Shown here piece by piece: positions 1 to 64,000 of a stretch of DNA of 64,000 bases (position 1 is its first letter; every line of letters starts with the position of its first letter). Both the position numbers and the translations under genes were made by a program. The DNA comes from Galbibacter orientalis DSM 19592 (lineage in GTDB: Bacteria; Bacteroidota; Bacteroidia; Flavobacteriales; Flavobacteriaceae), in contig NZ_JH651379.1 of NCBI RefSeq assembly GCF_000260115.1, forward strand, positions 2,831,466 to 2,895,465. Direction: 5' to 3'. The notes under the pieces are model-generated. The model had not been told where the DNA came from and searched no databases. It saw only the letters and a list, made by a program, of their open reading frames with translations.

Positions 1-849
1 GTGTTTTTTAATAGAATTTACATGCTCTTTTAATAAAGCAGGCCTTAAATCTTCATCTTCTTCATTTACATAACGTTCATAAGCAATTAACGAAACTTTT
101 GAATCGACAATCATTTTTTTATTATCTGGTAAATGAATAATTACATCAGGCAATACACGTTTACCTTCATCCGTAGTAAAACTATTTTGCACCGTATATT
201 CACTTCCTTTTTCTAGACCCGATTTTTCGAGGACGCGCTCAAGCACCAATTCTCCCCAATTTCCTTGCATTTTTGTATCGCCTTTTAGCGCTTTGGTAAG
301 GTTGGAAGCCTCTTTTGTAATTTGCTGATTTAAGTCTTTTAAGTTTCTTAATTGTTCTTGTAAAGCAGAATGGCGGGTAATACTTTCCTTATTACTGTCT
401 TCTACTCGTTTCTCAAAATGTTGAATTTTCTCCTGAAGAGGTGTTAAAATATTTGTTATATTTTCTTTATTCTGAAGTGTAAATTTCTGAGATTTCTCTT
501 CTAAAATTTTATTAGCTAAAACCTGAAATTTTTCTTCAAACTTTACTTGGAGTTGTTCTACTTCTGCTTTTTGCTCTTTATTTCGCTCTAATAAATTATC
601 AAAATCTACTTCTTTTCTAGATAGCCGAATTGCAAGGGAATCTTTTTCTTGTCTAATAGCTTCTTTTGCTAAAACTTCTTTTTCTATACTGTTTTTTAAC
701 TGTGCTATTTGCTCTAATAATTGGGCTTCTTGGGCGTCAAAAGCCCCTTGGGTATTATTGTTTTTTAATTTCTGAATATAGATACCCAAAAAGATCCCAC
801 CAATGGCAAATATAAATGCGACAATTATTAAAAGAAGATTTTCAGTCAT
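1..849 (-). CDS. rmuC: DNA recombination protein RmuC (3' end beyond window)
   Basis: The reading frame runs from an ATG at 849 down to base 1 without a stop, giving 283 N-terminal residues. It has one N-terminal membrane segment (residues about 3-22), then a long Glu/Lys/Gln-rich coiled coil to about residue 180, then the start of the conserved RmuC core (motifs QGNWGE and PDVIIHLPD, then MIVDSKVSL). RmuC is a membrane-anchored, nuclease-like protein that limits inversions and rearrangements at short repeats. The C-terminal half is outside the window. It is divergent from the regulator at 990 across a 140-bp gap. The family call is secure. Confidence 0.9.
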   Translation of the reverse strand, partial: MTENLLLIIVAFIFAIGGIFLGIYIQKLKNNNTQGAFDAQEAQLLEQIAQLKNSIEKEVLAKEAIRQEKDSLAIRLSRKEVDFDNLLERNKEQKAEVEQLQVKFEEKFQVLANKILEEKSQKFTLQNKENITNILTPLQEKIQHFEKRVEDSNKESITRHSALQEQLRNLKDLNQQITKEASNLTKALKGDTKMQGNWGELVLERVLEKSGLEKGSEYTVQNSFTTDEGKRVLPDVIIHLPDNKKMIVDSKVSLIAYERYVNEEDEDLRPALLKEHVNSIKKH

Positions 850-989
850 TATGTGTATTTTCGTTGAAAATTTTAAATTGAAATTTAGTTGTAAAGATAA
901 AAGAATAGCTTCAATTTAAAACTTTCAAGAATAACAATTACGATTCCTTTTTTAGGATTTTAGTATTTTAAAAGAAATTTTCGCAAAGC

Positions 990-3788
990 ATGAGCTTCTA
1001 TCAACGCTACCATAAATTTAGTATTCTAGCAATTCTACTTTGTTCTTTCCTATTAAATGGACAGCGGAGACCACCTATTCATAACTTTAATGTAGGAGAT
1101 TATCAGGCTGGAATCCAGAACTGGGGTATTGCATATGGAGACAAGAATTTATATGTAGCTAATAATGAAGGTTTGCTAGAGTTTGATGGCAATACTTGGC
1201 GATTTTATGAATTGCCTAATAAAACAATTGTTCGCTCTGTAGCTTATTTTGATAATAAAATTTACACTGGGTCTTATGAGGAGTTTGGATTTTGGGAAAA
1301 AACATCCACCGGAGAGTTGCAATATACTAGTTTGAGTAATCAATTAGCAGCAACTAATATTGAAACGGAATCTATTTGGTCTATTTACAAATTAAAAGAC
1401 GCTATAATTTTTAAATCCTTCAGTGGCATATTTATTTATAAAAATGAAAAAATAAATGTACTAAAATCTGAAACCACCATTTTAGGTGCTAATGTAGTTA
1501 ATGGCGAATTTTTTGTTTTTGGAAGGAATAAAGGGATCTATAAATTAATAGATGATGAATTAATACTTCAGCAGCAAACAACACTTTTAAAAGATTATAA
1601 AGTACAATCTATTGCTTCTTTTGAAGGCAATAAAATTATAATAGGAACATCTCTTAACGGTTGTTTTATATGGGATAATAATAGTTTAAAACCTTGGAAG
1701 CATCCTCTTAATGAGTTGATGAAGCATAATCAGCTCAATAAAATAACTATAAACAAGGATTATATTTTCTTGGGAACTATTAAAAATGGAATGTATGTTT
1801 TTAATCGTAAGACAGAACAGTTTTACAATTTAAATGTTCAAAATGGACTTCAAAACAACACCATTCTTGGAAGCTTATTTACAGATAGAGGAATTTTATG
1901 GCTCTCATTAGACAATGGAGTCTCTGCAATTCCAATACATTTTGATGCGTATTATTTAAACCCTTCTAAACTCGATATTGGCGGTGTTTATGATATGGTT
2001 TCTTTAAATAATCAAACCTATATTGCTACCAATACAGGAGTATATGTAGGAAACCAAGATAGTATAGAATTTATTGAAGGTTCTCAAGGACATATTTGGG
2101 ATTTAACACTGGTTGACGGTGTTATTGTTTGTGGGCATAATCTTGCAACATATCAAATAAAAAATAAAAAATTGGAAGTCATTTCTGATAAAAATGGAGG
2201 CTACGTTTTTAAGAAGATAGATGGAAAGCAAAATACGTATATACAAGGAAATTATTCTGGACTTACACTTTATAAAAAAAATGGTAAAGAGTGGAAGGTA
2301 AATGATGTAGAAGGAATAGATTTTCCTGTTAAAAAAATAGTTTTCGAAAAAGACCATATTGCATGGGTAGCTCATACTTATAAAGGAATTTATAGAGTTC
2401 ATTTTTCTGAAGATTACGCTAAAATTCTTCGAATAGAAGAGCAATATAATACAGCGTTATCAAATATTTATTTGGTGAAAATTTTTAAAATAGAAGGACA
2501 AATAGCTTTTTATAACAATAATAAGTGGTTTGTTTATAATCCTATAGAGCAAAAAATTGAACCTTTTGAATCGTTAAGAACTATTTTAGGAAAAGATGCT
2601 GCGGCCTATCCAATTACAGATGATGGAGTGCAACCTGTTATTTTTAAAAAGGCGGATGGGATGTTATTTATGCGAGAGCAGTTAAATGATGAAAATTCTC
2701 AATTTTATATTCCTTCTAGGTATTATGCAAATCGATTGTTAAAAAATGACGAAAGAGCCATTGTGGTAAACGATTCATTAGTTCAGATAGCATTATATAA
2801 CGACATCCTAGCGGTTAATACAAAAAAGATTAGCGGAAATAAAAAACATGAAAATCCCATAATAAATAGAGTTTTAAAGAACGGAAACCCTTTGCCTTTA
2901 GATAGTTTGCATGTATTTAAGCCGCGAGATACTATTATAATTGAAACTTCTGTTCCTTTTCTTACAAATAACTCTATTGTTTATAGCTTGTCTAATGGAG
3001 AAAAAACAGAATATAGAGATGCACAAAATGGTAAAATTATAGTTACAAATTTGCCTTATGGAGAAACTACTATAGATATCCGCTCTAAAATGAAAACAGA
3101 AATTTCCAAAACAGGAATTAAACTTGAGTTGGAAACAAAAAAACCATGGTATCTAGGTGTTTGGGGAATTCTTCTTGCATTAGGAATTTTAGCAATTATT
3201 ATAGTAGGAGTTTTTACGGTGAATAAGTTTGTTTTAATTCGCCATAAAAAATATTTAGATGATCAGTTTGAGCATCAAAAAGAGCTTAATAGAAAGGAAG
3301 AGGCACTAAGGCATGAGAAAAAACTTAATGAGATTGAGAAGAGACAGCATGAACAAGAGTTAAAAAAGAAAACTAAAGAATTGGCAAATACCGCCATGGA
3401 GATGACTAAGAAAAATGAGATTCTTGTAGATTTAAAAGAAGAGTTAAATCATTTTAAGTCAGAAATAATTGATAAAGTACGTTTTAATAAACTCCTTAAA
3501 AAAGTAGATCGTAATATTAATAACGCAAACGACTGGGAGATTTTTGAATCTAATTTTAATGAAATTCACGATTCATTTTTCAAAAACCTATTACAACTTC
3601 ATCCAGATAAGCTTACTTCTAAGGATTTAAAGTTATGTGCATATCTAAAAATGAATTTATCTAGTAAAGAAATTGCACCACTTATGAGTATTTCGGTGAG
3701 AGGAGTAGAAATCCACAGATACAGATTACGTAAAAAGTTGGACTTAACCTCAGAACAGAATCTTAATGAGTATTTAATGAATATATAG
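990..3788 (+). CDS. Membrane-spanning sensor/LuxR-type HTH regulator of the utilisation locus
   Basis: This 932-residue protein begins with a signal peptide. A large periplasmic region of beta-propeller type (ligand_gated/Reg_prop-like blades) and a Y_Y_Y-like Ig fold follow, then one membrane helix at about 720-745. A cytoplasmic coiled coil covers about 750-830 and a C-terminal LuxR-type helix-turn-helix covers about 870-932 (SSKEIAPLMSISVRGVEIHR). There is no histidine kinase or receiver domain, so a periplasmic ligand signal must pass directly to a membrane-tethered DNA-binding domain. It lies on the same strand 908 bp upstream of susC, so it is the likely activator of the locus; the ligand is inferred. 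The ATG at 990 is the first start and gives a good signal peptide. Confidence 0.8.
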   Translation: MSFYQRYHKFSILAILLCSFLLNGQRRPPIHNFNVGDYQAGIQNWGIAYGDKNLYVANNEGLLEFDGNTWRFYELPNKTIVRSVAYFDNKIYTGSYEEFGFWEKTSTGELQYTSLSNQLAATNIETESIWSIYKLKDAIIFKSFSGIFIYKNEKINVLKSETTILGANVVNGEFFVFGRNKGIYKLIDDELILQQQTTLLKDYKVQSIASFEGNKIIIGTSLNGCFIWDNNSLKPWKHPLNELMKHNQLNKITINKDYIFLGTIKNGMYVFNRKTEQFYNLNVQNGLQNNTILGSLFTDRGILWLSLDNGVSAIPIHFDAYYLNPSKLDIGGVYDMVSLNNQTYIATNTGVYVGNQDSIEFIEGSQGHIWDLTLVDGVIVCGHNLATYQIKNKKLEVISDKNGGYVFKKIDGKQNTYIQGNYSGLTLYKKNGKEWKVNDVEGIDFPVKKIVFEKDHIAWVAHTYKGIYRVHFSEDYAKILRIEEQYNTALSNIYLVKIFKIEGQIAFYNNNKWFVYNPIEQKIEPFESLRTILGKDAAAYPITDDGVQPVIFKKADGMLFMREQLNDENSQFYIPSRYYANRLLKNDERAIVVNDSLVQIALYNDILAVNTKKISGNKKHENPIINRVLKNGNPLPLDSLHVFKPRDTIIIETSVPFLTNNSIVYSLSNGEKTEYRDAQNGKIIVTNLPYGETTIDIRSKMKTEISKTGIKLELETKKPWYLGVWGILLALGILAIIIVGVFTVNKFVLIRHKKYLDDQFEHQKELNRKEEALRHEKKLNEIEKRQHEQELKKKTKELANTAMEMTKKNEILVDLKEELNHFKSEIIDKVRFNKLLKKVDRNINNANDWEIFESNFNEIHDSFFKNLLQLHPDKLTSKDLKLCAYLKMNLSSKEIAPLMSISVRGVEIHRYRLRKKLDLTSEQNLNEYLMNI

Positions 3789-3802
3789 TTTCTATTTTTT
3801 AT

Positions 3803-4030
3803 TACTGTTGTCCGATAAAAGTTAACGGGATTTATTGGACTCCACTTATATCAAGGTTTAAAAGAGGTTTTTAAAATACCTCCCCCTTACTATCAAGAAA
3901 AATGAATAAAAAGAAGGAGTTGGTAATGTTGTTTCTTTAAACTACTCATTTTGTAATAGTTTAGATTTAGTGCTTCTTCTTTTCTCTTACAGCGAAGCGG
4001 TCTTATATTTTATTCGGATATTAATGGTTT
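3803..4030 (+). repeat. Dispersed intergenic repeat A, copy 1
   Basis: This roughly 230-bp non-coding unit begins with the motif GTTGTCCGATAAAAG and ends near TTCGGATATTAATGG. Recognisable relatives lie at 18456-18675 (opposite strand), 30058-30220 (opposite strand, truncated), 4181-4270 (5' part only) and 56221-56450. Conserved internal landmarks are TTTCTTTAAACTACTC and CTTACAGCGAAGCGGTCTT. No reading frame is shared between copies. It is probably a degenerate non-autonomous mobile element or structured repeat. Confidence 0.7.
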
Positions 4031-4072
4031 TTATTTAAAAAATCTCCTATACCTAGGCTGCAAAGTTTTTCT

Positions 4073-4160
4073 GCCACGAATTCACAAATATTTTTTTGCC
4101 TTCCCTTACCCATAACCTTAATAAGAGAAGAGAAGAAAAATAAATCTGTGAATCTGTAGC
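4073..4160. repeat. Small inverted-repeat element
   Basis: The arm at 4073-4089 (GCCACGAATTCACAAAT) matches the reverse complement of 4144-4160 at 13 of 17 positions. About 54 bp of AT-rich DNA lies between them. It resembles short palindromic elements scattered through Bacteroidota intergenic DNA. No gene lies within it. Confidence 0.5.
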
Positions 4161-4180
4161 TTAAACTTATAAAACATATT

Positions 4181-4390
4181 ATTGTTGTCCTACAAAAGTT
4201 AACGGAATTTATTAGCCTCTACTTATATCGAAGTTTAAATGAGATTTTCAAAATAGTCCTTTGCTATTAATCCCTCATTGAGGGTTTTTTCCCAGAGTCT
4301 GTTCTGAGTATATCGAAGAGTTCTACGTTAAAATGGATTAAATTATTTTACTTTGAATACCTCGTAGACTTACCTCGAGGTAGTTGATTT
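4181..4390 (+). repeat. Chimeric repeat: 5' part of repeat A joined to repeat B
   Basis: Bases 4181-4270 repeat the first 90 bp of repeat A. From 4271 the sequence switches to repeat B, which begins TCCCTCATTGAGGG and contains CTGAGTATATCGAAG and CCTCGAGGTAGTTGATT. Repeat B recurs at 56099-56220 and in part at 18714-18805. The region between the regulator and susC (3789-4696) is therefore largely repeat-derived and holds no gene. Confidence 0.65.
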
Positions 4391-4533
4391 AAGGAGTTAT
4401 CTATCCTTATTTTAACAAAACTTAGAATGCTATAATCTTAAAATTTTAGGTTTTAAATGAAAAATCATCATTTTTTAGGGTCTAAAAAAACGAAATTAAC
4501 ATTGAAATAATACATCATCACTACTACATTTTG

Positions 4534-4541
4534 TAATTTTG
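4534..4541 (+). promoter_or_regulatory. Possible -7 box for the susC operon
   Basis: TAATTTTG matches the Bacteroidota -7 consensus TAnnTTTG and lies 155 bp upstream of the susC start. No TTG element is present at the expected 19-20 bp upstream spacing. This would fit an activator-dependent promoter, or the match may be chance in AT-rich DNA. Confidence 0.3.
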
Positions 4542-4696
4542 TATAGAATTACTTCATTTTAACACACTTGAATCCCTCTAAAAACCTGCCTTAAGAACAG
4601 TTCTCACTAATGATGTATTTAAGAAGTGGTGTTTTTTTACTACATCGTTATAGTTTATGATAGTTTTAAGAAGCTAACTTTAATATGTAAATAGAA

Positions 4697-7600
4697 ATGA
4701 AAAATTATTTGTTAACATTTATATTGTTATGTTGTTTTTCAGGGTTCGCCCAACAGCAAACAATTTCTGGTGTAATTACGGATGATCAAGACATGCCGTT
4801 ACCAGGAGCATCAGTTTTAATTAAGGGAACCACAACAGGAACCCAAACAGATTTCGATGGAAATTATTCTATTGAAGCTACTAATGGAGATACACTTGTA
4901 TTTTCTTATGTAGGAATGGAGCCTCAAGAAATTGTAGTAGGAAACACTTCTTCAATAAACGTTTCTCTTACAGTTTCTACCAACCAATTAGACGAAGTAG
5001 TGGTGGTAGGTTATGGTACACAAAGGCGTTCCGATTTAACAGGAGCTATTGTATCTGCAAAAGCTGAAGATATAGCAGAACAGCCAGCACTTAATGCAAT
5101 GCAGTCTTTACAAGGTAAAGTTGCAGGGGTAAACATTATAAATAGTGATGCGCCAGGTACAGACCCTAAGGTTGTTATTAGAGGGGTTGGAACGGCATCT
5201 GCTGGGAGTAGTCCTTTATATGTTGTAGATGGAATTATGGTAAGTAATATTCAGAATATCAGTCCTAGCGATATTGCTAGTGTTGATATTATGAAAGATG
5301 CTTCTTCCGCAGCAATTTATGGTAGTGATGCTGCCAATGGGGTTGTTTTAATTACAACAAAAAGTGGTAAAAGTGGAAAAGCTAAAATTAAAGTAGAATC
5401 TTTCTACGGAGCTAAATCTGTGCTAAATCCAGTAGAGATGGCTAATGGACAGGAGTATATTAACTACTTTAATGAAAAGCAAACGTCAACAGGAGGATCT
5501 TATCAATTATCGCCAAATCAAGCGTATGATACAGATTGGTATGATGAACTAATAGGAACGGCTTTTTCTAACAATAATAATGTAGCTATTTCTGGAGGTT
5601 CGGAAAATGTTGATTATTTCTTCAGTGTAAATAATTATAATGAAGATGGTTTATTAAAAGATCAACGATATAATAGAACTACTATTAGGACTAACAATAC
5701 TTTTAAGCTTTTTGAAGGAAGATTAAAATTAACTCCTAATGTAAACTTATCTTTTACAAATGAGAATCCTAAAGGATATGGAGTATTTAATGATGCTTAC
5801 AGACAATCTCCTTTAGTTCCTGTTTATTATGAAAGCGGTCAATATGGGCAAAGCTTTGTAAATCAATCTACTGGATTAGTTGGTTATCAAGGTGCTCCGG
5901 GAGAAACAATTGGACGTTTAAATTCTATTGGGAATCCAGTTGCTAATGCTTTTTATGATAATCAGAAGATTCAAACTACAAACCTTCAAGGGTTATTTAA
6001 GGCGGAATTTGATGTTACAGATTGGTTAAAATTGAGTTCTAGATTTGGGGCTACAAAATATTACTACAAAAAGAGAGTATTTAATGATGTTAAAGGGAGA
6101 TGGTTAACTTCAGACCCTACAAGAACATCAGGTCAATTTGATCAGTTAAAAGAAGAAAATCCTACCTCATTAACTTATGTCAATAACGATCTTTCTTATG
6201 AAAATAAAGAGGAATTTCGTTATAACTGGGATACTTTTATAACCATAGATAAGTCGTTCAACAAGCATAACTTTAATATGTTACTTGGGCTTACTAGAGA
6301 TTTAAGAAATGATAATTATAGAAGTTATGTAAAAGGGTATGATGTTCCAAGTCAAGAACAATATTGGAATATCGATATGGCTTCATCAGATTATGATAAA
6401 ATAGCTGAACAAGGCTACAGTAATATCAGAACAAAGCTTTCTTATTTTGGAAGACTTCAATACAACTTTGATAATAAATATTTTATTACTGCAAACTTTA
6501 GAAGAGATGGAGACAGTTTCTTTAAAGAGAATGAAGAATATTGGGGTAATTTCCCATCATTCAGTGCAGGTTGGGTAATTTCTCGTGAAGAATTTATGAG
6601 TAATTCAGGGATTGATTTCTTAAAAATCCGTGGAGGATACGGTAAATTAGGAAATGCAAATGTACCTCAATTAAACACAAATACAGTGAGTACAGATCCT
6701 GGAAGTAATAGTAATAACTATGTGTTTGGACCAAACCAATCTTTAATTTTTGGTTCTAGTTTTGGAACCCCAGTAACAGAATTAACTTGGGAAAAAACAA
6801 ATGAGATTTTTGCAGGATTAGATATTTCAATATTAGAAAGTAGACTGTCTGCTAATTTAGATTACTATAATAGAACTACCGAAAATGCTATTATGAATGT
6901 AAAACCTTTATTAAACTCTGCCTTCCAAGCTTCTTATTATGATCATGGAGGGGAGGTAAATAACGAAGGTTTTGAAGTTGCTTTAAACTGGCAAGATCAG
7001 GTAAGTGAAGATTTTTCATACAGCATTGGAGTTAACTACGGATATAACAAAAATGTTTTGCAAGATGTTAAACCAGCATACGATGGTAATACAGGAGGTA
7101 GTTTGGCAAATGGACAAATAACCAAAAGACTGCAAGAAGGTCAGCCTCTTTACGCTTGGTGGATGTATGAAGCAGATGGTGTATGGCAAACACAAGACGA
7201 AATTGATAATAGTGCGAGTTTAGAAAGTGCAAAACCTGGTTATTTAAAATATAAAGACCAAAATGAAGATGGTATTATAGATGATAGAGATAAGGTTTTT
7301 ATGGATTCTTATTTACCTAAATTTAACTACGGAATTAATTTAGGATTAAATTATAAAAGATTTGATTTTAACGTAGATGCATTTGGTGTTGGAGGAAATA
7401 AAGTTTATAACGGACTCAAAGGAGTGCGTATTGATGGTGGGGAAAATGTAACCAAAGAAGTTTACGATAACCGTTGGACAGGACCAGGATCTACAAATGT
7501 AAACCCAGGAGCAGATAGAGATGCGGTGGCTTCTAGTTATTATTTAGAAAACGGAGATTATTTAAGGATTAATAATATTTCTATTGGATATACTTTATCT

Positions 7601-7792
7601 GAAGATGCTATAAAATATTTCTCTAAATTAAGAATCTACGCTACAGCTCAAAATCCATTTTTATTTACTAAATACACAGGATTTACACCAGAATTATTAC
7701 AATCTGGAGCACCAAATGAGACTGCTGGGATAGAGCTTTCTGCATATCCAAATGTAAAAACATTTATACTCGGGGTTAATATAGAATTGTAA
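4697..7792 (+). CDS. susC: SusC-family TonB-dependent outer-membrane glycan transporter
   Basis: 1031 residues with a signal peptide (1-18). A carboxypeptidase-D-like regulatory domain follows (about 22-95), then a linker (LDEVVVVGYGTQRR, about 98-111), a plug domain (SPLYVVDGI and DIMKDASSAAIYGSDAANGV) and a long beta-barrel ending in a typical hydrophobic C-terminal strand. SusC proteins import oligosaccharides across the outer membrane, powered by TonB, with SusD as the lid. susD starts 20 bp downstream. The substrate is inferred from the neighbouring GH144 and GH3 genes to be a beta-1,2-glucan oligosaccharide. Confidence 0.93.
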   Translation: MKNYLLTFILLCCFSGFAQQQTISGVITDDQDMPLPGASVLIKGTTTGTQTDFDGNYSIEATNGDTLVFSYVGMEPQEIVVGNTSSINVSLTVSTNQLDEVVVVGYGTQRRSDLTGAIVSAKAEDIAEQPALNAMQSLQGKVAGVNIINSDAPGTDPKVVIRGVGTASAGSSPLYVVDGIMVSNIQNISPSDIASVDIMKDASSAAIYGSDAANGVVLITTKSGKSGKAKIKVESFYGAKSVLNPVEMANGQEYINYFNEKQTSTGGSYQLSPNQAYDTDWYDELIGTAFSNNNNVAISGGSENVDYFFSVNNYNEDGLLKDQRYNRTTIRTNNTFKLFEGRLKLTPNVNLSFTNENPKGYGVFNDAYRQSPLVPVYYESGQYGQSFVNQSTGLVGYQGAPGETIGRLNSIGNPVANAFYDNQKIQTTNLQGLFKAEFDVTDWLKLSSRFGATKYYYKKRVFNDVKGRWLTSDPTRTSGQFDQLKEENPTSLTYVNNDLSYENKEEFRYNWDTFITIDKSFNKHNFNMLLGLTRDLRNDNYRSYVKGYDVPSQEQYWNIDMASSDYDKIAEQGYSNIRTKLSYFGRLQYNFDNKYFITANFRRDGDSFFKENEEYWGNFPSFSAGWVISREEFMSNSGIDFLKIRGGYGKLGNANVPQLNTNTVSTDPGSNSNNYVFGPNQSLIFGSSFGTPVTELTWEKTNEIFAGLDISILESRLSANLDYYNRTTENAIMNVKPLLNSAFQASYYDHGGEVNNEGFEVALNWQDQVSEDFSYSIGVNYGYNKNVLQDVKPAYDGNTGGSLANGQITKRLQEGQPLYAWWMYEADGVWQTQDEIDNSASLESAKPGYLKYKDQNEDGIIDDRDKVFMDSYLPKFNYGINLGLNYKRFDFNVDAFGVGGNKVYNGLKGVRIDGGENVTKEVYDNRWTGPGSTNVNPGADRDAVASSYYLENGDYLRINNISIGYTLSEDAIKYFSKLRIYATAQNPFLFTKYTGFTPELLQSGAPNETAGIELSAYPNVKTFILGVNIEL

Positions 7793-7812
7793 AAAATTAA
7801 AGAATAGAAATC

Positions 7813-9243
7813 ATGAAAATAAAATATAATAAATCGCTTTTACTATTGGCAGCTATAGTTACATTAGTTGCTTGTAGTGAAGATTACCTAGATGTAGATT
7901 CTAGAGAAGACATCTCTCAGGAAGATAGCGAACAAACCTTGAAAGGAGAGAATTTTGTGACAGGAGTATATGGAATGTTAACAGATTTTTCCTATGCTTT
8001 TTCCTACTTGGGAGTTACAGAAATTATTTCGGATAATGCAGACAAAGGAAGTTCTCCAACCGATTCTGGAGCAGATAAAGAGGCTTTAGATAATCTTCAG
8101 CACACAACATCTGCTGGGTCTGTTAGAGCAATGTGGGAATTATGGTATAAATCTATTGGTCGCGCTACAAGTTCAATAGAGTTTCTAGAAACATCTTCCA
8201 TGGAAAATGCTGCCTTAAAAAATAGATTGATTGGAGAAGCTAAATTTTTAAGAGCTTTAAATTACTTTTGGTTGGTACGTTCTTTTGGGGATGTAACAAT
8301 TCAAGGAGTTTCAGAGCCTTCGGAGAGAGCTCCTAAAGAAGAAGTTTATGCTTATATAGAGCAGGATTTGAAAGATGCTATAGACGCCCTTCCAAAGAAA
8401 AGCGAATATGCAAGTAAAGATTTAGGGAGAGCTACTAAAGGTGCGGCACAAGCTTTACTTTCTAAAGTTTTTTTATATGAAGAAAAATGGGATGAGGCGC
8501 AAACGTATGCCGAAATGGTTATAAATTCTGGAGAGTATAGCTTAGAACCTAATTATGAAGATATTTGGAGAGTTTATACTGAAAATGGAGTAGAATCTAT
8601 TTTTGAAGTTCAAGCAAGAGGAGAATCAATTGCTCATGGAGTACAACAGTATTCTCAAACACAAGGAGCTCGAGGAACCAGTGGTTGGGGCTGGGGCTTC
8701 AATACTCCATCTCAAAATTTAGTAGATGCTTTTGATGCTGAAGGAGATGAAATAAGAAAAAATGCTACGATTATTTTTCCTGGAGAAACCCTTTGGGATG
8801 GGAGAGAAGTAAGTGCTTCTGTAGAAAATGCTGCTTATAATGAAAAAGCATATTCTAGTGCAAACGCAGGAGCTAGTGATACGGATAAAAATATTAGGAT
8901 TATCCGTTATGCAGAGGTGTTGTTAATTCATGCGGAAGCAGCAAATGAACAAGGAAACGCTTCAGCAGCGTTAGCTTCTTTGAAAAAAGTTAGAGATCGT
9001 GTTAATTTACCAGAATATACTAACACAGATCAAACTGCATTACGAATGAAAATTTGGAATGAAAGAAGACTTGAGTTAGCATTTGAGCACGACCGTTGGT
9101 TTGATTTGTTAAGAACTGGTCAGGCAAAAGATGCAATGGCTGAAGATGGGAAAACATTTATTACAGGTAAGCATGAACTTTTTCCAATTCCTAATGACCA
9201 ATTAATTCAAACTCCAGAAATCCCTCAAAATCCAGGGTGGTAA
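7813..9243 (+). CDS. susD: SusD/RagB-family surface glycan-binding lipoprotein
   Basis: 476 residues with a lipoprotein signal (LVACSEDYLD; lipidated Cys at about 21). The helical RagB/SusD fold follows, with the usual conserved segments LIGEAKFLRALNYFWLV and WNERRLELAFEHDRWFDLLR and the C-terminal motif LFPIPNDQL. It binds glycan at the cell surface and caps the SusC barrel. It is translated just after susC (20-bp gap) and 23 bp before the glucanase gene, so the three form one operon. Confidence 0.93.
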   Translation: MKIKYNKSLLLLAAIVTLVACSEDYLDVDSREDISQEDSEQTLKGENFVTGVYGMLTDFSYAFSYLGVTEIISDNADKGSSPTDSGADKEALDNLQHTTSAGSVRAMWELWYKSIGRATSSIEFLETSSMENAALKNRLIGEAKFLRALNYFWLVRSFGDVTIQGVSEPSERAPKEEVYAYIEQDLKDAIDALPKKSEYASKDLGRATKGAAQALLSKVFLYEEKWDEAQTYAEMVINSGEYSLEPNYEDIWRVYTENGVESIFEVQARGESIAHGVQQYSQTQGARGTSGWGWGFNTPSQNLVDAFDAEGDEIRKNATIIFPGETLWDGREVSASVENAAYNEKAYSSANAGASDTDKNIRIIRYAEVLLIHAEAANEQGNASAALASLKKVRDRVNLPEYTNTDQTALRMKIWNERRLELAFEHDRWFDLLRTGQAKDAMAEDGKTFITGKHELFPIPNDQLIQTPEIPQNPGW

Positions 9244-9266
9244 GAAAATTTTAAAAAATATATAAT

Positions 9267-10649
9267 ATGCGATTATTATTGGCATTTATAGCTGTCACAT
9301 TCACATTAGTTGGATGTGACAGTTCTAAAAAATCAGAAAAAAAAGAGACATCAAAGTCAGATGAAGTAGCTGTGGAAGATGGAGAATTTCATCCTTCAAC
9401 AGAAGACAAAGCTTTGATGGATAAGGTGCAAAAGCAAACCTTCGAATATTTTTGGAGTGGCGCACAACCAAACTCTGGACTTGCAGCAGAGCGGATTCAT
9501 CTGGATGGAATTTACCCTTCAAAAGACAAGCATGTGGTTACTACTGGAGGTAGTGGATTTGGTATCATGGCTATTTTAGTTGGGGTAGAACGTGGGTATA
9601 TAACCAAAGATCAGGCATTAGAGAGGTATATAAAAATTGTAGATTTTTTAAAGAATGCAGATCGTTTTCATGGGGCTTGGCCACATTGGATGGATGATAA
9701 TACAGGAAAAGTAAAACCTTTTAGTAAGTATGATGATGGAGGAGATTTAGTAGAAACTGCTTTTTTAATTCAAGGACTTTTAACAGTTGCTGAATATTAT
9801 AAAACTGACAATTCGGAACAATCAAAACAATTGGTTGCAGATATCCAAAAACTATACGAAGAGGTGGAATGGGATTGGTATACTAAAGGAGAGAATGTTT
9901 TATACTGGCACTGGTCGCCTAACAATGGTTGGAAAATGAATTTTCCTGTTGGTGGATACAATGAGTGTTTAATAATGTATGTACTTGCAGCAGCTTCTCC
10001 TACACATCCTATTTCTAAAGAAGTTTATGAACAAGGATGGGCTCGTGGTGGAGCTATAGCAAAGGACACAACATATTATGGTTTAAAAACAGTTTTAGAT
10101 CATTATGAATATGATAAAGACCCTGTAGGGCCAATGTTCTGGGCACATTATTCTTATTTAGGATTAAATCCAGAAGGACTTAAAGACCAGTATGGAGATT
10201 ATTGGAAATTAAACCGTAACCATGCTATGATTCAATATAAATATTGTGTTGACAATCCTCATAACTATAAAGGTTATGGAGAGAATTGTTGGGGACTAAC
10301 CTCTAGCTATTCTATGAAAGGATATGCTGGTCACCATCCAGGAGATAAAGATTTAGGAGTTATTTCTCCAACGGCAGCATTGTCTTCAATGCCATATACG
10401 CCAAAAGAGAGTATGCAGTTTTTAAGATTTATGTATAAAGAGCAAGATTCTTTAATAGGTAAATATGGACCGTACGATGCTTTTAGTTTACAAGATAATT
10501 GGTATTTACCTAGGTATTTGGCAATAGATCAAGGACCAATTCCTGTTATGATTGAAAATTATAGAACAGGTTTATTTTGGAAATTATTTATGAAGAATGA
10601 AGATGTTCAAAAAGGACTAGATAAATTGGGGTTTACCATAACTAAATAA
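9267..10649 (+). CDS. GH144-type endo-beta-1,2-glucanase lipoprotein
   Basis: 460 residues with a lipobox (LVGC, Cys17), a charged linker to about residue 40 and then one catalytic (alpha/alpha)6 domain of the glucoamylase-like family PF10091. Family landmarks are GGSGFGIMAILVGVERG, DRFHGAWPHW, GGDLVETAFLIQGLL, GYNECLIMYVLAA, NRNHAMIQYKYC, SPTAALSSMPYTP and AIDQGPIPVMIENYRTG. This combination is characteristic of GH144, whose founding members are endo-beta-1,2-glucanases from Chitinophaga. It probably cleaves beta-1,2-glucan at the cell surface or in the periplasm. The specificity is inferred from family and from the GH3 gene alongside; the wider PF10091 family also contains uncharacterised enzymes. 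Confidence 0.8.
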   Translation: MRLLLAFIAVTFTLVGCDSSKKSEKKETSKSDEVAVEDGEFHPSTEDKALMDKVQKQTFEYFWSGAQPNSGLAAERIHLDGIYPSKDKHVVTTGGSGFGIMAILVGVERGYITKDQALERYIKIVDFLKNADRFHGAWPHWMDDNTGKVKPFSKYDDGGDLVETAFLIQGLLTVAEYYKTDNSEQSKQLVADIQKLYEEVEWDWYTKGENVLYWHWSPNNGWKMNFPVGGYNECLIMYVLAAASPTHPISKEVYEQGWARGGAIAKDTTYYGLKTVLDHYEYDKDPVGPMFWAHYSYLGLNPEGLKDQYGDYWKLNRNHAMIQYKYCVDNPHNYKGYGENCWGLTSSYSMKGYAGHHPGDKDLGVISPTAALSSMPYTPKESMQFLRFMYKEQDSLIGKYGPYDAFSLQDNWYLPRYLAIDQGPIPVMIENYRTGLFWKLFMKNEDVQKGLDKLGFTITK

Positions 10650-10796
10650 AAAGAAAGTAGTACTCTGTATCATTTTTGTTGATTCTCGAAATATTTATAA
10701 CTATCTGTAATTCAGATGTTAAATCTTCGTTTTCATTGGGAGCGGCAGCTAATTTATATAGTTAATTTAATATGACTTTTTAAAATAAATGCTTAA

Positions 10797-11582
10797 ATGA
10801 AAAATAAAATTAGATTAATTAGTTTTTTTCTGATGTGCTTTCCAGTACTAATGATAGCTCAAACGAAGCTTTATCAAAAGGATAATTTTGTAAAAGGAAA
10901 GGAAACGTTGAAATACAGAATACTGCTGCCTGATAACTTTTCAGAAGACAAACAATATCCTTTGGTTCTTTTTTTACATGGTGCTGGAGAGCGTGGAGAC
11001 AATAATGAGAGTCAGTTAACACACGGAAGTAGTCTATTTACTTCTGAAGAAAATAGAGCTAATTTCCCAGCTATTGTAATTTTTCCACAGTGTCCAAAAA
11101 ACGATTATTGGTCTAATGCTGATGTTGATCGCTCTGGCGAGGGAGTGAAACTTGTTTTTCATGATGATAAAAAGCCTACAAAGGCCTTGAGCTTAACAAT
11201 GGATTTATTAAATCAATTTATAGAAAAATCCTTTGTAAAAAAAGAGCAAGTATATGTTGTAGGATTGTCTATGGGAGGAATGGGAACTTTCGAAATATTA
11301 TCTAGAATGCCTACAACCTTTGCCGCAGCTATGCCTATTTGTGGTGGCGGTAGTGAAGAAGCTGTAAGTAAATACGTAAATACACCAATGTGGGTATTTC
11401 ATGGCGCACAAGATGATGTTGTAAATCCGTTACATTCTGTAAAAATGGTAGAAGCTATTTTAAAAGCAGGAGGGCATCCTAAGTTTACACTTTACAACGA
11501 TGCAAACCATAATAGTTGGGATTCTGCTTTTAGTGAGCCTGACTTTTTACCATGGTTATTTTCGCATCAGAAGGACAAATAA
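10797..11582 (+). CDS. Secreted alpha/beta-hydrolase (predicted esterase/peptidase, CE1-like)
   Basis: 261 residues with a signal peptide (1-21). The alpha/beta-hydrolase landmarks are the oxyanion segment FLHGAGERG (59-67), the nucleophile elbow GLSMGG (Ser158), an acid at Asp206 or Asp207 (FHGAQDD) and His238 (DANHNSW). The family is annotated as predicted peptidase, phospholipase/carboxylesterase or CE1-like; members in glycan loci usually remove acyl groups. It sits between GH144 (147 bp upstream) and GH3 (54 bp downstream). An acetyl or succinyl esterase role is inferred from context only. Confidence 0.75.
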   Translation: MKNKIRLISFFLMCFPVLMIAQTKLYQKDNFVKGKETLKYRILLPDNFSEDKQYPLVLFLHGAGERGDNNESQLTHGSSLFTSEENRANFPAIVIFPQCPKNDYWSNADVDRSGEGVKLVFHDDKKPTKALSLTMDLLNQFIEKSFVKKEQVYVVGLSMGGMGTFEILSRMPTTFAAAMPICGGGSEEAVSKYVNTPMWVFHGAQDDVVNPLHSVKMVEAILKAGGHPKFTLYNDANHNSWDSAFSEPDFLPWLFSHQKDK

Positions 11583-11636
11583 TTGAGAATATTTTAAAAT
11601 TCATAAGAGAATAAAAATTAAATAGAAATAAAGAAA

Positions 11637-13913
11637 ATGAATGTATTGAAACCCATATTAGTTGCTTTTGTTTTAAGCCTTACTACTATTGGAATTGCTC
11701 AAAGTAAAAAGCAAATACCCGAAGTGGAAGCTTTATTAAAAAAAATGACTATTGATGAAAAAATAGGGCAATTAAACTTATTAACTCCTGGAGGTGGTGT
11801 TGCCACTGGGTCTGTAGTGAGTGAAAATGTAGAAGCCAAAATAAAAGCTGGTAATGTAGGGGGACTTTTTGGAGTGGCTAGTCCTTCTAAAATGAAAATT
11901 GCTCAGGATATTGCAGTTAAGCAAACCCGTTTGCAAATACCATTACTTTTTGGGTCGGATATTATTCATGGATACAAAACAACGTTCCCAATTCCACTCG
12001 GACTTTCTTCTAGTTGGGATATGGATTTAATTAAAAGTACAGCACAAATAGCAGCAAAAGAGGCTACTGCAGATGGAATAAATTGGAATTTTTCTCCAAT
12101 GGTAGATATTGCTAGAGATCCAAGATGGGGAAGAATAGCAGAAGGAGCAGGAGAGGATGCTTATCTAGGTTCTGCCATTGCTAGAGCTATGGTAACTGGT
12201 TACCAAGGAGATAACCTTACCGATGCTAATACAATGTTGGCTTGTGTAAAACATTTTGCATTGTATGGAGCTATTGAGGGAGGACGCGATTATAATTCGG
12301 TTGATATGAGTCGTGTAAAAATGTTTAATCAATATTTACCACCTTATAAAGCTGCCATTGATGCTGGTGCAGCAAGTGTAATGACATCTTTTAACGATGT
12401 TGATGGAGTTCCTGCAACTGGGAATAAGTGGTTGTTAACCGATTTATTACGAGATCGTTGGGGGTTTGAAGGTTTTGTAGTTTCAGATTATACTTCCTTA
12501 AATGAAATGATTGCGCACGGATTAGGAGATTTACAGGCAGTTTCTGCTTTGGCATTGAAGGCTGGTTTAGATATGGATATGGTTGGAGAAGGATTTCTAT
12601 CGACTTTAAAAAAATCTTTATCAGAAGGAAAAGTTACCGAAGCTGATATAACAAATGCTTGTAGAAGAGTTTTAGAAGCTAAACATAAGTTAGGATTATT
12701 TGATAATCCATATCGTTACATTGATAATAGTCGCCCTGCAAAAGATATTCTTACGAAAGAGAATAGAGACGTAGCTCGACAAGCAGCAACACATTCGTTT
12801 GTTTTATTAAAAAATGAAAATAATGTGTTGCCTCTTAAAAAGGCAACAAAAATTGCTTTAGTTGGACCATTAGCAGATAGCAGAAATAATATGCTTGGAA
12901 CATGGGCACCAACGGGAGATGTTAAAAATGCAATAACTATTTTAGAAGGATTTAAAAATGTAGCTCCAGATGCAACCATAACATATGCAAAAGGGAGTAA
13001 TATTTTAAATGATGCTGAAATGGCTAAAAAGATAAATGTTTTTGGTCCTCGTGTTGAAATAAGTAAAGAGTCTTCAGAAGCTTTATTAAATGAAGCTTTA
13101 GCTGCAGCCAAAAAATCGGATGTTGTAGTAGCCGTAGTTGGAGAAGCAACAGAAATGAGTGGAGAAGCAGCAAGTAGAACAGATATTACAATTCCAGATA
13201 CTCAGAAAAAATTAATAAAAGCACTAGTTGAAACTGGAAAACCTGTTGTATTAGTTTTAATGAGTGGAAGACCATTAGCAATTCCAGAAGAATTTAATTT
13301 ACCAGTGAGCATATTACAAGTATGGCATCCTGGAGTAGAAGCAGGGAATGCAGTTGCAGATGTAGTTTTTGGAAATTATAATCCATCAGGAAAATTAACT
13401 GCTACATGGCCTCGTTCTGTTGGACAAATTCCTGTTTACCATAGCATGAAAAATACCGGAAGACCAGCTCCAGCTTCTGAAGAGTTTCAAAAGTTTAAAT
13501 CGAATTATTTAGATGAGAAAAATTCTCCTTTATTTCCTTTTGGATATGGATTGAGTTATACTTCTTTTGAATATGCTGATTTAAAAATTAATAAGGATAA
13601 AATTTCTCAGGGAGAGGCAGTAGAAGTATCTGTTACTTTAAAGAATACTGGGAATTTCGATGGGGAAGAAGTTGTACAATTATACTTACATGACGTGGTG
13701 AGAAGTATTACGCCTCCTAATCGCGAATTAAAAGGATTTAAAAAGGTATTTTTAAAGAAAAACGAAAGTAAAGAGGTAACAATTACTTTACAGCCTGAAG
13801 ATTTGAAATTTTATAATTCTGATTTAGAATTTGTTGCAGAACCAGGAACTTTTGAAGTTTTTGTAGGTGGAGATTCTAATGCAAGCTTGAAAAAAGAATT
13901 TATTTTAGAATAA
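11637..13913 (+). CDS. GH3 beta-glucosidase (BglX-like)
   Basis: 758 residues with a signal peptide (1-21), an N-terminal GH3 TIM-barrel (about 25-355), a C-terminal alpha/beta sandwich (about 390-620) and a terminal fibronectin-III-like domain (about 655-750). The catalytic nucleophile is Asp284 in GFVVSDYTS; KHF (205-207) and DPRWGR (161-166) line the active site. GH3 enzymes of this layout release glucose from beta-glucooligosaccharides in the periplasm. With GH144 upstream, sophoro-oligosaccharides (beta-1,2) are the likely substrate, though beta-1,3 or beta-1,4 activity cannot be ruled out from sequence. Confidence 0.9.
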   Translation: MNVLKPILVAFVLSLTTIGIAQSKKQIPEVEALLKKMTIDEKIGQLNLLTPGGGVATGSVVSENVEAKIKAGNVGGLFGVASPSKMKIAQDIAVKQTRLQIPLLFGSDIIHGYKTTFPIPLGLSSSWDMDLIKSTAQIAAKEATADGINWNFSPMVDIARDPRWGRIAEGAGEDAYLGSAIARAMVTGYQGDNLTDANTMLACVKHFALYGAIEGGRDYNSVDMSRVKMFNQYLPPYKAAIDAGAASVMTSFNDVDGVPATGNKWLLTDLLRDRWGFEGFVVSDYTSLNEMIAHGLGDLQAVSALALKAGLDMDMVGEGFLSTLKKSLSEGKVTEADITNACRRVLEAKHKLGLFDNPYRYIDNSRPAKDILTKENRDVARQAATHSFVLLKNENNVLPLKKATKIALVGPLADSRNNMLGTWAPTGDVKNAITILEGFKNVAPDATITYAKGSNILNDAEMAKKINVFGPRVEISKESSEALLNEALAAAKKSDVVVAVVGEATEMSGEAASRTDITIPDTQKKLIKALVETGKPVVLVLMSGRPLAIPEEFNLPVSILQVWHPGVEAGNAVADVVFGNYNPSGKLTATWPRSVGQIPVYHSMKNTGRPAPASEEFQKFKSNYLDEKNSPLFPFGYGLSYTSFEYADLKINKDKISQGEAVEVSVTLKNTGNFDGEEVVQLYLHDVVRSITPPNRELKGFKKVFLKKNESKEVTITLQPEDLKFYNSDLEFVAEPGTFEVFVGGDSNASLKKEFILE

Positions 13914-13926
13914 AAAAGAATTTATA

Positions 13927-14811
13927 ATGAAGAAAACATACGTTTTATTTTTAGTAGGATTTTTATTTGTGACTATGCAAATAAAAGCTCAAGAACGTTT
14001 TAAAGACGTTGTTTTTAATACGGTGAAGTCAGAAACTTTTACGTATTCAGATACGCTTCAATTAGATTTTTACAGTTCAAAACAGGATATGTTAGCAAAA
14101 AAACCGCTACTTATATTAGTACATGGTGGCGGTTTTTCTTCTGGAAAAAGAGACAATCCAATGGAGAAAGAGTTTTGTAGAGAGATGGCAAAAAGAGGGT
14201 ACGCTGTGGCTTCTATGAGTTATCATCTTACCAGAAAAGGAAAATCTTTTGGGTGTGATTATTCTTCAGAAGGGAAAATAGAAACCTTTGATTCGGTAAC
14301 TAATGATATTCTTGACGCTACTGATTTTTTAATTCAGAAGTCAAAAAATCTAAAGTTTGATCCAAGTCAGATTGTATTAGTAGGAAGTAGCGCGGGAGCA
14401 GAAGCTGTTTTAAATACAGTCTATATGCCTAATAGTTCAAAAATTAAGTATGCTGGAGTTGTTTCTTTTGCGGGAGCGCTTGTAAGTTTAGAGCATTTAA
14501 CCAAGGAGACTGCTATTCCTTCGGTTTTTTTCCACGGAAAGAAAGACAATTTAGTTCCTTATTACATTGCACCACATCATTATTGTAAACCTAATCAGCC
14601 TGGTTTTTTAACGCTATTTGGAGCTAAAGCAATTACAGAGAAACTTCAAAAATTAGGAGCTTCGTATTTGTTGGCAACAGATCCTGAGGGAAATCATGAT
14701 TGGGCAAATTTAGCTTACAAATTCACCGATGAAATAGCAGATTTTATATCGAATGCAATAATTCATAAAGAGCAAATTACATATAATCTTCAATTAGCAT
14801 CTAAAAAATGA
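13927..14811 (+). CDS. Secreted alpha/beta-hydrolase esterase (BD-FAE/acetyl esterase type)
   Basis: 294 residues with a signal peptide (1-22), the oxyanion motif VHGGGF (65-70), the nucleophile motif GSSAG (Ser155), an acid at Asp207 in HGKKDNLVP and His257 in NHDW. The HGGGF plus GSSAG pattern matches carbohydrate esterases and feruloyl/acetyl-xylan esterase-like proteins. It starts 13 bp after the GH3 gene and overlaps the sulfatase start by 4 bp (ATGA), so the three are translationally coupled. It likely removes an acyl decoration from the glycan imported by this locus. Confidence 0.75.
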   Translation: MKKTYVLFLVGFLFVTMQIKAQERFKDVVFNTVKSETFTYSDTLQLDFYSSKQDMLAKKPLLILVHGGGFSSGKRDNPMEKEFCREMAKRGYAVASMSYHLTRKGKSFGCDYSSEGKIETFDSVTNDILDATDFLIQKSKNLKFDPSQIVLVGSSAGAEAVLNTVYMPNSSKIKYAGVVSFAGALVSLEHLTKETAIPSVFFHGKKDNLVPYYIAPHHYCKPNQPGFLTLFGAKAITEKLQKLGASYLLATDPEGNHDWANLAYKFTDEIADFISNAIIHKEQITYNLQLASKK

Positions 14812-16469
14812 AAAGCATATCTAAATTAATACCTTTTTTAATTTTAGCTATTTTACTTACAAGCTGTAAGGAAAAAACTGATCAGGAAGAAAACAATACG
14901 GAGGTTGTAGCAGGAGCAGAAAAGCCTAATATTTTATTTATAATGGCAGATGATCATGCTTTTCAAGCTATTAGTGCTTATGGTTCTGAAATAAGTAAAT
15001 TGGCTCCAACTCCAAATATTGATAGAATTGCTAAAAATGGCGCAATTTTTAATCATACCTACTGTACAAACTCTATTTGTGGTCCAAGTAGAGCGGTAAT
15101 TTTAACTGGAAAACATAGTCATATTAACGGTTTCAGGCAAAATGGAGAGCGCTTTGATGGAGACCAGCCTACCCTCCCAAAAAAGCTACAAACGCTAGGA
15201 TATCAAACGGCTTTGGTTGGGAAATGGCATTTGTATGGATATCCACAAGGGTTTGATTATTGGAATATAATAGACGACCAAGGGCATTATTACAACCCTG
15301 ATTTTGTTAAAATGGGCGATTCTATACAAATAGAAGGCTATGCAACAGATATTATAACAGAGGATGCGATAAGTTGGCTAGAAAATAAAAAAGTGGATAA
15401 TAAGCCTTTCTTTATGATGTTGCATCATAAAGCACCGCACAGAAATTGGATGCCACCTTTACGTTATTTAACGGTTTACGATTCGATAAAATTTCCTTTG
15501 CCCGATAGTTATTTTGATAAACATGAAAGCCAAGTTGCTGCACAACAGCAATTGCAAACTATCTATGACGATATGTATGAAGGGCATGATTTAAAGTTGA
15601 GTAAAAAGTTTGCTAGTACTGAATTGTCAAATAACCCATGGACAAACGATTTTGATAGGATGAATGCCGAACAAAGAAGAATTTGGGACGAAGCTTATCT
15701 GCCAAAAAATAATGCTTTTTGGGAAGCTAATCTCCACGGAAAGGCATTGGATGAATGGAAAGGACAACGTTACTTACACGATTATTTAGCAACGGTAAAA
15801 GCTGTTGATGATGGCGTTGGAAAAGTTTTAGATTACCTAGAAGAAAATGGATTGTCTGATAATACAATTGTTGTTTATACTTCGGATCAAGGGTTTTATT
15901 TGGGAGAAAAAGGTTTTTTTGATAAGCGATTTATGTATGAAGAATCGTTTAGAATGCCTTTTTTAATTCAGTATCCTAAAGCAATAAAACCAGGAACTGT
16001 GGTAGATGCTTTGACTCAGAATTTAGATTTTGCACAAACATTTTTGGATTATGCGGGGGGGAATGATTTAACAGAAGGTATGCAAGGAAAATCTATAAAG
16101 CCTTTACTAGAAGGAACTGTTGAGGATGACGATTTTAGAGATGCCATTTATTATCATTATTATGACTATCCAGCTTTTCATATGGTGAAAAAGCATTATG
16201 GAGTAAAAACAAAGCGTTATAAATTAATGCATTTTTATGATGATATAGATACTTGGGAGTTTTACGATTTGGAAGAAGATCCAAATGAACTTCATAATGC
16301 CATTAATGACGAGGATTATGAGGAGGTAATAGCAAAATTACATGCTAGATTAAAAGAACTTCAAAAAGAGTACGGAGTTACAGAAAAAGAATTTGAGCAA
16401 GCATCAGAAAAGAAAATAGATAATAATTTCAAGAATTTTGATAGAATGCGTGGCACTCCAATTGAATAA
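14808..16469 (+). CDS. S1-family sulfatase lipoprotein
   Basis: 553 residues with a lipobox (LTSC, Cys20). The metal site NILFIMADDH (41-50) is followed by the sulfatase signature CGPSR (Cys91, expected to become formylglycine) and the second signature VGKWHLYG. The late metal ligands are in YTSDQGF. The context SICGPSRAVILTG and HSHINGF is typical of subfamily S1_11. It would remove a sulfate, or possibly a related phosphate ester, from the glycan. It overlaps the preceding esterase gene by 4 bp. No sulfatase-maturing enzyme is encoded in this window. Confidence 0.85.
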   Translation: MKSISKLIPFLILAILLTSCKEKTDQEENNTEVVAGAEKPNILFIMADDHAFQAISAYGSEISKLAPTPNIDRIAKNGAIFNHTYCTNSICGPSRAVILTGKHSHINGFRQNGERFDGDQPTLPKKLQTLGYQTALVGKWHLYGYPQGFDYWNIIDDQGHYYNPDFVKMGDSIQIEGYATDIITEDAISWLENKKVDNKPFFMMLHHKAPHRNWMPPLRYLTVYDSIKFPLPDSYFDKHESQVAAQQQLQTIYDDMYEGHDLKLSKKFASTELSNNPWTNDFDRMNAEQRRIWDEAYLPKNNAFWEANLHGKALDEWKGQRYLHDYLATVKAVDDGVGKVLDYLEENGLSDNTIVVYTSDQGFYLGEKGFFDKRFMYEESFRMPFLIQYPKAIKPGTVVDALTQNLDFAQTFLDYAGGNDLTEGMQGKSIKPLLEGTVEDDDFRDAIYYHYYDYPAFHMVKKHYGVKTKRYKLMHFYDDIDTWEFYDLEEDPNELHNAINDEDYEEVIAKLHARLKELQKEYGVTEKEFEQASEKKIDNNFKNFDRMRGTPIE

Positions 16470-16471
16470 TT

Positions 16472-16540
16472 CAATCCCTCATAGCCTGTGCTGAGCTTCT
16501 GCATCAAATTGAATTGAAATTGTTTCCTTTGGATACTTAG
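16472..16540 (+). repeat. Diverged fragment of repeat B
   Basis: The 191-bp gap after the sulfatase contains CAATCCCTCATAGCCTGTG followed by CTGAGCTTCTGCATC. Both are recognisable as a decayed form of the repeat B core (CCCTCATTGAGGG, then GCCTGTTCTGAGTATATCGAAG). No terminator hairpin is obvious. Confidence 0.4.
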
Positions 16541-16660
16541 TGGGTTCCCTCCAAGATAATTTAATGTTCCATTAAGGACCGAAATAAATTAATTTGTTTT
16601 CTTTGTGTATCTCTAGTACTGCCTAGAAAAAGTTAATATTAAGCTTTAATATAAATAAAA

Positions 16661-17494
16661 ATGAATAAAATTTTATCTGTTGTATTTTTTACTGTTTGTT
16701 CTTTGTTAAGTGCTCAGGATTTAAAAGTAATGACGTATAATATTAAATATGATAATCCTTCTGACACAGCCAATAATTGGCAAAGTCGTAAGGAATTTCT
16801 TATTTCTCAATTAAATTTTTATGCTCCTGATATTTTTGGAACTCAAGAAGGACTTCACAACCAATTAGAAGACATTCAGAGGGAGTTGAAAAACTATAAA
16901 TACATAGGAATTGGAAGAGATCAAGGAGATACAAAGGGAGAATACTCTGCTATTTTTTATAATACCAAAAAGTATGAAGTTGAAAATGAAAGTACATTTT
17001 GGTTGTCTCCAATGCCAGAAAAACCTTCTAAAGGATGGGATGCTGCTTTAAATAGAATTTGTACGTATGCTACTTTTAAGGACAAGGAATCAGGGAAAGA
17101 ATTCTTGGTTTTTAACACACATTTTGACCATGTAGGTAACGTTGCGCGACTTGAAAGTTCTAAGTTGATTTTGAAAAAAATGAAAGAATTAAATCCCAAA
17201 AATCTTCCAGTAGTTTTAACAGGAGATTTTAATTTAGACAGTACTTCGGAAGGAGTTGTTGCTATCAAAAAAGAAATGCTCGACAGTCATTTAGAAGCTG
17301 GTGAAAATGCTTTTGGACCTGATGGAACTTTTAACGGATTTCATTTTGAGAAACCTGTAAAAAATAAAATCGATTTTGTATTTATTTCAAAAAACGATTT
17401 TTCAGTTTTAAAAAGTGGAATTTTAAGCGATTCTAAAAATTTAAAATATCCTTCAGATCATTTTCCTGTAATAGCATATTTAGATTTTAAATAG
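16661..17494 (+). CDS. Secreted endonuclease/exonuclease/phosphatase-family phosphoesterase
   Basis: 277 residues with a signal peptide (1-18). All EEP-fold motifs are present: MTYNIKY (Asn27), TQEG (Glu63), FNTHFDH (about 150-156), LTGDFNLD (about 185-192), KIDFVFIS and SDHFPV. The fold hydrolyses phosphodi- or monoesters in a metal-dependent way. Substrates range from nucleic acids to phospholipids and sugar phosphates. It follows the sulfatase on the same strand across a 191-bp gap, so it may be part of the locus. Removal of phosphoglycerol-type groups from glucan is an inference. Confidence 0.75.
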   Translation: MNKILSVVFFTVCSLLSAQDLKVMTYNIKYDNPSDTANNWQSRKEFLISQLNFYAPDIFGTQEGLHNQLEDIQRELKNYKYIGIGRDQGDTKGEYSAIFYNTKKYEVENESTFWLSPMPEKPSKGWDAALNRICTYATFKDKESGKEFLVFNTHFDHVGNVARLESSKLILKKMKELNPKNLPVVLTGDFNLDSTSEGVVAIKKEMLDSHLEAGENAFGPDGTFNGFHFEKPVKNKIDFVFISKNDFSVLKSGILSDSKNLKYPSDHFPVIAYLDFK

Positions 17495-17525
17495 GATTAA
17501 GAAAATCATATTTAAAGAGGAATCA

Positions 17526-18320
17526 TTATTTTTTCACTTTAAAAGAACCTGTGGTAGCATCAAAAGATATTAAATCTTCAGGAAAAAGATTTTGAAAACT
17601 TCCTCTTTCAATAAGTTGGCAAGGTTCTCCAAATGTAGATTTCTGAGTATCTAATATGAGCATTTTATCACATAATTGAATAGCCAATTCTATTTCATGT
17701 GTAGAAAATAGAATGGCTTTTCTTGTTTTTTGAGCTATGGTTTTTAGGAGTTTTAGAATATATGCTTTGTGGTAAATATCTAAGTGAGTAGTAGGTTCAT
17801 CTAAAATAATAATAGAGGTATCTTGCGCCAAAGCTCTCGCTATCATTACACGTTGTAATTGTCCGTCGCTTAATTCAAAACACTTTTTATGTTTTAAATG
17901 TTCAAGTCCCACAAGACTAACTACTTCTTTTACTTTTTCTTGATCGGTTTGAGAGAGAATCCCAATCCAATTTGTATAGGGTTGTCTTCCTAAGGCAATA
18001 ACTTCTAGAACGCTTAAATTTTTAGCAGGAATATGTTCTGTTAATACAATACTTATTTCTCTAGCTAGATCGCTATTTTCATATACATCTAAAGCCTTAT
18101 TTCTAACATTAATTTCTCCTTTTAGCTTGGGTTGAACGCCTGCAAGTGTACGTAAGAGTGTTGATTTTCCAATTCCATTTGCACCAACAATTGCAGTTAG
18201 TTCTCCTGCGGATAATTTAAAATTAATATCCTTGGCAATAATATTATTTCCTTTTTTAGAAGGATATCCTACCGCTAAATTTTTGGTTTGTAAAATGATA
18301 TTTTGCTCTTGCGTATTGAT
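17526..18320 (-). CDS. btuD: Cobalamin/iron-chelate ABC transporter ATP-binding protein, no standard start codon
   Basis: The frame is continuously open from 18356 to the stop at 17526. It encodes a full ATPase: Walker A GANGIGKST, signature LSDGQ, Walker B IIILDEPT and H-loop STHE. The only in-frame ATG, GTG or TTG upstream of the signature is a GTG at 17912, which lies after Walker A and cannot be the real start. The upstream in-frame stop is TAA at 18357-18359. I place the start at an ATC codon (18320-18318) only because it gives a family-typical length of 264 residues; ATA at 18350 is an alternative. It partners BtuC and BtuF but is separated from btuC by 490 bp of repeats. It may use a rare start or be a 5'-truncated gene. 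Confidence 0.7.
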   Translation of the reverse strand: MNTQEQNIILQTKNLAVGYPSKKGNNIIAKDINFKLSAGELTAIVGANGIGKSTLLRTLAGVQPKLKGEINVRNKALDVYENSDLAREISIVLTEHIPAKNLSVLEVIALGRQPYTNWIGILSQTDQEKVKEVVSLVGLEHLKHKKCFELSDGQLQRVMIARALAQDTSIIILDEPTTHLDIYHKAYILKLLKTIAQKTRKAILFSTHEIELAIQLCDKMLILDTQKSTFGEPCQLIERGSFQNLFPEDLISFDATTGSFKVKK

Positions 18321-18356
18321 GTTTGAATAAGTTTTAGATGAAGGAGTTATATTTAG

Positions 18357-18846
18357 TTAGCTGAAAAGTTAAAATGACTCCGAAAAAATGTAAGTAAAAG
18401 TATAAATATTTTCTGTAAACTCGATTATCGAGGTTTGATTGCTTTAAATCTTATCATTAATGTCCGAGTAAAAATACAAGACCGCTTCACTGTAAGAGAA
18501 AAGAACAAAGACTTAATCTTAACTATTACGAAAAGAGTAGTTTAAAGAAAAAAATATTAAACTCCTTTTTTTATTCATTTTTCTTAATTGCAAGGGGGCT
18601 ATTTTAAAAACCTCTATTACCCTTTAATATATGTGGAATGCAATAAATGCTGTCTGCTTTTATCGGACAACAATAAAATCTTATAATGATTTATCGAAAT
18701 GCTTACACTTAAATTCCTCATTGAGGGCTTTATTTCCCAAAGCCTGTCCAGAGTTTACCAAAGGACTCTACGTTGAAATGGATTAAATTATTTTCATACT
18801 TTTTTCTAATGCCTTTTAAGCTTGCTTCAATAATAGGTTACTCTTT
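18357..18846. repeat. Repeat block between btuC and btuD (palindrome, repeat A, repeat B)
   Basis: This 490-bp non-coding stretch contains the palindrome CTCGATTATCGAG (18420-18432), a nearly full copy of repeat A in minus orientation (18456-18675) and a partial repeat B in plus orientation (18714-18805). The neighbouring genes btuF and btuC overlap by 4 bp, so the original operon was probably compact and this block was inserted or expanded later. It lies directly against the start of btuD, which lacks a normal start codon. Confidence 0.7.
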
Positions 18847-19878
18847 TTAAAAAATCATTTTTCGTTTATGTACCAAAAGCCATATTACCACAGGAGCTCC
18901 AATAATAGAAGTTATAGCATTAATAGGTAATGAATATTCACTTGTTGGTAGTTGGGCAATGGTATCGCAAAGGAGCATCAAAATTGCTCCAAATAAAATT
19001 GTTGCAGGTACTAAAATATGATGATTTTGTGTATTAAATAACTGTCGGGTTAAATGCGGTACCGCCAAACCTATAAAAGCAATTGGTCCAGCAAATGCGG
19101 TAATACTCCCCGCCAAAAGACTTGTAGCAATAATAATTAAATATCTAGATTTTTTTAAATGAATTCCCATGCTTTGCGCATAGTTTTCTCCTAATAAAAG
19201 TGCGTTTAAAGGTTTTAGCACAAGAATTGTGATGATAATTCCAATAACAAATAGAATGGCAAGGAGCGCTAATTGGTTCCAGCTTAAGTTTCCTAAACTT
19301 CCAAACGACCAAAAGATATATTGTTGTAATTGATCTTTACTAGTAAAATAAGAAAGTACACTTACAACGGCTGTAGTAATACTCCCAAACATGAGTCCGA
19401 TTATAAGTAGTGCCATACTATCTTTAATACTACTTGCAACAATAAATATGGCAAGGAGTACCAAAAAGCTTCCTATAGTAGCAGCAATAGCAATAGAAAT
19501 ACTATTTAATAAAAAACCACTAAAAATTCCTGCAAAAAGAGAAGATCCCATAATTAAAATGGCAACTCCCAAACTGGCACCAGAACTAATACCAAGAACA
19601 AAAGGGCCAGCTAACGGATTTCTAAAGAGGGTTTGCATTAATAAACCACTAATTGAGAGTCCGCTACCAACTAAAATAGCAGTAAATGCTTTTGGAAGTC
19701 TGTAATTTAAAATAATATATTCCCACGATTGTTTTTCTATTTGATTTCCTGTAAGAATATTTACAATTTCTTTTATAGGAATTTTAACCGAACCTAAACT
19801 TATATTTATCAGAAAAAAAACAACTAATAAAATAGCCAGTACGATAAATTGTAATCGGTATGTTTTTATTGAATTCAA
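18847..19878 (-). CDS. btuC: Cobalamin ABC transporter permease (FecCD family)
   Basis: 343 residues, very hydrophobic, with about nine to ten predicted membrane helices. FecCD family landmarks are LPKAFTAILVGSGLSISGLLMQ, NPLAGPFVLGISSGASLG and AFIGLAVPHLTRQL. It forms the inner-membrane channel of a BtuCD-F-type importer. Its start overlaps the end of btuF by 4 bp. The family also carries haem and siderophores; cobalamin is chosen because of the riboswitch-controlled receptor next door. Confidence 0.85.
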   Translation of the reverse strand: MNSIKTYRLQFIVLAILLVVFFLINISLGSVKIPIKEIVNILTGNQIEKQSWEYIILNYRLPKAFTAILVGSGLSISGLLMQTLFRNPLAGPFVLGISSGASLGVAILIMGSSLFAGIFSGFLLNSISIAIAATIGSFLVLLAIFIVASSIKDSMALLIIGLMFGSITTAVVSVLSYFTSKDQLQQYIFWSFGSLGNLSWNQLALLAILFVIGIIITILVLKPLNALLLGENYAQSMGIHLKKSRYLIIIATSLLAGSITAFAGPIAFIGLAVPHLTRQLFNTQNHHILVPATILFGAILMLLCDTIAQLPTSEYSLPINAITSIIGAPVVIWLLVHKRKMIF

Positions 19879-21038
19879 GGTTTTAGAGGCTTAAAGAAAA
19901 CGGGATTGTAATCTGATAAAATTTCGGGATGCAAAATATGAATTATATCTTTTAAAACAAGATCTGGTCTATTTGGAGCTAGTTCATAATAAAGTAAACC
20001 GCCCGTAGCGCCCGCTGTTAAACTATATGTATAAATGTTTTTGTTTTTATAAGCATCAAATTGCGTGTAATGGATATTACTTTCTTGCAATTGATTATAA
20101 CTTGTAAATTGCCCAGGACCAATCCAGTAATCGGTAGTTTTTGCTTTTGCTAAAACACTTTCAAAGTTTAAAGATAAACTTCCACTCCCAAAAGAATCTT
20201 TCCAAATATAATTGGCATTCGCATCTTTTAAAAAATGAGCAACCCAGCTCTCTCCTGCTGGAGCATACCAAATATCTTTAAACATAGAACCACTTAAAAC
20301 AGAAGGTGTTTTCTGAGCTTTAGAAGCCAGTTCTTTTGCTTGGTTATAAGATTTTGCAATGCTATTAAAAATGCTGTCGGCTGCTTTTTGCTTATTAAAA
20401 AAAACACCAAAAAATTTAATCCATTCTGCTTTTCCTAAGGGAGTGGCCTCAACCCAATCGCCATTATACACTACAGGAGTTCCAGAATTTATAATATTTT
20501 CATAGGTTTTATTTTCGCCTTCAACAGTAAAACCCATTACTAAATCGGGTTCAAGGTTTATTAGAACTTCGGTATTTAAAGACTCATTAAGCCCTAAATC
20601 CTTTACTTTTCCAGCTTCAATTTTTTCTCTAATAGGTTTTGAAGAAATATAATCTGTTCCAGGAAAACCAATTAAAGTATTTTCTATTCCTAGTGCTTCA
20701 ATAGAAGGTATATGAGTGGTAGATGTAGCCACCATGCGTTTAACCGGAATAGGGATTATAGCATCATATTTAGAGGCATCAAGGGTAATTGTTTTAAAAT
20801 CCTCTCTTGATATTAAGGCATATGTAAAGGTTTTATTAGCACTTGGCCAAGGAGCATTTACTTTTACTACAGTTATTTTTTCATGTTTTTCAATGGTAAA
20901 CCCTTTTGCATACTTAATAGGAAGAGCGTCAAAGTTTTCCTTTTGTTTGACTACATTGTTTGTGATTTGAGTGTTTTTTTTGGGAGTTTCTTTACAAGCC
21001 CAAAATAGTATAAAGGTTAGGAATAATATTTTTTTCAT
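19875..21038 (-). CDS. btuF: Cobalamin-type ABC transporter substrate-binding lipoprotein
   Basis: 387 residues with a lipobox (FWAC, Cys15). A two-lobe periplasmic-binding fold of the FecB/BtuF class follows, with segments VARLVAT-like KRMVATSTTHIPSIEALGI, INLEPDLVMGF and the C-terminal TAGATGGLLYYELAPNRPDLVLKD. It captures the ligand in the periplasm and hands it to BtuC. It is the first gene of the minus-strand btuFCD group and diverges from btuB. Confidence 0.85.
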   Translation of the reverse strand: MKKILFLTFILFWACKETPKKNTQITNNVVKQKENFDALPIKYAKGFTIEKHEKITVVKVNAPWPSANKTFTYALISREDFKTITLDASKYDAIIPIPVKRMVATSTTHIPSIEALGIENTLIGFPGTDYISSKPIREKIEAGKVKDLGLNESLNTEVLINLEPDLVMGFTVEGENKTYENIINSGTPVVYNGDWVEATPLGKAEWIKFFGVFFNKQKAADSIFNSIAKSYNQAKELASKAQKTPSVLSGSMFKDIWYAPAGESWVAHFLKDANANYIWKDSFGSGSLSLNFESVLAKAKTTDYWIGPGQFTSYNQLQESNIHYTQFDAYKNKNIYTYSLTAGATGGLLYYELAPNRPDLVLKDIIHILHPEILSDYNPVFFKPLKP

Positions 21039-21164
21039 TTATAGGTTCTTAAGTATTGGTGTCAGAAAAATTCAGCAATAAAATTAAGATTAATATATCT
21101 TTCTGATGGTAAGCTTAAGGAAAATGTTTAATTTCGTGCCGAATTTATGGTTTTAAATCTGTTG

Positions 21165-21366
21165 TCAACAGGTTTAAATTAAAAGGGAATACGGTGAAAA
21201 ACCGTGGCTGTTCCCGCAACTGTAAGCTTTATGCCAAATTTGTTTTTGGTGTCTTTTAAAAAGGTAAGATTATTTTTTAAAAGTATAGTATTGACTACTA
21301 GAAACCACTGTTTCAAATTGAAATGGGAAGGTGAGATACTATAAAAGCAAGCCAGGAGACCTGCCA
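21165..21366 (+). ncRNA. Cobalamin (adenosylcobalamin) riboswitch
   Basis: The 5' UTR of btuB carries the conserved core GGGAATACGGTGAAAAACCG, followed by TGGCTGTTCCCGCAACTGTAAG. About 120 nt later comes the B12-box region AAGCCAGGAGACCTGCC (21347-21364). Order and spacing match the class-I cobalamin riboswitch; the boundaries are approximate. It represses receptor synthesis when cobalamin is plentiful. Confidence 0.93.
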
Positions 21367-21399
21367 AAATTCAAATTTTAGTTATGTCAAACTTTCGGG

Positions 21400-21443
21400 A
21401 TAAAGGTTTGCGTATGGGTAAACTCATACTTTTTTCCCTTTAT
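21400..21443 (+). promoter_or_regulatory. Putative riboswitch expression platform hairpin
   Basis: An inner stem pairs GTATGGGT (21412-21419) with ACTCATAC (21422-21429). An outer stem pairs ATAAAGG (21400-21406) with CCTTTAT (21437-21443). It ends 11 nt before the btuB ATG. The position suggests translational control by occlusion of the start region rather than early termination; this is inference from position and pairing. Confidence 0.5.
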
Positions 21444-21454
21444 AAAAATTTAGA

Positions 21455-23320
21455 ATGAACAAAAGAATTTTTTCTCTTTGTGCACTAGGATTTGTATCTA
21501 CATTGGCCATTGCACAAGAAAAAACGAATGCCCAACAGGATGAAGACATCCAAAAGTTGGAAGAAGTAGTAGTATCCGATTCGCGATTTTCATTAAAGCG
21601 CGAGCATTCAGGAAAAACAGTAATTAAAATTTCTCAAGAAGAACTACAGCGTAATCAAGGGCGTTCTGTAGCTGAAGTTATTAATACCAAAAGTGGAATT
21701 GAAATTAATGGAAGTAGAAGTAATGCTGGTCAGAATTTATCTTACTTTGTTAGGGGAGGAAACAACCGACAAGTATTAGTATTGATAGATGGAGTACAAG
21801 TAAGTGATCCTTCACAAATTGCCATGGACTTTGATTTACGTTTGTTAGATCTTAACCAGATAGAATCTATTGAGATTGTAAAAGGAGCAGCGAGTACACT
21901 TTATGGAAATAGAGCGGCTACAGCGGTAATTAATATTACAACTAAAAGCGCAGGAAAGAATAAAATAGGAGCTAATTTTGAGAGTAGTATTGGTTCTAAT
22001 CAATCTTCAGAAGAAAACGATTATAACTTATCTGATTTCTCTAATAGAGCATCTGTAAATGGAACTTTAGGGAAGTTTACTTATTTAGCTGGTTTTGGAA
22101 ATCAATACACAAACGGACTTTCAGCGGTTATAGGAGAAGAGAAAGACCCTTTTAATAGAGTTAATTCTAATATTAATTTAGGGTATACATTTTCAGATCA
22201 TTTTTCATTTAAAGTATTAGGATATTACGATAAATTTAAAGCTGATTTTGATAGTTCATCTCCACAAATGGATACCGATGATTATTCTGAAAGCGAACAA
22301 TTTCGAGTAGCTATAACACCAGAGTATACTTACAAGAACGGAAGTATAACTTTAAATGCTTCTTACAATACTATTGATAGAGATATTTATTCTGCATATC
22401 CAAGTGCATATGAAGCCAATAGTACAGTGGTAGATTTATTTAATAAATACAATTTTAGCGATAAATTCTACACAATAGTTGGATTAAATTATATTAAAAG
22501 TGAAGCGACTTTAGGAGCTGAAACAGATTTTAATATGACCGATCCGTATGCTAATGTTGTTTGGGTGTCCGATTTTGGTTTAAATATGAATGTAGGTGGA
22601 CGTATGAATAACCATAGTGACTATGGAAGTAATTTTACCTATAATTTAAACCCATCTTATACTTTAAAATTTACAGATAGCTACTTAAAATTTTTAGGGT
22701 CTTATAGTACTTCGTTTATAGCGCCAACACTATCACAACTTTTTGGAGCTTATGGTGCAAATCCAGATTTAGAGCCAGAAGAAGATAGAACTTTAGAAGG
22801 AGGAATGGAATATAATACCGATAAATTTAGAGTTAGCGGAGTGTATTTTAACCGATATGAAGAGAATTTTATTAGTTATACTGACATAGGATATTCTAAT
22901 TCTGAAGAAGATTTTACAGTAAATGGAGTGGAGATAGAAACTACAGTAACTCCAATAGAATCTTTAATTATAGATGCCAATTATACATTTACTGAAAATA
23001 GAGATAAAGTGTCTTTACGTATTCCTAAACATAAAGTAAATGCTGGAATTCAGTATGAATTATTGAAGAAAACTAACTTTGGACTTCAATATCAATTTAC
23101 AGGGAAACGATTAGATATTCAGTACAATCCAGATTTTACTTCTGAAAATGTAGAATTGGATGCTTTTTCTTTACTAAATTTTAATGTAAATCATCAATTC
23201 TCAAACAAATTTACGGTGTTTCTTAATCTGGATAATATCTTCAATGAAGAGTATGCAGAGCTTGTAGGATATACTACAAGAGGAAGAAATATACGTGTAG
23301 GATTTAGGTTAGGTTTGTAG
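21455..23320 (+). CDS. btuB: TonB-dependent cobalamin receptor (BtuB-like)
   Basis: 621 residues with a signal peptide (1-20), a TonB-box-like segment (KLEEVVVSDSRF, about 34-45), a plug domain (VAEVINTKSGIEINGSRS, QVLVLIDGVQVSDPSQI, SIEIVKGAASTLYGNRA) and a beta-barrel ending GRNIRVGFRLGL. It transports cobalamin across the outer membrane. The specificity comes from the cobalamin riboswitch in its leader and the divergent btuFC genes. Two hairpins follow the stop codon. Confidence 0.92.
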   Translation: MNKRIFSLCALGFVSTLAIAQEKTNAQQDEDIQKLEEVVVSDSRFSLKREHSGKTVIKISQEELQRNQGRSVAEVINTKSGIEINGSRSNAGQNLSYFVRGGNNRQVLVLIDGVQVSDPSQIAMDFDLRLLDLNQIESIEIVKGAASTLYGNRAATAVINITTKSAGKNKIGANFESSIGSNQSSEENDYNLSDFSNRASVNGTLGKFTYLAGFGNQYTNGLSAVIGEEKDPFNRVNSNINLGYTFSDHFSFKVLGYYDKFKADFDSSSPQMDTDDYSESEQFRVAITPEYTYKNGSITLNASYNTIDRDIYSAYPSAYEANSTVVDLFNKYNFSDKFYTIVGLNYIKSEATLGAETDFNMTDPYANVVWVSDFGLNMNVGGRMNNHSDYGSNFTYNLNPSYTLKFTDSYLKFLGSYSTSFIAPTLSQLFGAYGANPDLEPEEDRTLEGGMEYNTDKFRVSGVYFNRYEENFISYTDIGYSNSEEDFTVNGVEIETTVTPIESLIIDANYTFTENRDKVSLRIPKHKVNAGIQYELLKKTNFGLQYQFTGKRLDIQYNPDFTSENVELDAFSLLNFNVNHQFSNKFTVFLNLDNIFNEEYAELVGYTTRGRNIRVGFRLGL

Positions 23321-23322
23321 AA

Positions 23323-23360
23323 AGTTCGGGGGTTAATTGAGGGAACATCCCGAACTTTTG
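23323..23360 (+). terminator. Terminator hairpin after btuB
   Basis: AGTTCGGG (23323-23330) pairs perfectly with CCCGAACT (23349-23356), followed by TTTG and further T-rich sequence. It starts 3 bp after the btuB stop. Confidence 0.65.
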
Positions 23361-23373
23361 TTTTGTTGTTAAC

Positions 23374-23407
23374 CAAAAAAGTCTCAGATTTTCTGAGACT
23401 TTTTTTA
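23374..23407. terminator. Bidirectional terminator between btuB and the S41 protease gene
   Basis: AAAAAAGTCTCAGA pairs with TCTGAGACTTTTTT around a short TTT loop. The A-run on one side and T-run on the other allow it to act on both convergent genes. Confidence 0.85.
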
Positions 23408-23428
23408 TGTTATGAAGCTTAGTTTGTA

Positions 23429-24916
23429 TTACTTCAGTCTATATAAATCGTAATTTGATATTTTTCTATATGGTAAGAAATCATTAGAACTTTTTAGAGT
23501 TTTAATATTTAAATCATCTGAAAATTTACGCTTTAAAGATTTAGCGCTAACTCCAGTAATTTGTTCAATTGCAGTAGCTAAAAGAGGTTCATTGATATCT
23601 CCTAAAGTTCCTAAATCTCCTAATACTTCAAATTTTTCAATATCTGGAATTAATCCAGTGGTAAAGTCAGAAAAACCATCAGCATTTTCATTAGTTCCTA
23701 CTAAAGGTTGTAAGGCATATTTATGATTTGGATTGGCATTAGCCAAAGAGTTTTCACCTGTATATGCATATGGTGTAGCTCCACTTGGATTGTCTATCAA
23801 AGTAATTGAAAATTCGTTTTTACCTACTGTTGTATCTCCAATATGAATTACTTGAATCCAAGGATCTAAACCATTTATTAATAATTCACTAGCAGAGGCG
23901 CTATCGTCAGTAGCAATAATATATACTTTCGATAAGTTTAGGCTGTTTAGTGCAGTACCATCTATATTATCTACAAAATTATTATTTTCATCAAAGTCGC
24001 TCCATTTTGAATTCCATGTAGCCTTGGAGAATAAACTTCCTGTAAATTGCCCTGTAATTAAACTTGCTAGTCTTGTAGAAGAAGTTACAGAGCCTCCAGG
24101 ATTATACCTTAAATCTATAACAAGTTCTGTAGCACCACTAGATTTAAACTGACTAAAGGCATCATTTAACTGTTCATCAAAATCGGCTACAAATTGATTA
24201 TACATTAAATAGCCAATTTTTGTTCCATTTACATCTAAAGTTTTATGGATGTGAATAGGATTTTCTGTAAGTTCACTTTTATTAAGTTCTACATTCACAT
24301 TATTTGCTACTACTTGATTATTTTCAATGTTAGCAAAATTCATTGTATATGAATCTGAGTCAAAAAGCGAAAAATTACTTTCAGTAATTCTACCTTGAGA
24401 ATCTGTAACGGCATATAATTCCGTTCCGTCAATAGCATAAAAAATATCTCCTCTTTTTATTCCTTTAACATCAGCATCACTACCATTGACTACGTATCTA
24501 ACAACACCAATAACTTTAGTACCTCCTTCAGGAGGTCTAGTTACAACAAATTGAACACCATTAGTTTTAGCAACCCCAGAAAATGAATTAAATAAATTAT
24601 TGTAATCACTTTCTATGTAACTAAATCTATCTTTAGACGATAAAACATTAGAAAATAAACCTTCTGGAGTGTCATATCCGTTTAGAAATTCATAATAAGA
24701 GTTGGTATTGTCATCTTTAGAGTCTGCAAGATTGCCAACTTCAGACTGCCATAGATACCAAGAATTCATAGACTTCCATACAAAGTCATTAACATCACTC
24801 TCTAAAGTTATTTCTTCGCCACCGCCACCGTCTGTAGCATCATCATCTTTACTACAACTGTAAGAGAAAATTAGTACAAAAAGTAAAGCCCATCTTAGTT
24901 TAAATAGGTGTTTCAT
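23429..24916 (-). CDS. S41-family peptidase lipoprotein
   Basis: 495 residues with a lipobox (YSC, Cys21), an N-terminal helical region, a PDZ-like domain (about 115-215; VKGIKRGDIFYAIDGT) and an S41/CTP catalytic domain. Catalytic features are ELVIDLRYNPGGS (264-276), the serine cluster DDSASASE (337-344) and Lys366 in GKNE. It is an envelope protease of the carboxyl-terminal-processing type, with unknown substrates. It is convergent with btuB and is followed upstream by the broken gene at 25114-27538 in the same orientation. Confidence 0.85.
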   Translation of the reverse strand: MKHLFKLRWALLFVLIFSYSCSKDDDATDGGGGEEITLESDVNDFVWKSMNSWYLWQSEVGNLADSKDDNTNSYYEFLNGYDTPEGLFSNVLSSKDRFSYIESDYNNLFNSFSGVAKTNGVQFVVTRPPEGGTKVIGVVRYVVNGSDADVKGIKRGDIFYAIDGTELYAVTDSQGRITESNFSLFDSDSYTMNFANIENNQVVANNVNVELNKSELTENPIHIHKTLDVNGTKIGYLMYNQFVADFDEQLNDAFSQFKSSGATELVIDLRYNPGGSVTSSTRLASLITGQFTGSLFSKATWNSKWSDFDENNNFVDNIDGTALNSLNLSKVYIIATDDSASASELLINGLDPWIQVIHIGDTTVGKNEFSITLIDNPSGATPYAYTGENSLANANPNHKYALQPLVGTNENADGFSDFTTGLIPDIEKFEVLGDLGTLGDINEPLLATAIEQITGVSAKSLKRKFSDDLNIKTLKSSNDFLPYRKISNYDLYRLK

Positions 24917-25060
24917 TTGTTATTTTTTAAAAAATTATCTGGTTTCATTTTAATATGTACTGCCTAAGCAACTCTAAAATATCAAAATCCATTCCAGTTT
25001 ATAATTAGCGTTATAAACGTAATATTACTTACATTTATTGAAATATAAAATTTTTTAAAT

Positions 25061-25092
25061 AAGAAAACTCTGCCTTGCGACAGAGTTTTCTT
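25061..25092. terminator. Terminator for the broken CARDB gene
   Basis: AAGAAAACTCTG (25061-25072) pairs perfectly with CAGAGTTTTCTT (25081-25092) around CCTTGCGA. It lies just past the stop at 25114 for minus-strand transcription. Confidence 0.75.
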
Positions 25093-25113
25093 GTAGTACT
25101 TATACTATTTTTA

Positions 25114-25458
25114 TTAATTATTCACTTTAATAGTGGTTTCTTTTTTCTTCACAATATATCTATTTTTTGGAAGTTGACTTAGCAATAATCGTTCTTCAGC
25201 TTCACTGCTTACTTGCTTTGAAAGAACTCTTTGACCATTAAAATCAAAGACTTGGACTTTATAAGGTTCTAACATCTCACAATCAAAACAATTTGATTTT
25301 TTAGAGGGCTTTATATAGTTAAAATTAAAAGTGAAATAATTATCATTATAATTACTCTCTTCTACTTTTCTATTTAAATTTATGTCGTAAGTTAGATAAT
25401 ATGCCATCCCTGATCTTAATTGAAGAGAGGCAATATTATCGCTAACATATAATCTTTC
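25114..25458 (-). pseudogene. 3' part of IS-disrupted secreted CARDB protein (carries the T9SS sorting domain)
   Basis: The frame from 25455 to the stop at 25114 encodes 113 residues. They hold the end of a CARDB domain (RLYVSDNIASLQLRSGMAYY, then NYNDNYFTF) and a C-terminal type A sorting domain (VQVFDFNGQRVLSKQ, LSQLPKNRYIVKK, IKVNN). It continues directly and in frame from codon 284 of the 5' part at 26687 once the IS and one copy of the 3-bp duplication are removed, giving a 397-residue original. Separated from its promoter and signal peptide, it is unlikely to be expressed as a secreted product. Confidence 0.85.
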
Positions 25459-25515
25459 TATAATACTCCCCAAATTTAGGACAGGAAATTAAGTTGTAAT
25501 TTTAACCCTGTCAAT

Positions 25516-25794
25516 ATGAAAACATCAAGAAGAAAATTCAGCGCATCCTTTAAGGCCAAAGTAGCCATTGAAGCGATAAAAGAGCAGACAAGTATACCTG
25601 AACTTGCTGCCAAATTTGAATTGCATCCAGCCCAAATATCCAATTGGAAGCGAGAGTTTTTAAAAAACGCAGAACTTGCTTTCGAGTCCAAATCAGAAAA
25701 AGATACTCCAGCTGTGGATACCGCACCGCTTTATAGTAAGATCGGTCAATTACAAGTTGAGAATGATTTTTTAAAGAAAGTCTTGGGCAAATGA
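25516..25794 (+). CDS. IS3 transposase OrfA (HTH protein)
   Basis: 92 residues with an N-terminal helix-turn-helix of the HTH_Tnp_1 type (KFSASFKAKVAIEAI, then LAAKFELHPAQISNWKREFL) and a C-terminal leucine-zipper-like segment (IGQLQVENDFLKKVLG). It binds the IS ends and oligomerises. Its TGA overlaps the OrfB ATG as ATGA, so OrfB is probably made by re-initiation rather than only by the -1 frameshift common in the family. Confidence 0.92.
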   Translation: MKTSRRKFSASFKAKVAIEAIKEQTSIPELAAKFELHPAQISNWKREFLKNAELAFESKSEKDTPAVDTAPLYSKIGQLQVENDFLKKVLGK

Positions 25795-26639
25795 GTACTA
25801 CTGAAAGAAGACAAAAGGTAGTAAAATCTCATCCAAGGCTGAGTCTTGCACAACAATGTAAAATCCTTAACATTCATCGCTCTGGTCTGTATTATAAGCC
25901 TAAAAGTGAGAGTCCATTGAATTTAGAACTGATGAAGGCAATAGATGCGCAGTTCCTGGAACACCCCTATTATGGAGTCGAACGGATGACTGATTATCTC
26001 ATCCTTGATCTTGGCTACCACGTAAATGTGAAAAGAATAAGACGGCTGTATAAAATTATGGGATTACAGACCATATATAGAAAACCTAAAACCACCATCA
26101 GGGATCCTAAAAACTATAAGTACCCTTATCTCTTGAAGGGCTTAGTAATAGACCGCCCTAACCAAGTATGGCAGACTGACATCACCTATATTCCTATGTT
26201 CCGTGGCTTTATGTATATGAATGCTATCATTGATGTATATAGTAGAAAAATACTTAATTGGAGTATTTCAAACTCAATGGACAAACAGTGGTGTATCGAG
26301 CTTCTTAGAGACACTATCGCTCAATATGGCAATACGGAGATCCATAACTCCGATCAAGGGTCACAATATACCAGCTCCGAATATATTGAAGTGCTTAAAG
26401 AACATGATATTCAAATATCTATGGACAGCAAAGGAAGAGCTTTGGATAACATTTTTATTGAGCGCTTCTGGAAGTCTCTTAAATATGAAAAGATCTATCT
26501 AAACCCACCAAACGGAGGTCTAGATCTCTATCAAATGGTCACGGAATATATTGAATTCTATAACACCAAAAGAAGGCATACTGAAATAGGAAAAGTACCA
26601 CCTGATCAAATTTATAATACAAAAAGAATAGCATCATAA
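25791..26639 (+). CDS. IS3 transposase OrfB (DDE integrase core)
   Basis: 282 residues with an N-terminal HTH_21-like region (about 40-95) and an rve integrase core. The catalytic triad is intact: Asp130 (VWQTDITY), Asp188 (HNSDQGSQYTS) and Glu224 (FIERFW), with the D(35)E spacing expected of IS3. No frameshift or internal stop is present. Confidence 0.95.
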   Translation: MSTTERRQKVVKSHPRLSLAQQCKILNIHRSGLYYKPKSESPLNLELMKAIDAQFLEHPYYGVERMTDYLILDLGYHVNVKRIRRLYKIMGLQTIYRKPKTTIRDPKNYKYPYLLKGLVIDRPNQVWQTDITYIPMFRGFMYMNAIIDVYSRKILNWSISNSMDKQWCIELLRDTIAQYGNTEIHNSDQGSQYTSSEYIEVLKEHDIQISMDSKGRALDNIFIERFWKSLKYEKIYLNPPNGGLDLYQMVTEYIEFYNTKRRHTEIGKVPPDQIYNTKRIAS

Positions 26640-26686
26640 ATAATTAGATATATATTTAAACTGTCTTACAGATGGGGAGTAGTGTA

Positions 26687-27538
26687 TTCTGTAGAAGAAC
26701 TACTAGAATTAGCACTAATACTATTAATGTTATTACTAGAGACTGGATAAACAGCTGTTTTTGGATTAGTATAATTGTGTGATTCAGAAAATAGAAGTTG
26801 GTAATTAACATTGTTTGCTGTAGTACCTCCGTTATTTTCTATGGTAGTTTTAAATTCATAACTCTTTCCTGATTCTAATGTTAACACTTGTCCGCTATAC
26901 ACATTTATAGATTTTGAGCTGCCAGATTCTTTTACAGTAATACTTTTTATTTTTAAATTGGCTTTAGTCTTAGGAGCAGGGGTGGGAGGTGATGTAGGAT
27001 TATTGTTAAGGCTTACTATTTTACGTAGATTTCCTGGCACCTCATCTCTAAACAAGACATCTTTTTCACATGGATCATTTACACCCGCAAATGGGCAAGT
27101 AATAATTTTTATTACTCTAATAGAATATACTATATAAGGATTCTTATCCATAGCAAAGTTTGAGTCATTTATATTCTTTAGATCTATTATACCTTTATAG
27201 TTAATATTTGTATAAGGATTTGTTCCAGAATATTTTGTGAAGTTTACTTTTTTTATAAGCACCAATTTATTTTTAAATCTTATTAATACTTCGATATAAG
27301 CCTTGCTATTAAAACGTTCATATTTTTTGTTAAATTCATTTCTTATATCAAAGTTATATTCATAACATGTTGAGCATTCTTTATTTTCAATAGTTAGGTG
27401 ATATACATCATAATCACTAGTGTATCCATCATATATAACTTGTTGTCTTATTGGAAAGCCTATTTGAGAGTATAAGTTATTATATATTAGAAGCAAAACC
27501 AGAAATATCGGTAATATTGATGTAATTTTAGTTTTCAT
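26687..27538 (-). pseudogene. 5' part of IS-disrupted secreted CARDB protein
   Basis: The frame starts at the ATG at 27538, has a signal peptide (residues 1-24), an unrecognised N-terminal domain with several Cys, a Pro-rich linker (about 190-200) and the first half of a CARDB domain (KANLKIKSITV, then SGKSYEFKTTIENNG). Codon 284 (GAA, Glu) is the last original codon. After it translation runs into the IS end and stops at 26666, adding YTTPHL. The truncated product would lack the type IX sorting domain and so would not be anchored or exported across the outer membrane. The original function is not known. Confidence 0.85.
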
Positions 27539-27702
27539 AATAAAGTATTTAAGAGTTAATACTCTATAAATATATATTTTTTACTCCTTAAACAGAGTTT
27601 TTAATCTATATATTAAAAAATATAAAATTAATTGTAACAAAAGTTATTGTTATTCGTCTAGAAAGTAGAGAGCAGTTAAAAGCTGTCTAATCAACCAACA
27701 AA

Positions 27703-28215
27703 ATGCAACAAACGGAGTTTTTACATAAAGTAATGCCTTTTAAAGATAAGCTGTTTCGATTAGCAAAACGGTTATTAGTTTCTACGGAAGAAGCAGAGGA
27801 CGCTACGCAAGAAGTTTTAATGAAATTGTGGTCTAATAAAAAAAAGATCGACAATTATAATAATGTGGAAGCGTTTGCAATGACAATGACGAAGAACTAT
27901 TGTTTAGATCGTTTAAAGTCAAAACAGGCTGGAAATTTAAAATTGGTTCATACCAATTATGAAGATAATAACACATCTTTGCAGAAGAAAGTAGAGGTAA
28001 ATGATAGCTTAGAATGGATGCAAAAAATAATGAATACGCTTCCAGAACAACAACGAATGGTATTACAATTAAGAGATATAGAGCAATATGAATATAATGA
28101 AATAGAAGAAATGTTAGAAATGAATCCAACTGCAATTAGAGTCACATTATCGAGAGCTCGAAAAGCTGTTAGGGAACAATTACTAAAAAAACATAGTTAT
28201 GGCATCAGTAAATAA
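27703..28215 (+). CDS. ECF sigma-70 family RNA polymerase sigma factor
   Basis: 170 residues with sigma region 2 (about 8-75; EDATQEVLMKLW) and sigma region 4 (about 105-160; LPEQQRMVLQLRDIEQYEYNEI, then AIRVTLSRARK). It directs RNA polymerase to a small regulon. The next gene overlaps by 17 bp and has a membrane helix, a typical sigma/anti-sigma pairing. The two DUF4252 genes downstream are probable targets or partners. Confidence 0.92.
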   Translation: MQQTEFLHKVMPFKDKLFRLAKRLLVSTEEAEDATQEVLMKLWSNKKKIDNYNNVEAFAMTMTKNYCLDRLKSKQAGNLKLVHTNYEDNNTSLQKKVEVNDSLEWMQKIMNTLPEQQRMVLQLRDIEQYEYNEIEEMLEMNPTAIRVTLSRARKAVREQLLKKHSYGISK

Positions 28216-28744
28216 AAATAATCAATCTGAAGATAAGCAAGTGAGAAAGATTTATGAAAATTCTCTATCTGCTGGCGTTCACTCCGAAAAAGGAATATCG
28301 GAAAAAGAGATTGAGACAATATTAGAGAAGTATTTTGAAGCCACCACAACGGTAGCTGAAGAAAACGAATTAAAAGTTTATTTTTCTCAAGAAGAAGTTG
28401 CGCCTCATCTTGAAGAATATAAACCTTTGTTCAACTATTTTTCTATAGCCAAAGAAGAAAAAAGCACACAAGACATACCATTAAAACCTAGAAAAAATAG
28501 AAATTATTTAAAATGGATTTCTGTCGCCGCTGTCGCTGTATTTGTTTTTGGAATATATTTAAATAATAGACCATCTACTCAAGTAACTCCAACTATAGCG
28601 CTAGAGGAGGAGTATACACCAGAAGAAATTAGGTCTGCGCAATTGGCGTTGGCTTTGCTAACCGATAATTTTAGTAAAGGAACTCAAGGAGCATCTTATT
28701 TAAAAGAGTTTGAAAAGAATACAAATCGTTTTTTGAATAATTAA
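28199..28744 (+). CDS. Putative membrane-anchored anti-sigma factor
   Basis: 181 residues. A cytoplasmic N-terminal region contains an anti-sigma-like helical segment (ETILEKYFEATTTVAEENELKVYF is its core, described here in part). One membrane helix follows (about 104-122; WISVAAVAVFVFGIYL), then a short periplasmic tail. Translation starts inside the sigma gene (17-bp overlap), which implies coupled synthesis. The role is inferred from position and topology; no zinc-binding anti-sigma motif is visible. Confidence 0.65.
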   Translation: MASVNKNNQSEDKQVRKIYENSLSAGVHSEKGISEKEIETILEKYFEATTTVAEENELKVYFSQEEVAPHLEEYKPLFNYFSIAKEEKSTQDIPLKPRKNRNYLKWISVAAVAVFVFGIYLNNRPSTQVTPTIALEEEYTPEEIRSAQLALALLTDNFSKGTQGASYLKEFEKNTNRFLNN

Positions 28745-28846
28745 AAAAGAAAATCAGATGAAACATCCATGTCTAGTTTATAGGCATACAGTAAAAAAAT
28801 AATTTGGATGTTCCATGTGGCAGTTAAAAACAATAAAAAGGAAAAC

Positions 28847-29398
28847 ATGAAAAAAATAGTTTTAATAATAGCACTAACGGTAGTACCGTTTTTATCTCAA
28901 GCACAATCAATTTTTGATAAGTACTCAGAAAATAATGAGGTAACATTTGTAGCGCTACAACCAAAAATGTTTCAGATGTTGAGTAAAATCAATATCAGTA
29001 CCGAAGATCCAGATGCTGCTGCAGTATTTGAACTTGTTAATAATATTACAAGCTTTAAGGTTATTACTACAGAAAATGCAAAAATAACGAAAGATATTGA
29101 TGGTTGGGTTTCCAATCATTTAAAAAGTTCTTCTTTTGAAGAGTTAATGCGTGTTCGAGATGGGGAGTCTAACGTTAAGTTTTATGTAAAAGAAGGAGCA
29201 GATGAGAACCATGTAAAAGAACTTCTCATGTTTGTAACCGATTTAAATTATGAGGAATTAGAATTTAATGGTAAAAAGCCTGAAACTGTACTATTGTCCT
29301 TAACAGGAAATATAGATTTACGTCAGATTTCTAAACTTACTAGTAAAATGGATCTTCCTGGAGGAGACCAGTTAGGAAAAGCAGGGAATAATAAATAA
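28847..29398 (+). CDS. DUF4252 secreted protein
   Basis: 183 residues from the ATG at 28847, which follows an AGGA-like site and gives a proper signal peptide (MKKIVLIIALTVVPFLSQAQ). An in-frame ATG 39 bp upstream would bury that signal. The body matches the DUF4252 family: a short mixed alpha/beta domain with FDKYSENNEVTFVALQPKMF near the N terminus. The function is unknown. DUF4252 proteins are commonly found next to this type of ECF sigma/anti-sigma pair in Flavobacteriaceae. Confidence 0.8.
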   Translation: MKKIVLIIALTVVPFLSQAQSIFDKYSENNEVTFVALQPKMFQMLSKINISTEDPDAAAVFELVNNITSFKVITTENAKITKDIDGWVSNHLKSSSFEELMRVRDGESNVKFYVKEGADENHVKELLMFVTDLNYEELEFNGKKPETVLLSLTGNIDLRQISKLTSKMDLPGGDQLGKAGNNK

Positions 29399-29416
29399 AA
29401 ATGATACTGCCTTTTG

Positions 29417-29447
29417 AGCGAAGTTGAGCATTTATTTCGACTTCGCT
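29417..29447. repeat. Palindromic hairpin between the DUF4252 genes
   Basis: AGCGAAGTTGA (29417-29427) pairs with TCGACTTCGCT (29437-29447) with one G-U pair and a 9-nt loop. There is no T-run, so it looks more like a REP-type hairpin or an RNA processing/stability element than a classical terminator. Confidence 0.5.
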
Positions 29448-29490
29448 TGATGGGGCATGTATTAATTATAGAACTTAAAAATCAATCAAA

Positions 29491-30042
29491 ATGAAAATCT
29501 TAAAAAATATAGTAGCATTAGTAACTCTTGTTTTAGTGGTTGCTTCCTGCGGAAATGGAACGCCAAGTTTGCAGGAGTATTATGTAAACAATGCTGACAA
29601 TCCAAATTTTATTTCTTTGGATATTCCTGCTAGCATATTGGGTGTTGCTAGTAATTCTTTAAATGAAAAGCAACAGGAAGCTTTTAACTCTGTTAAGAAA
29701 TTAAATGTTCTAGCTTTTAGAGTAAATGAAGACAATAAAACTGATTATGAATCAGAAAAAACTACAGTTCAATCTATTTTAAAAGATACTAAATATGAAG
29801 AACTGATGGTAATTAACAGTGGAAAGCATAAAGGAGTTGTAAAATATTTAGGAGATGACGATACTGTTGATGAAGTTATCCTTTTTGGAAGTGACGACGA
29901 GATGGGCTTTGCACTAATTCGTGTTTTAGGGAACAAAATGAAACCAGAAAATATGATGTCTTTAGTAGAAGCAGTTCAAAAAGGAGCGGTTGACTCAGGA
30001 GCTTTAGAATCACAATTAAAAGGGATTTTTAATCCTTCATAA
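29491..30042 (+). CDS. DUF4252 lipoprotein
   Basis: 183 residues with a lipobox (VASCG, Cys21) and a DUF4252-like domain. It is a diverged paralogue of the preceding gene: same length, same order of motifs (an early aromatic/FISLDIP segment and a mid-domain YEELMVINSGKHKGVVKYL). One copy is soluble or secreted and one is lipid-anchored. The function is unknown; context suggests envelope stress or sigma-factor signalling. Confidence 0.75.
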   Translation: MKILKNIVALVTLVLVVASCGNGTPSLQEYYVNNADNPNFISLDIPASILGVASNSLNEKQQEAFNSVKKLNVLAFRVNEDNKTDYESEKTTVQSILKDTKYEELMVINSGKHKGVVKYLGDDDTVDEVILFGSDDEMGFALIRVLGNKMKPENMMSLVEAVQKGAVDSGALESQLKGIFNPS

Positions 30043-30057
30043 AGAGTTAATTCCTCT

Positions 30058-30220
30058 AAATCTTAACTATTTTAAAATGAGTAGTTTAAAGAAACAACAT
30101 TACTAAAATTTTCTTTTTATTCACTTTTATTAATAGCAAAGGGTCTATTTTGAAAACCTCAATTAAACCTTAATATAGGTGGAGTCTAATAAATTCCGTT
30201 AACTTTTATCGGACAACAAT
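30058..30220 (-). repeat. Dispersed repeat A, copy 4 (truncated)
   Basis: Read on the minus strand it begins ATTGTTGTCCGATAAAAG and continues with the same landmarks as copy 1, through TTTCTTTAAACTACTC, but lacks the final 50 bp or so. The first 90 bp are nearly identical to the copy at 4181. It lies downstream of the second DUF4252 gene. The 30043-30493 gap has no gene. Confidence 0.65.
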
Positions 30221-30330
30221 ATTTTTATAGATAACAGTCATGTCGACCAACGGGAGACATCTCATTACAGAAAATCCCCTTTTTGGGTTAAAATGAGTTA
30301 ACCCTATTTTTTGAAGAAGTAAAAAGTAAA

Positions 30331-30461
30331 AATAAAGGTCTAAAAAGTAATTCATAGTTGTCAAACTGAGCTTGTCGAAGTTTAAACAACTAACACTCAA
30401 AAAAATCCTTCGACAAGTTCAGGATGACATTTAGAGTTTAGATACTTTTTAGACCTTTATT
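30331..30461. repeat. 131-bp nested inverted-repeat element
   Basis: Perfect 19-bp terminal arms AATAAAGGTCTAAAAAGTA (30331-30349) and TACTTTTTAGACCTTTATT (30443-30461) enclose a second, imperfect inverted repeat of the form TGTCAAACTGAGCTTGTCGA and its complement (CTTCGACAAGTTCAGGATGACA-type). The inner sequence belongs to a very common Bacteroidota palindromic family. The whole could fold into one long hairpin. It lies downstream of purB and may also end its transcript. Confidence 0.75.
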
Positions 30462-30493
30462 ATTTAATGAAATATTTAAACCTTATAAATTAA

Positions 30494-31837
30494 TTAGATT
30501 CCTGTATAATTTGCAGGAGTAATAGCTTTTAATTCAGCCTTAATAGCATCAGAAACATCAAGAGTTTCTATAAAAGATGCAATAGATTTTTGATTTATTT
30601 TTTCGTTAGTACGTGTAAGTCCTTTTAAAGCTTCATATGGATTTGGATAGGCTTCACGTCTTAAAATAGTTTGGATTGCTTCTGCAACAACAGCCCAATT
30701 ATTTTCTAAATCTTCTTCAAATTTAGAAGTATTCAGTAATAATTTATTCAATCCTTTTAAGGTAGACTGAAATGCAATTAAGGTATGCCCAAAAGGAACC
30801 CCTACATTTCTAAGTACCGTACTGTCTGTTAAATCTCGTTGCAAACGAGAAATAGGAAGTTTAGCCGACAAATGTTCAAAAATTGCATTTGCAATACCTA
30901 AATTCCCTTCAGAATTTTCAAAATCAATAGGATTTACTTTATGAGGCATCGCAGAGGAACCAACTTCTCCTGCTTTAATTTGTTGCTTAAAATAATCCAT
31001 AGAAATATATGTCCACATATCTCTATTGAAGTCAATAATAATTGTATTGATACGTTTTAAGGCGTCAAATAGAGAAGCCATATGGTCATAATGTTCAATT
31101 TGTGTAGTAGGAAAGGAGTGTCGTAATTGTAAAGATTCTTCTACAAATTGAGTTCCAAAAGCTTTCCAATCGATAGAAGGATAAGCAACTTTATGAGCAT
31201 TATAGTTACCAGTTGCGCCTCCAAATTTAGCAGCAATCGGAATGTTTTTCATACCATTAAACTGCTCACTTAAACGTACAATAAAAACCTCTATTTCTTT
31301 TCCTAATCTTGTTGGAGAAGCTGGTTGACCATGTGTTCTAGCCAACATTGAAACATCCTTCCATTCTTTTGCTAGACTGTTTAGTTTATTAATAATTTCT
31401 TCGTAAACAGGCAAATATATTTGCTCTAGAGCTTCTTTAATAGAAAGTGGAATTGCTGTGTTATTTATATCTTGAGATGTTAATCCAAAATGAATAAACT
31501 CTTTGTATTCTTGAATTCCTAGTCCATCAAATTTTTCTTTTATAAAGTATTCAACTGCTTTAACATCATGGTTTGTAACCTTCTCAATTTCTTTAATTGC
31601 AGCTGCATCTATAGGAGTAAAATCGTTGTAAATAGCTCTTAAATCAGCATAAAGATTTTTATTAAAGTCTTTTAATTGAGGTAAAGGCAGTTCACAAAGC
31701 GAAATAAAATATTCGATTTCAATACGAACTCTATATTTTATAAGTGCTTCTTCAGAAAAGAAGTCTGCTAATTTTTCAGTTTTATTACGATATCTTCCAT
31801 CTATTGGAGAAACTGCGTTAAGTGGTGTTAGTTGCAT
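30494..31837 (-). CDS. purB: Adenylosuccinate lyase
   Basis: 447 residues, full length for the family. The fumarase/aspartase superfamily signature GSSAMPHKVNP lies at 293-303. The active-site His169 is in RTHGQPAS, and the N-terminal motif is SPIDGRY. It catalyses two steps of purine synthesis: release of fumarate from SAICAR and from adenylosuccinate. A promoter with both boxes lies just upstream. The next gene upstream (32036-32590) is a HEAT-like protein often adjacent to purB in flavobacteria. Confidence 0.97.
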   Translation of the reverse strand: MQLTPLNAVSPIDGRYRNKTEKLADFFSEEALIKYRVRIEIEYFISLCELPLPQLKDFNKNLYADLRAIYNDFTPIDAAAIKEIEKVTNHDVKAVEYFIKEKFDGLGIQEYKEFIHFGLTSQDINNTAIPLSIKEALEQIYLPVYEEIINKLNSLAKEWKDVSMLARTHGQPASPTRLGKEIEVFIVRLSEQFNGMKNIPIAAKFGGATGNYNAHKVAYPSIDWKAFGTQFVEESLQLRHSFPTTQIEHYDHMASLFDALKRINTIIIDFNRDMWTYISMDYFKQQIKAGEVGSSAMPHKVNPIDFENSEGNLGIANAIFEHLSAKLPISRLQRDLTDSTVLRNVGVPFGHTLIAFQSTLKGLNKLLLNTSKFEEDLENNWAVVAEAIQTILRREAYPNPYEALKGLTRTNEKINQKSIASFIETLDVSDAIKAELKAITPANYTGI

Positions 31838-31857
31838 GTCTTTATTTTAAGAAAGTG

Positions 31858-31888
31858 CAAATTTAACCTTATATAATAAAAGGGTCAA
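31858..31888 (-). promoter_or_regulatory. purB promoter
   Basis: On the minus strand TTG (31888-31886) is followed after 20 bp by TAAATTTG (31865-31858). This matches the Bacteroidota -33 TTG / -7 TAnnTTTG pattern. The purB ATG is about 20 nt beyond the -7 box. Confidence 0.65.
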
Positions 31889-31909
31889 CTATTTTGAGGA
31901 AAAGTTGTT

Positions 31910-32030
31910 AGGGAGAAGTATAAAAGTTGAAAGTATAAGGGTTGAAAGTGAAAAAGTTAAAAGTTAAAGAGATGGATAGAGAAAAGTGAAGAGATAGAGA
32001 ATAGAGTGAGAGTTAAATTAAAGAAAGTTG
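31910..32030. repeat. Purine-rich low-complexity tract with loose 7-bp periodicity
   Basis: The plus strand is almost all A and G here, with repeated units such as AAAGTTG, AAAGTAT, AAAGTGA, AAAAGTT and AAAGAGA in succession. It has no coding potential. It lies between the HEAT-like gene and the purB promoter. A shorter relative occurs at 49094-49121. Confidence 0.5.
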
Positions 32031-32035
32031 AAAAA

Positions 32036-32590
32036 TTAAATTTTATCAAGAATATGTTTTGCTCTGGCTTTGTAGGCGGCAGAATGGTCTGGGATGTCTT
32101 TTAAAAGAATAGGTTTTAATTCGGGGTAAATCCAATCGAACTTTTTTCCTAGTAAGTATAAATTTCTCATGGCATATGCCTTAGTAGCTACTTTTACATC
32201 AGAAATAAGCCAATCGAAGTTAATTTCTATAAGTTTTTCTAAAAGTGGCTCTGTTAAATAGGAAATAGATTCTTTATTTTTCTTCTGAAAATAAGATTCG
32301 CATAAAATTTCACAAACTTTAGCCATTGGTCGTATAGAAGAATCGTTTGTTAGACTAGCTAAATTCTTAATAAAATAGTTAAGTTCTGGAAAAAGCATTG
32401 TCAAATTACTCTTACAAACAAACTCTGTAATCCAGCATGCCTTATGTGAGATTTCTTTGTTGTCTAAAAAACATAGATTTAATAATGTAGGGAACTCTTC
32501 TTTGTTTAAAAGAATGTATTCCGCTACTTCTATACGGTATTTTCTGTAGCCGCTAACGTAGGAAAGTTTTTTCTCTAAATTAGTTTTCAA
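32036..32590 (-). CDS. HEAT-like helical protein of unknown function
   Basis: 184 residues, all-helical by composition, with no signal peptide or membrane segment. Repeated helical pairs (LNLCFLDNKEISHKACWITE, LEKLIEINFDWLISDVKVAT) suggest HEAT/ARM-type repeats. It is a conserved companion of purB in flavobacteria and is sometimes misannotated as adenylosuccinate lyase; it has none of that enzyme's motifs. It sits 198 bp upstream of purB on the same strand. Confidence 0.7.
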   Translation of the reverse strand: MKTNLEKKLSYVSGYRKYRIEVAEYILLNKEEFPTLLNLCFLDNKEISHKACWITEFVCKSNLTMLFPELNYFIKNLASLTNDSSIRPMAKVCEILCESYFQKKNKESISYLTEPLLEKLIEINFDWLISDVKVATKAYAMRNLYLLGKKFDWIYPELKPILLKDIPDHSAAYKARAKHILDKI

Positions 32591-32684
32591 TTTTTATTTC
32601 ATTAAATTTATGATTATAAATATACTAATATACCCGCTTTATTTCTTACTTTATAGAAGTATAGTTTTTAATAAAATTATTAAA

Positions 32685-33152
32685 ATGCTTAGAAAAATCG
32701 TAACCGTATTGATTGTAATTATTGTAGTGATGCAGTTTTTTCCTCCAGTAGAAAATAAATCAGATACAACACCTCCAACAGACTTATTATTAGTAGAAAA
32801 TGTACCAGAGAATGTAAAGGCAACTTTAACAAACGCATGTTATGATTGCCATTCTAACAATACAAATTATCCTTGGTATGCATCTATAGAGCCAGTTTCT
32901 TATTGGCTTTCTGGACATATAAATGATGGAAAAGAACACTTAGATTTTTCTCAATGGGATTTATATTCAGCAAAAAAGAAAGCTCATAAATTGGAAGAAA
33001 TAAATGAAGCTGTAACCGAAGGCTGGATGCCTCTAGATTCTTATAAATGGCTTCATGCAGACGCTACTTTAACAGAAGAGCAGAGTCAAGCAGTAGCAAA
33101 TTGGGCAAATATGTTGCGACTTAAATACGAGACAAGTGCTCAACCGCAATAG
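32685..33152 (+). CDS. Haem-binding domain protein (CxxCH)
   Basis: 155 residues from the ATG at 32685, giving a signal anchor or signal peptide (MLRKIVTVLIVIIVVMQFF). An in-frame ATG at 32610 would place 25 extra residues before it and is less likely. A single c-type haem motif CYDCH is followed by NYPWYASIEPVSYWL and GHINDGKEHLDFSQW, the pattern of the PF14376 haem-binding domain. It probably acts as a periplasmic cytochrome-like protein. Its last 32 bp overlap the end of the convergent sirtuin gene. Confidence 0.85.
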   Translation: MLRKIVTVLIVIIVVMQFFPPVENKSDTTPPTDLLLVENVPENVKATLTNACYDCHSNNTNYPWYASIEPVSYWLSGHINDGKEHLDFSQWDLYSAKKKAHKLEEINEAVTEGWMPLDSYKWLHADATLTEEQSQAVANWANMLRLKYETSAQPQ

Positions 33153-33807
33153 GAACACCTACAGTAGCCCTTTCTGCAATAATTTCTACTCCTTCCATGG
33201 TCTTTTTTGACATTGATGGTTTAGGATCTATAAAATAGATAGGAGTATTCCTTTTTTTGTAGTTTATTAATCCTGCAGCAGGATAGACTTGCATTGAAGT
33301 GCCCACAATCATAATAATATCTGCAACACTAACTTCTTCAATAGCCTTATCTATGAGAGGGACAGCTTCTCCAAACCATACAATATGAGGTCTTATTTGA
33401 TGGTGATGTTCACAGAAATCTCCTACATTAATATCTTTGGTCCAATCAAAAACTAAATCTTCATCAAATGTGCTTCTCGCTTTTAACAGTTCGCCGTGTA
33501 GGTGGATTACATTGGTACTCCCAGCACGCTCATGTAGGTCGTCTACATTTTGAGTAATAATAGTTACTTTGTAGTCTTTTTCAAGATTAGCAATTGCAAG
33601 ATGTGCCTTATTAGGCTTCACTTCTAGTAATTGTTTTCTTCGGTCGTTGTAAAACTTTAAAACTAATTCCATGTTATTTTTCCAGCCTTGGGGAGAAGCC
33701 ACTTCCATAACATCGTGTCCTTCCCATAATCCATCGGCATCTCTAAAAGTTTTGAGTCCGCTTTCCGCACTAATCCCCGCTCCAGTAAGAACTACAATTT
33801 TTTTCAT
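33121..33807 (-). CDS. cobB: SIR2-family NAD-dependent protein deacylase
   Basis: 228 residues. NAD-binding motifs are GAGISAESGL (9-18), TQNVDDLHERAG and the catalytic His in IHLHGELL. Tyr53 and Arg56 (FYNDR) form the Y-x-x-R pair linked to desuccinylase/demalonylase specificity in Sirt5-type enzymes. The usual four zinc-binding cysteines are missing: the region before RPHIVWFGE has only one Cys, with a His cluster. This appears to be a Bacteroidota subtype. It removes acyl groups from protein lysines. Confidence 0.9.
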   Translation of the reverse strand: MKKIVVLTGAGISAESGLKTFRDADGLWEGHDVMEVASPQGWKNNMELVLKFYNDRRKQLLEVKPNKAHLAIANLEKDYKVTIITQNVDDLHERAGSTNVIHLHGELLKARSTFDEDLVFDWTKDINVGDFCEHHHQIRPHIVWFGEAVPLIDKAIEEVSVADIIMIVGTSMQVYPAAGLINYKKRNTPIYFIDPKPSMSKKTMEGVEIIAERATVGVPIAVEHLSRI

Positions 33808-33943
33808 CTTAATTTTTTATTTGAAGTTATAGTTTTAAAATAGAACAACCAAGTTTTATAAAAAGAGTTGATAGTAAATAATTTTATTATTTATGCTCTC
33901 AAAAGGTTGAGGAGCATAAGAAGGAATAAATTTTTTAAATTTA

Positions 33944-33956
33944 CTCGATAATCGAG
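33944..33956. repeat. Palindrome CTCGATAATCGAG (repeat C)
   Basis: This 13-bp palindrome with the extension ATTTGAA recurs at 18420-18432 (CTCGATTATCGAG, then GTTTGA) and in an altered form at 54655-54667 (CTCAATAATCGAG, then ATTTGAA). It lies in the 223-bp gap between the sirtuin and trmH genes. After it the sequence contains TTCTCGAAGTAAC, reminiscent of repeat B. Confidence 0.5.
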
Positions 33957-34030
33957 ATTTGAACGTTCCGAGGCTTTTCTCGAAGTAACTTATCTTATTA
34001 ATTGAGGGAGGAAATTTTAAGCAGTTGTGG

Positions 34031-34672
34031 ATGTCATTAGAGTTATTAAAATATTTGGAGGGTTTTATTACTGAAGAAAGGAAAAAGCGTTTTATAGAAA
34101 TATTAGCCGAAAGAACGAATCATTTTACAGTTGCAATTGAAGATGTGTATCAACTCCATAATACAAGTGCTGTTATTCGTAGTTGTGATGTTTTTGGAAT
34201 TCAGAATGTTCATATTGTAGAAAAGCAATTTGGGGAAAGATTGGATAAAAATATAGCTATGGGCTCTCAAAAATGGGTGGATACCACAAAGTATAACAAT
34301 GTTTCAGATTGTGTTGAGGCATTAAGAAAAAGAGGATATCAAATAATTGCTACGAGCCCTCATGTAGACGCTAATATGCTACAGGATTTTGATTTTTATA
34401 AAAAATCTGCACTTTTCTTCGGAACAGAAAAAAGCGGATTGACGCCAGAATTAATCAAGCAAGCAGATGGTTTTTTAAAGATTCCGATGTATGGTTTTAC
34501 GGAGAGTTTAAATATTTCGGTTTCAGCAGCTATCATCCTCCAAGACCTTACTACCAAATTACGAAGTTCCGACATTAATTGGCAATTAACTTCAGAAGAA
34601 ATAATAGAAAAAAGAATCGATTGGACTAAAAAATCTATTAGAAGTCTAGATGATGTATTAAAAAGATTTTAG
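34031..34672 (+). CDS. trmH: tRNA (guanosine-2'-O-)-methyltransferase TrmH family
   Basis: 213 residues from the ATG at 34031; a TTG two codons earlier is less likely. It is a SPOUT-fold SpoU enzyme with the motifs HNTSAVIRSCDVFG, FFGTEKSGLTPE and IPMYGFTESLNISVSAAI. The N-terminal and C-terminal extensions match TrmH, which methylates G18 in the tRNA D-loop. Its neighbours are unrelated in function. Confidence 0.9.
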   Translation: MSLELLKYLEGFITEERKKRFIEILAERTNHFTVAIEDVYQLHNTSAVIRSCDVFGIQNVHIVEKQFGERLDKNIAMGSQKWVDTTKYNNVSDCVEALRKRGYQIIATSPHVDANMLQDFDFYKKSALFFGTEKSGLTPELIKQADGFLKIPMYGFTESLNISVSAAIILQDLTTKLRSSDINWQLTSEEIIEKRIDWTKKSIRSLDDVLKRF

Positions 34673-34737
34673 TTTATTTACTAAATTGTAATATTTTTAC
34701 TATTTTTTATAAATTTTTAGATTTAAATAGGATCCGT

Positions 34738-35274
34738 ATGATTTCAACTTTATTGTACATTCTCGGAGGAGTTATTCTTTTAGTTGCTTTTTTGGGTTTA
34801 ATTGCTCCTAAAACCTACAATATAAGTAGGAGTATACAGGTTAATAAACCGTTGCCTAAAGTTTTTGAATACATCAAGTTTTTGAAGAATCAAGATCAAT
34901 GGTCGCCATGGACTAAGAAAGATCCTGAAATGATACAAACTTTTACCGGAGTGGACGGTGCTGTTGGGGCTATTAGTACTTGGAAGGGAAATAAAGATGT
35001 AGGAGAAGGGGAGCAGGAACTACTTAAAATTATTTCGAATGAATTAGTGCAAAGTGAATTACGATTTATAAAGCCGTATAAATCAACATCTAATGCTTAT
35101 CTAAAAGTAGAAAAAGTACTACCAGAAGTAACTACAGTAGAGTGGGGTTTTTCTGGAGATTATAAGTTTCCTGTAAGTATTTTTATGATTTTTATGAATA
35201 TGGATAAGGCAGTAGGAAAAGACTTTGAAGCAGGTTTAGCAGATTTAAAACAATTGTTAGAAAGAGAACATTAA
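34738..35274 (+). CDS. SRPBCC-family protein
   Basis: 178 residues with an N-terminal membrane segment (about 2-24), then a polyketide-cyclase/START-like SRPBCC domain (ISRSIQVNKPLPKVFEYIKFL, DQWSPWTKKDP, then TTVEWGFSGDYKFP). Such proteins bind hydrophobic ligands in a deep pocket. No specific ligand can be named. It follows trmH by 65 bp on the same strand. Confidence 0.8.
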   Translation: MISTLLYILGGVILLVAFLGLIAPKTYNISRSIQVNKPLPKVFEYIKFLKNQDQWSPWTKKDPEMIQTFTGVDGAVGAISTWKGNKDVGEGEQELLKIISNELVQSELRFIKPYKSTSNAYLKVEKVLPEVTTVEWGFSGDYKFPVSIFMIFMNMDKAVGKDFEAGLADLKQLLEREH

Positions 35275-35417
35275 TAGCTTCCCAATTATTTTTAAACTAA
35301 TAGTATTGACAATCGTATTAGAAAGGAATTTATATCTGAATATTCTTTTATGTATAAAAGATTGAATCATTTTACAATTATCAGAAAAAACTTAATGCCG
35401 TAAACAAAATAGAAAGC

Positions 35418-36182
35418 TTAGTTCCCTCTATTTAAAACCTTATATTCTTCATAGCAATTACTTATAGCATCTAGAATTTGTAAATCGTTTGCAGTTTCAA
35501 TAAAACTGTCAGAATAATTACAGTTAATAAGAATTTCTTCAATTTCTTGTTTGTCAACTTGAAGTAATGCCATTAAAGTTTCTCTATCAAATTTAGAAGA
35601 AAGTAAATTTCGAATCTTGTCATCTTCTTGCATTTTTCGGAGTTTCTTCATTTGTTGTGGTTTCTTTCCGAAGAGATTGTGCAGAAAGTCTGCGGGGTTA
35701 AAAATAGAACCCATAATTTTAGAAAAGGCACTCGGATTTCTACTTCCTCCTTCATAACCAACATTTAAACCAGAGATACTGTATCTAGCAGATTGATTAA
35801 TAGGAATATTTTTAGCATCAATTTCTAAGAAACCTGTTAGCTGAAAAGGTCTAACAACCACTTCCTCTAAAGCAAAAGCCAATTCTGTTAAGCCTATTTT
35901 AGTGTTTTGAAATTTCAACATATCATTAGTAACGCGCACCTTAATCGATTTAAAACCGATGTAAGAAAAGTATAGCGTATCATTAACACGTGCTGGAATT
36001 ATAAAGTCACCATTTTCATCGGTAACAGTACCAATAACTTGGTTTAAGTTTAATACATGGACATTATCAATAGTACTATCGTCGCTTGTATTAACAACAG
36101 ATCCTTTCAGTTCCTCACCGCTATGCTGAGAAAATGCAATACCAAAAGTTAGAAGGGTAATTATTAAAAATATTTTTTTCAT
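35418..36182 (-). CDS. Carboxypeptidase-D-like regulatory domain protein
   Basis: 254 residues from the ATG at 36182, which starts a clean signal peptide (MKKIFLIITLLTFGIAFSQ); an ATG four codons upstream would precede it. Residues about 25-110 form the CarboxypepD_reg-like beta-sandwich seen at the N terminus of SusC proteins (GSVVNTSDDSTIDNVHVLN, DENGDFIIPA, LYFSYIGFKS). It lacks a plug or barrel. The C-terminal 120 residues are helical and unrecognised. Stand-alone proteins of this type are common in flavobacteria; the role is unknown. Confidence 0.75.
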   Translation of the reverse strand: MKKIFLIITLLTFGIAFSQHSGEELKGSVVNTSDDSTIDNVHVLNLNQVIGTVTDENGDFIIPARVNDTLYFSYIGFKSIKVRVTNDMLKFQNTKIGLTELAFALEEVVVRPFQLTGFLEIDAKNIPINQSARYSISGLNVGYEGGSRNPSAFSKIMGSIFNPADFLHNLFGKKPQQMKKLRKMQEDDKIRNLLSSKFDRETLMALLQVDKQEIEEILINCNYSDSFIETANDLQILDAISNCYEEYKVLNRGN

Positions 36183-36320
36183 TACTTCAAACATACTAAA
36201 AAAGTAAGCTGATGCCTAAAGAAAGTGATTTGGTTATATACAAATATAGTAGGGATCACAATAGACCAACAGTTCGTTACATAGTTATTAATTGGAGCTA
36301 AAAGTAGTAAACAAAACAAA

Positions 36321-36345
36321 AAAATGCGCCATAAGGCGCATTTTT
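36321..36345. terminator. Terminator downstream of the DEAD-box helicase
   Basis: AAAATGCGCC pairs with GGCGCATTTT around ATAA (36321-36344), flanked by an A-run and a T-run. It lies 14 bp past the helicase stop and can serve the minus strand. Confidence 0.88.
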
Positions 36346-36358
36346 AATTTATTATTAA

Positions 36359-38146
36359 CTAAAATCTTTTTTTAGATCTTCTGTTACCACCATTGTTGTT
36401 ACCTCCAGAATTGTTTCCTTTTCCGCCTTTTTTACCAAAACGTTTTTCTCCAAAACTTTTAGAGGAACCACTATCGCTTCTACGGCTTCTTTTTCTGTCA
36501 CCTCCACCTCCAGAACGTCCTCCGCGTCCGCGTGAGTTCTCTCTAGAGTTTTTAGAAACTTCAACATTAACAAAGCGTCCGTCTAATTTAAAGTCGGTAA
36601 AGAAAGCCAAAATAGCTTCTGTGTGGTTAGCATCTGTATTAAAGAAAGAGAAACTTTCTTTAACATCCACTTTAAAAATATCGTCTTGACCTAATTGTAA
36701 TTGCTCACGAAGGAAATCTTTTAAAACCATCCAATCGTAACCATCTCTAGATCCTACATTTATAAAGTAACGTACTTTTCCTTCGCCTCCAGAGAAATCT
36801 TGATCTCTAGAACTAGAATTAGCAGAAACATTAATATCTCCAGCTTTTTTATAATACTCAGCAAAACGACCAAATTCAACAGAAACCATTTTTTTAATAA
36901 GTTCCTCACGATCAATACCGTCAAAAACATCATTAATTGCAGGTAAGTAATGTTCTACTTCTTTGTTAACTTCTGTATTCTTTATTTTGCTAGCTAAGTG
37001 ATATAATTGAATCTCACAGATTTCTTCAGCACTTGGAACTTTTTTAGCTTCAAATTTTTGCTGAATAATACGCTCTATGGCTCCAATTTTTCGTAATTCA
37101 CTTTTGGTAACAATTACCATTGAAATTCCCGATTTACCAGCTCTTCCTGTTCTACCACTACGGTGAGTGTAAGTTTCTATTTCGTCTGGAAGTTGGTAAT
37201 TTATTACGTGTGTTACATCGTCTACATCAATACCACGTGCGGCAACATCTGTAGCAACAAGCATTTGGATTTGCTTGCTTCTAAAAGATTTCATTACCAT
37301 GTCACGTTGATTCTGACTTAAATCTCCGTGTAAAGCCCCAGCATTGTATCCGTCTTCAATAAGTTTTTCGGCAACCTTTTGTGTATCGCGTTTTGTTCTA
37401 CAAAAAATTACAGAGAATATATCAGGATTTGTATCTGCCAATCGTTTAAGTGCTAAATAACGGTCTCTTCCACCAACAACATAATATTCGTGTTGTACAT
37501 TAGAAGTAGCTGCATTTTTTGCTCCCACAGTAACTTCTTGTGGGTTTTTCATAAACTTTTTAGCAATGGTAGCAACTTCTCTCGGCATAGTTGCAGAGAA
37601 AAGCCATGTGCTTTTTTCTTTTGGGGCATGAGAAAGAATTTCATTGATATCCTCATAGAATCCCATATTTAGCATCTCATCTGCTTCATCAAGTACACAA
37701 TACTCAATTTTAGAGATGTCAACCATATTACGGCTTATCATATCCTTCATTCGCCCTGGAGTAGCTACAACAATTTGTGCTCCTCTTTTTACCTGTTTCG
37801 CTTGGTCGGTAATACTCGCACCACCATAAATAGCTACCACATTTATATTTGGTAAATATTTAGAGTATAGTTTTAATTCATTAGCAATTTGCAAACAAAG
37901 TTCACGCGTAGGCGATAAAATAAGCCCTTGAGTGGTTCTGCTGTTTACATCTATTTTCTGAATCATAGGAAAGCCGAAAGCAGCTGTTTTCCCCGTACCT
38001 GTCTGTGCCAAAGCAACCATATCGGTATCATTGGCTAGTAGGACCGGAATAGCTTTCTCCTGTACTTCAGAAGGCGATTCAAAGCCCATATCTGTAATGG
38101 CTTTAAGTAGCTGTTCGTTCAGTCCTAATTGTTCAAATTTGTTCAT
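36359..38146 (-). CDS. deaD: DEAD-box RNA helicase (DeaD/CsdA type)
   Basis: 595 residues from the ATG at 38146 (MNKFEQLGL); the 16 codons upstream overlap the promoter box. Helicase motifs are AQTGTGKTAAFGFP (Walker A), PTRELCLQ, VLDEADEMLNMGF, FSATMP, VATDVAARGIDV and HRSGRTGRAG. A DbpA-like RNA-binding domain follows (RYFINVGSRDGYDWMVL), then a Gly/Arg/Ser/Lys-rich disordered tail. It unwinds RNA in ribosome assembly and cold adaptation. Confidence 0.95.
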   Translation of the reverse strand: MNKFEQLGLNEQLLKAITDMGFESPSEVQEKAIPVLLANDTDMVALAQTGTGKTAAFGFPMIQKIDVNSRTTQGLILSPTRELCLQIANELKLYSKYLPNINVVAIYGGASITDQAKQVKRGAQIVVATPGRMKDMISRNMVDISKIEYCVLDEADEMLNMGFYEDINEILSHAPKEKSTWLFSATMPREVATIAKKFMKNPQEVTVGAKNAATSNVQHEYYVVGGRDRYLALKRLADTNPDIFSVIFCRTKRDTQKVAEKLIEDGYNAGALHGDLSQNQRDMVMKSFRSKQIQMLVATDVAARGIDVDDVTHVINYQLPDEIETYTHRSGRTGRAGKSGISMVIVTKSELRKIGAIERIIQQKFEAKKVPSAEEICEIQLYHLASKIKNTEVNKEVEHYLPAINDVFDGIDREELIKKMVSVEFGRFAEYYKKAGDINVSANSSSRDQDFSGGEGKVRYFINVGSRDGYDWMVLKDFLREQLQLGQDDIFKVDVKESFSFFNTDANHTEAILAFFTDFKLDGRFVNVEVSKNSRENSRGRGGRSGGGGDRKRSRRSDSGSSKSFGEKRFGKKGGKGNNSGGNNNGGNRRSKKRF

Positions 38147-38169
38147 ATATGTGTTTAAAAATAAGGGCG

Positions 38170-38177
38170 CAAAGGTA
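38170..38177 (-). promoter_or_regulatory. deaD -7 promoter element
   Basis: On the minus strand TACCTTTG, followed by CGCCC, matches TAnnTTTG and ends 24 bp before the ATG at 38146. No clear TTG is seen at the -33 position. Confidence 0.5.
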
Positions 38178-38194
38178 GGTTTATTAATTGACAC

Positions 38195-38579
38195 TACACT
38201 ATATATCTTAAGAATTATTTTAATTCTTTGTTGTTGATTATGAGGTTTTTAGTGGTTGCTTTTTTATATAGAAAGCTATTGGATGTCAAAAAGTAGTATA
38301 ATATAGGTTGAAAGTTGATTATTTAACAACTTAATTGAAGAATAAGTGAGGAATTGATAATGGTTTAGTGTTGCAAAAAAAAACTTTTTAGAAGATAAGC
38401 AAGGTTACTTTACACTCTTGTAAATAGAAAAAACTAATACTATCCAATAAGAGGAAGTTTAGTTTTTTCTCTTTTTTCTAACAACAAAGTAATCCTACCT
38501 CTTTATTTGGAAAACATTGGAAAGATCCAAAAGAGATTAATAAAGATGTTCTAAGGTGCTATTGATTATTTTAAGTAAA
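38195..38579. other. Non-coding gap with one long-stem hairpin
   Basis: There is no gene here. GAAAAAACTAA (38427-38437) pairs perfectly with TTAGTTTTTTC (38459-38469) around a 21-nt loop. It may terminate the GNAT gene or act on both strands. The rest is AT-rich without visible structure. Confidence 0.45.
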
Positions 38580-39074
38580 TTAGATTTCTTTTTGGTAGCC
38601 TACTACGTCTAATATTTTACCAAATTTTTCTCCTACATTTTTAAAATTAGCGCATTCAAAATAACCACATTTAGAGAATAATGCTATACTTCCGGTATTG
38701 TCACCAGTAATTATTCCTAGTAAGTTTTTAATACCGTTATTCTTTGCTTTTTCTTCTATAAAATGCAGTGTTTTCTTACCTATTCCTTTTCCGCCAAATC
38801 CGTTTTTAAGATAAATAGTTACTTCTGCGGTACGGTTATATGCTTGGCGTTTTTTAAAATGTGTGGTAAAGCAATAACCTGCTAATTCTTCATCAGCATA
38901 AATTAAAAAGGAATGGTATAGATGATGGTCAAAATAAAGTAATTCCTTTAATTCATCTAAAGAAATTGGTTGTGTATGAAAAGTGGCAGTAGAGTTTTCA
39001 ATATACCAATCATAGATTTCTTTTACTAATGGTAAGTCTTTTTCTTGAATGTTTTTAAAGTCAAGTTTCATCAA
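38580..39074 (-). CDS. GNAT-family N-acetyltransferase (phosphinothricin acetyltransferase-like)
   Basis: 164 residues; the first two codons are both ATG and either may be used. The GNAT fold shows IYDWYIENSTATFHTQPIS near the N terminus, EVTIYLKNGFGGKGIGKKTL as the acetyl-CoA loop region and ITGDNTGSIALFSKCGYFE near the C terminus. The layout matches the Pat/PhnO-like group that acetylates small amines. The substrate is unknown. Its upstream region holds the heptamer array at 39127-39175. Confidence 0.85.
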   Translation of the reverse strand: MMKLDFKNIQEKDLPLVKEIYDWYIENSTATFHTQPISLDELKELLYFDHHLYHSFLIYADEELAGYCFTTHFKKRQAYNRTAEVTIYLKNGFGGKGIGKKTLHFIEEKAKNNGIKNLLGIITGDNTGSIALFSKCGYFECANFKNVGEKFGKILDVVGYQKEI

Positions 39075-39126
39075 TTATACTTAATTTTTAGGATTATTAA
39101 TTAGCTTAGCTATTTGTTTTATTTAT

Positions 39127-39175
39127 CTTCTCTCTTCTCTCTTCTCTCTTCTCTCTTCTCTCTTCTCTCTTCTCT
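39127..39175. repeat. Perfect array of seven CTTCTCT heptamers
   Basis: Seven exact copies of CTTCTCT run without interruption over 49 bp, in the 145-bp gap between rdgB and the GNAT gene. On the minus strand it reads AGAGAAG and lies 53-101 bp upstream of the GNAT start. The unit length is not a multiple of the helix turn, so changes in copy number would move upstream sites around the helix. Confidence 0.95.
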
Positions 39176-39219
39176 ATACTTTATAATCTACTATTTGCAA
39201 TAGACAATAGATTTTTTGA

Positions 39220-39792
39220 TTATGGTTTTAAATAATCAATGAGTTGTTTCATCGCTTTTGCACGGTGACTCACTTTATTTTTTTCTTCTGAAGAAAATTC
39301 AGCAAATGTTTTTGTAGTTCCTTCTGGTTGAAATATAGGGTCGTATCCAAAACCATTGTCGCCTTTTTTTTCAGTGGTAATAACTCCATTTACGATACCA
39401 TTAAAAATAATTTTTTCTTGATCTGTACGAAGTGCTATTACAGTTTTAAATCTTGCAGCACGGTTGTCTTTTTCTGCTAGTTCTTGTAATAACTTGTCCA
39501 TATTGTCATCACTATTTTTTTGAGGTCCCGCATAGCGTGCAGAGTATACGCCAGGGGCATTGTCTAAAATTTCTACCTCTAGTCCAGTATCATCTGCAAA
39601 ACAATTTAGATTGTAATTGTCAAATACATAATTAGCTTTTATAGCGGCGTTTTCCTCAATAGTATCTCCGTTTTCTTCAATTTCTTCAGTGCAACCAATA
39701 TCCTCAAGAGATAGTAGTTCTATATAATCTGGTAATATGGACTTTACTTCCTTTAATTTGTTTAAGTTATGAGTAGCAAAAACTAGTTTCAT
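39220..39792 (-). CDS. rdgB: Non-canonical purine NTP pyrophosphatase (RdgB/HAM1)
   Basis: 190 residues with family motifs FATHNLNKLKEV (N terminus), FADDTGLEVE, GVYSARYAG and NGFGYDPIF, and SHRAKAM at the C terminus. It hydrolyses ITP, dITP and XTP to keep deaminated purines out of nucleic acids. It is full length. Confidence 0.96.
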   Translation of the reverse strand: MKLVFATHNLNKLKEVKSILPDYIELLSLEDIGCTEEIEENGDTIEENAAIKANYVFDNYNLNCFADDTGLEVEILDNAPGVYSARYAGPQKNSDDNMDKLLQELAEKDNRAARFKTVIALRTDQEKIIFNGIVNGVITTEKKGDNGFGYDPIFQPEGTTKTFAEFSSEEKNKVSHRAKAMKQLIDYLKP

Positions 39793-39902
39793 GTAGGAGG
39801 ACTTTATAAGAATTAAATTACTTTATGTTGTTTTTTGATTGTATATTTAGAGTAAAATTATTGGATTTTAACTATTACTTACAAATAAATCAAAAAGAAT
39901 AT

Positions 39903-40976
39903 ATGCAAAAGTATACATTAATAGTTTCTTTTTTCTTGTTAAGTCAGTTTGGTTTTTCACAAATTCAAGTAGTAGATTCTACAAGATCGGAAGAGGTAAA
40001 GCCAGAAAAACGCGTTGATTTTACCGTGATGCCATTTCTTAGTTATAATAGAAATTTAGAGTTTATGTTTGGAGTTATTCCAATGATGATGTATAAATTG
40101 GATCAGAATGATGATATTTCTCCAAAATCTATGTCAGGTGTTTCGGCAGTTTATACTACTAATGGTTCTTACTTTGTTGCTTTTTTTAATAGGTTTTTCT
40201 TTGCTGAAAATAAATGGAGAGCCAAATTTTTTGCTGTAAAAGGAGACCATATTTCACAATTTTATGATGATGATACTGAAGTGCCAGGATTTTATGAATA
40301 TGCCACTAACACTACTGTTTTAAGTGTAGGAGCCCAACGAAGAATTGTTGAGAGTTTATATGGAGGTCTTACTTATACGTATGCAGATTATGATACCAAT
40401 TATGATAATGGAAATCCTTCAACAGCGGTAACTACTAATGCTATTGAAATGAATTTATTGTATGATACCAGAGACGCTATTTACTATCCAATGAACGGAC
40501 ATAAAGCACAGCTTCGCTGGATTTCTTACCCAGAGTGGTTTGGTAATGATATGGAAGCTAATAAAATATTGATGGAGTATAATAAGTATATCCCAATGAA
40601 GAATGGAAAAGATATTATTGCTGCACGAGCTTCTGCTAAGGTAGGGTTAGGAGATATTGCTTTTGAACAGCAAGTAACTATTGGGAATAAAGATATTAGA
40701 GGATATTCTCAAGGGGAATTTCGTGGCGATGGAATAATGGCTATTCAGGGAGAATATCGATATAATTTTGGAGGAAAAATGGGGCTTGTTGGGTTTGCAG
40801 GTATGGCAACTTTATATGGGTCGGATGTGGAAGATAATAACTGGAAAATGTATCCTGGAGCAGGGGTTGGTTATAGGTATCAAGCGTTTAAAAAAGCAAA
40901 ATTTAATATCGGACTTGATGCTGCTGTAGGAAAAGACGATTGGGGAATTTATTTTAGAATTGGAGAAGCCTTTTAG
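39903..40976 (+). CDS. Omp85/BamA-like outer-membrane beta-barrel protein
   Basis: 357 residues from the ATG at 39903, which gives a signal peptide (MQKYTLIVSFFLLSQFGFSQ); an upstream in-frame start at 39825 would bury it. The body is a beta-barrel of the surface-antigen (D15) class without POTRA domains. It contains LLYDTRDAIYYPMNGHKAQLR, the typical DTRD motif at the start of the barrel, and KDIRGYSQGEFRGDG. It may be a small patatin-free Omp85 porin or transporter. Function is not assignable further. Confidence 0.75.
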   Translation: MQKYTLIVSFFLLSQFGFSQIQVVDSTRSEEVKPEKRVDFTVMPFLSYNRNLEFMFGVIPMMMYKLDQNDDISPKSMSGVSAVYTTNGSYFVAFFNRFFFAENKWRAKFFAVKGDHISQFYDDDTEVPGFYEYATNTTVLSVGAQRRIVESLYGGLTYTYADYDTNYDNGNPSTAVTTNAIEMNLLYDTRDAIYYPMNGHKAQLRWISYPEWFGNDMEANKILMEYNKYIPMKNGKDIIAARASAKVGLGDIAFEQQVTIGNKDIRGYSQGEFRGDGIMAIQGEYRYNFGGKMGLVGFAGMATLYGSDVEDNNWKMYPGAGVGYRYQAFKKAKFNIGLDAAVGKDDWGIYFRIGEAF

Positions 40977-41002
40977 TAGGATTAGTATTAAAACTAATTT
41001 TT

Positions 41003-41476
41003 TTACCTATGGTGATAGGGCTCGTTTCTTAAAATTGTAAATCCTCTATACAGTTGTTCAACAAAAAATAAACGAATCATTTGGTGTGAGAATGTCATTT
41101 TAGAAAGTGAGATTTTTCCTTGAGACTTTTTATAGATAGTATCCGAAAATCCGTACGGACCACCAATTACAAAAACGAGTTGCTTAACTCCGCTATTCAT
41201 GTGTTTCTGTAGGTAATCTGCAAAAACTTCCGAAGAAAATGTTTTTCCATTCTCATCTAATAGAATTAAAATATCTGTAGGATTAAGCTTTTTTAAAATT
41301 AATTCTCCTTCTTTTTCCTTTTGCTGAGCTTCGGAAAGGTTTTTTACATTTTTAATATCTGGAATAATTTCAAAGTCAAAATTTACATAAAAACCTAAAC
41401 GTTTAACGTATTGGTCGATAAGAGAATTAAGCTCCTTTCCGTCTGTTTTGCCTACAGCAATTAATTTGATATTCAT
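41003..41476 (-). CDS. rlmH: 23S rRNA (pseudouridine1915-N3)-methyltransferase
   Basis: 157 residues, SPOUT fold. Motifs are LLDENGKTFSSEVFA, FVIGGPYGFSD and the conserved C terminus MTFSHQMIRLFFVEQLYRGF, then NEPYHHR. It methylates pseudouridine 1915 in helix 69 of 23S rRNA. A TAATTTTG box (41488-41481) ends only four bases before the ATG, so the transcript may be leaderless. Confidence 0.97.
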   Translation of the reverse strand: MNIKLIAVGKTDGKELNSLIDQYVKRLGFYVNFDFEIIPDIKNVKNLSEAQQKEKEGELILKKLNPTDILILLDENGKTFSSEVFADYLQKHMNSGVKQLVFVIGGPYGFSDTIYKKSQGKISLSKMTFSHQMIRLFFVEQLYRGFTILRNEPYHHR

Positions 41477-41595
41477 GATGCAAAATTATGAAATCTTATA
41501 AAATATTCGGAGTTTGCAATAGAATTACATAAAATAAGTCGGTTCAGGCTACTAGCTAAAAAGGTTTTTAATAAATTAGCGCAAAACATTAGGGA

Positions 41596-42453
41596 ATGAT
41601 TTCTGAAAAACAATTTCAAGAGGAACTCGAGCTAATAATAACAAATGCCATACGAGAAGATGTAGGAGATGGCGATCATAGTTCGTTAGCTTGTATTCCA
41701 TCTGAGGCAAAAGGAAAAGCAAAACTTTTAGTTAAAGATAAAGGTATTATTGCGGGCGTGGAATTTGCTAAACGAGTCTTTAATTATGTAGATGCTTCTC
41801 TGGAAATAGAAACGCTAATAAACGATGGGGCTACAGTAAAAGAAGGAGATATTGTATTTTATGTAGAAGGGAGTTCTCAGTCAATTTTAAAAGCAGAGCG
41901 TTTGGTGCTCAATGCTATGCAGCGTATGAGTGCTATTGCTACTAAAACACAGCGCTATGTAAAATTGTTGGAAGGAACAGGAACAAAAATTCTTGATACT
42001 CGAAAAACAACTCCTGGAATTCGTGCTATCGAAAAATGGGCGGTAAAAATTGGAGGCGGAGAGAATCATAGGTTTGCTTTGTATGATATGATTATGTTGA
42101 AAGATAATCATATTGATTTTGCTGGTGGAATTTCTCAGGCTATAGAGAAAACAAAAAAATACCTAAAAGAAACTAAAAGAGATTTAAAAATAATTGTAGA
42201 GGCTAGAGATCTTCAAGAAGTGGAGGTTATTTTAAAAGCTGGAGGAGTGTATAGAATTCTTTTAGATAATTTTAATTATGAAGAGACACGAAAAGCCGTG
42301 AAATTAATAGGCAATGAATGTCTCACAGAATCTTCGGGTGGAATTAATGAAAAAACCTTGCGTTTGTATGCCGAATGTGGGGTAGATTATATATCTTCTG
42401 GTGCGCTAACACATTCCATTTATAATATGGATTTGAGTTTAAAAGCGGTATAA
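41596..42453 (+). CDS. nadC: Nicotinate-nucleotide pyrophosphorylase (carboxylating)
   Basis: 285 residues with the family motifs REDVGDGDHSS, LNAMQRMSAIAT, LDTRKTTPGIRAIEKWAVKIGGGENHR in part, MLKDNHIDF and SSGGINEKTL. It converts quinolinate and PRPP to nicotinate mononucleotide in NAD synthesis. It is the first of three closely spaced genes (1-bp gap to the next). Confidence 0.97.
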   Translation: MISEKQFQEELELIITNAIREDVGDGDHSSLACIPSEAKGKAKLLVKDKGIIAGVEFAKRVFNYVDASLEIETLINDGATVKEGDIVFYVEGSSQSILKAERLVLNAMQRMSAIATKTQRYVKLLEGTGTKILDTRKTTPGIRAIEKWAVKIGGGENHRFALYDMIMLKDNHIDFAGGISQAIEKTKKYLKETKRDLKIIVEARDLQEVEVILKAGGVYRILLDNFNYEETRKAVKLIGNECLTESSGGINEKTLRLYAECGVDYISSGALTHSIYNMDLSLKAV

Positions 42454-42454
42454 T

Positions 42455-43396
42455 ATGTCAGTAGAAATAGAGGAGAAATTAGCTAAAATACCTGTAGTAA
42501 ATTACTTCGTAAAACTATTAAAAAATATAAAATTGCCTGGTTTTGAAGGGCTATCGGTTTATGATTTAACCGAAATGTATTTTGTAGGAATAGTAAAAGG
42601 GGCTTTAACATACAGAGCAAGTGCTATTTCTTTTAGTTTTTTTATGGCTCTTTTTCCTTTTCTTCTATTTATTCTAAACTTAATTCCGTATGTTCCAATA
42701 GAGGGTTTCCAACAAGACTTTATTCATTTTATAGAAAGCCTATTGCCACCGCAAACCGCAAATTTTTTCGATTCTATTATAGAAGATATTGTTAGTAAAC
42801 AACGTGGCGGATTACTTTCATCGGTATTCTTTTTGTCTATTTTTTTAATGGCAAACGGTATCAATGCCATTTTTGGAGGCTTTGAGACTTCTTACCATGT
42901 TGTTATTACTAGAAATATTATTAAGCAGTATTTTGTAGCTGTTGGGGTAGCTTTGTTAATGGCCTTTTTATTTTTGGCTAGTGTAATAGGATTTATTTTT
43001 TATGAAATCTATATTGTTCAGTATTTAAGTGAGTTGGCGTCTAAAACAAATGGTATGGATGTTGCAAGAGGAGATGTTATTGGGGCACGAATAGGAAGAT
43101 TTTTGTTCTTTGTGATTATCTCGTTTTTAACTACAGCAATCTTATATTATTTTGGAACAACAGAAGGTAGACAAACAAAGTTTTTCTCGCCTGGAGCGTT
43201 ATTAACAACAATATTGATAATTGTAACTACGTATCTGTTTGGTATTTATATAGAGAATTTTTCTCAATACAATGAAATTTATGGTTCCATTGGAGCGTTA
43301 CTTATTTTAATGCTATATATTTGGATTAATTCGAATATTTTGCTTTTAGGATTTGAGCTAAATGCTTCTTTGAGAAGCCTAAAACGTAACTTTTAA
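42455..43396 (+). CDS. YihY/virulence factor BrkB-family inner-membrane protein
   Basis: 313 residues with about six membrane helices and family landmarks KGALTYRASAISFSFFMALFPF, FETSYHV, YYFGTTEGR and YGSIGALLILMLYIWINSNILLLG. It was once called ribonuclease BN, but the family has no nuclease motif. Its function is unresolved, probably in membrane transport or assembly. It follows nadC by 1 bp and precedes the DUF2147 gene by 10 bp. Confidence 0.9.
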   Translation: MSVEIEEKLAKIPVVNYFVKLLKNIKLPGFEGLSVYDLTEMYFVGIVKGALTYRASAISFSFFMALFPFLLFILNLIPYVPIEGFQQDFIHFIESLLPPQTANFFDSIIEDIVSKQRGGLLSSVFFLSIFLMANGINAIFGGFETSYHVVITRNIIKQYFVAVGVALLMAFLFLASVIGFIFYEIYIVQYLSELASKTNGMDVARGDVIGARIGRFLFFVIISFLTTAILYYFGTTEGRQTKFFSPGALLTTILIIVTTYLFGIYIENFSQYNEIYGSIGALLILMLYIWINSNILLLGFELNASLRSLKRNF

Positions 43397-43406
43397 ATTT
43401 ATAATT

Positions 43407-43841
43407 ATGACGAGTAAGAAATTATTTTTGTTTGCAACATTTGTTGTTTTATGCGGATTTACTGCTTTTTCCCAAAGTGTTTTTGGAAAATGGAAAACTA
43501 TTGATGATGAAAGCGGAAAAGAAAAATCCATCGTGGAAATTTATGAAAAAGATGGAAAAGTATTCGGGAAGGTGGTTGAGCTGCTCAATAAAGACCGTCA
43601 AGATGCTGTTTGTGATAAATGCGATGGAGCCAAAAAAGATGCTCCAGTTTTAGGAATGGTAATTATAGAAAACCTTGAAAAAGATGACGACGAATATGCT
43701 GATGGAACCATACTAGATCCTGAAAAAGGGAAGGAGTATAAATGTAAAATATGGGTTGATGAGAACGATGCCAATATCTTAAATGTAAGAGGATATATTG
43801 CATTTTTATATAGAACACAAACATGGCACAGGGTTAACTAA
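43407..43841 (+). CDS. DUF2147 secreted protein
   Basis: 144 residues with a signal peptide (1-22) and one DUF2147 domain: GKWKTIDDESGKEKSIVEIY, a CDKCDG pair of cysteines, DGTILDPEKGKEYKCKIW and the terminal FLYRTQTWHRV. It is a small calycin-like beta-barrel fold in family models. Ligand and role are unknown. It is the last gene of the nadC group. Confidence 0.88.
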   Translation: MTSKKLFLFATFVVLCGFTAFSQSVFGKWKTIDDESGKEKSIVEIYEKDGKVFGKVVELLNKDRQDAVCDKCDGAKKDAPVLGMVIIENLEKDDDEYADGTILDPEKGKEYKCKIWVDENDANILNVRGYIAFLYRTQTWHRVN

Positions 43842-43896
43842 GTTGCTATAAGGCGTAATTAGAGAAGAAATACGTCTCAAAAAAATAATACTAATA

Positions 43897-43941
43897 AAGA
43901 AAAGAGAACTAAGAAAATATATATTCTTATTCTCTTTTCTT
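43897..43941. terminator. Terminator after the nadC-DUF2147 group
   Basis: A long stem pairs AAGAAAAGAGAA with TTCTCTTTTCTT across an AT-rich loop and ends in TATTTTTG. It lies between DUF2147 and priA. Confidence 0.7.
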
Positions 43942-44035
43942 ATTTTTGTTTAGAATCCATTCTGGAGAAAATGGCATAAATAGGGTCTATTTAGAGTCCA
44001 AAAAAATCCAACACTTAAAACCCAGTATTCAAAGA

Positions 44036-46504
44036 ATGCACTTTATAGATGTAGTTTTACCGATTCCGTTAGAAAAAACATTTACTTATGTTGTTTCAGA
44101 AAAGGAAGCTTCTTTTTTAAAAACGGGAATGCGGGTAGCGGTTCCTTTTGGTAAAACCAAAATCTATACAGCGTTAGTGTATAGAGTGCATCAAACGCTT
44201 CCAGAGACCTATGTTCCGAAAGAAATAGATCAGATTTTAGATGAAGCACCTATAATTTCTGAAAAGCAATTGAAGGAGTGGGAGTGGATAGCATCCTATT
44301 ATATGTGTTCGTTAGGAGAGGTTTTTAAAGCTGCAGTTCCTTCTGCTTTTTTGCTAGAAAGTGAAACGCTAATTCTTAAAAATGAAAGTTTTAATATAGG
44401 CGAAGAAAATAGTTTGGCTGATGATGAATGGTTGGTTTATGAGGCGCTTCAGCATCAATCAATGCTAAAAGTGCAGGAGGTAAGTAGTATTATTGATCGG
44501 AAGAATATTCTTCCTGTACTCAAAAGACTTCTAGAAAAAAATGTAATTCATCTAAAAGAAGAAGTTTACGAGCAATACAAGCCAAAATTAGTGCGCTATA
44601 TAAAATTGGGGAATGCGTATACTTCTGATGAAAAGTTAAGCGAATTATTAGCCTCTTTATCAAATAGGGCTCATAAGCAGCGAGAGGTGATAATGACCCT
44701 TTTTTCTATGGAAGCTACTACAAATAAGCCTATTAAAGTAAAGGATTTAGAGGAAAAAAGTGGTGCATCTTCCGCGGTGGTAAAAACATTGATTGAGAAA
44801 AATATTTTAGAAGAATATCACCTTCAGCAAGATCGAATTCAATATGAAGGGGATAAAGTTTCTAGCTTGAAAGATTTAAATGAATACCAAGCATCCGCAT
44901 TAACCAAAATCAATAATCATTTTAAAACCGATGAGGTTGTTTTGTTGCATGGTGTTACTTCTTCTGGAAAAACAGAAGTGTACGTCAAACTGATAGAGAA
45001 AGTAATAAATGAAGGAAAGCAGGTGTTGTATTTATTGCCAGAAATAGCACTTACAACGCAGCTTATAAAGCGCTTGCAGGATTATTTTGGAGAGAAGGTG
45101 AGTGTGTACCATTCTAAATATTCGGTTAATGAGCGGGTGGAAGTGTGGAATAATATATTGAAATCGGTTTCCAAGGCGCAGATTGTAATTGGAGCGCGTT
45201 CTGCAGTTTTATTACCGTTTTCCAATTTAGGATTGGTTATTGTGGATGAAGAGCATGAGGTTTCTTTTAAGCAATTTGACCCAGCGCCACGTTATCATGC
45301 ACGAGATACTGCTATTGTTTTGGCAAGTTTACATAAAGCTAAAACCTTACTTGGAACAGCTACGCCAAGTATAGAAAGTTTTTACAATACCAAAATTGGG
45401 AAGTATAAGTTAGTAGAAATAAATAGGCGTTACGGAAATGTATTGATGCCAGATATTGAACTTACAGATATTAAAGAAAAGCATCGAAAAAAACGAATGA
45501 CGGGTCATTTTTCAGATCGGTTAATCGAGGCTATGCAAGAAGCTATAGAAGAAGGAGAGCAGATTATCCTTTTTCAAAATAGAAGAGGTTATGCACCTAT
45601 TTTAGAATGTAATACTTGCGGGCACTCGCCACAATGCCCTAATTGTGATGTAAGTTTAACGTACCATCAATATAAAAATCAGTTACGCTGTCATTATTGT
45701 GGGTATGCTATGGCTAAGCAACTTGCATGTGGGGCTTGTGGGAGTAGTGAGTTAGATACCAAAGGTTTTGGTACAGAACAGATTGAGGCAGAACTAAAAG
45801 AAATATTTCCGAAGTTAAAAATTGGGAGAATGGATTCCGATACTACTCGAGGAAAATATGGTTATGAAAAAATAATTACTGCTTTTGAGCAGCAAGAAAT
45901 AGATATTTTGGTAGGAACACAAATGCTTACTAAAGGACTAGATTTTCGGAATGTTAGTTTAGTGGGAGTAATGAATGCCGATAATTTATTGAATTTCCCC
46001 GATTTTAGAGCTCATGAAAGAAGTTTTCAGTTGATACAACAAGTTTCTGGAAGGGCAGGGCGAACCAAAAAAAGAGGAAAAGTTATTATTCAAACTTACA
46101 ATCCCTTTCATCAAGTTTTACAGCAAGCTTCATTGAATAGGTATGAAGAATTATTTACGGATCAAGTTAATGAAAGACGACAATTTAAATATCCGCCTTT
46201 TACAAGAATTATAAAAATTGTTTTTAAAAATAAAGACTATAATAAGGTAAACGAAGCTAGTAGTTGGTATGCTAAAGCCCTGCATACTGTTTTTGATAGT
46301 TATACGAAGACTGAAATTTTAGGTCCAGAGTTTCCGCCAGTTTCTCGTATTAGAAATGAATATTTAAAAAATATTGTTATTAAGGTGCCTCAAAATCAAT
46401 CTACAAAACAAACTAAAGATGCGTTGAGGAAAATTGATAAAACTTTTAATGCAATTGCTGCTTACAGAAGTGTAAGAATAATTTATAATGTAGACGCTTA
46501 TTAA
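44036..46504 (+). CDS. priA: Primosomal protein N' (replication restart helicase)
   Basis: 822 residues from the ATG at 44036 (MHFIDVVLPIPL), the family-typical start; an upstream TTG at 43946 lies in the terminator tail and is unlikely. It has the N-terminal 3'-DNA-binding domain, Walker A GVTSSGKTEVY, the DEAH-like VDEEHEVSFKQ, TATPS and eight zinc-binding cysteines (CNTCGHSPQCPNCD and CHYCG, then CGACGS). Helicase motifs VGTQMLTKGLDF and QVSGRAGR follow. It restarts stalled replication forks. It ends 4 bp into the convergent LytTR gene. Confidence 0.97.
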   Translation: MHFIDVVLPIPLEKTFTYVVSEKEASFLKTGMRVAVPFGKTKIYTALVYRVHQTLPETYVPKEIDQILDEAPIISEKQLKEWEWIASYYMCSLGEVFKAAVPSAFLLESETLILKNESFNIGEENSLADDEWLVYEALQHQSMLKVQEVSSIIDRKNILPVLKRLLEKNVIHLKEEVYEQYKPKLVRYIKLGNAYTSDEKLSELLASLSNRAHKQREVIMTLFSMEATTNKPIKVKDLEEKSGASSAVVKTLIEKNILEEYHLQQDRIQYEGDKVSSLKDLNEYQASALTKINNHFKTDEVVLLHGVTSSGKTEVYVKLIEKVINEGKQVLYLLPEIALTTQLIKRLQDYFGEKVSVYHSKYSVNERVEVWNNILKSVSKAQIVIGARSAVLLPFSNLGLVIVDEEHEVSFKQFDPAPRYHARDTAIVLASLHKAKTLLGTATPSIESFYNTKIGKYKLVEINRRYGNVLMPDIELTDIKEKHRKKRMTGHFSDRLIEAMQEAIEEGEQIILFQNRRGYAPILECNTCGHSPQCPNCDVSLTYHQYKNQLRCHYCGYAMAKQLACGACGSSELDTKGFGTEQIEAELKEIFPKLKIGRMDSDTTRGKYGYEKIITAFEQQEIDILVGTQMLTKGLDFRNVSLVGVMNADNLLNFPDFRAHERSFQLIQQVSGRAGRTKKRGKVIIQTYNPFHQVLQQASLNRYEELFTDQVNERRQFKYPPFTRIIKIVFKNKDYNKVNEASSWYAKALHTVFDSYTKTEILGPEFPPVSRIRNEYLKNIVIKVPQNQSTKQTKDALRKIDKTFNAIAAYRSVRIIYNVDAY

Positions 46505-47199
46505 GGCTGCTGACTACTAAGTGCTTCAGAAAGTTCTTGCTTTTTGTTTCTGCTTAAAGGAATTTGTGTTCCATTTACTTCCACATTTTTACTATTAAAC
46601 TTTTCTACTTTGTCTAAATTCACAATGTAAGATTTGTGAATTCTTAAGAAACGTTCCTGTGGGAGTTCTTTTTCAAAAGACTTCATTGTAGAAAGAATAA
46701 CGATGTTAGCATCGTCGGTTACAAGTTTAATGTAATCTCCTAAGGCTTCTACCCAGTTTATTTCATTTAAAAAAACTTTTCTTTTCTTTAAATTACTTTT
46801 CACAAAGATATGATCGTCGTCTTCTTTGGAAGCTACTTTTAATTTGAAGTTTTCCTGCGCTCTTTTAACAGATGCTTCGAAGCGTTCTTGTGTAATTGGT
46901 TTGTGGAGGTAATCGGTAACATCGTAATCAAAAGCTTTTAAGGCATATTGTGCGCTACCAGTAATTAAAATTACTTGGGGAGGCTCATTTAAAGCCTCTA
47001 ATAAATCAAAACCATTTACTACTGGCATCTCAATATCTAAGAAAATGAGATCTATTGTTTGTTTTTTAAGTCCATTTCTGGCTTCAATAGCATTACTGTA
47101 TTCCGCTACTAAGTTTAGCATCGGATGGTTTTTTATTAACCTAGCAACCGACATACGTTGGATACTAGAGTCATCAACAATAATACAATTCATCTTCAT
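46501..47199 (-). CDS. LytTR-family response regulator
   Basis: 232 residues with a receiver domain (about 3-120; acidic pair Asp9/Asp10, phosphoacceptor Asp55 in IFLDIEMPV, Lys in LHKPI) and a C-terminal LytTR DNA-binding domain (about 135-230; FLRIHKSYIVNLDKVEKF, IPLSRNKKQEL). Partners are LytS-type sensor kinases such as the one at 63205. No kinase is adjacent here, so the partner is elsewhere. Confidence 0.93.
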   Translation of the reverse strand: MKMNCIIVDDSSIQRMSVARLIKNHPMLNLVAEYSNAIEARNGLKKQTIDLIFLDIEMPVVNGFDLLEALNEPPQVILITGSAQYALKAFDYDVTDYLHKPITQERFEASVKRAQENFKLKVASKEDDDHIFVKSNLKKRKVFLNEINWVEALGDYIKLVTDDANIVILSTMKSFEKELPQERFLRIHKSYIVNLDKVEKFNSKNVEVNGTQIPLSRNKKQELSEALSSQQP

Positions 47200-47371
47200 T
47201 TTTACAAACTAGGTATATGGTTGGATAATATATAGTACAATTTTAGTGAAAAATTAGAGGTAAAACAAAAAAAATGTTGTCAAATACCTTATTTTTGTGG
47301 CTTAGAGGGGAAAATCATCCTTCTTTTATCGAAATAACCAAGAGAGGTTTTTTTATTAAAATAATTAATTG

Positions 47372-47379
47372 TACTTTTG
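47372..47379 (+). promoter_or_regulatory. rpsF operon -7 promoter element
   Basis: TACTTTTG followed by CACCC matches the strong flavobacterial TAnnTTTG core and lies 30 bp before the rpsF ATG. A T-rich tract (47348-47355) occupies the -33 region without a clean TTG. Confidence 0.6.
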
Positions 47380-47409
47380 CACCCTTAAAAATTAATAATA
47401 ATATAAGTT

Positions 47410-47748
47410 ATGAATCATTACGAAACTGTTTTCATTCTTAATCCCGTTTTATCTGAGACTCAGATAAAGGAAACAGTTAAGAAGTTTGAAGATTTCTTAA
47501 CCTCTAAAGGGGCAGAGTTTGTATCTAAAGAAGATTGGGGGCTAAAAAAATTAGCGTACCCTATCCAGAACAAAAAAAGTGGATTCTACCACCTTTTTGA
47601 ATTTCAAGTTGCTGGAGAAGCAATTGAGCCTTTTGAATTAGAATTTAGACGCGACGAGCGTGTAATGCGTTATTTAACTGTTAAGTTAGACAAACACGCT
47701 ATCGCTTGGGCAGAAAAAAGAAGAACAAAACTTAAACAAAAAGCTTAG
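47410..47748 (+). CDS. rpsF: 30S ribosomal protein S6
   Basis: 112 residues. The S6 fold begins [16 protein letters not shown], with [21 protein letters not shown] and [13 protein letters not shown]. It is the first gene of rpsF-rpsR-rplI and binds S18 in the small-subunit platform. There is a 5-bp gap to rpsR. Confidence 0.98.
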
Positions 47749-47753
47749 TAATT

Positions 47754-48050
47754 ATGTCATCTATAGAGCAACAAGCAAAAGGAAAAAAAGACGGAGAGAT
47801 TAGATATCTAACTCCACTTAATATAGAAACCAATAAGACAAAGAAATATTGTCGTTTCAAAAAGTCAGGTATCAAGTATATCGATTATAAAGATCCAGAC
47901 TTTTTATTAAAATTGGTTAATGAACAAGGTAAGATTTTACCAAGAAGGTTAACCGGAACATCATTAAAGTATCAAAGAAAAGTGTCTGTAGCAATCAAAA
48001 GATGTCGTCACATAGCTTTAATGCCATACGTAGCAGATTTATTAAAATAA
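47754..48050 (+). CDS. rpsR: 30S ribosomal protein S18
   Basis: 98 residues. Motifs are [35 protein letters not shown] and [21 protein letters not shown], with the Bacteroidota N-terminal extension. It pairs with S6 on the ribosome. It lies between rpsF and rplI. Confidence 0.98.
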
Positions 48051-48062
48051 AAGAAGGTAACC

Positions 48063-48518
48063 ATGGAATTAATATTAAAGAAAGACGTAGAGAATTTAGG
48101 TTTTAAAGACGATGTGGTGACTGTAAAGAATGGTTACGGACGTAACTTTCTAATCCCACAAGGTCAAGCAATTTTGGCTACCAGTTCTGCAAAAAAAGTA
48201 TTGGCTGAAAACTTAAAGCAAAGAGCTTTTAAAGAAAAGAAAGTAATTGCTGATGCTCAAAAAGTTGCAGATCAACTTAAAGATCTTACTATAAAAATTA
48301 CAGCAAAAGCTGGAGCAGGAAATAAATTATTCGGATCTATTGGAAATGCAGATCTTTCTGAAGCAATTCAAAAAGAAGCTAATTTAGCAGTAGAAAAGAA
48401 ATATATCAGCATCTTAGGAGGTAACGTAAAAGTTGCTGGTCCTTATGAGGCTACTATAAGATTACACAGAGAAGTAGTTGTTAATTTCCCTTTCGAAGTA
48501 GTTGTAGAAGGAAAATAA
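48063..48518 (+). CDS. rplI: 50S ribosomal protein L9
   Basis: 151 residues with the N-terminal rRNA-binding domain (MELILKKDVENLGFKDDVV, VKNGYGRNFLIPQG), a connecting helix and the C-terminal domain (KLFGSIGNADLSEAI). It is the last gene of the ribosomal operon, followed by a terminator. Confidence 0.98.
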   Translation: MELILKKDVENLGFKDDVVTVKNGYGRNFLIPQGQAILATSSAKKVLAENLKQRAFKEKKVIADAQKVADQLKDLTIKITAKAGAGNKLFGSIGNADLSEAIQKEANLAVEKKYISILGGNVKVAGPYEATIRLHREVVVNFPFEVVVEGK

Positions 48519-48547
48519 TAAACATCATTCTTTATAAGAAATAGCTT

Positions 48548-48588
48548 GAGGCTGTATTAAAATTTAGTTTTTAATCAGCCTCTTTCTT
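48548..48588 (+). terminator. Terminator of the rpsF-rpsR-rplI operon
   Basis: GAGGCTG (48548-48554) pairs with CAGCCTC (48576-48582), and the inner ATTAAAA pairs with TTTTTAAT. It is followed by TTTCTTATTTTT and lies 30 bp after the rplI stop. Confidence 0.8.
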
Positions 48589-48616
48589 ATTTTTACAAAC
48601 TCATAATATTTTTTTA

Positions 48617-49090
48617 GTGAAGTATAGAAGACTTACAAAGGAGCAGTTAGAAGAAATGCATCAAGAATTTATAAACTTCTTGGCAGCACAAACTATAACT
48701 GTTGATGAATGGAACGATATTAAAAAGAATAAACCGCAAGTGGCTGAAGACGAAATAGATGTTTTTAGCGATTTGGTTTGGGAAGGTGTTTTAAGTAAAG
48801 TAACCTACTTAGAAAATATTTCAGCTACCGAAATGCATTTATTTCATTTAGGTGAAAAGGAAATGAGATTAATTGCAGTACGTGTACATCAACCAGGGGT
48901 AAACCTAACTACTAAAGAAGGTTTTGCTTGGTTTAAAAACAACTTTTTAACGGATGCTGTTGAAATGATGGTAGCCGCAAAAGCATATACCGAAGATAGA
49001 AATAAAGATAAGTTTGAGCTTATTGAAAAAGGTGCAGTAATTACCAAAGGAGAATTATTTACCTATTTTGATGAGATTTTACCTAATTGA
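48617..49090 (+). CDS. DUF6495 family protein, GTG start
   Basis: 157 residues starting at GTG 48617 with MKYRRLTKEQLEEMHQEF, the conserved N terminus of this flavobacterial family; the first ATG lies 14 codons in and would remove conserved sequence. It is soluble, acidic, without a signal peptide. Conserved later segments are FSDLVWEGVLSKVTYLENIS and FAWFKNNFL. The function is unknown. It lies between the ribosomal operon and hisS. Confidence 0.8.
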   Translation: MKYRRLTKEQLEEMHQEFINFLAAQTITVDEWNDIKKNKPQVAEDEIDVFSDLVWEGVLSKVTYLENISATEMHLFHLGEKEMRLIAVRVHQPGVNLTTKEGFAWFKNNFLTDAVEMMVAAKAYTEDRNKDKFELIEKGAVITKGELFTYFDEILPN

Positions 49091-49202
49091 GGTGAAAAAG
49101 TAGAAAGTTAAAAAGTTAAAAAACAGATAGTTATACTTGTATTATTAACTTATAATTTGATTTTAATTACTAGTAATAAACCAACAACGAGCAATAGATA
49201 CA

Positions 49203-50573
49203 ATGGCACAAAAACCCAGTATAGCAAAAGGAACTAGAGATTTTACTCCTGAGGAAGTTTCAAAACGTAATTATATAATTAGTACCATTAAAAGGCATTT
49301 TGAAACTTTTGGATTCCTTCCAATTGAAACGCCTAGTTTTGAAAACTCAGACACTTTAATGGGGAAATACGGGGATGAAGGTGACCGATTGATATTTAAA
49401 ATTCTGAATTCTGGCGACTTTCTTTCCAAGGTAGACAATGCTTTGTACGAAAAGAAAGATGCAAATGCTTTAACTTCAAAAATTTCGGAAAAAGCATTGC
49501 GTTACGATTTAACTGTTCCCTTTGCTCGGTATGTAGTAATGCACCAAAACGAAATTGACTTGCCTTTTAAGCGGTATCAAGTGCAACCTGTTTGGCGTGC
49601 CGACAGACCTCAAAAGGGACGTTTTAGAGAGTTTTATCAGTGTGATGCCGATGTGGTAGGCTCTAAATCGCTTTGGCAAGAGGTGGAATTTGTACAGTTG
49701 TATGATGCTGTTTTTAATAGTTTGAAGCTAGAGGGGATAACTATTAAAATGAATAATAGAAAAATACTTTCTGGAATAGCAGAAGTTATTGGTGCTAAAG
49801 ATAAACTCATAGATTTTACAGTAGCATTAGATAAGCTAGATAAAATTGGCGAAGATGGTGTGAAAAGGGAGATGTTGGAAAAAGGAATTAGCGAGGAAGC
49901 ACTTACTAAAGTTCAACCTTTATTTTCTTTTACAGGGAGTAATACAGATAAATTAAACAGCCTTCGTTCTCTACTGGAAACATCGGAAGAAGGGATGAAA
50001 GGAGTAGAAGAATTAAGTTTTATAATGGAAGCAATTGCTACTTTGGGACTTAAAACTGCTACCTTAGATTTGGATGTTACGCTAGCGCGTGGTTTAAATT
50101 ATTATACAGGTGCTATTTTTGAAGTAAGTGCTCCTTCCGAAGTTAAAATGGGCTCTATAGGTGGCGGTGGTCGTTATGACGATCTAACGGGTATTTTTGG
50201 CTTAAAAGATGTAAGTGGCGTTGGAATTTCTTTTGGATTGGATAGAATTTATTTGGTTTTAGAAGAATTAAATCTTTTTCCTGAAGAGGTGTTAGAAAGT
50301 ACAAAAGTATTATTCTTAAACTTTGGAGAAACAGAAGCTTTATATTGTTTAAAAGCACTTAAAAAACTGCGTGAAGTAGACGTAAAATCGGAAATGTATC
50401 CTGATGATGCTAAGATGAAAAAACAAATGAATTTTGCTAACAAAAGAAATATTCCTTTTGTAGTATTAGCGGGTTCAAAAGAAATCCAAGAAGAAAAGTT
50501 TACATTAAAAAACATGAAGACCGGAGAACAATTTGAAGTAACTACAGAAGAATTAATAGAAAAAGTAAGCTAG
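49203..50573 (+). CDS. hisS: Histidyl-tRNA synthetase
   Basis: 456 residues, class II synthetase. Motifs are GTRDFTPEE at the N terminus, [15 protein letters not shown] (motif 1), [23 protein letters not shown] in part (motif 2), [15 protein letters not shown] (histidine-binding) and GGGGRYDDL, with [11 protein letters not shown] (motif 3). The C-terminal anticodon-binding domain is complete. It charges tRNA-His. Confidence 0.97.
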
Positions 50574-50635
50574 AATATAGGCTTTATGCTGTTGTTCAGT
50601 GTTCTGTGCTCAGTTGGCAGTATTCAGTTGGCAAT

Positions 50636-50990
50636 GCTCAGTAGGCAGATTGCAGTAGGTTTCTGGTTTTTAGTTTATGGTTTATGGTAAACTAAAATCT
50701 GACTTCCGACTCCTTCTATAATAGTAGGCAGTGCTCAGTAGGCAGATTGCAGTAAGTTTTTGGTTTGTAGTTTATGGTTTCTGGTGAACTAAAATCTGAC
50801 TTCCGACTCCTTCTATAATAGTAGGCAGTGTTCAGTTGGCAGATTGCAGTAGGTTTTTGGTTTTTAGTTTATGGTTTTGGAAAACTAAAATCTGACTTCC
50901 GACTTCTTCTATAATAGTAGGCAGTGCTCAGTAGGCAGATTGCAGTAGGTTTCTGGTAAACTAAAATCTAACTTCCGACTACCGACTCCC
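50636..50990. repeat. 97-bp tandem repeat, nearly four copies
   Basis: Copies begin at 50636, 50733, 50830 and 50926 with G(C/T)TCAGT(A/T)GGCAGATTGCAG. Each then has a TTTATGG-rich segment and AACTAAAATCTGACTTCCGA, then CTTCTATAATAGTAGGCAGT. The unit is 97, 97 and 96 bp. The fourth copy lacks about 20 bp inside and diverges at the end. The high similarity between copies points to recent amplification. Confidence 0.92.
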
Positions 50991-50998
50991 GATTTCTT

Positions 50999-51030
50999 CA
51001 ATCTTTCAATCTTTCAATCTTTCAATTTTT
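50999..51030. repeat. Octamer array CAATCTTT x4
   Basis: Three exact CAATCTTT units and one CAATTTTT unit run in tandem directly after the 97-bp repeat. Confidence 0.85.
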
Positions 51031-51112
51031 CAATAAGTAGTAGGTTTATGGTAAACTAAGAACTTTCAAAAGAATACGAACACAAAGTCTATATGATTTT
51101 GTCAGTCTTCAG

Positions 51113-51133
51113 TCTTGTCTCTTGTCTCTTGTC
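51113..51133. repeat. Heptamer array TCTTGTC x3
   Basis: Three exact TCTTGTC units run in tandem. They are preceded by two related CAGTCTT units and followed by TTCCGAC, a word also found inside the 97-bp repeat. Confidence 0.8.
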
Positions 51134-51419
51134 TTCCGACTAATTTCAGTTAAAAAAAGACATCAATATCCAACATAATTAAGAAGTAACAACATTTTTT
51201 TAGACCAACAACAGTAAGCTGTAGCTGAACAACATACAGAAATATATTTTTAAAAATAAGCGCTTTAATCAAAGGAATTAGCATAATAAATTTCTAATTT
51301 TAGAAGGTTATTTTATAATTAAATTTTAACCAACCTACTAAATGAAATCTGTTTGGATTCCAAATTATTAAGGAAGTACTATGCTTTTTTAACTTCATTT
51401 AGCGCTTATATTTTTTAGA

Positions 51420-52607
51420 TTGAAAACACCTACTAGAATACTTTCTATCGACATTATGAGGGGCTTAACCCTCTTTCTCATGCTTTTTGTTAATGATTTA
51501 TTTGAGCCTGGAGTTCCAAAATGGCTAGTACATAGCAAAGCTACCGAAGATGCTATGGGACTCGCAGATTGGGTGTTCCCAGGGTTCTTATTCATGGTGG
51601 GACTTTCTATTCCTTTTGCATTCCTATCTAGAAGAAAAAAGGGAGAAGGAGACCTTGAAATTCTCAAACATATTTTAGTAAGAACTTTGAGCCTTTTATT
51701 AATAGGTGTTTTTATGATTAATATCCATGAGATTAATGCTGAGCTTTCAGGAATTAATAAGTATTTATGGGCAATTTTAGTGTATATATCTATTTTTTTA
51801 ATTTGGAATAAATATCCAGAAAACTCCAAATATAATATGCTTTTCAAAGTATTAAAAGGACTAGGGATAGTAGGTTTAGTAGTATTAGCCTATATTTTTA
51901 AAGGAGGAACCGAAGCCCATCCAACTTGGTTAACTACTGGATGGTGGGGTATTTTAGGACTCATAGGATGGGGGTATTTTGCTGGGGCGTTAACTTATTT
52001 ATTTACAAAAGGAAAGTTAGTTGGAGTAGTGCTGTTATGGGGATGCTTTGTTTTACTAAATGTACTATCTCAATTAGAATTATTAGGTTTTTTAAATCCT
52101 ATAAAACCTTATTTTGGAGTTTTAATAAGTGGTAATACGCCTTCCATTGTGCTCTGTGGTTTGGGAGTTGGAATACTTTTAAAAGAAAACAAATCTAATT
52201 TTAAAAGACTCATTAGGATTCTTTTACCATTAGGAATAATAGTGCTTCTTATTGGTTTTGCATTTAGAAATTGGTTTATTATTTCTAAAATCCAAGGAAC
52301 TCCCTCTTGGGCCATGATTTGTAACGGAATAAGCATTCTAGTATTTTGTTTTTTATTTTATGTAATAGATTATTTAAAATTGTCTAGATGGACTGCCCTC
52401 TTTAAACCTGCTGGTCAAAATTCATTAACAACCTATTTAGCTCCAGATATTATTTATTATACTATTTGGGGACTAGGTTGGAATATTCTTATATACAAGC
52501 AAGAAGAATCTGTATTAATCGCTGTAGGAGGGTCTATTCTCTGGGCAATTGCTATGATTGGTTTTGCTGCCTTACTTTCAAAAATTTATATCAGATTAAA
52601 ACTTTAA
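51420..52607 (+). CDS. Multi-helix acyltransferase of the HGSNAT/NagX (DUF5009) family
   Basis: 395 residues starting at TTG 51420 (MKTPTRILSIDIMRGLTLFL); the first ATG is at codon 13 and would remove part of the conserved SIDIMRG motif. It has about ten membrane helices. NDLFEPGVPKWLVHS and LADWVFPGFLFMVGLSIPFA are typical of this family. Relatives include lysosomal heparan-alpha-glucosaminide acetyltransferase and bacterial NagX, linked to amino-sugar uptake. The 4-bp gap to the GH20-like gene implies a two-gene operon for amino-sugar glycans. Confidence 0.85.
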   Translation: MKTPTRILSIDIMRGLTLFLMLFVNDLFEPGVPKWLVHSKATEDAMGLADWVFPGFLFMVGLSIPFAFLSRRKKGEGDLEILKHILVRTLSLLLIGVFMINIHEINAELSGINKYLWAILVYISIFLIWNKYPENSKYNMLFKVLKGLGIVGLVVLAYIFKGGTEAHPTWLTTGWWGILGLIGWGYFAGALTYLFTKGKLVGVVLLWGCFVLLNVLSQLELLGFLNPIKPYFGVLISGNTPSIVLCGLGVGILLKENKSNFKRLIRILLPLGIIVLLIGFAFRNWFIISKIQGTPSWAMICNGISILVFCFLFYVIDYLKLSRWTALFKPAGQNSLTTYLAPDIIYYTIWGLGWNILIYKQEESVLIAVGGSILWAIAMIGFAALLSKIYIRLKL

Positions 52608-52611
52608 AAAA

Positions 52612-53673
52612 ATGAAACAGATTTATTTAGTACTTACATTTTTGATTAGCTGCTGTTTATTACAGGCTCAAAATGAGCTCCCTCTAAAAGGAATTGCTAT
52701 TGCAGCGCCCGCAAAACAAGATGTTAATCGGTTTGTTAAATTTATAAATGAAGAGCTTGCACCTCGAAATATTAATACCATGGTATTGAGAGTGGATTAT
52801 AATTATGAGTATAAATCGCATCCTGAACTGGTAAATAAAAGTGCCCTTTCTTCAGAAGAAATTAATAAAATAGTGGAGGCTTGTAAAAATCATCAAATAG
52901 ATATTATTCCGCAGATAAATTTATTAGGGCACCAGTCGTGGGCAGGTTCTATAGAAAAACTATTAGAGGTATATCCCGAATTTGATGAAACTCCACATGT
53001 TGAAATGCCAGAGGAATACGAATGGCCTAATGAAGATGGGTTGTATTGCAAGAGTTATTGTCCGCTTCATCCAGAAGTACATAAAGTAGTTTTTGATTTA
53101 GTTGATGAAATTGTAGAGGTTTTTCAAGCCAATGCTTTTCATGCAGGAATGGACGAAGTATTTTATATTGGAGATACTAAATGCCCTCGATGTGGCGGAA
53201 GGGATAAAGCCGAATTATACGCTGGAGAAGTTACCAAAATTAGAAACCATTTGGCAAGTAATGGAAAGCGACTTTGGATTTGGGGAGACCGATTAATAGA
53301 TGGTAAAACCACTGGAATGGGAATGTGGGAAGCAAGTATGAATAATACGTACCGAGCCATTAATTTAATTCCTAAGGATGTTATGATTTGCGATTGGCAT
53401 TATGAGCGTGCCGATCCAACGGCAGTGTATTTTGCAATGAACGGTTTTGATGTGGCTACCTGCTCTTGGAGAAAACCAGAAGTAGCCCTCAAGCAACAAC
53501 AAATGCTTAAAGACCTTAAAGCAAATGCCACCGACGAAATGAAAAACCGTTATAGAGGAATGTTGCATACGGTATGGACAAGTGCTGGCAATTTCTTAGA
53601 TATGTTTTATGCCGAAGATAGCAAAGAGGTAAATGAGGCAACAACATTTAAAGCGCTGTTTAAAGCCTCATAA
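52612..53673 (+). CDS. Secreted GH20-like glycoside hydrolase
   Basis: 353 residues with a signal peptide (1-19) and a single TIM-barrel resembling the GH20 catalytic domain. The Asp-Glu catalytic pair is Asp181-Glu182 in FHAGMDEVFYIG. Other barrel landmarks are IIPQINLLGHQSW, KRLWIWGDRLIDG and MLHTVWTSAGNFL. It lacks the N-terminal GH20b domain of classical hexosaminidases. A CPRCGG pair after the catalytic Glu is unusual. The likely substrate is a beta-linked N-acetylhexosamine. Confidence 0.8.
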   Translation: MKQIYLVLTFLISCCLLQAQNELPLKGIAIAAPAKQDVNRFVKFINEELAPRNINTMVLRVDYNYEYKSHPELVNKSALSSEEINKIVEACKNHQIDIIPQINLLGHQSWAGSIEKLLEVYPEFDETPHVEMPEEYEWPNEDGLYCKSYCPLHPEVHKVVFDLVDEIVEVFQANAFHAGMDEVFYIGDTKCPRCGGRDKAELYAGEVTKIRNHLASNGKRLWIWGDRLIDGKTTGMGMWEASMNNTYRAINLIPKDVMICDWHYERADPTAVYFAMNGFDVATCSWRKPEVALKQQQMLKDLKANATDEMKNRYRGMLHTVWTSAGNFLDMFYAEDSKEVNEATTFKALFKAS

Positions 53674-53676
53674 ACC

Positions 53677-53892
53677 TTATAATTCTTCGCATTGATAACC
53701 AAAAGTTTGTAAAGTATTCTTTATGGTTTTAGCGGTTAGATGTACAGTTTCGACCCTGAGGATTTTATCACAATCCTCAAGGTCAAAATTCCACTGTTCG
53801 TTTTTTTGCATTAGTTTATTTAAAGAAGGACGTATTTGTTGTACTTCTTTTTCTTTCCCTACAGAAGTTTTAAATACTAATACTGATTTCAT
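53677..53892 (-). CDS. Small HMA-like protein of unknown function
   Basis: 71 residues from the ATG at 53892 (MKSVLVFKTSVGKEKEVQQI); a TTG six codons upstream is less likely. The size and beta-alpha-beta pattern resemble a heavy-metal-associated ferredoxin-like fold, but the CxxC metal motif is absent. Its stop lies 3 bp from the stop of the convergent GH20-like gene. Confidence 0.65.
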   Translation of the reverse strand: MKSVLVFKTSVGKEKEVQQIRPSLNKLMQKNEQWNFDLEDCDKILRVETVHLTAKTIKNTLQTFGYQCEEL

Positions 53893-54000
53893 TGATTTAA
53901 AATTTCGCAATTAATTGTTATCTAGTAACTTAATTATTCTGGATGGTGTTAATCATTACCTATTAAATCACCATTATAGGCTTTCATAATAAATTAATGT

Positions 54001-54501
54001 TTAACGCTCCCAAAAAAATGGAGGTTCAATATTTAAGGTTCTTAAGTAAACATAGCCTTGTCCACGGTGATGCACTTCATTATCTATAAAATACAAGATA
54101 AAAGACATTACGGTGCCATCATATTCTCCAAAAAGCTTCATTTCTCTTGAAAAATCTTTTGTTTCAAGTTGTTCCCAGTAGCTATTAATTTCTTCGGTAG
54201 ATTTATCCCATAATTCTAAAATAGCCGACTTTTTCCCTCCATGGTCAAAATCTTCTCTTAGCTTTTCGGTGTTACCAATTACAATTTCTTTCATACCTGG
54301 AGCAGCTATTCCAATAAGCTCCATAGTCATTTCTGCAAAAGTTCTCATTCCTCCAATTTTATAGGTAAAGAATTCTTTTTCAGGAAATAGTTCAATAACA
54401 CGGCGGGTAAGAGTTCTATGCCCTTGCCAATGTTTTAATAACTCATCTGGAGTTAGTATTGTAGTTACATTTTCCTTGGTTTGATTGTTTGAATTTTCCA
54501 T
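54001..54501 (-). CDS. DinB-family protein
   Basis: 166 residues forming the DinB/YfiT four-helix bundle. Candidate metal-binding histidines are in LLKHWQGHRTLTRRV and near the C terminus in EVHHRGQGYVYLRTL. Such proteins act as metal-dependent thiol transferases or have unknown roles, and are often stress-induced. It diverges from the WYL regulator at 55019. Its promoter carries the same 16-bp operator at the same spacing, so it is probably controlled by that regulator. Confidence 0.85.
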   Translation of the reverse strand: MENSNNQTKENVTTILTPDELLKHWQGHRTLTRRVIELFPEKEFFTYKIGGMRTFAEMTMELIGIAAPGMKEIVIGNTEKLREDFDHGGKKSAILELWDKSTEEINSYWEQLETKDFSREMKLFGEYDGTVMSFILYFIDNEVHHRGQGYVYLRTLNIEPPFFWER

Positions 54502-54530
54502 AATAAAAGATTTTGTTTTTTATCTGATAA

Positions 54531-54538
54531 CAAAATTA
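54531..54538 (-). promoter_or_regulatory. -7 promoter box of the DinB gene
   Basis: On the minus strand TAATTTTG matches TAnnTTTG. It starts 11 bp after the operator at 54550-54565 and ends about 30 bp before the DinB ATG. Confidence 0.65.
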
Positions 54539-54549
54539 GAGGAGGGGGA

Positions 54550-54565
54550 TGACAGCCTTATGTCA
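54550..54565 (-). promoter_or_regulatory. Operator TGACATAAGGCTGTCA upstream of DinB
   Basis: This is an inverted repeat of TGACA and TGTCA around a 6-bp spacer. It matches the copy at 54965-54980 at 15 of 16 positions, and 18 of 19 including the preceding TAC. It covers the -33 region of the DinB promoter. Confidence 0.75.
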
Positions 54566-54747
54566 GTAGTAAAAAAAGTTTTTTACTGAAGTTTAAAATT
54601 ATAGATATTTTTCTTCTTGTATAGGTACATTAACTTATAATAAGAAATGTTTTACTCAATAATCGAGATTTGAATGTTCCAAAACCTCTCTTGAGTTTAC
54701 AAAAGGCCTTACCCCGAGATTGTTTACTCATGTTTTTACATATGGCA

Positions 54748-54901
54748 ACGTATAATTTTAGGTCGCAAACGTAAACGAATACGTCTTAGTACGTAAAATT
54801 ATACGTAAGTAGTGTAAAGGAATACGTTTAAAACGTAAAAATTTGGATTATTAACGTATGCGCATACGTCTGCCTACGTATAAAGATAGATAGTAAACGT
54901 A
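54748..54901. promoter_or_regulatory. Array of eleven ACGT cores at helical-turn spacing
   Basis: ACGT occurs at 54748, 54769, 54781, 54791, 54803, 54824, 54833, 54854, 54866, 54876 and 54897, always as ACGTA or TACGT. The steps are 21, 12, 10, 12, 21, 9, 21, 12, 10 and 21 bp, close to multiples of the 10.5-bp helix turn. The block beginning at 54833 repeats the block beginning at 54748 (about 37 of 54 positions match): the ACGT cores are kept and the linkers have diverged. Bases 54854-54869 form a perfect 16-bp palindrome (ACGTATGCGCATACGT). No reading frame is present. Confidence 0.8.
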
Positions 54902-54964
54902 TACAGGGATGTTTTTATAGTTTTAATATAAGTAACATTTAGGGTGTGTGTAAAAAAATAATAC

Positions 54965-54980
54965 TGACAAAAGGCTGTCA
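54965..54980 (+). promoter_or_regulatory. Operator TGACAAAAGGCTGTCA upstream of the WYL regulator
   Basis: This is the same TGACA-N6-TGTCA element as at 54550-54565, in the opposite orientation. It lies 11 bp before a TAnnTTTG box, exactly as at the DinB promoter. Confidence 0.75.
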
Positions 54981-54991
54981 CAAGACTAGGT

Positions 54992-54999
54992 TAACTTTG
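54992..54999 (+). promoter_or_regulatory. -7 promoter box of the WYL regulator gene
   Basis: TAACTTTG matches TAnnTTTG and ends 19 bp before the ATG at 55019. This predicts a short 5' leader of about 15 nt. Confidence 0.65.
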
Positions 55000-55018
55000 T
55001 ATAAAATCATTTAAAAAA

Positions 55019-56065
55019 ATGGCATTATATATTGATGACGAAGTTTGGGCTTCTGGAGAATTTTATTTTTTCTGGAAGTCTTATCTTTGGAAGATATGCC
55101 AAAACATTATGAGCGATACTACCATAAAACGCTTTAACCGAATAGTTACTATTTTGACACAATTACAGTCGAAAAAAATAGTGAAAGCACAAGACTTAGC
55201 AGACCGCTTTGAAGTAAGTTTACGTACAATTTATAGAGATATTAGAACCCTTGAAGCTTCTGGAGTTCCTATTATTAGTGAAGCTGGAATTGGATATAGT
55301 ATTATGGAGGGGTATAGACTTCCGCCAGTTATGTTTACTAAAGAAGAAGCGGGGAGCTTTGTTGCTGCGGAAAAGTTAATGCAACAGTTTACAGACGATT
55401 CTTTGGGGGCGTATTATAAAGCTGCTATGTACAAAATAAAATCGGTTTTAAGAGGTTATGAAAAGGATTGGATTGATGCTATAGAGTCTCAGATTACTAT
55501 AAATTCGTCTCGAGAACTTTTTAATAAAGACATTCCAAATGCCTTAGAAATAATTTTTGAAAGCATAGCAGAGAAGCGCCAAATCTACCTTCAATACCAA
55601 GCACTTCATGCAGATACACATTCTGAGAGATTGATAGAACCTGTAGGGCTCTTTCATGAGCACAATTATTGGTATATGATGGCGTATTGCCATTTAAGAA
55701 AAGACTACCGCCAATTTCGAACCGATAGAATCCTACAAATAAAAAGAACGCAAACGCCATTTTTATTAGCTCATGGGGCATTAGATAATTATTTGAAAAA
55801 AGAAGATCCTGCAAATAAAACTAAGATTGTAATTTTAGTAGATAAGCAGGTTTCAAAATACATGAAAAGTAATACCAATTATTACGGACTTATTTCTGAG
55901 AAAGTAAAAGGGAAAGATGTAGAGATGACTTTTCTAACTGCCGATGTAAAAGATGGTTTTGCACGCTGGTTTTTAATGTTTTCCGATTATGCTACCATTC
56001 TAGAACCACAGTCGCTAAAACACAGAGTAAAAGAGATTATTACAGAAGCCGCTTCTAGGTTGTAG
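55019..56065 (+). CDS. HTH/WYL-domain (YafY-type) transcriptional regulator
   Basis: 348 residues from the ATG at 55019. A second ATG at 55109 (MSDTTIKRFNRIV) is closer to the usual family start, but the promoter box fits the upstream ATG. The HTH_11 winged helix lies at about 36-90 (LADRFEVSLRTIYRDIRTLEASGVP). The WYL ligand-sensing domain lies at about 185-260 (LIEPVGLFHEHNYWYMMAYC, then FRTDRI), and the WCX extension ends the protein. WYL regulators sense small ligands or nucleic acid. It probably controls itself and the divergent DinB gene through the shared operator. Confidence 0.9.
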   Translation: MALYIDDEVWASGEFYFFWKSYLWKICQNIMSDTTIKRFNRIVTILTQLQSKKIVKAQDLADRFEVSLRTIYRDIRTLEASGVPIISEAGIGYSIMEGYRLPPVMFTKEEAGSFVAAEKLMQQFTDDSLGAYYKAAMYKIKSVLRGYEKDWIDAIESQITINSSRELFNKDIPNALEIIFESIAEKRQIYLQYQALHADTHSERLIEPVGLFHEHNYWYMMAYCHLRKDYRQFRTDRILQIKRTQTPFLLAHGALDNYLKKEDPANKTKIVILVDKQVSKYMKSNTNYYGLISEKVKGKDVEMTFLTADVKDGFARWFLMFSDYATILEPQSLKHRVKEIITEAASRL

Positions 56066-56098
56066 GAGGTATTGTTGTATTTGAGTAGTTATTTTTAA

Positions 56099-56450
56099 CC
56101 CCTCATTGAGGGTCTAATCCCCCAGAGCCTGTTCTGAGTATATCGAAGTGTTCTACGTCGAAATGGATTAAAATATTTTTCCTTTGAATACCTCGTAGGC
56201 TTGCCTCGAGGTAGTTGATTGAAGTTTTTAAAATAAGACTCCTTGCTATTAATACAAATGAATAAAAAGATAATTTTAATAATTTTGTTTAGCTCTAATA
56301 CGAATCCAAATGCGGGTGACTTTATTTTTTTCATTGTTTTTAACTAGCGTCTTTTGTTTCTTTAAAACACTTATTTTTTGACAGTTAAAATTTAGTCTTT
56401 GTTCTTTTTTCTAATAGCGAAGCATTCTTGTATTTTTACTCAGACATTAA
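56099..56450 (+). repeat. Repeat B followed by repeat A (copy 5)
   Basis: 56099-56220 is repeat B, close to the copy at 4271-4390 (CCCTCATTGAGGG, CTGAGTATATCGAAG, CCTCGAGGTAGTTGATT). 56221-56450 matches the later part of repeat A, ending TTTTTACTCAGACATTAA, but is interrupted near 56285-56345 by about 60 bp not found in other copies. It fills the 403-bp gap between the WYL regulator and the next gene; no gene lies here. Confidence 0.65.
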
Positions 56451-56468
56451 CGACTTTTAATTAATAAA

Positions 56469-57050
56469 ATGATGAATCCTAAAGTTGATTTCTTTTTTGA
56501 AAAAGATACACAGTGGCAAGCCGCATACAAGAAATTGAGAACTATAGTATTGGATTGCGGACTAACAGAGGAGCTAAAATGGGGAGTTCCTTGCTATACA
56601 TACAATGGAAGCAATGTAGTTTTAATACACGGGTTTAAAGAGTATTGTGCGCTCTTGTTCCATAAAGGGGTATTGTTAAACGATGGACATGCTATTTTAA
56701 TTCAGCAAACAGAAAATGTACAGTCGGCTCGGCAAATTCGTTTTACAAGTCTGCAAGAAATAGTAGACTTAGAACGGATTATAAAAACCTATATTTTTGA
56801 AGCTGTAGAAGTAGAAAAAGCAGGGTTGAAAGTTGAATTAAAAAAGACTAAGGAGTATGAAGTTCCAGAAGAATTTCAGCAAAAGCTAAATGAAGATCCA
56901 GAATTAAAAACTGCTTTTGAAGCCTTAACTCCAGGGAGGCAACGCGGGTATTTATTATATTTTTCTCAAGCCAAGCAGTCTAAAACTCGGGGGGCAAGAG
57001 TAGAGAAATATATTCCAAAAATTATGGAAGGACTAGGATTGAACGATTAA
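56469..57050 (+). CDS. YdeI/DUF1801-family protein
   Basis: 193 residues; either of the first two Met codons may start it. The N-terminal DUF1801 domain (EELKWGVPCYTYNGSNVVLIHGFKEYCALLFHKG is its core, in part) is followed by the YdeI-type C-terminal module (VPEEFQQKLNEDPELKTAFEALTPGRQRGYLLYFSQAK is its core, in part, then KTRGARVEKYIPKIMEG). Related proteins were proposed as iron chaperones. They often lie near YafY-type regulators, as here. Confidence 0.85.
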   Translation: MMNPKVDFFFEKDTQWQAAYKKLRTIVLDCGLTEELKWGVPCYTYNGSNVVLIHGFKEYCALLFHKGVLLNDGHAILIQQTENVQSARQIRFTSLQEIVDLERIIKTYIFEAVEVEKAGLKVELKKTKEYEVPEEFQQKLNEDPELKTAFEALTPGRQRGYLLYFSQAKQSKTRGARVEKYIPKIMEGLGLND

Positions 57051-57134
57051 TTCCTAAATGCTTGAATTAAAACTGTTCAAGGACTCTTTGTGGACTTATT
57101 TAATGAGAGTTTTGAGATAGCAGCATTAACTAAT

Positions 57135-57698
57135 TCAGGGTTTTATAGTACTCAAAACTCTATTTAAACTCCGAGGGGTAATTCCTAAGTAATTAGCAAT
57201 ATCTTGTTTTGATATTTCGTCTATAAGAGTAGGGAATTGATGGATTAATCGCAGTAAATTATCTTCTAACGTATGAGATTGATTGTAGGCATGTCTCACA
57301 GCCGTATAGGTGAGTTTTTTACTTAATGCTTTTAAAATATGCTTATTAAAAGTGATATCTTTTTCTAATAATTGGTTGAAATAAGAAGCTTCTATTTTAT
57401 AGACTTCAACAGCGTTTATGGCTTCAATACAACAAAAACTAACCTCGCCATTAATGGCTTCTAATTCTCCGAAAATTTCTCCTTCGCCAAAAAACTCTTG
57501 GATAAAATCAACTCCATTATCTTCTGTTAAATAACATTTTGTAATACCAGATTTTATAATATATACCGAGAAAACTCTTTTCTTTTGGTCTACTATCTTT
57601 TTTCCTGAAGAAAAGGACTGAGCTATAATAGTATCTTCCGATTCTTTTAGGAGCTTTTCTGTTATATACTGAAGGAGGTCGGCGTTTTTTCGTATCAT
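57135..57698 (-). CDS. Crp/Fnr-family transcriptional regulator
   Basis: 187 residues with an N-terminal cyclic-nucleotide-binding-like beta-roll (about 20-115; FFGEGEIFGELEAINGE) and a C-terminal HTH_Crp (about 150-187; ISKQDIANYLGITPRSLNRVLS). The Arg of the cAMP-binding phosphate cassette is not evident, so another signal is likely. It diverges from the MFS gene across 87 bp (28 bp to an alternative start) and probably regulates it. Confidence 0.9.
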   Translation of the reverse strand: MIRKNADLLQYITEKLLKESEDTIIAQSFSSGKKIVDQKKRVFSVYIIKSGITKCYLTEDNGVDFIQEFFGEGEIFGELEAINGEVSFCCIEAINAVEVYKIEASYFNQLLEKDITFNKHILKALSKKLTYTAVRHAYNQSHTLEDNLLRLIHQFPTLIDEISKQDIANYLGITPRSLNRVLSTIKP

Positions 57699-57785
57699 TT
57701 TATCACTTCGGACAAATGTCCTTTTTTGGTAGCATTACAATCTATTTCTTTGCAAATTAAAATTAAAAAAAGATATTCAATACGC

Positions 57786-58991
57786 ATGGGCTTCTTAAAA
57801 AATATCGCGATAAAATATAATACACATCCTATTTATAATTTAAAATTTGCGATGGTATGTTCGAGTTCGTTATTGTTTTCTGCGAGTTACAATATGCTAA
57901 TTCCCGAGCTTCCTGCGTATTTAAGTTCTTTAGGAGGCGCAAAATACATAGGACTTATTATAGCCTTGTTTACATTAACAGCAGGAATTTCTAGACCTTT
58001 TAGCGGACGCATAACCGATACGGTTGGACGTGTGCCAGTAATGGTTTTTGGAGCATTAGTATGTGTGCTTTGTGGAATGTTATATCCTGTTTTAAACACA
58101 GTTGTAGGTTTTTTGCTGCTGCGACTCTTACATGGGTTTTCTACAGGTTTTAAACCTACAGCAACCTCAGCTTATGTTGCAGATATTACACCTCAACGCT
58201 CTTGGGGAGAGGCTATTGGGATGCAAAGTTTGTTTTACAGTACAGGAATGGCTGTTGGTCCCGCAGTTGGAAGTTTTATTAAAATGAATTATTCCTATAA
58301 TACATTGTTTTACCTTTCTTCTGCATGTGCTTTTCTTTCGATGTTAATTATTTTAAACATGAAAGAAACCTTAGAACCCAAGAAAAAATTTACATGGAAA
58401 TTATTAAAAATAACACGAAGAGATATTATAGCTATTGAAGTTTTACCAGCGGCTTTGGTAACATTTTTATGCTATGTTTCTTATGGGGTAATGCTTACGC
58501 TTATTCCAGATTGGACTACAAATTTAGGAATAGCAAATAAAGGATTATTCTTCATTGTATTTACTATCTCATCTTTAATTATCCGATTTATCGGAGGGAA
58601 AGCTTCCGATAAGTATGGGCGTACGGTGGTAATTACATTAGGATTAATTGTATTGGCTATTGCAGTTATTGTTATTGGAATGGCAACCTCCTATGTTTTA
58701 TTTATTGTAGGTGCTATTCTATATGGTATTGGAATGGGAGGCTTAACGCCGTCTTTGAATGCTTGGACTATAGATATGAGTAAAGCTGAAGCTAGAGGAA
58801 AGGCTATGGCAACTATGTACATAGCTTTAGAAGCAGGAATAGGTATTGGAGCGTTATTTTCTGGATGGTATTATCAAACAACAATTGAAAGAATCCCGAA
58901 TGCATTTTATGCTTCATCAATAATTGCTATAATTGGACTTGTTTATATGCTTAGAAAAATTTCAGTAACTAAAAATAACATACATAAATAA
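57786..58991 (+). CDS. MFS transporter
   Basis: 401 residues from the ATG at 57786 (MGFLKNIAIKYN); an in-frame upstream start at 57726 would overlap the divergent promoter. It has twelve membrane helices with a central loop (LEPKKKFTWKLLKITRRD). The MFS motif A loop is SGRITDTVGRVPVMVFG between helices 2 and 3, with a second copy (GGKASDKYGRTVVI) in the C-terminal half. It resembles drug or metabolite exporters; the substrate is unknown. A Crp/Fnr regulator diverges from it. Confidence 0.9.
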   Translation: MGFLKNIAIKYNTHPIYNLKFAMVCSSSLLFSASYNMLIPELPAYLSSLGGAKYIGLIIALFTLTAGISRPFSGRITDTVGRVPVMVFGALVCVLCGMLYPVLNTVVGFLLLRLLHGFSTGFKPTATSAYVADITPQRSWGEAIGMQSLFYSTGMAVGPAVGSFIKMNYSYNTLFYLSSACAFLSMLIILNMKETLEPKKKFTWKLLKITRRDIIAIEVLPAALVTFLCYVSYGVMLTLIPDWTTNLGIANKGLFFIVFTISSLIIRFIGGKASDKYGRTVVITLGLIVLAIAVIVIGMATSYVLFIVGAILYGIGMGGLTPSLNAWTIDMSKAEARGKAMATMYIALEAGIGIGALFSGWYYQTTIERIPNAFYASSIIAIIGLVYMLRKISVTKNNIHK

Positions 58992-58998
58992 AGAAAAA

Positions 58999-59023
58999 GC
59001 ATGGAGAGAACTTTTCTCCATGC
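58999..59023. terminator. Terminator for the minus-strand DUF4270/OMP operon
   Basis: GCATGGAGA (58999-59007) pairs with TCTCCATGC (59015-59023). On the minus strand it is followed by TTTTTCTTTATTT, so it best serves the genes ending at 59034. Confidence 0.75.
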
Positions 59024-59033
59024 CATTCTAACG

Positions 59034-60278
59034 CTAATCAACTAAGCGTTTTACAAACCAAAAGTCGTGTAAGTTTAAATTGACAGTTATAAGATGATAA
59101 TTTTCTTTTACCAATATATTCTTAACAAGTCCTTTGGTTCCATAACTGTAGGAAATATTTAGGGTTGAATTATTTCTGTTGCTAATAGGTAAACCTAAAC
59201 CACCAGTAATGCTGTAATTACTTATTTTACTATTATTTATTTCTAAATATCCATCGTCGTAATTAAAACCTGCTCTGTAAGAAATCCGTTTAAAGTAACT
59301 TTTATTTCTAGCGCCATTGGTGTATTCTAATCCGATTCCGTATATATTTTGGTCGGTATATGTGCCAATATGGTCTGTTTGATTGGTATTGTCCCAAAAA
59401 CTCTTCTTATAATCTCCATTAATAGTAAGCTGATTATTAAATAGGCGACTACTAAATCCAAGTCCGAATTGCATGGGAAGTTTAAAATCTGCGGCATCAT
59501 CTTCCGCTTGGTCTTCAATAGTAATGCTATTATATTCTAAAGTTTTATAAGTAGAACGTTTTAGGTTTCCGTTTAAAGTAGTGGGAAGCTTTATGGTACT
59601 ACCAATTGTAAGGTTTTTTAAAACGTCAATTTGTGTGCCAAAGCCTAATTGAACCCCAGAGTAAGCAGTTTCTTCTTCTAAAGAAAAAGAAGCACTACTA
59701 ATACTAAAGTCTTCATTTTCCTGAATATTCCCGAACAATACAGAGGCGCTCATTCCTAAACTAATACGTGGAATAAGGGAATACCCAAAATTCCCAGTAA
59801 ATTCATTTAAGCCTCCATTTCCAGAAATATTACTCTCAAAAGTTTCTGTAGAACCTTCAATATTGGTTTCTAAACCAATTAAAGAATAACCTACTTGACT
59901 ATATGGAATAAGGGTTAATCCCATCCCCATTTTACTATTTATAGGAAAAGCTATCGCAATATTAGAAAAATTAAAACTACTGTTATTCTCAGAATTATTT
60001 TTATTAGCATAGGTGTTCATTTCTGCTTTTCCTCCAACATCAAATAGAAAGCTATTTTGAGGTATAACCGAATAGGAGGCGGGGTTTAAATTATTGATAT
60101 AGCCATTAGACTTCATGGCAATTCCAGTAAACCCCATCCCATTTACTTTTCCAATACTACTTTGATTAATTACACCAAGCCCGTATAAGGAATAGGGGGA
60201 ACTTGTTAAGCTTTCCGATTGTGCAGCTGCAGTAAGGGATAAAAAAGAGAGTATGAGTACGAGGTTAATCTTCATCAT
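59034..60278 (-). CDS. FadL-like outer-membrane beta-barrel protein
   Basis: 414 residues with a signal peptide (1-19) and a barrel with a FadL-like N terminus (SSPYSLYGLGVINQSSIGKV, GFTGIAMKSNGYINNLNPASYS). Alternating beta strands run to the C-terminal LNLHDFWFVKRLVD. Its start overlaps the end of the DUF4270 gene by 14 bp, so the two are coupled. It may form a channel or complex with the DUF4270 lipoprotein; the cargo is unknown. Confidence 0.75.
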   Translation of the reverse strand: MMKINLVLILSFLSLTAAAQSESLTSSPYSLYGLGVINQSSIGKVNGMGFTGIAMKSNGYINNLNPASYSVIPQNSFLFDVGGKAEMNTYANKNNSENNSSFNFSNIAIAFPINSKMGMGLTLIPYSQVGYSLIGLETNIEGSTETFESNISGNGGLNEFTGNFGYSLIPRISLGMSASVLFGNIQENEDFSISSASFSLEEETAYSGVQLGFGTQIDVLKNLTIGSTIKLPTTLNGNLKRSTYKTLEYNSITIEDQAEDDAADFKLPMQFGLGFSSRLFNNQLTINGDYKKSFWDNTNQTDHIGTYTDQNIYGIGLEYTNGARNKSYFKRISYRAGFNYDDGYLEINNSKISNYSITGGLGLPISNRNNSTLNISYSYGTKGLVKNILVKENYHLITVNLNLHDFWFVKRLVD

Positions 60279-61587
60279 AAACAGTATATATTAAGTTTAA
60301 TTCAATTTTGTAACTAGTATTGGTATTTCCATAAATTACCATTCTATCAACACTAGACTGGTAATTATTTGGAAGTAAAGCAAAGGCTTGGATATCGTCG
60401 GTCTGACTGTTTAAAAGTTCTTCAACATAGGTTCCAAAGGGAAGCGCATAATAAATATTATTAAACTCTTGATCTGTTTTATTTAGAATAGCTTGTACAG
60501 CGCTACCGTCGCTATAGGTTAGTTGCTGTGTAATGTTATTATTGTTGTCTATTGCATATACATTTAGCGTATCTCTAAGGGAGAGATTATCGTTATACGA
60601 CTGTAATACTGGATTTATTTTTAACGTAGCATCAAGAATAGTTCCTGTTCCTTCAATATCAAAAAGAGATTTTATGGTAGGAAATTTAACTGTAGTAGCA
60701 ACTCCAATTCCAGATTGAATAAAAGATTTATTTTCTGAAAGATTACTAGAAAGTCCTTCTTCTTGATTAGTTAGTTGTTGGAGATATTCGTTAGAATTTT
60801 CTGTTGAAATCTGATTAAAAAATGAAACATAATCTGTTCCTTTATTTATAGGGATATCAATATAACTCTGAGAGGTGTATGTATCTTCTTCTACTGAATA
60901 ATAGAGCCTCATATAGCAAGAGGTGGTTTCAGTAGAAAAACCAATTACTGCCCCATCGTCATTAATTCCAGGTTGTAATGTAATTCCTCTAAAATAATTT
61001 TTAAACTCATCGGTATTTGTAATCAGTTTTGTTTGTAGTTTGTCAAATATCTCTTTGCCTAGATCGTCATTGATTTTTATTTCTAAAGTATCAGCTTCCA
61101 TTGGACGTGGGCTGTAGGTAAGCATTCCGATATCTTCTAAATCATATTCAATTTTACTAGTGTTATAAAAGGCATCTTCTTTAGGTTTTATAGCTTCACT
61201 AGCTCTTTTTATATGAATTTCGTTGTAAGAAATGGTGTCGTTATAATAATAATTATCGTAATGTAAGTACAAATTAATACTGTCGTAAGTAGCTTCACTA
61301 TCTATAGTATAGCTATTGGGAAGCATTTCAAAAAAACTAGCTGTTTTTACATTCCCAAATTCGGGGTCGGTATATTTTCCTACTAAAATTCGGTTGCTAT
61401 TGGAGGTAATAAGACTGTCAAATTTTATGGTAGCGGTTTCAATAGTAAGCGTATCAATTTCAATAACCCTAATCTGACTATTGGCAAAAGAGTTTCCCGC
61501 ATTAAAGTCTGGGTCATAACTACTGTCGTCTGTGCAGGAACACAGAAAAAATAAAGTTAGAATAGAAATGTAAATAGGTGTTCGCAT
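60265..61587 (-). CDS. DUF4270 lipoprotein
   Basis: 440 residues with a lipobox (LCSC, Cys18) and a full DUF4270 domain: ILVGKYTDPEFGNVKTASFFE, DSINLYLHYDNYYYND and the C-terminal YALPFGTYVEELLN. The family is restricted to Bacteroidota and predicted to be surface beta-sandwich proteins of unknown function. It is cotranscribed with the barrel protein downstream and divergent from the kelch gene. Confidence 0.88.
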   Translation of the reverse strand: MRTPIYISILTLFFLCSCTDDSSYDPDFNAGNSFANSQIRVIEIDTLTIETATIKFDSLITSNSNRILVGKYTDPEFGNVKTASFFEMLPNSYTIDSEATYDSINLYLHYDNYYYNDTISYNEIHIKRASEAIKPKEDAFYNTSKIEYDLEDIGMLTYSPRPMEADTLEIKINDDLGKEIFDKLQTKLITNTDEFKNYFRGITLQPGINDDGAVIGFSTETTSCYMRLYYSVEEDTYTSQSYIDIPINKGTDYVSFFNQISTENSNEYLQQLTNQEEGLSSNLSENKSFIQSGIGVATTVKFPTIKSLFDIEGTGTILDATLKINPVLQSYNDNLSLRDTLNVYAIDNNNNITQQLTYSDGSAVQAILNKTDQEFNNIYYALPFGTYVEELLNSQTDDIQAFALLPNNYQSSVDRMVIYGNTNTSYKIELNLIYTVYDED

Positions 61588-61803
61588 ATGTTTTTTTGGT
61601 AAATGTAACGGAGCTATGAGTCATGAAAAATCTTAATATATTATTCAGGGAATTTTGTATATCAACACTGTTAAGAAGCCGATTAATATTTTAAAAAGCA
61701 CTGATAGATAAATTCATCCTATTGGTATATTAAAATTGAGGGTTTATATATTCAATTTTTTTAGACTTTATCACTGCTTTAGTTTTACCTGAAAATTAAA
61801 TCT

Positions 61804-62796
61804 ATGAAGCGTTTATACAGTTTAAAATTATTAGTACTATTAGCAGTAACCAGCACAACATTTACAGCTTGTTCGTCTGATGATGACGACGAAGAATTAG
61901 GGAATTGGATAGACCGTTCCATTTTTGATGGTACTCCAAGAAGTGGATCGTCTGCCTTTACAATAGATAATATTGGATATATGGGCGTTGGTTATGACGG
62001 AGATGATTATCTAAATGATTTCTGGGCTTATGATATGGATGGAAATTACTGGTCGCAGAAAGCAGACTTTCCTGGGGTAGCAAGAAGTGCTGGGGTAGGA
62101 TTTCAAATAGACGGAAAAGGATATATAGGTTCTGGTTATGATGGACTAGACGAATTAGGAGATTTCTATCAATACAATCCAACTACAAATACATGGAATG
62201 CTATTGCAGATTTTCCAGGAACACACAGACGTAGCGCTACAGCTTTTAGTGTAGATGGATACGGATATTTTGGAACAGGTTTCGATGGAGATAACGACCG
62301 TAAAGATTTTTGGAAATACGATCCTTCAACCGATACTTGGGTAGAGCTTGAAGGGTATGGAGGAAATAAAAAGAGAGCTGCTACAGCTTTTGTTATTGAT
62401 GGAATTGTATACCTAGGAACCGGAGTTTCTAACGGGGTATATACAGACGACTTTTGGAAGTTTAATCCAGCTACAAATGAGTGGACAAAATTATTAGATT
62501 TAGATGAAGAAGATAGTTACTCCGTTGTTAGAAGTAATGCCGTAAGTTTTACAATGAATGGTTATGGGTATGTAGTAAGCGGAGAACAAAATGGGGCAGT
62601 TGCAAGTGCTTGGCAATACAATCCTCTAACAGATGTTTGGGAAGAAATGACAAGTTTTGAAGGTTCTTCTAGATTGGATGCTATTGGATTTTCAAATGGT
62701 ACAAGAAGTTTTGTTGGATTAGGAAGAACGGGAAGTCTTTATTTAGACGATTTAGATGAGTTTTTTCCTGATATGGAATACGACGATGAAGATTAA
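61804..62796 (+). CDS. Kelch-repeat lipoprotein
   Basis: 330 residues with a lipobox (FTACSS, Cys23) and an Asp/Glu-rich linker. About six kelch repeats then form one beta-propeller; each has a GYIGSGYDG-like strand and a later DFWKYDP-, W-containing strand. The C terminus is acidic (FFPDMEYDDED). Propellers of this kind bind partners or glycans. It is probably exposed at the cell surface or periplasm and belongs to the conserved cluster with DUF4270, DUF4907 and the sensor kinase. Confidence 0.88.
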   Translation: MKRLYSLKLLVLLAVTSTTFTACSSDDDDEELGNWIDRSIFDGTPRSGSSAFTIDNIGYMGVGYDGDDYLNDFWAYDMDGNYWSQKADFPGVARSAGVGFQIDGKGYIGSGYDGLDELGDFYQYNPTTNTWNAIADFPGTHRRSATAFSVDGYGYFGTGFDGDNDRKDFWKYDPSTDTWVELEGYGGNKKRAATAFVIDGIVYLGTGVSNGVYTDDFWKFNPATNEWTKLLDLDEEDSYSVVRSNAVSFTMNGYGYVVSGEQNGAVASAWQYNPLTDVWEEMTSFEGSSRLDAIGFSNGTRSFVGLGRTGSLYLDDLDEFFPDMEYDDED

Positions 62797-62830
62797 AGTG
62801 AGAAAATTTCTTACTTGTTTGTTGAGTAGA

Positions 62831-62861
62831 TTAAGAGGTGCGCTGGATCCGCACCTCTTAA
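62831..62861. terminator. Strong hairpin after the kelch gene
   Basis: TTAAGAGGTGCG (62831-62842) pairs perfectly over 12 bp with CGCACCTCTTAA (62850-62861) around a 7-nt loop. The T-run is weak, so it may be a partial terminator or an mRNA-stability element before the DUF4907 gene. Confidence 0.7.
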
Positions 62862-62884
62862 AATAAATTTAAGAATTCTTTTAG

Positions 62885-63208
62885 ATGAGGTTAAATAAAA
62901 CAAAAAGCTACTTGCTTATTATCAGTTCTTTAGTATTATTATCCGCGTTTTGGATTTTTAAGAAGGACGAATTACTCTCCGCAAAGGTTATAAAAGTTAA
63001 CAACGGATATGGTTATGAAGTATTATATAAAGAGAATGTTATAATAAAGCAAGAGTATATCCCAGCAATTAGTTATAGAAAAGTCTTTGTAAGTGAAGCA
63101 GATGCATGGAAGGTTGCTACGTTAGTAAAATATAAATTGAAACAGAGAGAAAAGCCAATTATAGCAATAAAAGACTTAGATAGTTTAGATGTTAATATAA
63201 ATAAATGA
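62885..63208 (+). CDS. DUF4907 protein
   Basis: 107 residues with an N-terminal membrane segment or uncleaved signal (SYLLIISSLVLLSAFWIF). A DUF4907 domain follows (GYGYEVLYKENVIIKQEYIPAI, then FVSEADAWKVATLVKYKL). It is small and envelope-facing; the function is unknown. Its stop overlaps the start of the sensor kinase by 4 bp (ATGA), so the two are made together. Confidence 0.82.
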   Translation: MRLNKTKSYLLIISSLVLLSAFWIFKKDELLSAKVIKVNNGYGYEVLYKENVIIKQEYIPAISYRKVFVSEADAWKVATLVKYKLKQREKPIIAIKDLDSLDVNINK

Positions 63209-64000
63209 AAGCTCCGAAGAAATTAGTTAATGAAGTTTTACTACACTTTTTAGTGTGGCTTTGTTGGTTTGGTGTTATGTTATTTCAGTCGTATAGCAGA
63301 ACAGGTACTATAGATTTCACCTCCAATTTATCGCCTAGATTTTTCATTAATATTGTACTTTTTTACTTTAACTATTACTATTTAGTGCCCAAGCTTTTAT
63401 TGAAAAAAAAAATACTTCCATATTTATTTATTTCCCTAGCAATTATAGTGGTAGTAAACTATATTATGGAGTTAACATTACCTCCTGATTTATTATTTCA
63501 TCGGGAGGAAATTAAAGGATTGCCTCGACCTGAAGATTTTGCAAGAAGATTTCCTAGAGACGATTGGTTTAAATTTAAAATGTTTATTGGCCCTGCAATA
63601 GGTGGCGCATTTTATTTTGTTGTGGGAACAATTATACGAGTATATATTGAATGGAATAAAAATGAACGTATTCGGGAAAAGACAGAAAATGAGAAGATTA
63701 ATTCTGAACTTCAGTTTTTAAAAACGCAATTAAATCCTCACTTTTTGTTTAATTCTTTAAATGCAGTATATACGTTATCTATTAAAAAATCTCCAGATAC
63801 TCCGGAGGCCATTATAAGTCTTTCAGAATTAATGCGCTACATGATTTATGAGGCAAATAAGGAGGTGGTTTACTTGGAAAAAGAGCTGGAATACATTAAA
63901 AGTTATATTCAACTTCAAAGATTGAGATTGCCTAATGCAGAAGATGTTTATTTTAATATTTATGGCGATGATAAAGGGAAAACAATCAAACCTTTACTAT
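63205..64000 (+). CDS. LytS-type sensor histidine kinase (3' end beyond window)
   Basis: The frame starts at the ATG at 63205 and is open to the window end, giving 265 residues. It has four membrane helices (about 10-29, 45-62, 70-90, 126-146), then a cytoplasmic linker and the His_kinase (PF06580) box QLNPHFLFNSLNAVYTL with phosphoacceptor His179. The ATPase domain is cut off. Such kinases pair with LytTR regulators; the partner is expected just beyond the window, and the LytTR protein at 46501 is another candidate. Confidence 0.9.
   Translation, partial: MKAPKKLVNEVLLHFLVWLCWFGVMLFQSYSRTGTIDFTSNLSPRFFINIVLFYFNYYYLVPKLLLKKKILPYLFISLAIIVVVNYIMELTLPPDLLFHREEIKGLPRPEDFARRFPRDDWFKFKMFIGPAIGGAFYFVVGTIIRVYIEWNKNERIREKTENEKINSELQFLKTQLNPHFLFNSLNAVYTLSIKKSPDTPEAIISLSELMRYMIYEANKEVVYLEKELEYIKSYIQLQRLRLPNAEDVYFNIYGDDKGKTIKPLL

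Follow-up and report, generated by a model that had tools for sequence, protein, structure and literature searches.

Genes of an orphan family, encoding proteins of about 155 amino acids, are followed by phased arrays of short palindromic repeats whose motif is specific to the gene. As a genomic fact, this arrangement is well supported; how it works, we infer. We analysed a window of 64,000 nucleotides from Galbibacter orientalis DSM 19592. It holds an array of the same kind with no family gene beside it, carried by an insertion between a DinB-family gene and a WYL regulator gene. We propose that gene and array form a module in which the protein acts on its own array, either by itself or together with a partner, and that the window array is a solo copy of such an array. 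To this reading we give equal weight for and against. In what follows, G000 is the genome that holds the window, G001 to G006 are the six other genomes of the genus, and L-numbers are extracted loci.

The window array and its second copy

The array lies at positions 54748-54900 of the window (no strand). It contains exactly 11 ACGT cores, starting at 54748, 54769, 54781, 54791, 54803, 54824, 54833, 54854, 54866, 54876, and 54897. Our recount gives steps of 21/12/10/12/21/9/21/12/10/21 bp, in exact agreement with the preliminary description. Elsewhere in the window, ACGT occurs once per 702 bases. It means that 0.215 cores are expected in the array, and the Poisson probability of 11 or more is 9e-16, with no correction for having picked this place. 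Apart from the array, no 160-bp stretch of the window has more than 4 ACGT. A sequence scan also located the perfect 16-bp palindrome that had been reported, ACGTATGCGCATACGT, at 54854-54869 (no strand). It corresponds to one ACST-N8-ASGT unit.

A second copy of the array is present in G000 at C1:956222-956387, with 89% identity over 166 bp. It has 14 ACGT cores, and the steps between them are of the same kinds. The part common to both copies is longer than the array. It extends over window positions 54597-54930 and C1:956197-956532 (no strand), about 335 bp with 83% identity. In G003, the interval matching the site of the second copy is about 430 bp shorter. The preliminary description had divided the window array into two related halves with an 85-bp shift. 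This repetition is rather part of a general 21-22/42-43-bp periodicity, as in the second copy. Both the window array and its copy are solo (gene-free) arrays of their own genome. The array first described is real, and its context was misread.

The array was carried by an insertion between two divergent genes

A DinB-family gene (PF05163, domain match) is encoded on the minus strand at 54001-54501, and an HTH_11-WYL-WCX transcription regulator gene on the plus strand at 55019-56065. The WYL gene may start later than listed (window 55019-55150); a later ATG, common to the relatives, is found at about 55109. Each gene is preceded by an element that we take to be -7-like, according to the consensus of the Bacteroidetes type: TAATTTTG at 54531-54538 (minus strand) for dinB, and TAACTTTG at 54992-54999 (plus strand) for the WYL gene. 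The array does therefore sit between two divergent promoters, as had been stated. An operator-like inverted repeat, TGACA-N6-TGTCA, adjoins each promoter, at 54550-54565 on the dinB side and at 54965-54980 on the WYL side (no strand). Both repeats are also present in G002, G003, and G004, and they are probably the operator of the WYL regulator.

The comparison of this locus included G002, G003, and G004, the three same-genus relatives in which both flanks match. The stretch 54578-54949 (about 372 bp, no strand) has no counterpart in the orthologous region of these genomes according to the alignment, its ends being set from a flanking 9-bp repeat. In G003, both flanks abut, and G004 and G002 have other, shorter sequences at that place. 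The whole orthologous dinB-WYL regions contain 0 (G003), 1 (G004), and 1 (G002) ACGT. Conservation in the orthologous regions of relatives had been named among the tests that could refute the candidate binding array, and the array is absent from all three. The negative outcome is apparently due to its arrival by insertion. The inverted repeat and a -7-like element are found on each side of the insertion, which therefore seems to have separated the two operator-promoter units without breaking them. Both core promoters seem to be left intact.

The insertion has several features at its borders. The 9-bp sequence GTAAAAAAA is found at 54569-54577 and again at 54950-54958 (no strand), and these could be the left and right copies of a target-site duplication, or a chance repetition of an A-rich sequence. 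An AT-rich 11-bp inverted repeat (54593-54603 and 54916-54926, no strand, arms 91% complementary) lies near the ends of the part common to the second copy; it could be a terminal repeat or chance. Within the insertion, a REP-like dispersed repeat occupies 54648-54728 (no strand), with at least 21 further partial matches listed in G000. It is carried by both the window array and the copy at C1:956197-956532, and the window array would have arrived together with it. Among phages, the window stretch has no similarity beyond chance (best E 0.9). Likewise, the viral contigs contain neither a match to the array pattern nor a relative of the family gene.

Arrays of the 155-residue family are found downstream of the gene

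Of the 16 array loci annotated at first, 4 were adjacent to homologs of one gene of about 155 codons. To measure the linkage, we scored the periodicity of 6-mer repeats at lags 21, 22, 42-44, and 64-66 against 100 dinucleotide shuffles. The gene set started from 121 matches. Partial (fewer than about 110 model positions), identical, and near-identical sequences were dropped, which left 85 unique full-length genes, 83 with enough downstream and 81 with enough upstream sequence. The genes tested are the subset of the listed matches with an extracted locus (at most 30 per search).

The periodicity of 21-22 bp exceeded all 100 shuffles downstream of 61/83 family genes and upstream of 3/81. The main downstream lags were 21-22, 42-44, and 63-66. 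A first round of the test, with z>5, had given 27/44 downstream and 2/41 upstream. By this test, 22 of the 83 genes have no detectable array. Repeats of this kind were visible by eye after each of the first 17 homologs, with differing motifs; in this set L069 (the same gene as L100, its array split by an insertion sequence) fell below significance, and L113 was marginal. The array starts at a median of 84 bp past the stop codon and spans a median of 344 bp within the 600 bp examined. A crude scan found a terminator-like hairpin between gene and array in 27/61 cases.

Two controls were made. None of 40 other open frames of at least 150 codons in the same loci exceeded all 50 shuffles; these were stop-to-stop frames, some of which are perhaps not genes. 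The second control used predicted genes, and 2/52 genes of the window and 6/138 genes of the named 8-kb loci exceeded all 100 shuffles (8/190 together), although these loci may contain array types beyond the ACGT mask. This lifts the background from 0 to about 4%. Considering only the control genes with at least 100 bp of 3' non-coding sequence, 2 of 24 were positive in the window and 3 of 66 in the named loci. The two positives of the window are simple repeats, one GAGAA-type and one CT-rich. On the 3' side of a Ham1-family gene, window 39100-39175 consists of a GAGAGAA-type simple repeat, which is positive in the periodicity test but is no phased array.

Geometry is constant and motifs change

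Three or more strong dyads are present in 24 family arrays, and in these the dyad axes recur at 10-11, 21, 31-32, 42-43, 52, and 63 bp. No such series is present upstream of family genes (n=60). The family arrays of Bacteroidota have dyads every 10.5 bp or so and a period of 21-22 bp, in step with the helix. This recurrence supports the earlier view of a non-coding, helically phased array acting at the DNA level.

The motifs vary among genes and include CGTATC, ACCTAA, GGTTCA, AGGGTA, AAGGTA, and others. The motif table has 62 rows since two genes share L167 (also in the dyad analysis); the count used is 61. By eye, the paralogs of G002 alone have ACGTATCC, ACGTAAA, ACCTAAA, and CCTTAAAAGG-like arrays. 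A constant geometry with variable sequence explains the previous observation that core spacing persists while linkers diverge. Motif similarity increases with protein identity (Mantel r=0.23, partial r=0.33), with means of 0.08 below 30% identity and 0.36 above 70%. However, the Mantel r for the similarity of the upstream sequences is identical (0.23), and GC similarity is a stronger correlate of the likeness between motifs (r=0.31). These values therefore do not prove a co-evolution of specificity.

We also compared the two strands. The RNA folding energy favoured the gene strand in 19/39 arrays and the opposite strand in 20/39 (p=0.64); in this set, one array is counted twice (L069, L099) and a few are weak. 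In the imperfect arms, G.T mismatches (173) did not significantly exceed A.C mismatches (150; p=0.22). A search of Rfam gave no match to the window stretch up to E=1. In eight array loci, only a tRNA and a Flavo-1 element reached the gathering score. Since no strand bias was found, the sequence comparison favours a role of the array at the DNA level.

The protein family

Family genes are present in 4/7 genomes of the genus. A 17-row model found them in 23/395 genomes across the phylum, and a 42-row model in 43/395 genomes of the order and 31/391 genomes of another class. The family is multi-copy: G002 has six matches (one broken), and genome G499 has five unbroken genes. Scans of family members against Pfam, NCBIfam, PHROGs, and PADLOC gave no accepted match. 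These members showed no known DNA-binding domain, and no transposase or recombinase domain in Pfam, NCBIfam, or PHROGs. Plasmids and phages contain no family gene at E 1e-5. Most of the proteins are acidic, with a median pI of 5.4 (range 4.6-9.2) and a median net charge of -4.

A first AF2 model is all-helical with modest confidence (pLDDT 70.4, pTM 0.53). A second one, also all-helical, is weak (pLDDT 54.0, pTM 0.41). From these models, the protein is probably all-helical. Foldseek gave no match of the first model in the PDB at E<=0.001, and the search of the PDB by sequence gave nothing convincing (best E 0.13 for A1 and 0.014 for A3). The neighbours of the family gene in 84 loci form no cluster common to most of them. 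The largest two of four clusters comprise 10 and 9 loci, and we read the largest (10/84) as an XRE-type regulator of one lineage.

Solo arrays and their distribution

The pattern ACGT-N8-ACGT-N6-ACGT is present in 5/7 genomes of the genus (G000, G002, G003, G005, and G006), with none in G001 and G004. Of 149 genomes drawn from the taxonomic family, nearly all of other genera, only G000 had a longer form of it. A stricter pattern, scanned over 84,980 species genomes, gave 27 stretches. Of these, 23 are phased arrays, and L120, L127, L134, and L139 are not. Phocaeicola abscessus has nine of the 23, Joostella atrarenae five, and Galbibacter five (two species). The others are found one each in MAGs of Chryseobacterium, Flavobacterium, Flavobacteriaceae, and Pyrinomonadaceae. 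A gene of the 155-residue family lies within the 8-kb loci of 5/23 phased arrays.

We compared 22 solo arrays from five gene-bearing genomes with the gene-linked arrays, and for 17 the closest one came from the same genome (p=1e-4), with array spans set by hand. In Galbibacter and Joostella only, this is true for 9/14 (p=1.5e-4). The result is not uniform among genomes (0/3 in G006, 3/5 in G003). Descent and base composition could account for this likeness. In P. abscessus, eight of the nine array loci, one of them gene-linked, are about 76-83% alike to L133 in stretches within or close to the arrays. The ninth (L129), a shorter array, has no long match to L133 or L141 among the matches listed.

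The genome G005 has phased arrays (L074, L082, and L090), and no family gene was found in it. This assembly consists of one contig, is rated 100% complete, and gives 10 matches to the ACGT-array pattern; the most sensitive search run detected no family gene.

A proposed gene-array module and the alternatives

The proposed module would comprise the gene of about 155 codons and, from some 84 bp past its stop codon (median), an array of some 100-500 bp. The array would consist of imperfect palindromes spaced 21-22 bp, with dyads near one side of the helix. It may be the site where a cooperative nucleoprotein complex assembles, with a specificity that follows the module, and the product of the gene may act on it, by itself or with a partner. 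Paralogous modules in one genome would diverge in motif and so avoid cross-talk. Solo arrays would be dispersed copies, perhaps still recognised by the same factor. The role of the complex might be local silencing or insulation, anchoring, or the spread of the module itself. Several observations weaken this reading. G005 has arrays and no family gene was found in it, the proteins are mostly acidic, the members scanned show no known DNA-binding domain and their structure models are weak, and 22/83 genes have no array by the periodicity test. The motif correlations do not prove co-evolution, the likeness of solo arrays within a genome could be due to descent and base composition, and the crude scan places a terminator-like hairpin before the array in only 27/61 cases. 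More tentatively, and with somewhat greater doubt than belief, the small helical proteins and their 3' arrays may be recognition pairs found throughout Bacteroidota. They would have a fixed geometry and an interchangeable, fast-changing specificity, with several orthogonal pairs and solo targets per genome.

It remains plausible to relate the window array to a trans-acting factor. The candidate is the distant orphan protein and not the WYL regulator. Read locally, the array would be an operator of the WYL or DinB gene, and its place between the divergent genes would agree with this. Nevertheless, none of the three relatives in which both flanks match has the array, the operator-like repeats that they share fall outside it on both sides, and the same array is found at another locus. 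We regard such an operator as extremely improbable. We think a selfish dispersal similar to RAYT-REP systems unlikely. Here, the protein would move or copy the arrays, the gene-linked ones being autonomous and the solo ones non-autonomous. The resemblance of 17/22 solo arrays to their genome's gene-linked array is consistent with this idea, like the repeated loci of P. abscessus and the patchy, multi-copy gene family (23/395 genomes of the phylum; G002, G499). The insertion that carries the window copy, with its possible 9-bp target duplication and AT-rich 11-bp inverted repeat, points in the same direction. Against it, the scanned members lack a transposase or recombinase match in the three collections named above, and the REP-like repeat in both window-type copies could itself be the vehicle.

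The array could instead be transcribed into a chain of hairpins, for example into an RNA that partners the protein in the manner of type III toxin-antitoxin loci. The repeats adjoin a small-protein gene, and their palindromes could fold as RNA hairpins. Such an element is improbable given the even split between strands, the mismatch counts, the position 3' of the gene, and the Rfam results. We assign equally little probability to a host factor (gyrase, an HU-like or other nucleoid protein) that binds the arrays, the gene linkage being incidental. The arrays of G005 without the gene would fit this explanation, and phasing at 10.5 bp suits wrapping. However, the contrast of 61/83 with 8/190 and the diversity of motifs within one genome are unlike a single general factor.

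If the pairing of protein and array is true, the module would be a kind of genetic element not yet described, in a phylum that is prominent among gut and environmental bacteria, with a constant architecture and a variable specificity. Up to five unbroken paralogs per genome are present among the genomes seen. The pairing would make available a large number of independent protein-DNA pairs, from which one could read directly how specificity evolves. It would also explain intergenic repeat arrays that resemble noise in single genomes. Whatever the mechanism, the linkage of an orphan family to phased arrays is a testable question.

Comparison with known systems

RAYT transposases, of the HuH/Y1 tyrosine type, are encoded beside REP/REPIN palindromic repeats. 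The arrangement found here is similar in that one gene is flanked by palindromic repeats and gene-free copies of the repeats are dispersed in the genome. Gene-linked and gene-free repeats of one type coexist in a genome, as in the 17/22 solo arrays and in P. abscessus. In contrast to RAYT proteins, the family members scanned match neither Y1_Tnp nor any other transposase in Pfam. Moreover, the arrays are long and phased, with a gene-specific motif, and lie mostly 3' of the gene. The BIME/REP intergenic repeats contain gyrase or IHF sites. These are also palindromic repeats in intergenic DNA, whereas the arrays studied here have a strict 21-22-bp lattice, a motif varying among the genes of one genome, and a linked gene.

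In type III toxin-antitoxin loci (ToxIN, CptIN, and TenpIN), the repeats are located 5' of the toxin gene and act as RNA. The likeness consists of a small protein gene beside a tandem-repeat array. Unlike those loci, the arrays here are downstream (61/83 against 3/81 upstream) and show no strand preference. No family match to a ToxN-like fold was found; the AF2 models here are all-helical, albeit weak. Iteron origins and centromere arrays (plasmid iterons, parC) have about two helical turns per repeat. They share with our arrays the repeat of two turns or so adjoining the gene of a presumed binding protein. The differences are that the repeats here are inverted and not plain direct, and lie 3' of the gene. 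Neither Pfam nor NCBIfam gave a Rep, ParB, or RHH match for the members scanned, and the family gene was not found in the plasmid collection. In the open-access literature searched, PMC5771137 included, we found no description of a gene-plus-array arrangement.

Other elements near array loci

The preliminary description had suggested a search for other phased ACGT clusters in the genome. Besides the second copy, G000 has such clusters at C2:142547-142708 and C1:3481854-3482947. The latter appeared as two arrays 1 kb apart, and we considered them as transposon ends. They are better read as a single gene-linked array that a DDE_Tnp_1 insertion sequence has interrupted, at L069:5854-6980 (C1:3481854-3482980). 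The same DDE_Tnp_1 transposase recurs on contig C2, at L071:2334-3212, close to the solo array there. Just 5' of this solo array, an Xre/MbcA/ParS antitoxin and RES toxin pair is encoded (L071:3338-4311).

A 19-core phased array is found at L132:6107-6378, on a contig labelled as a Pyrinomonadaceae MAG, with no family gene found within 8 kb. Horizontal transfer or misbinning would account for its presence there. In G000, four ACGT cores spaced 11/21/11 bp (L070:2030-2080; C1:524030-524076) lie just 5' of a TacA-like antitoxin and GNAT gene pair. They are perhaps the operator of this pair, unrelated to the arrays. Finally, G000 has a second repeat family of about 125 bp, with more than 30 matches, near the second array copy.
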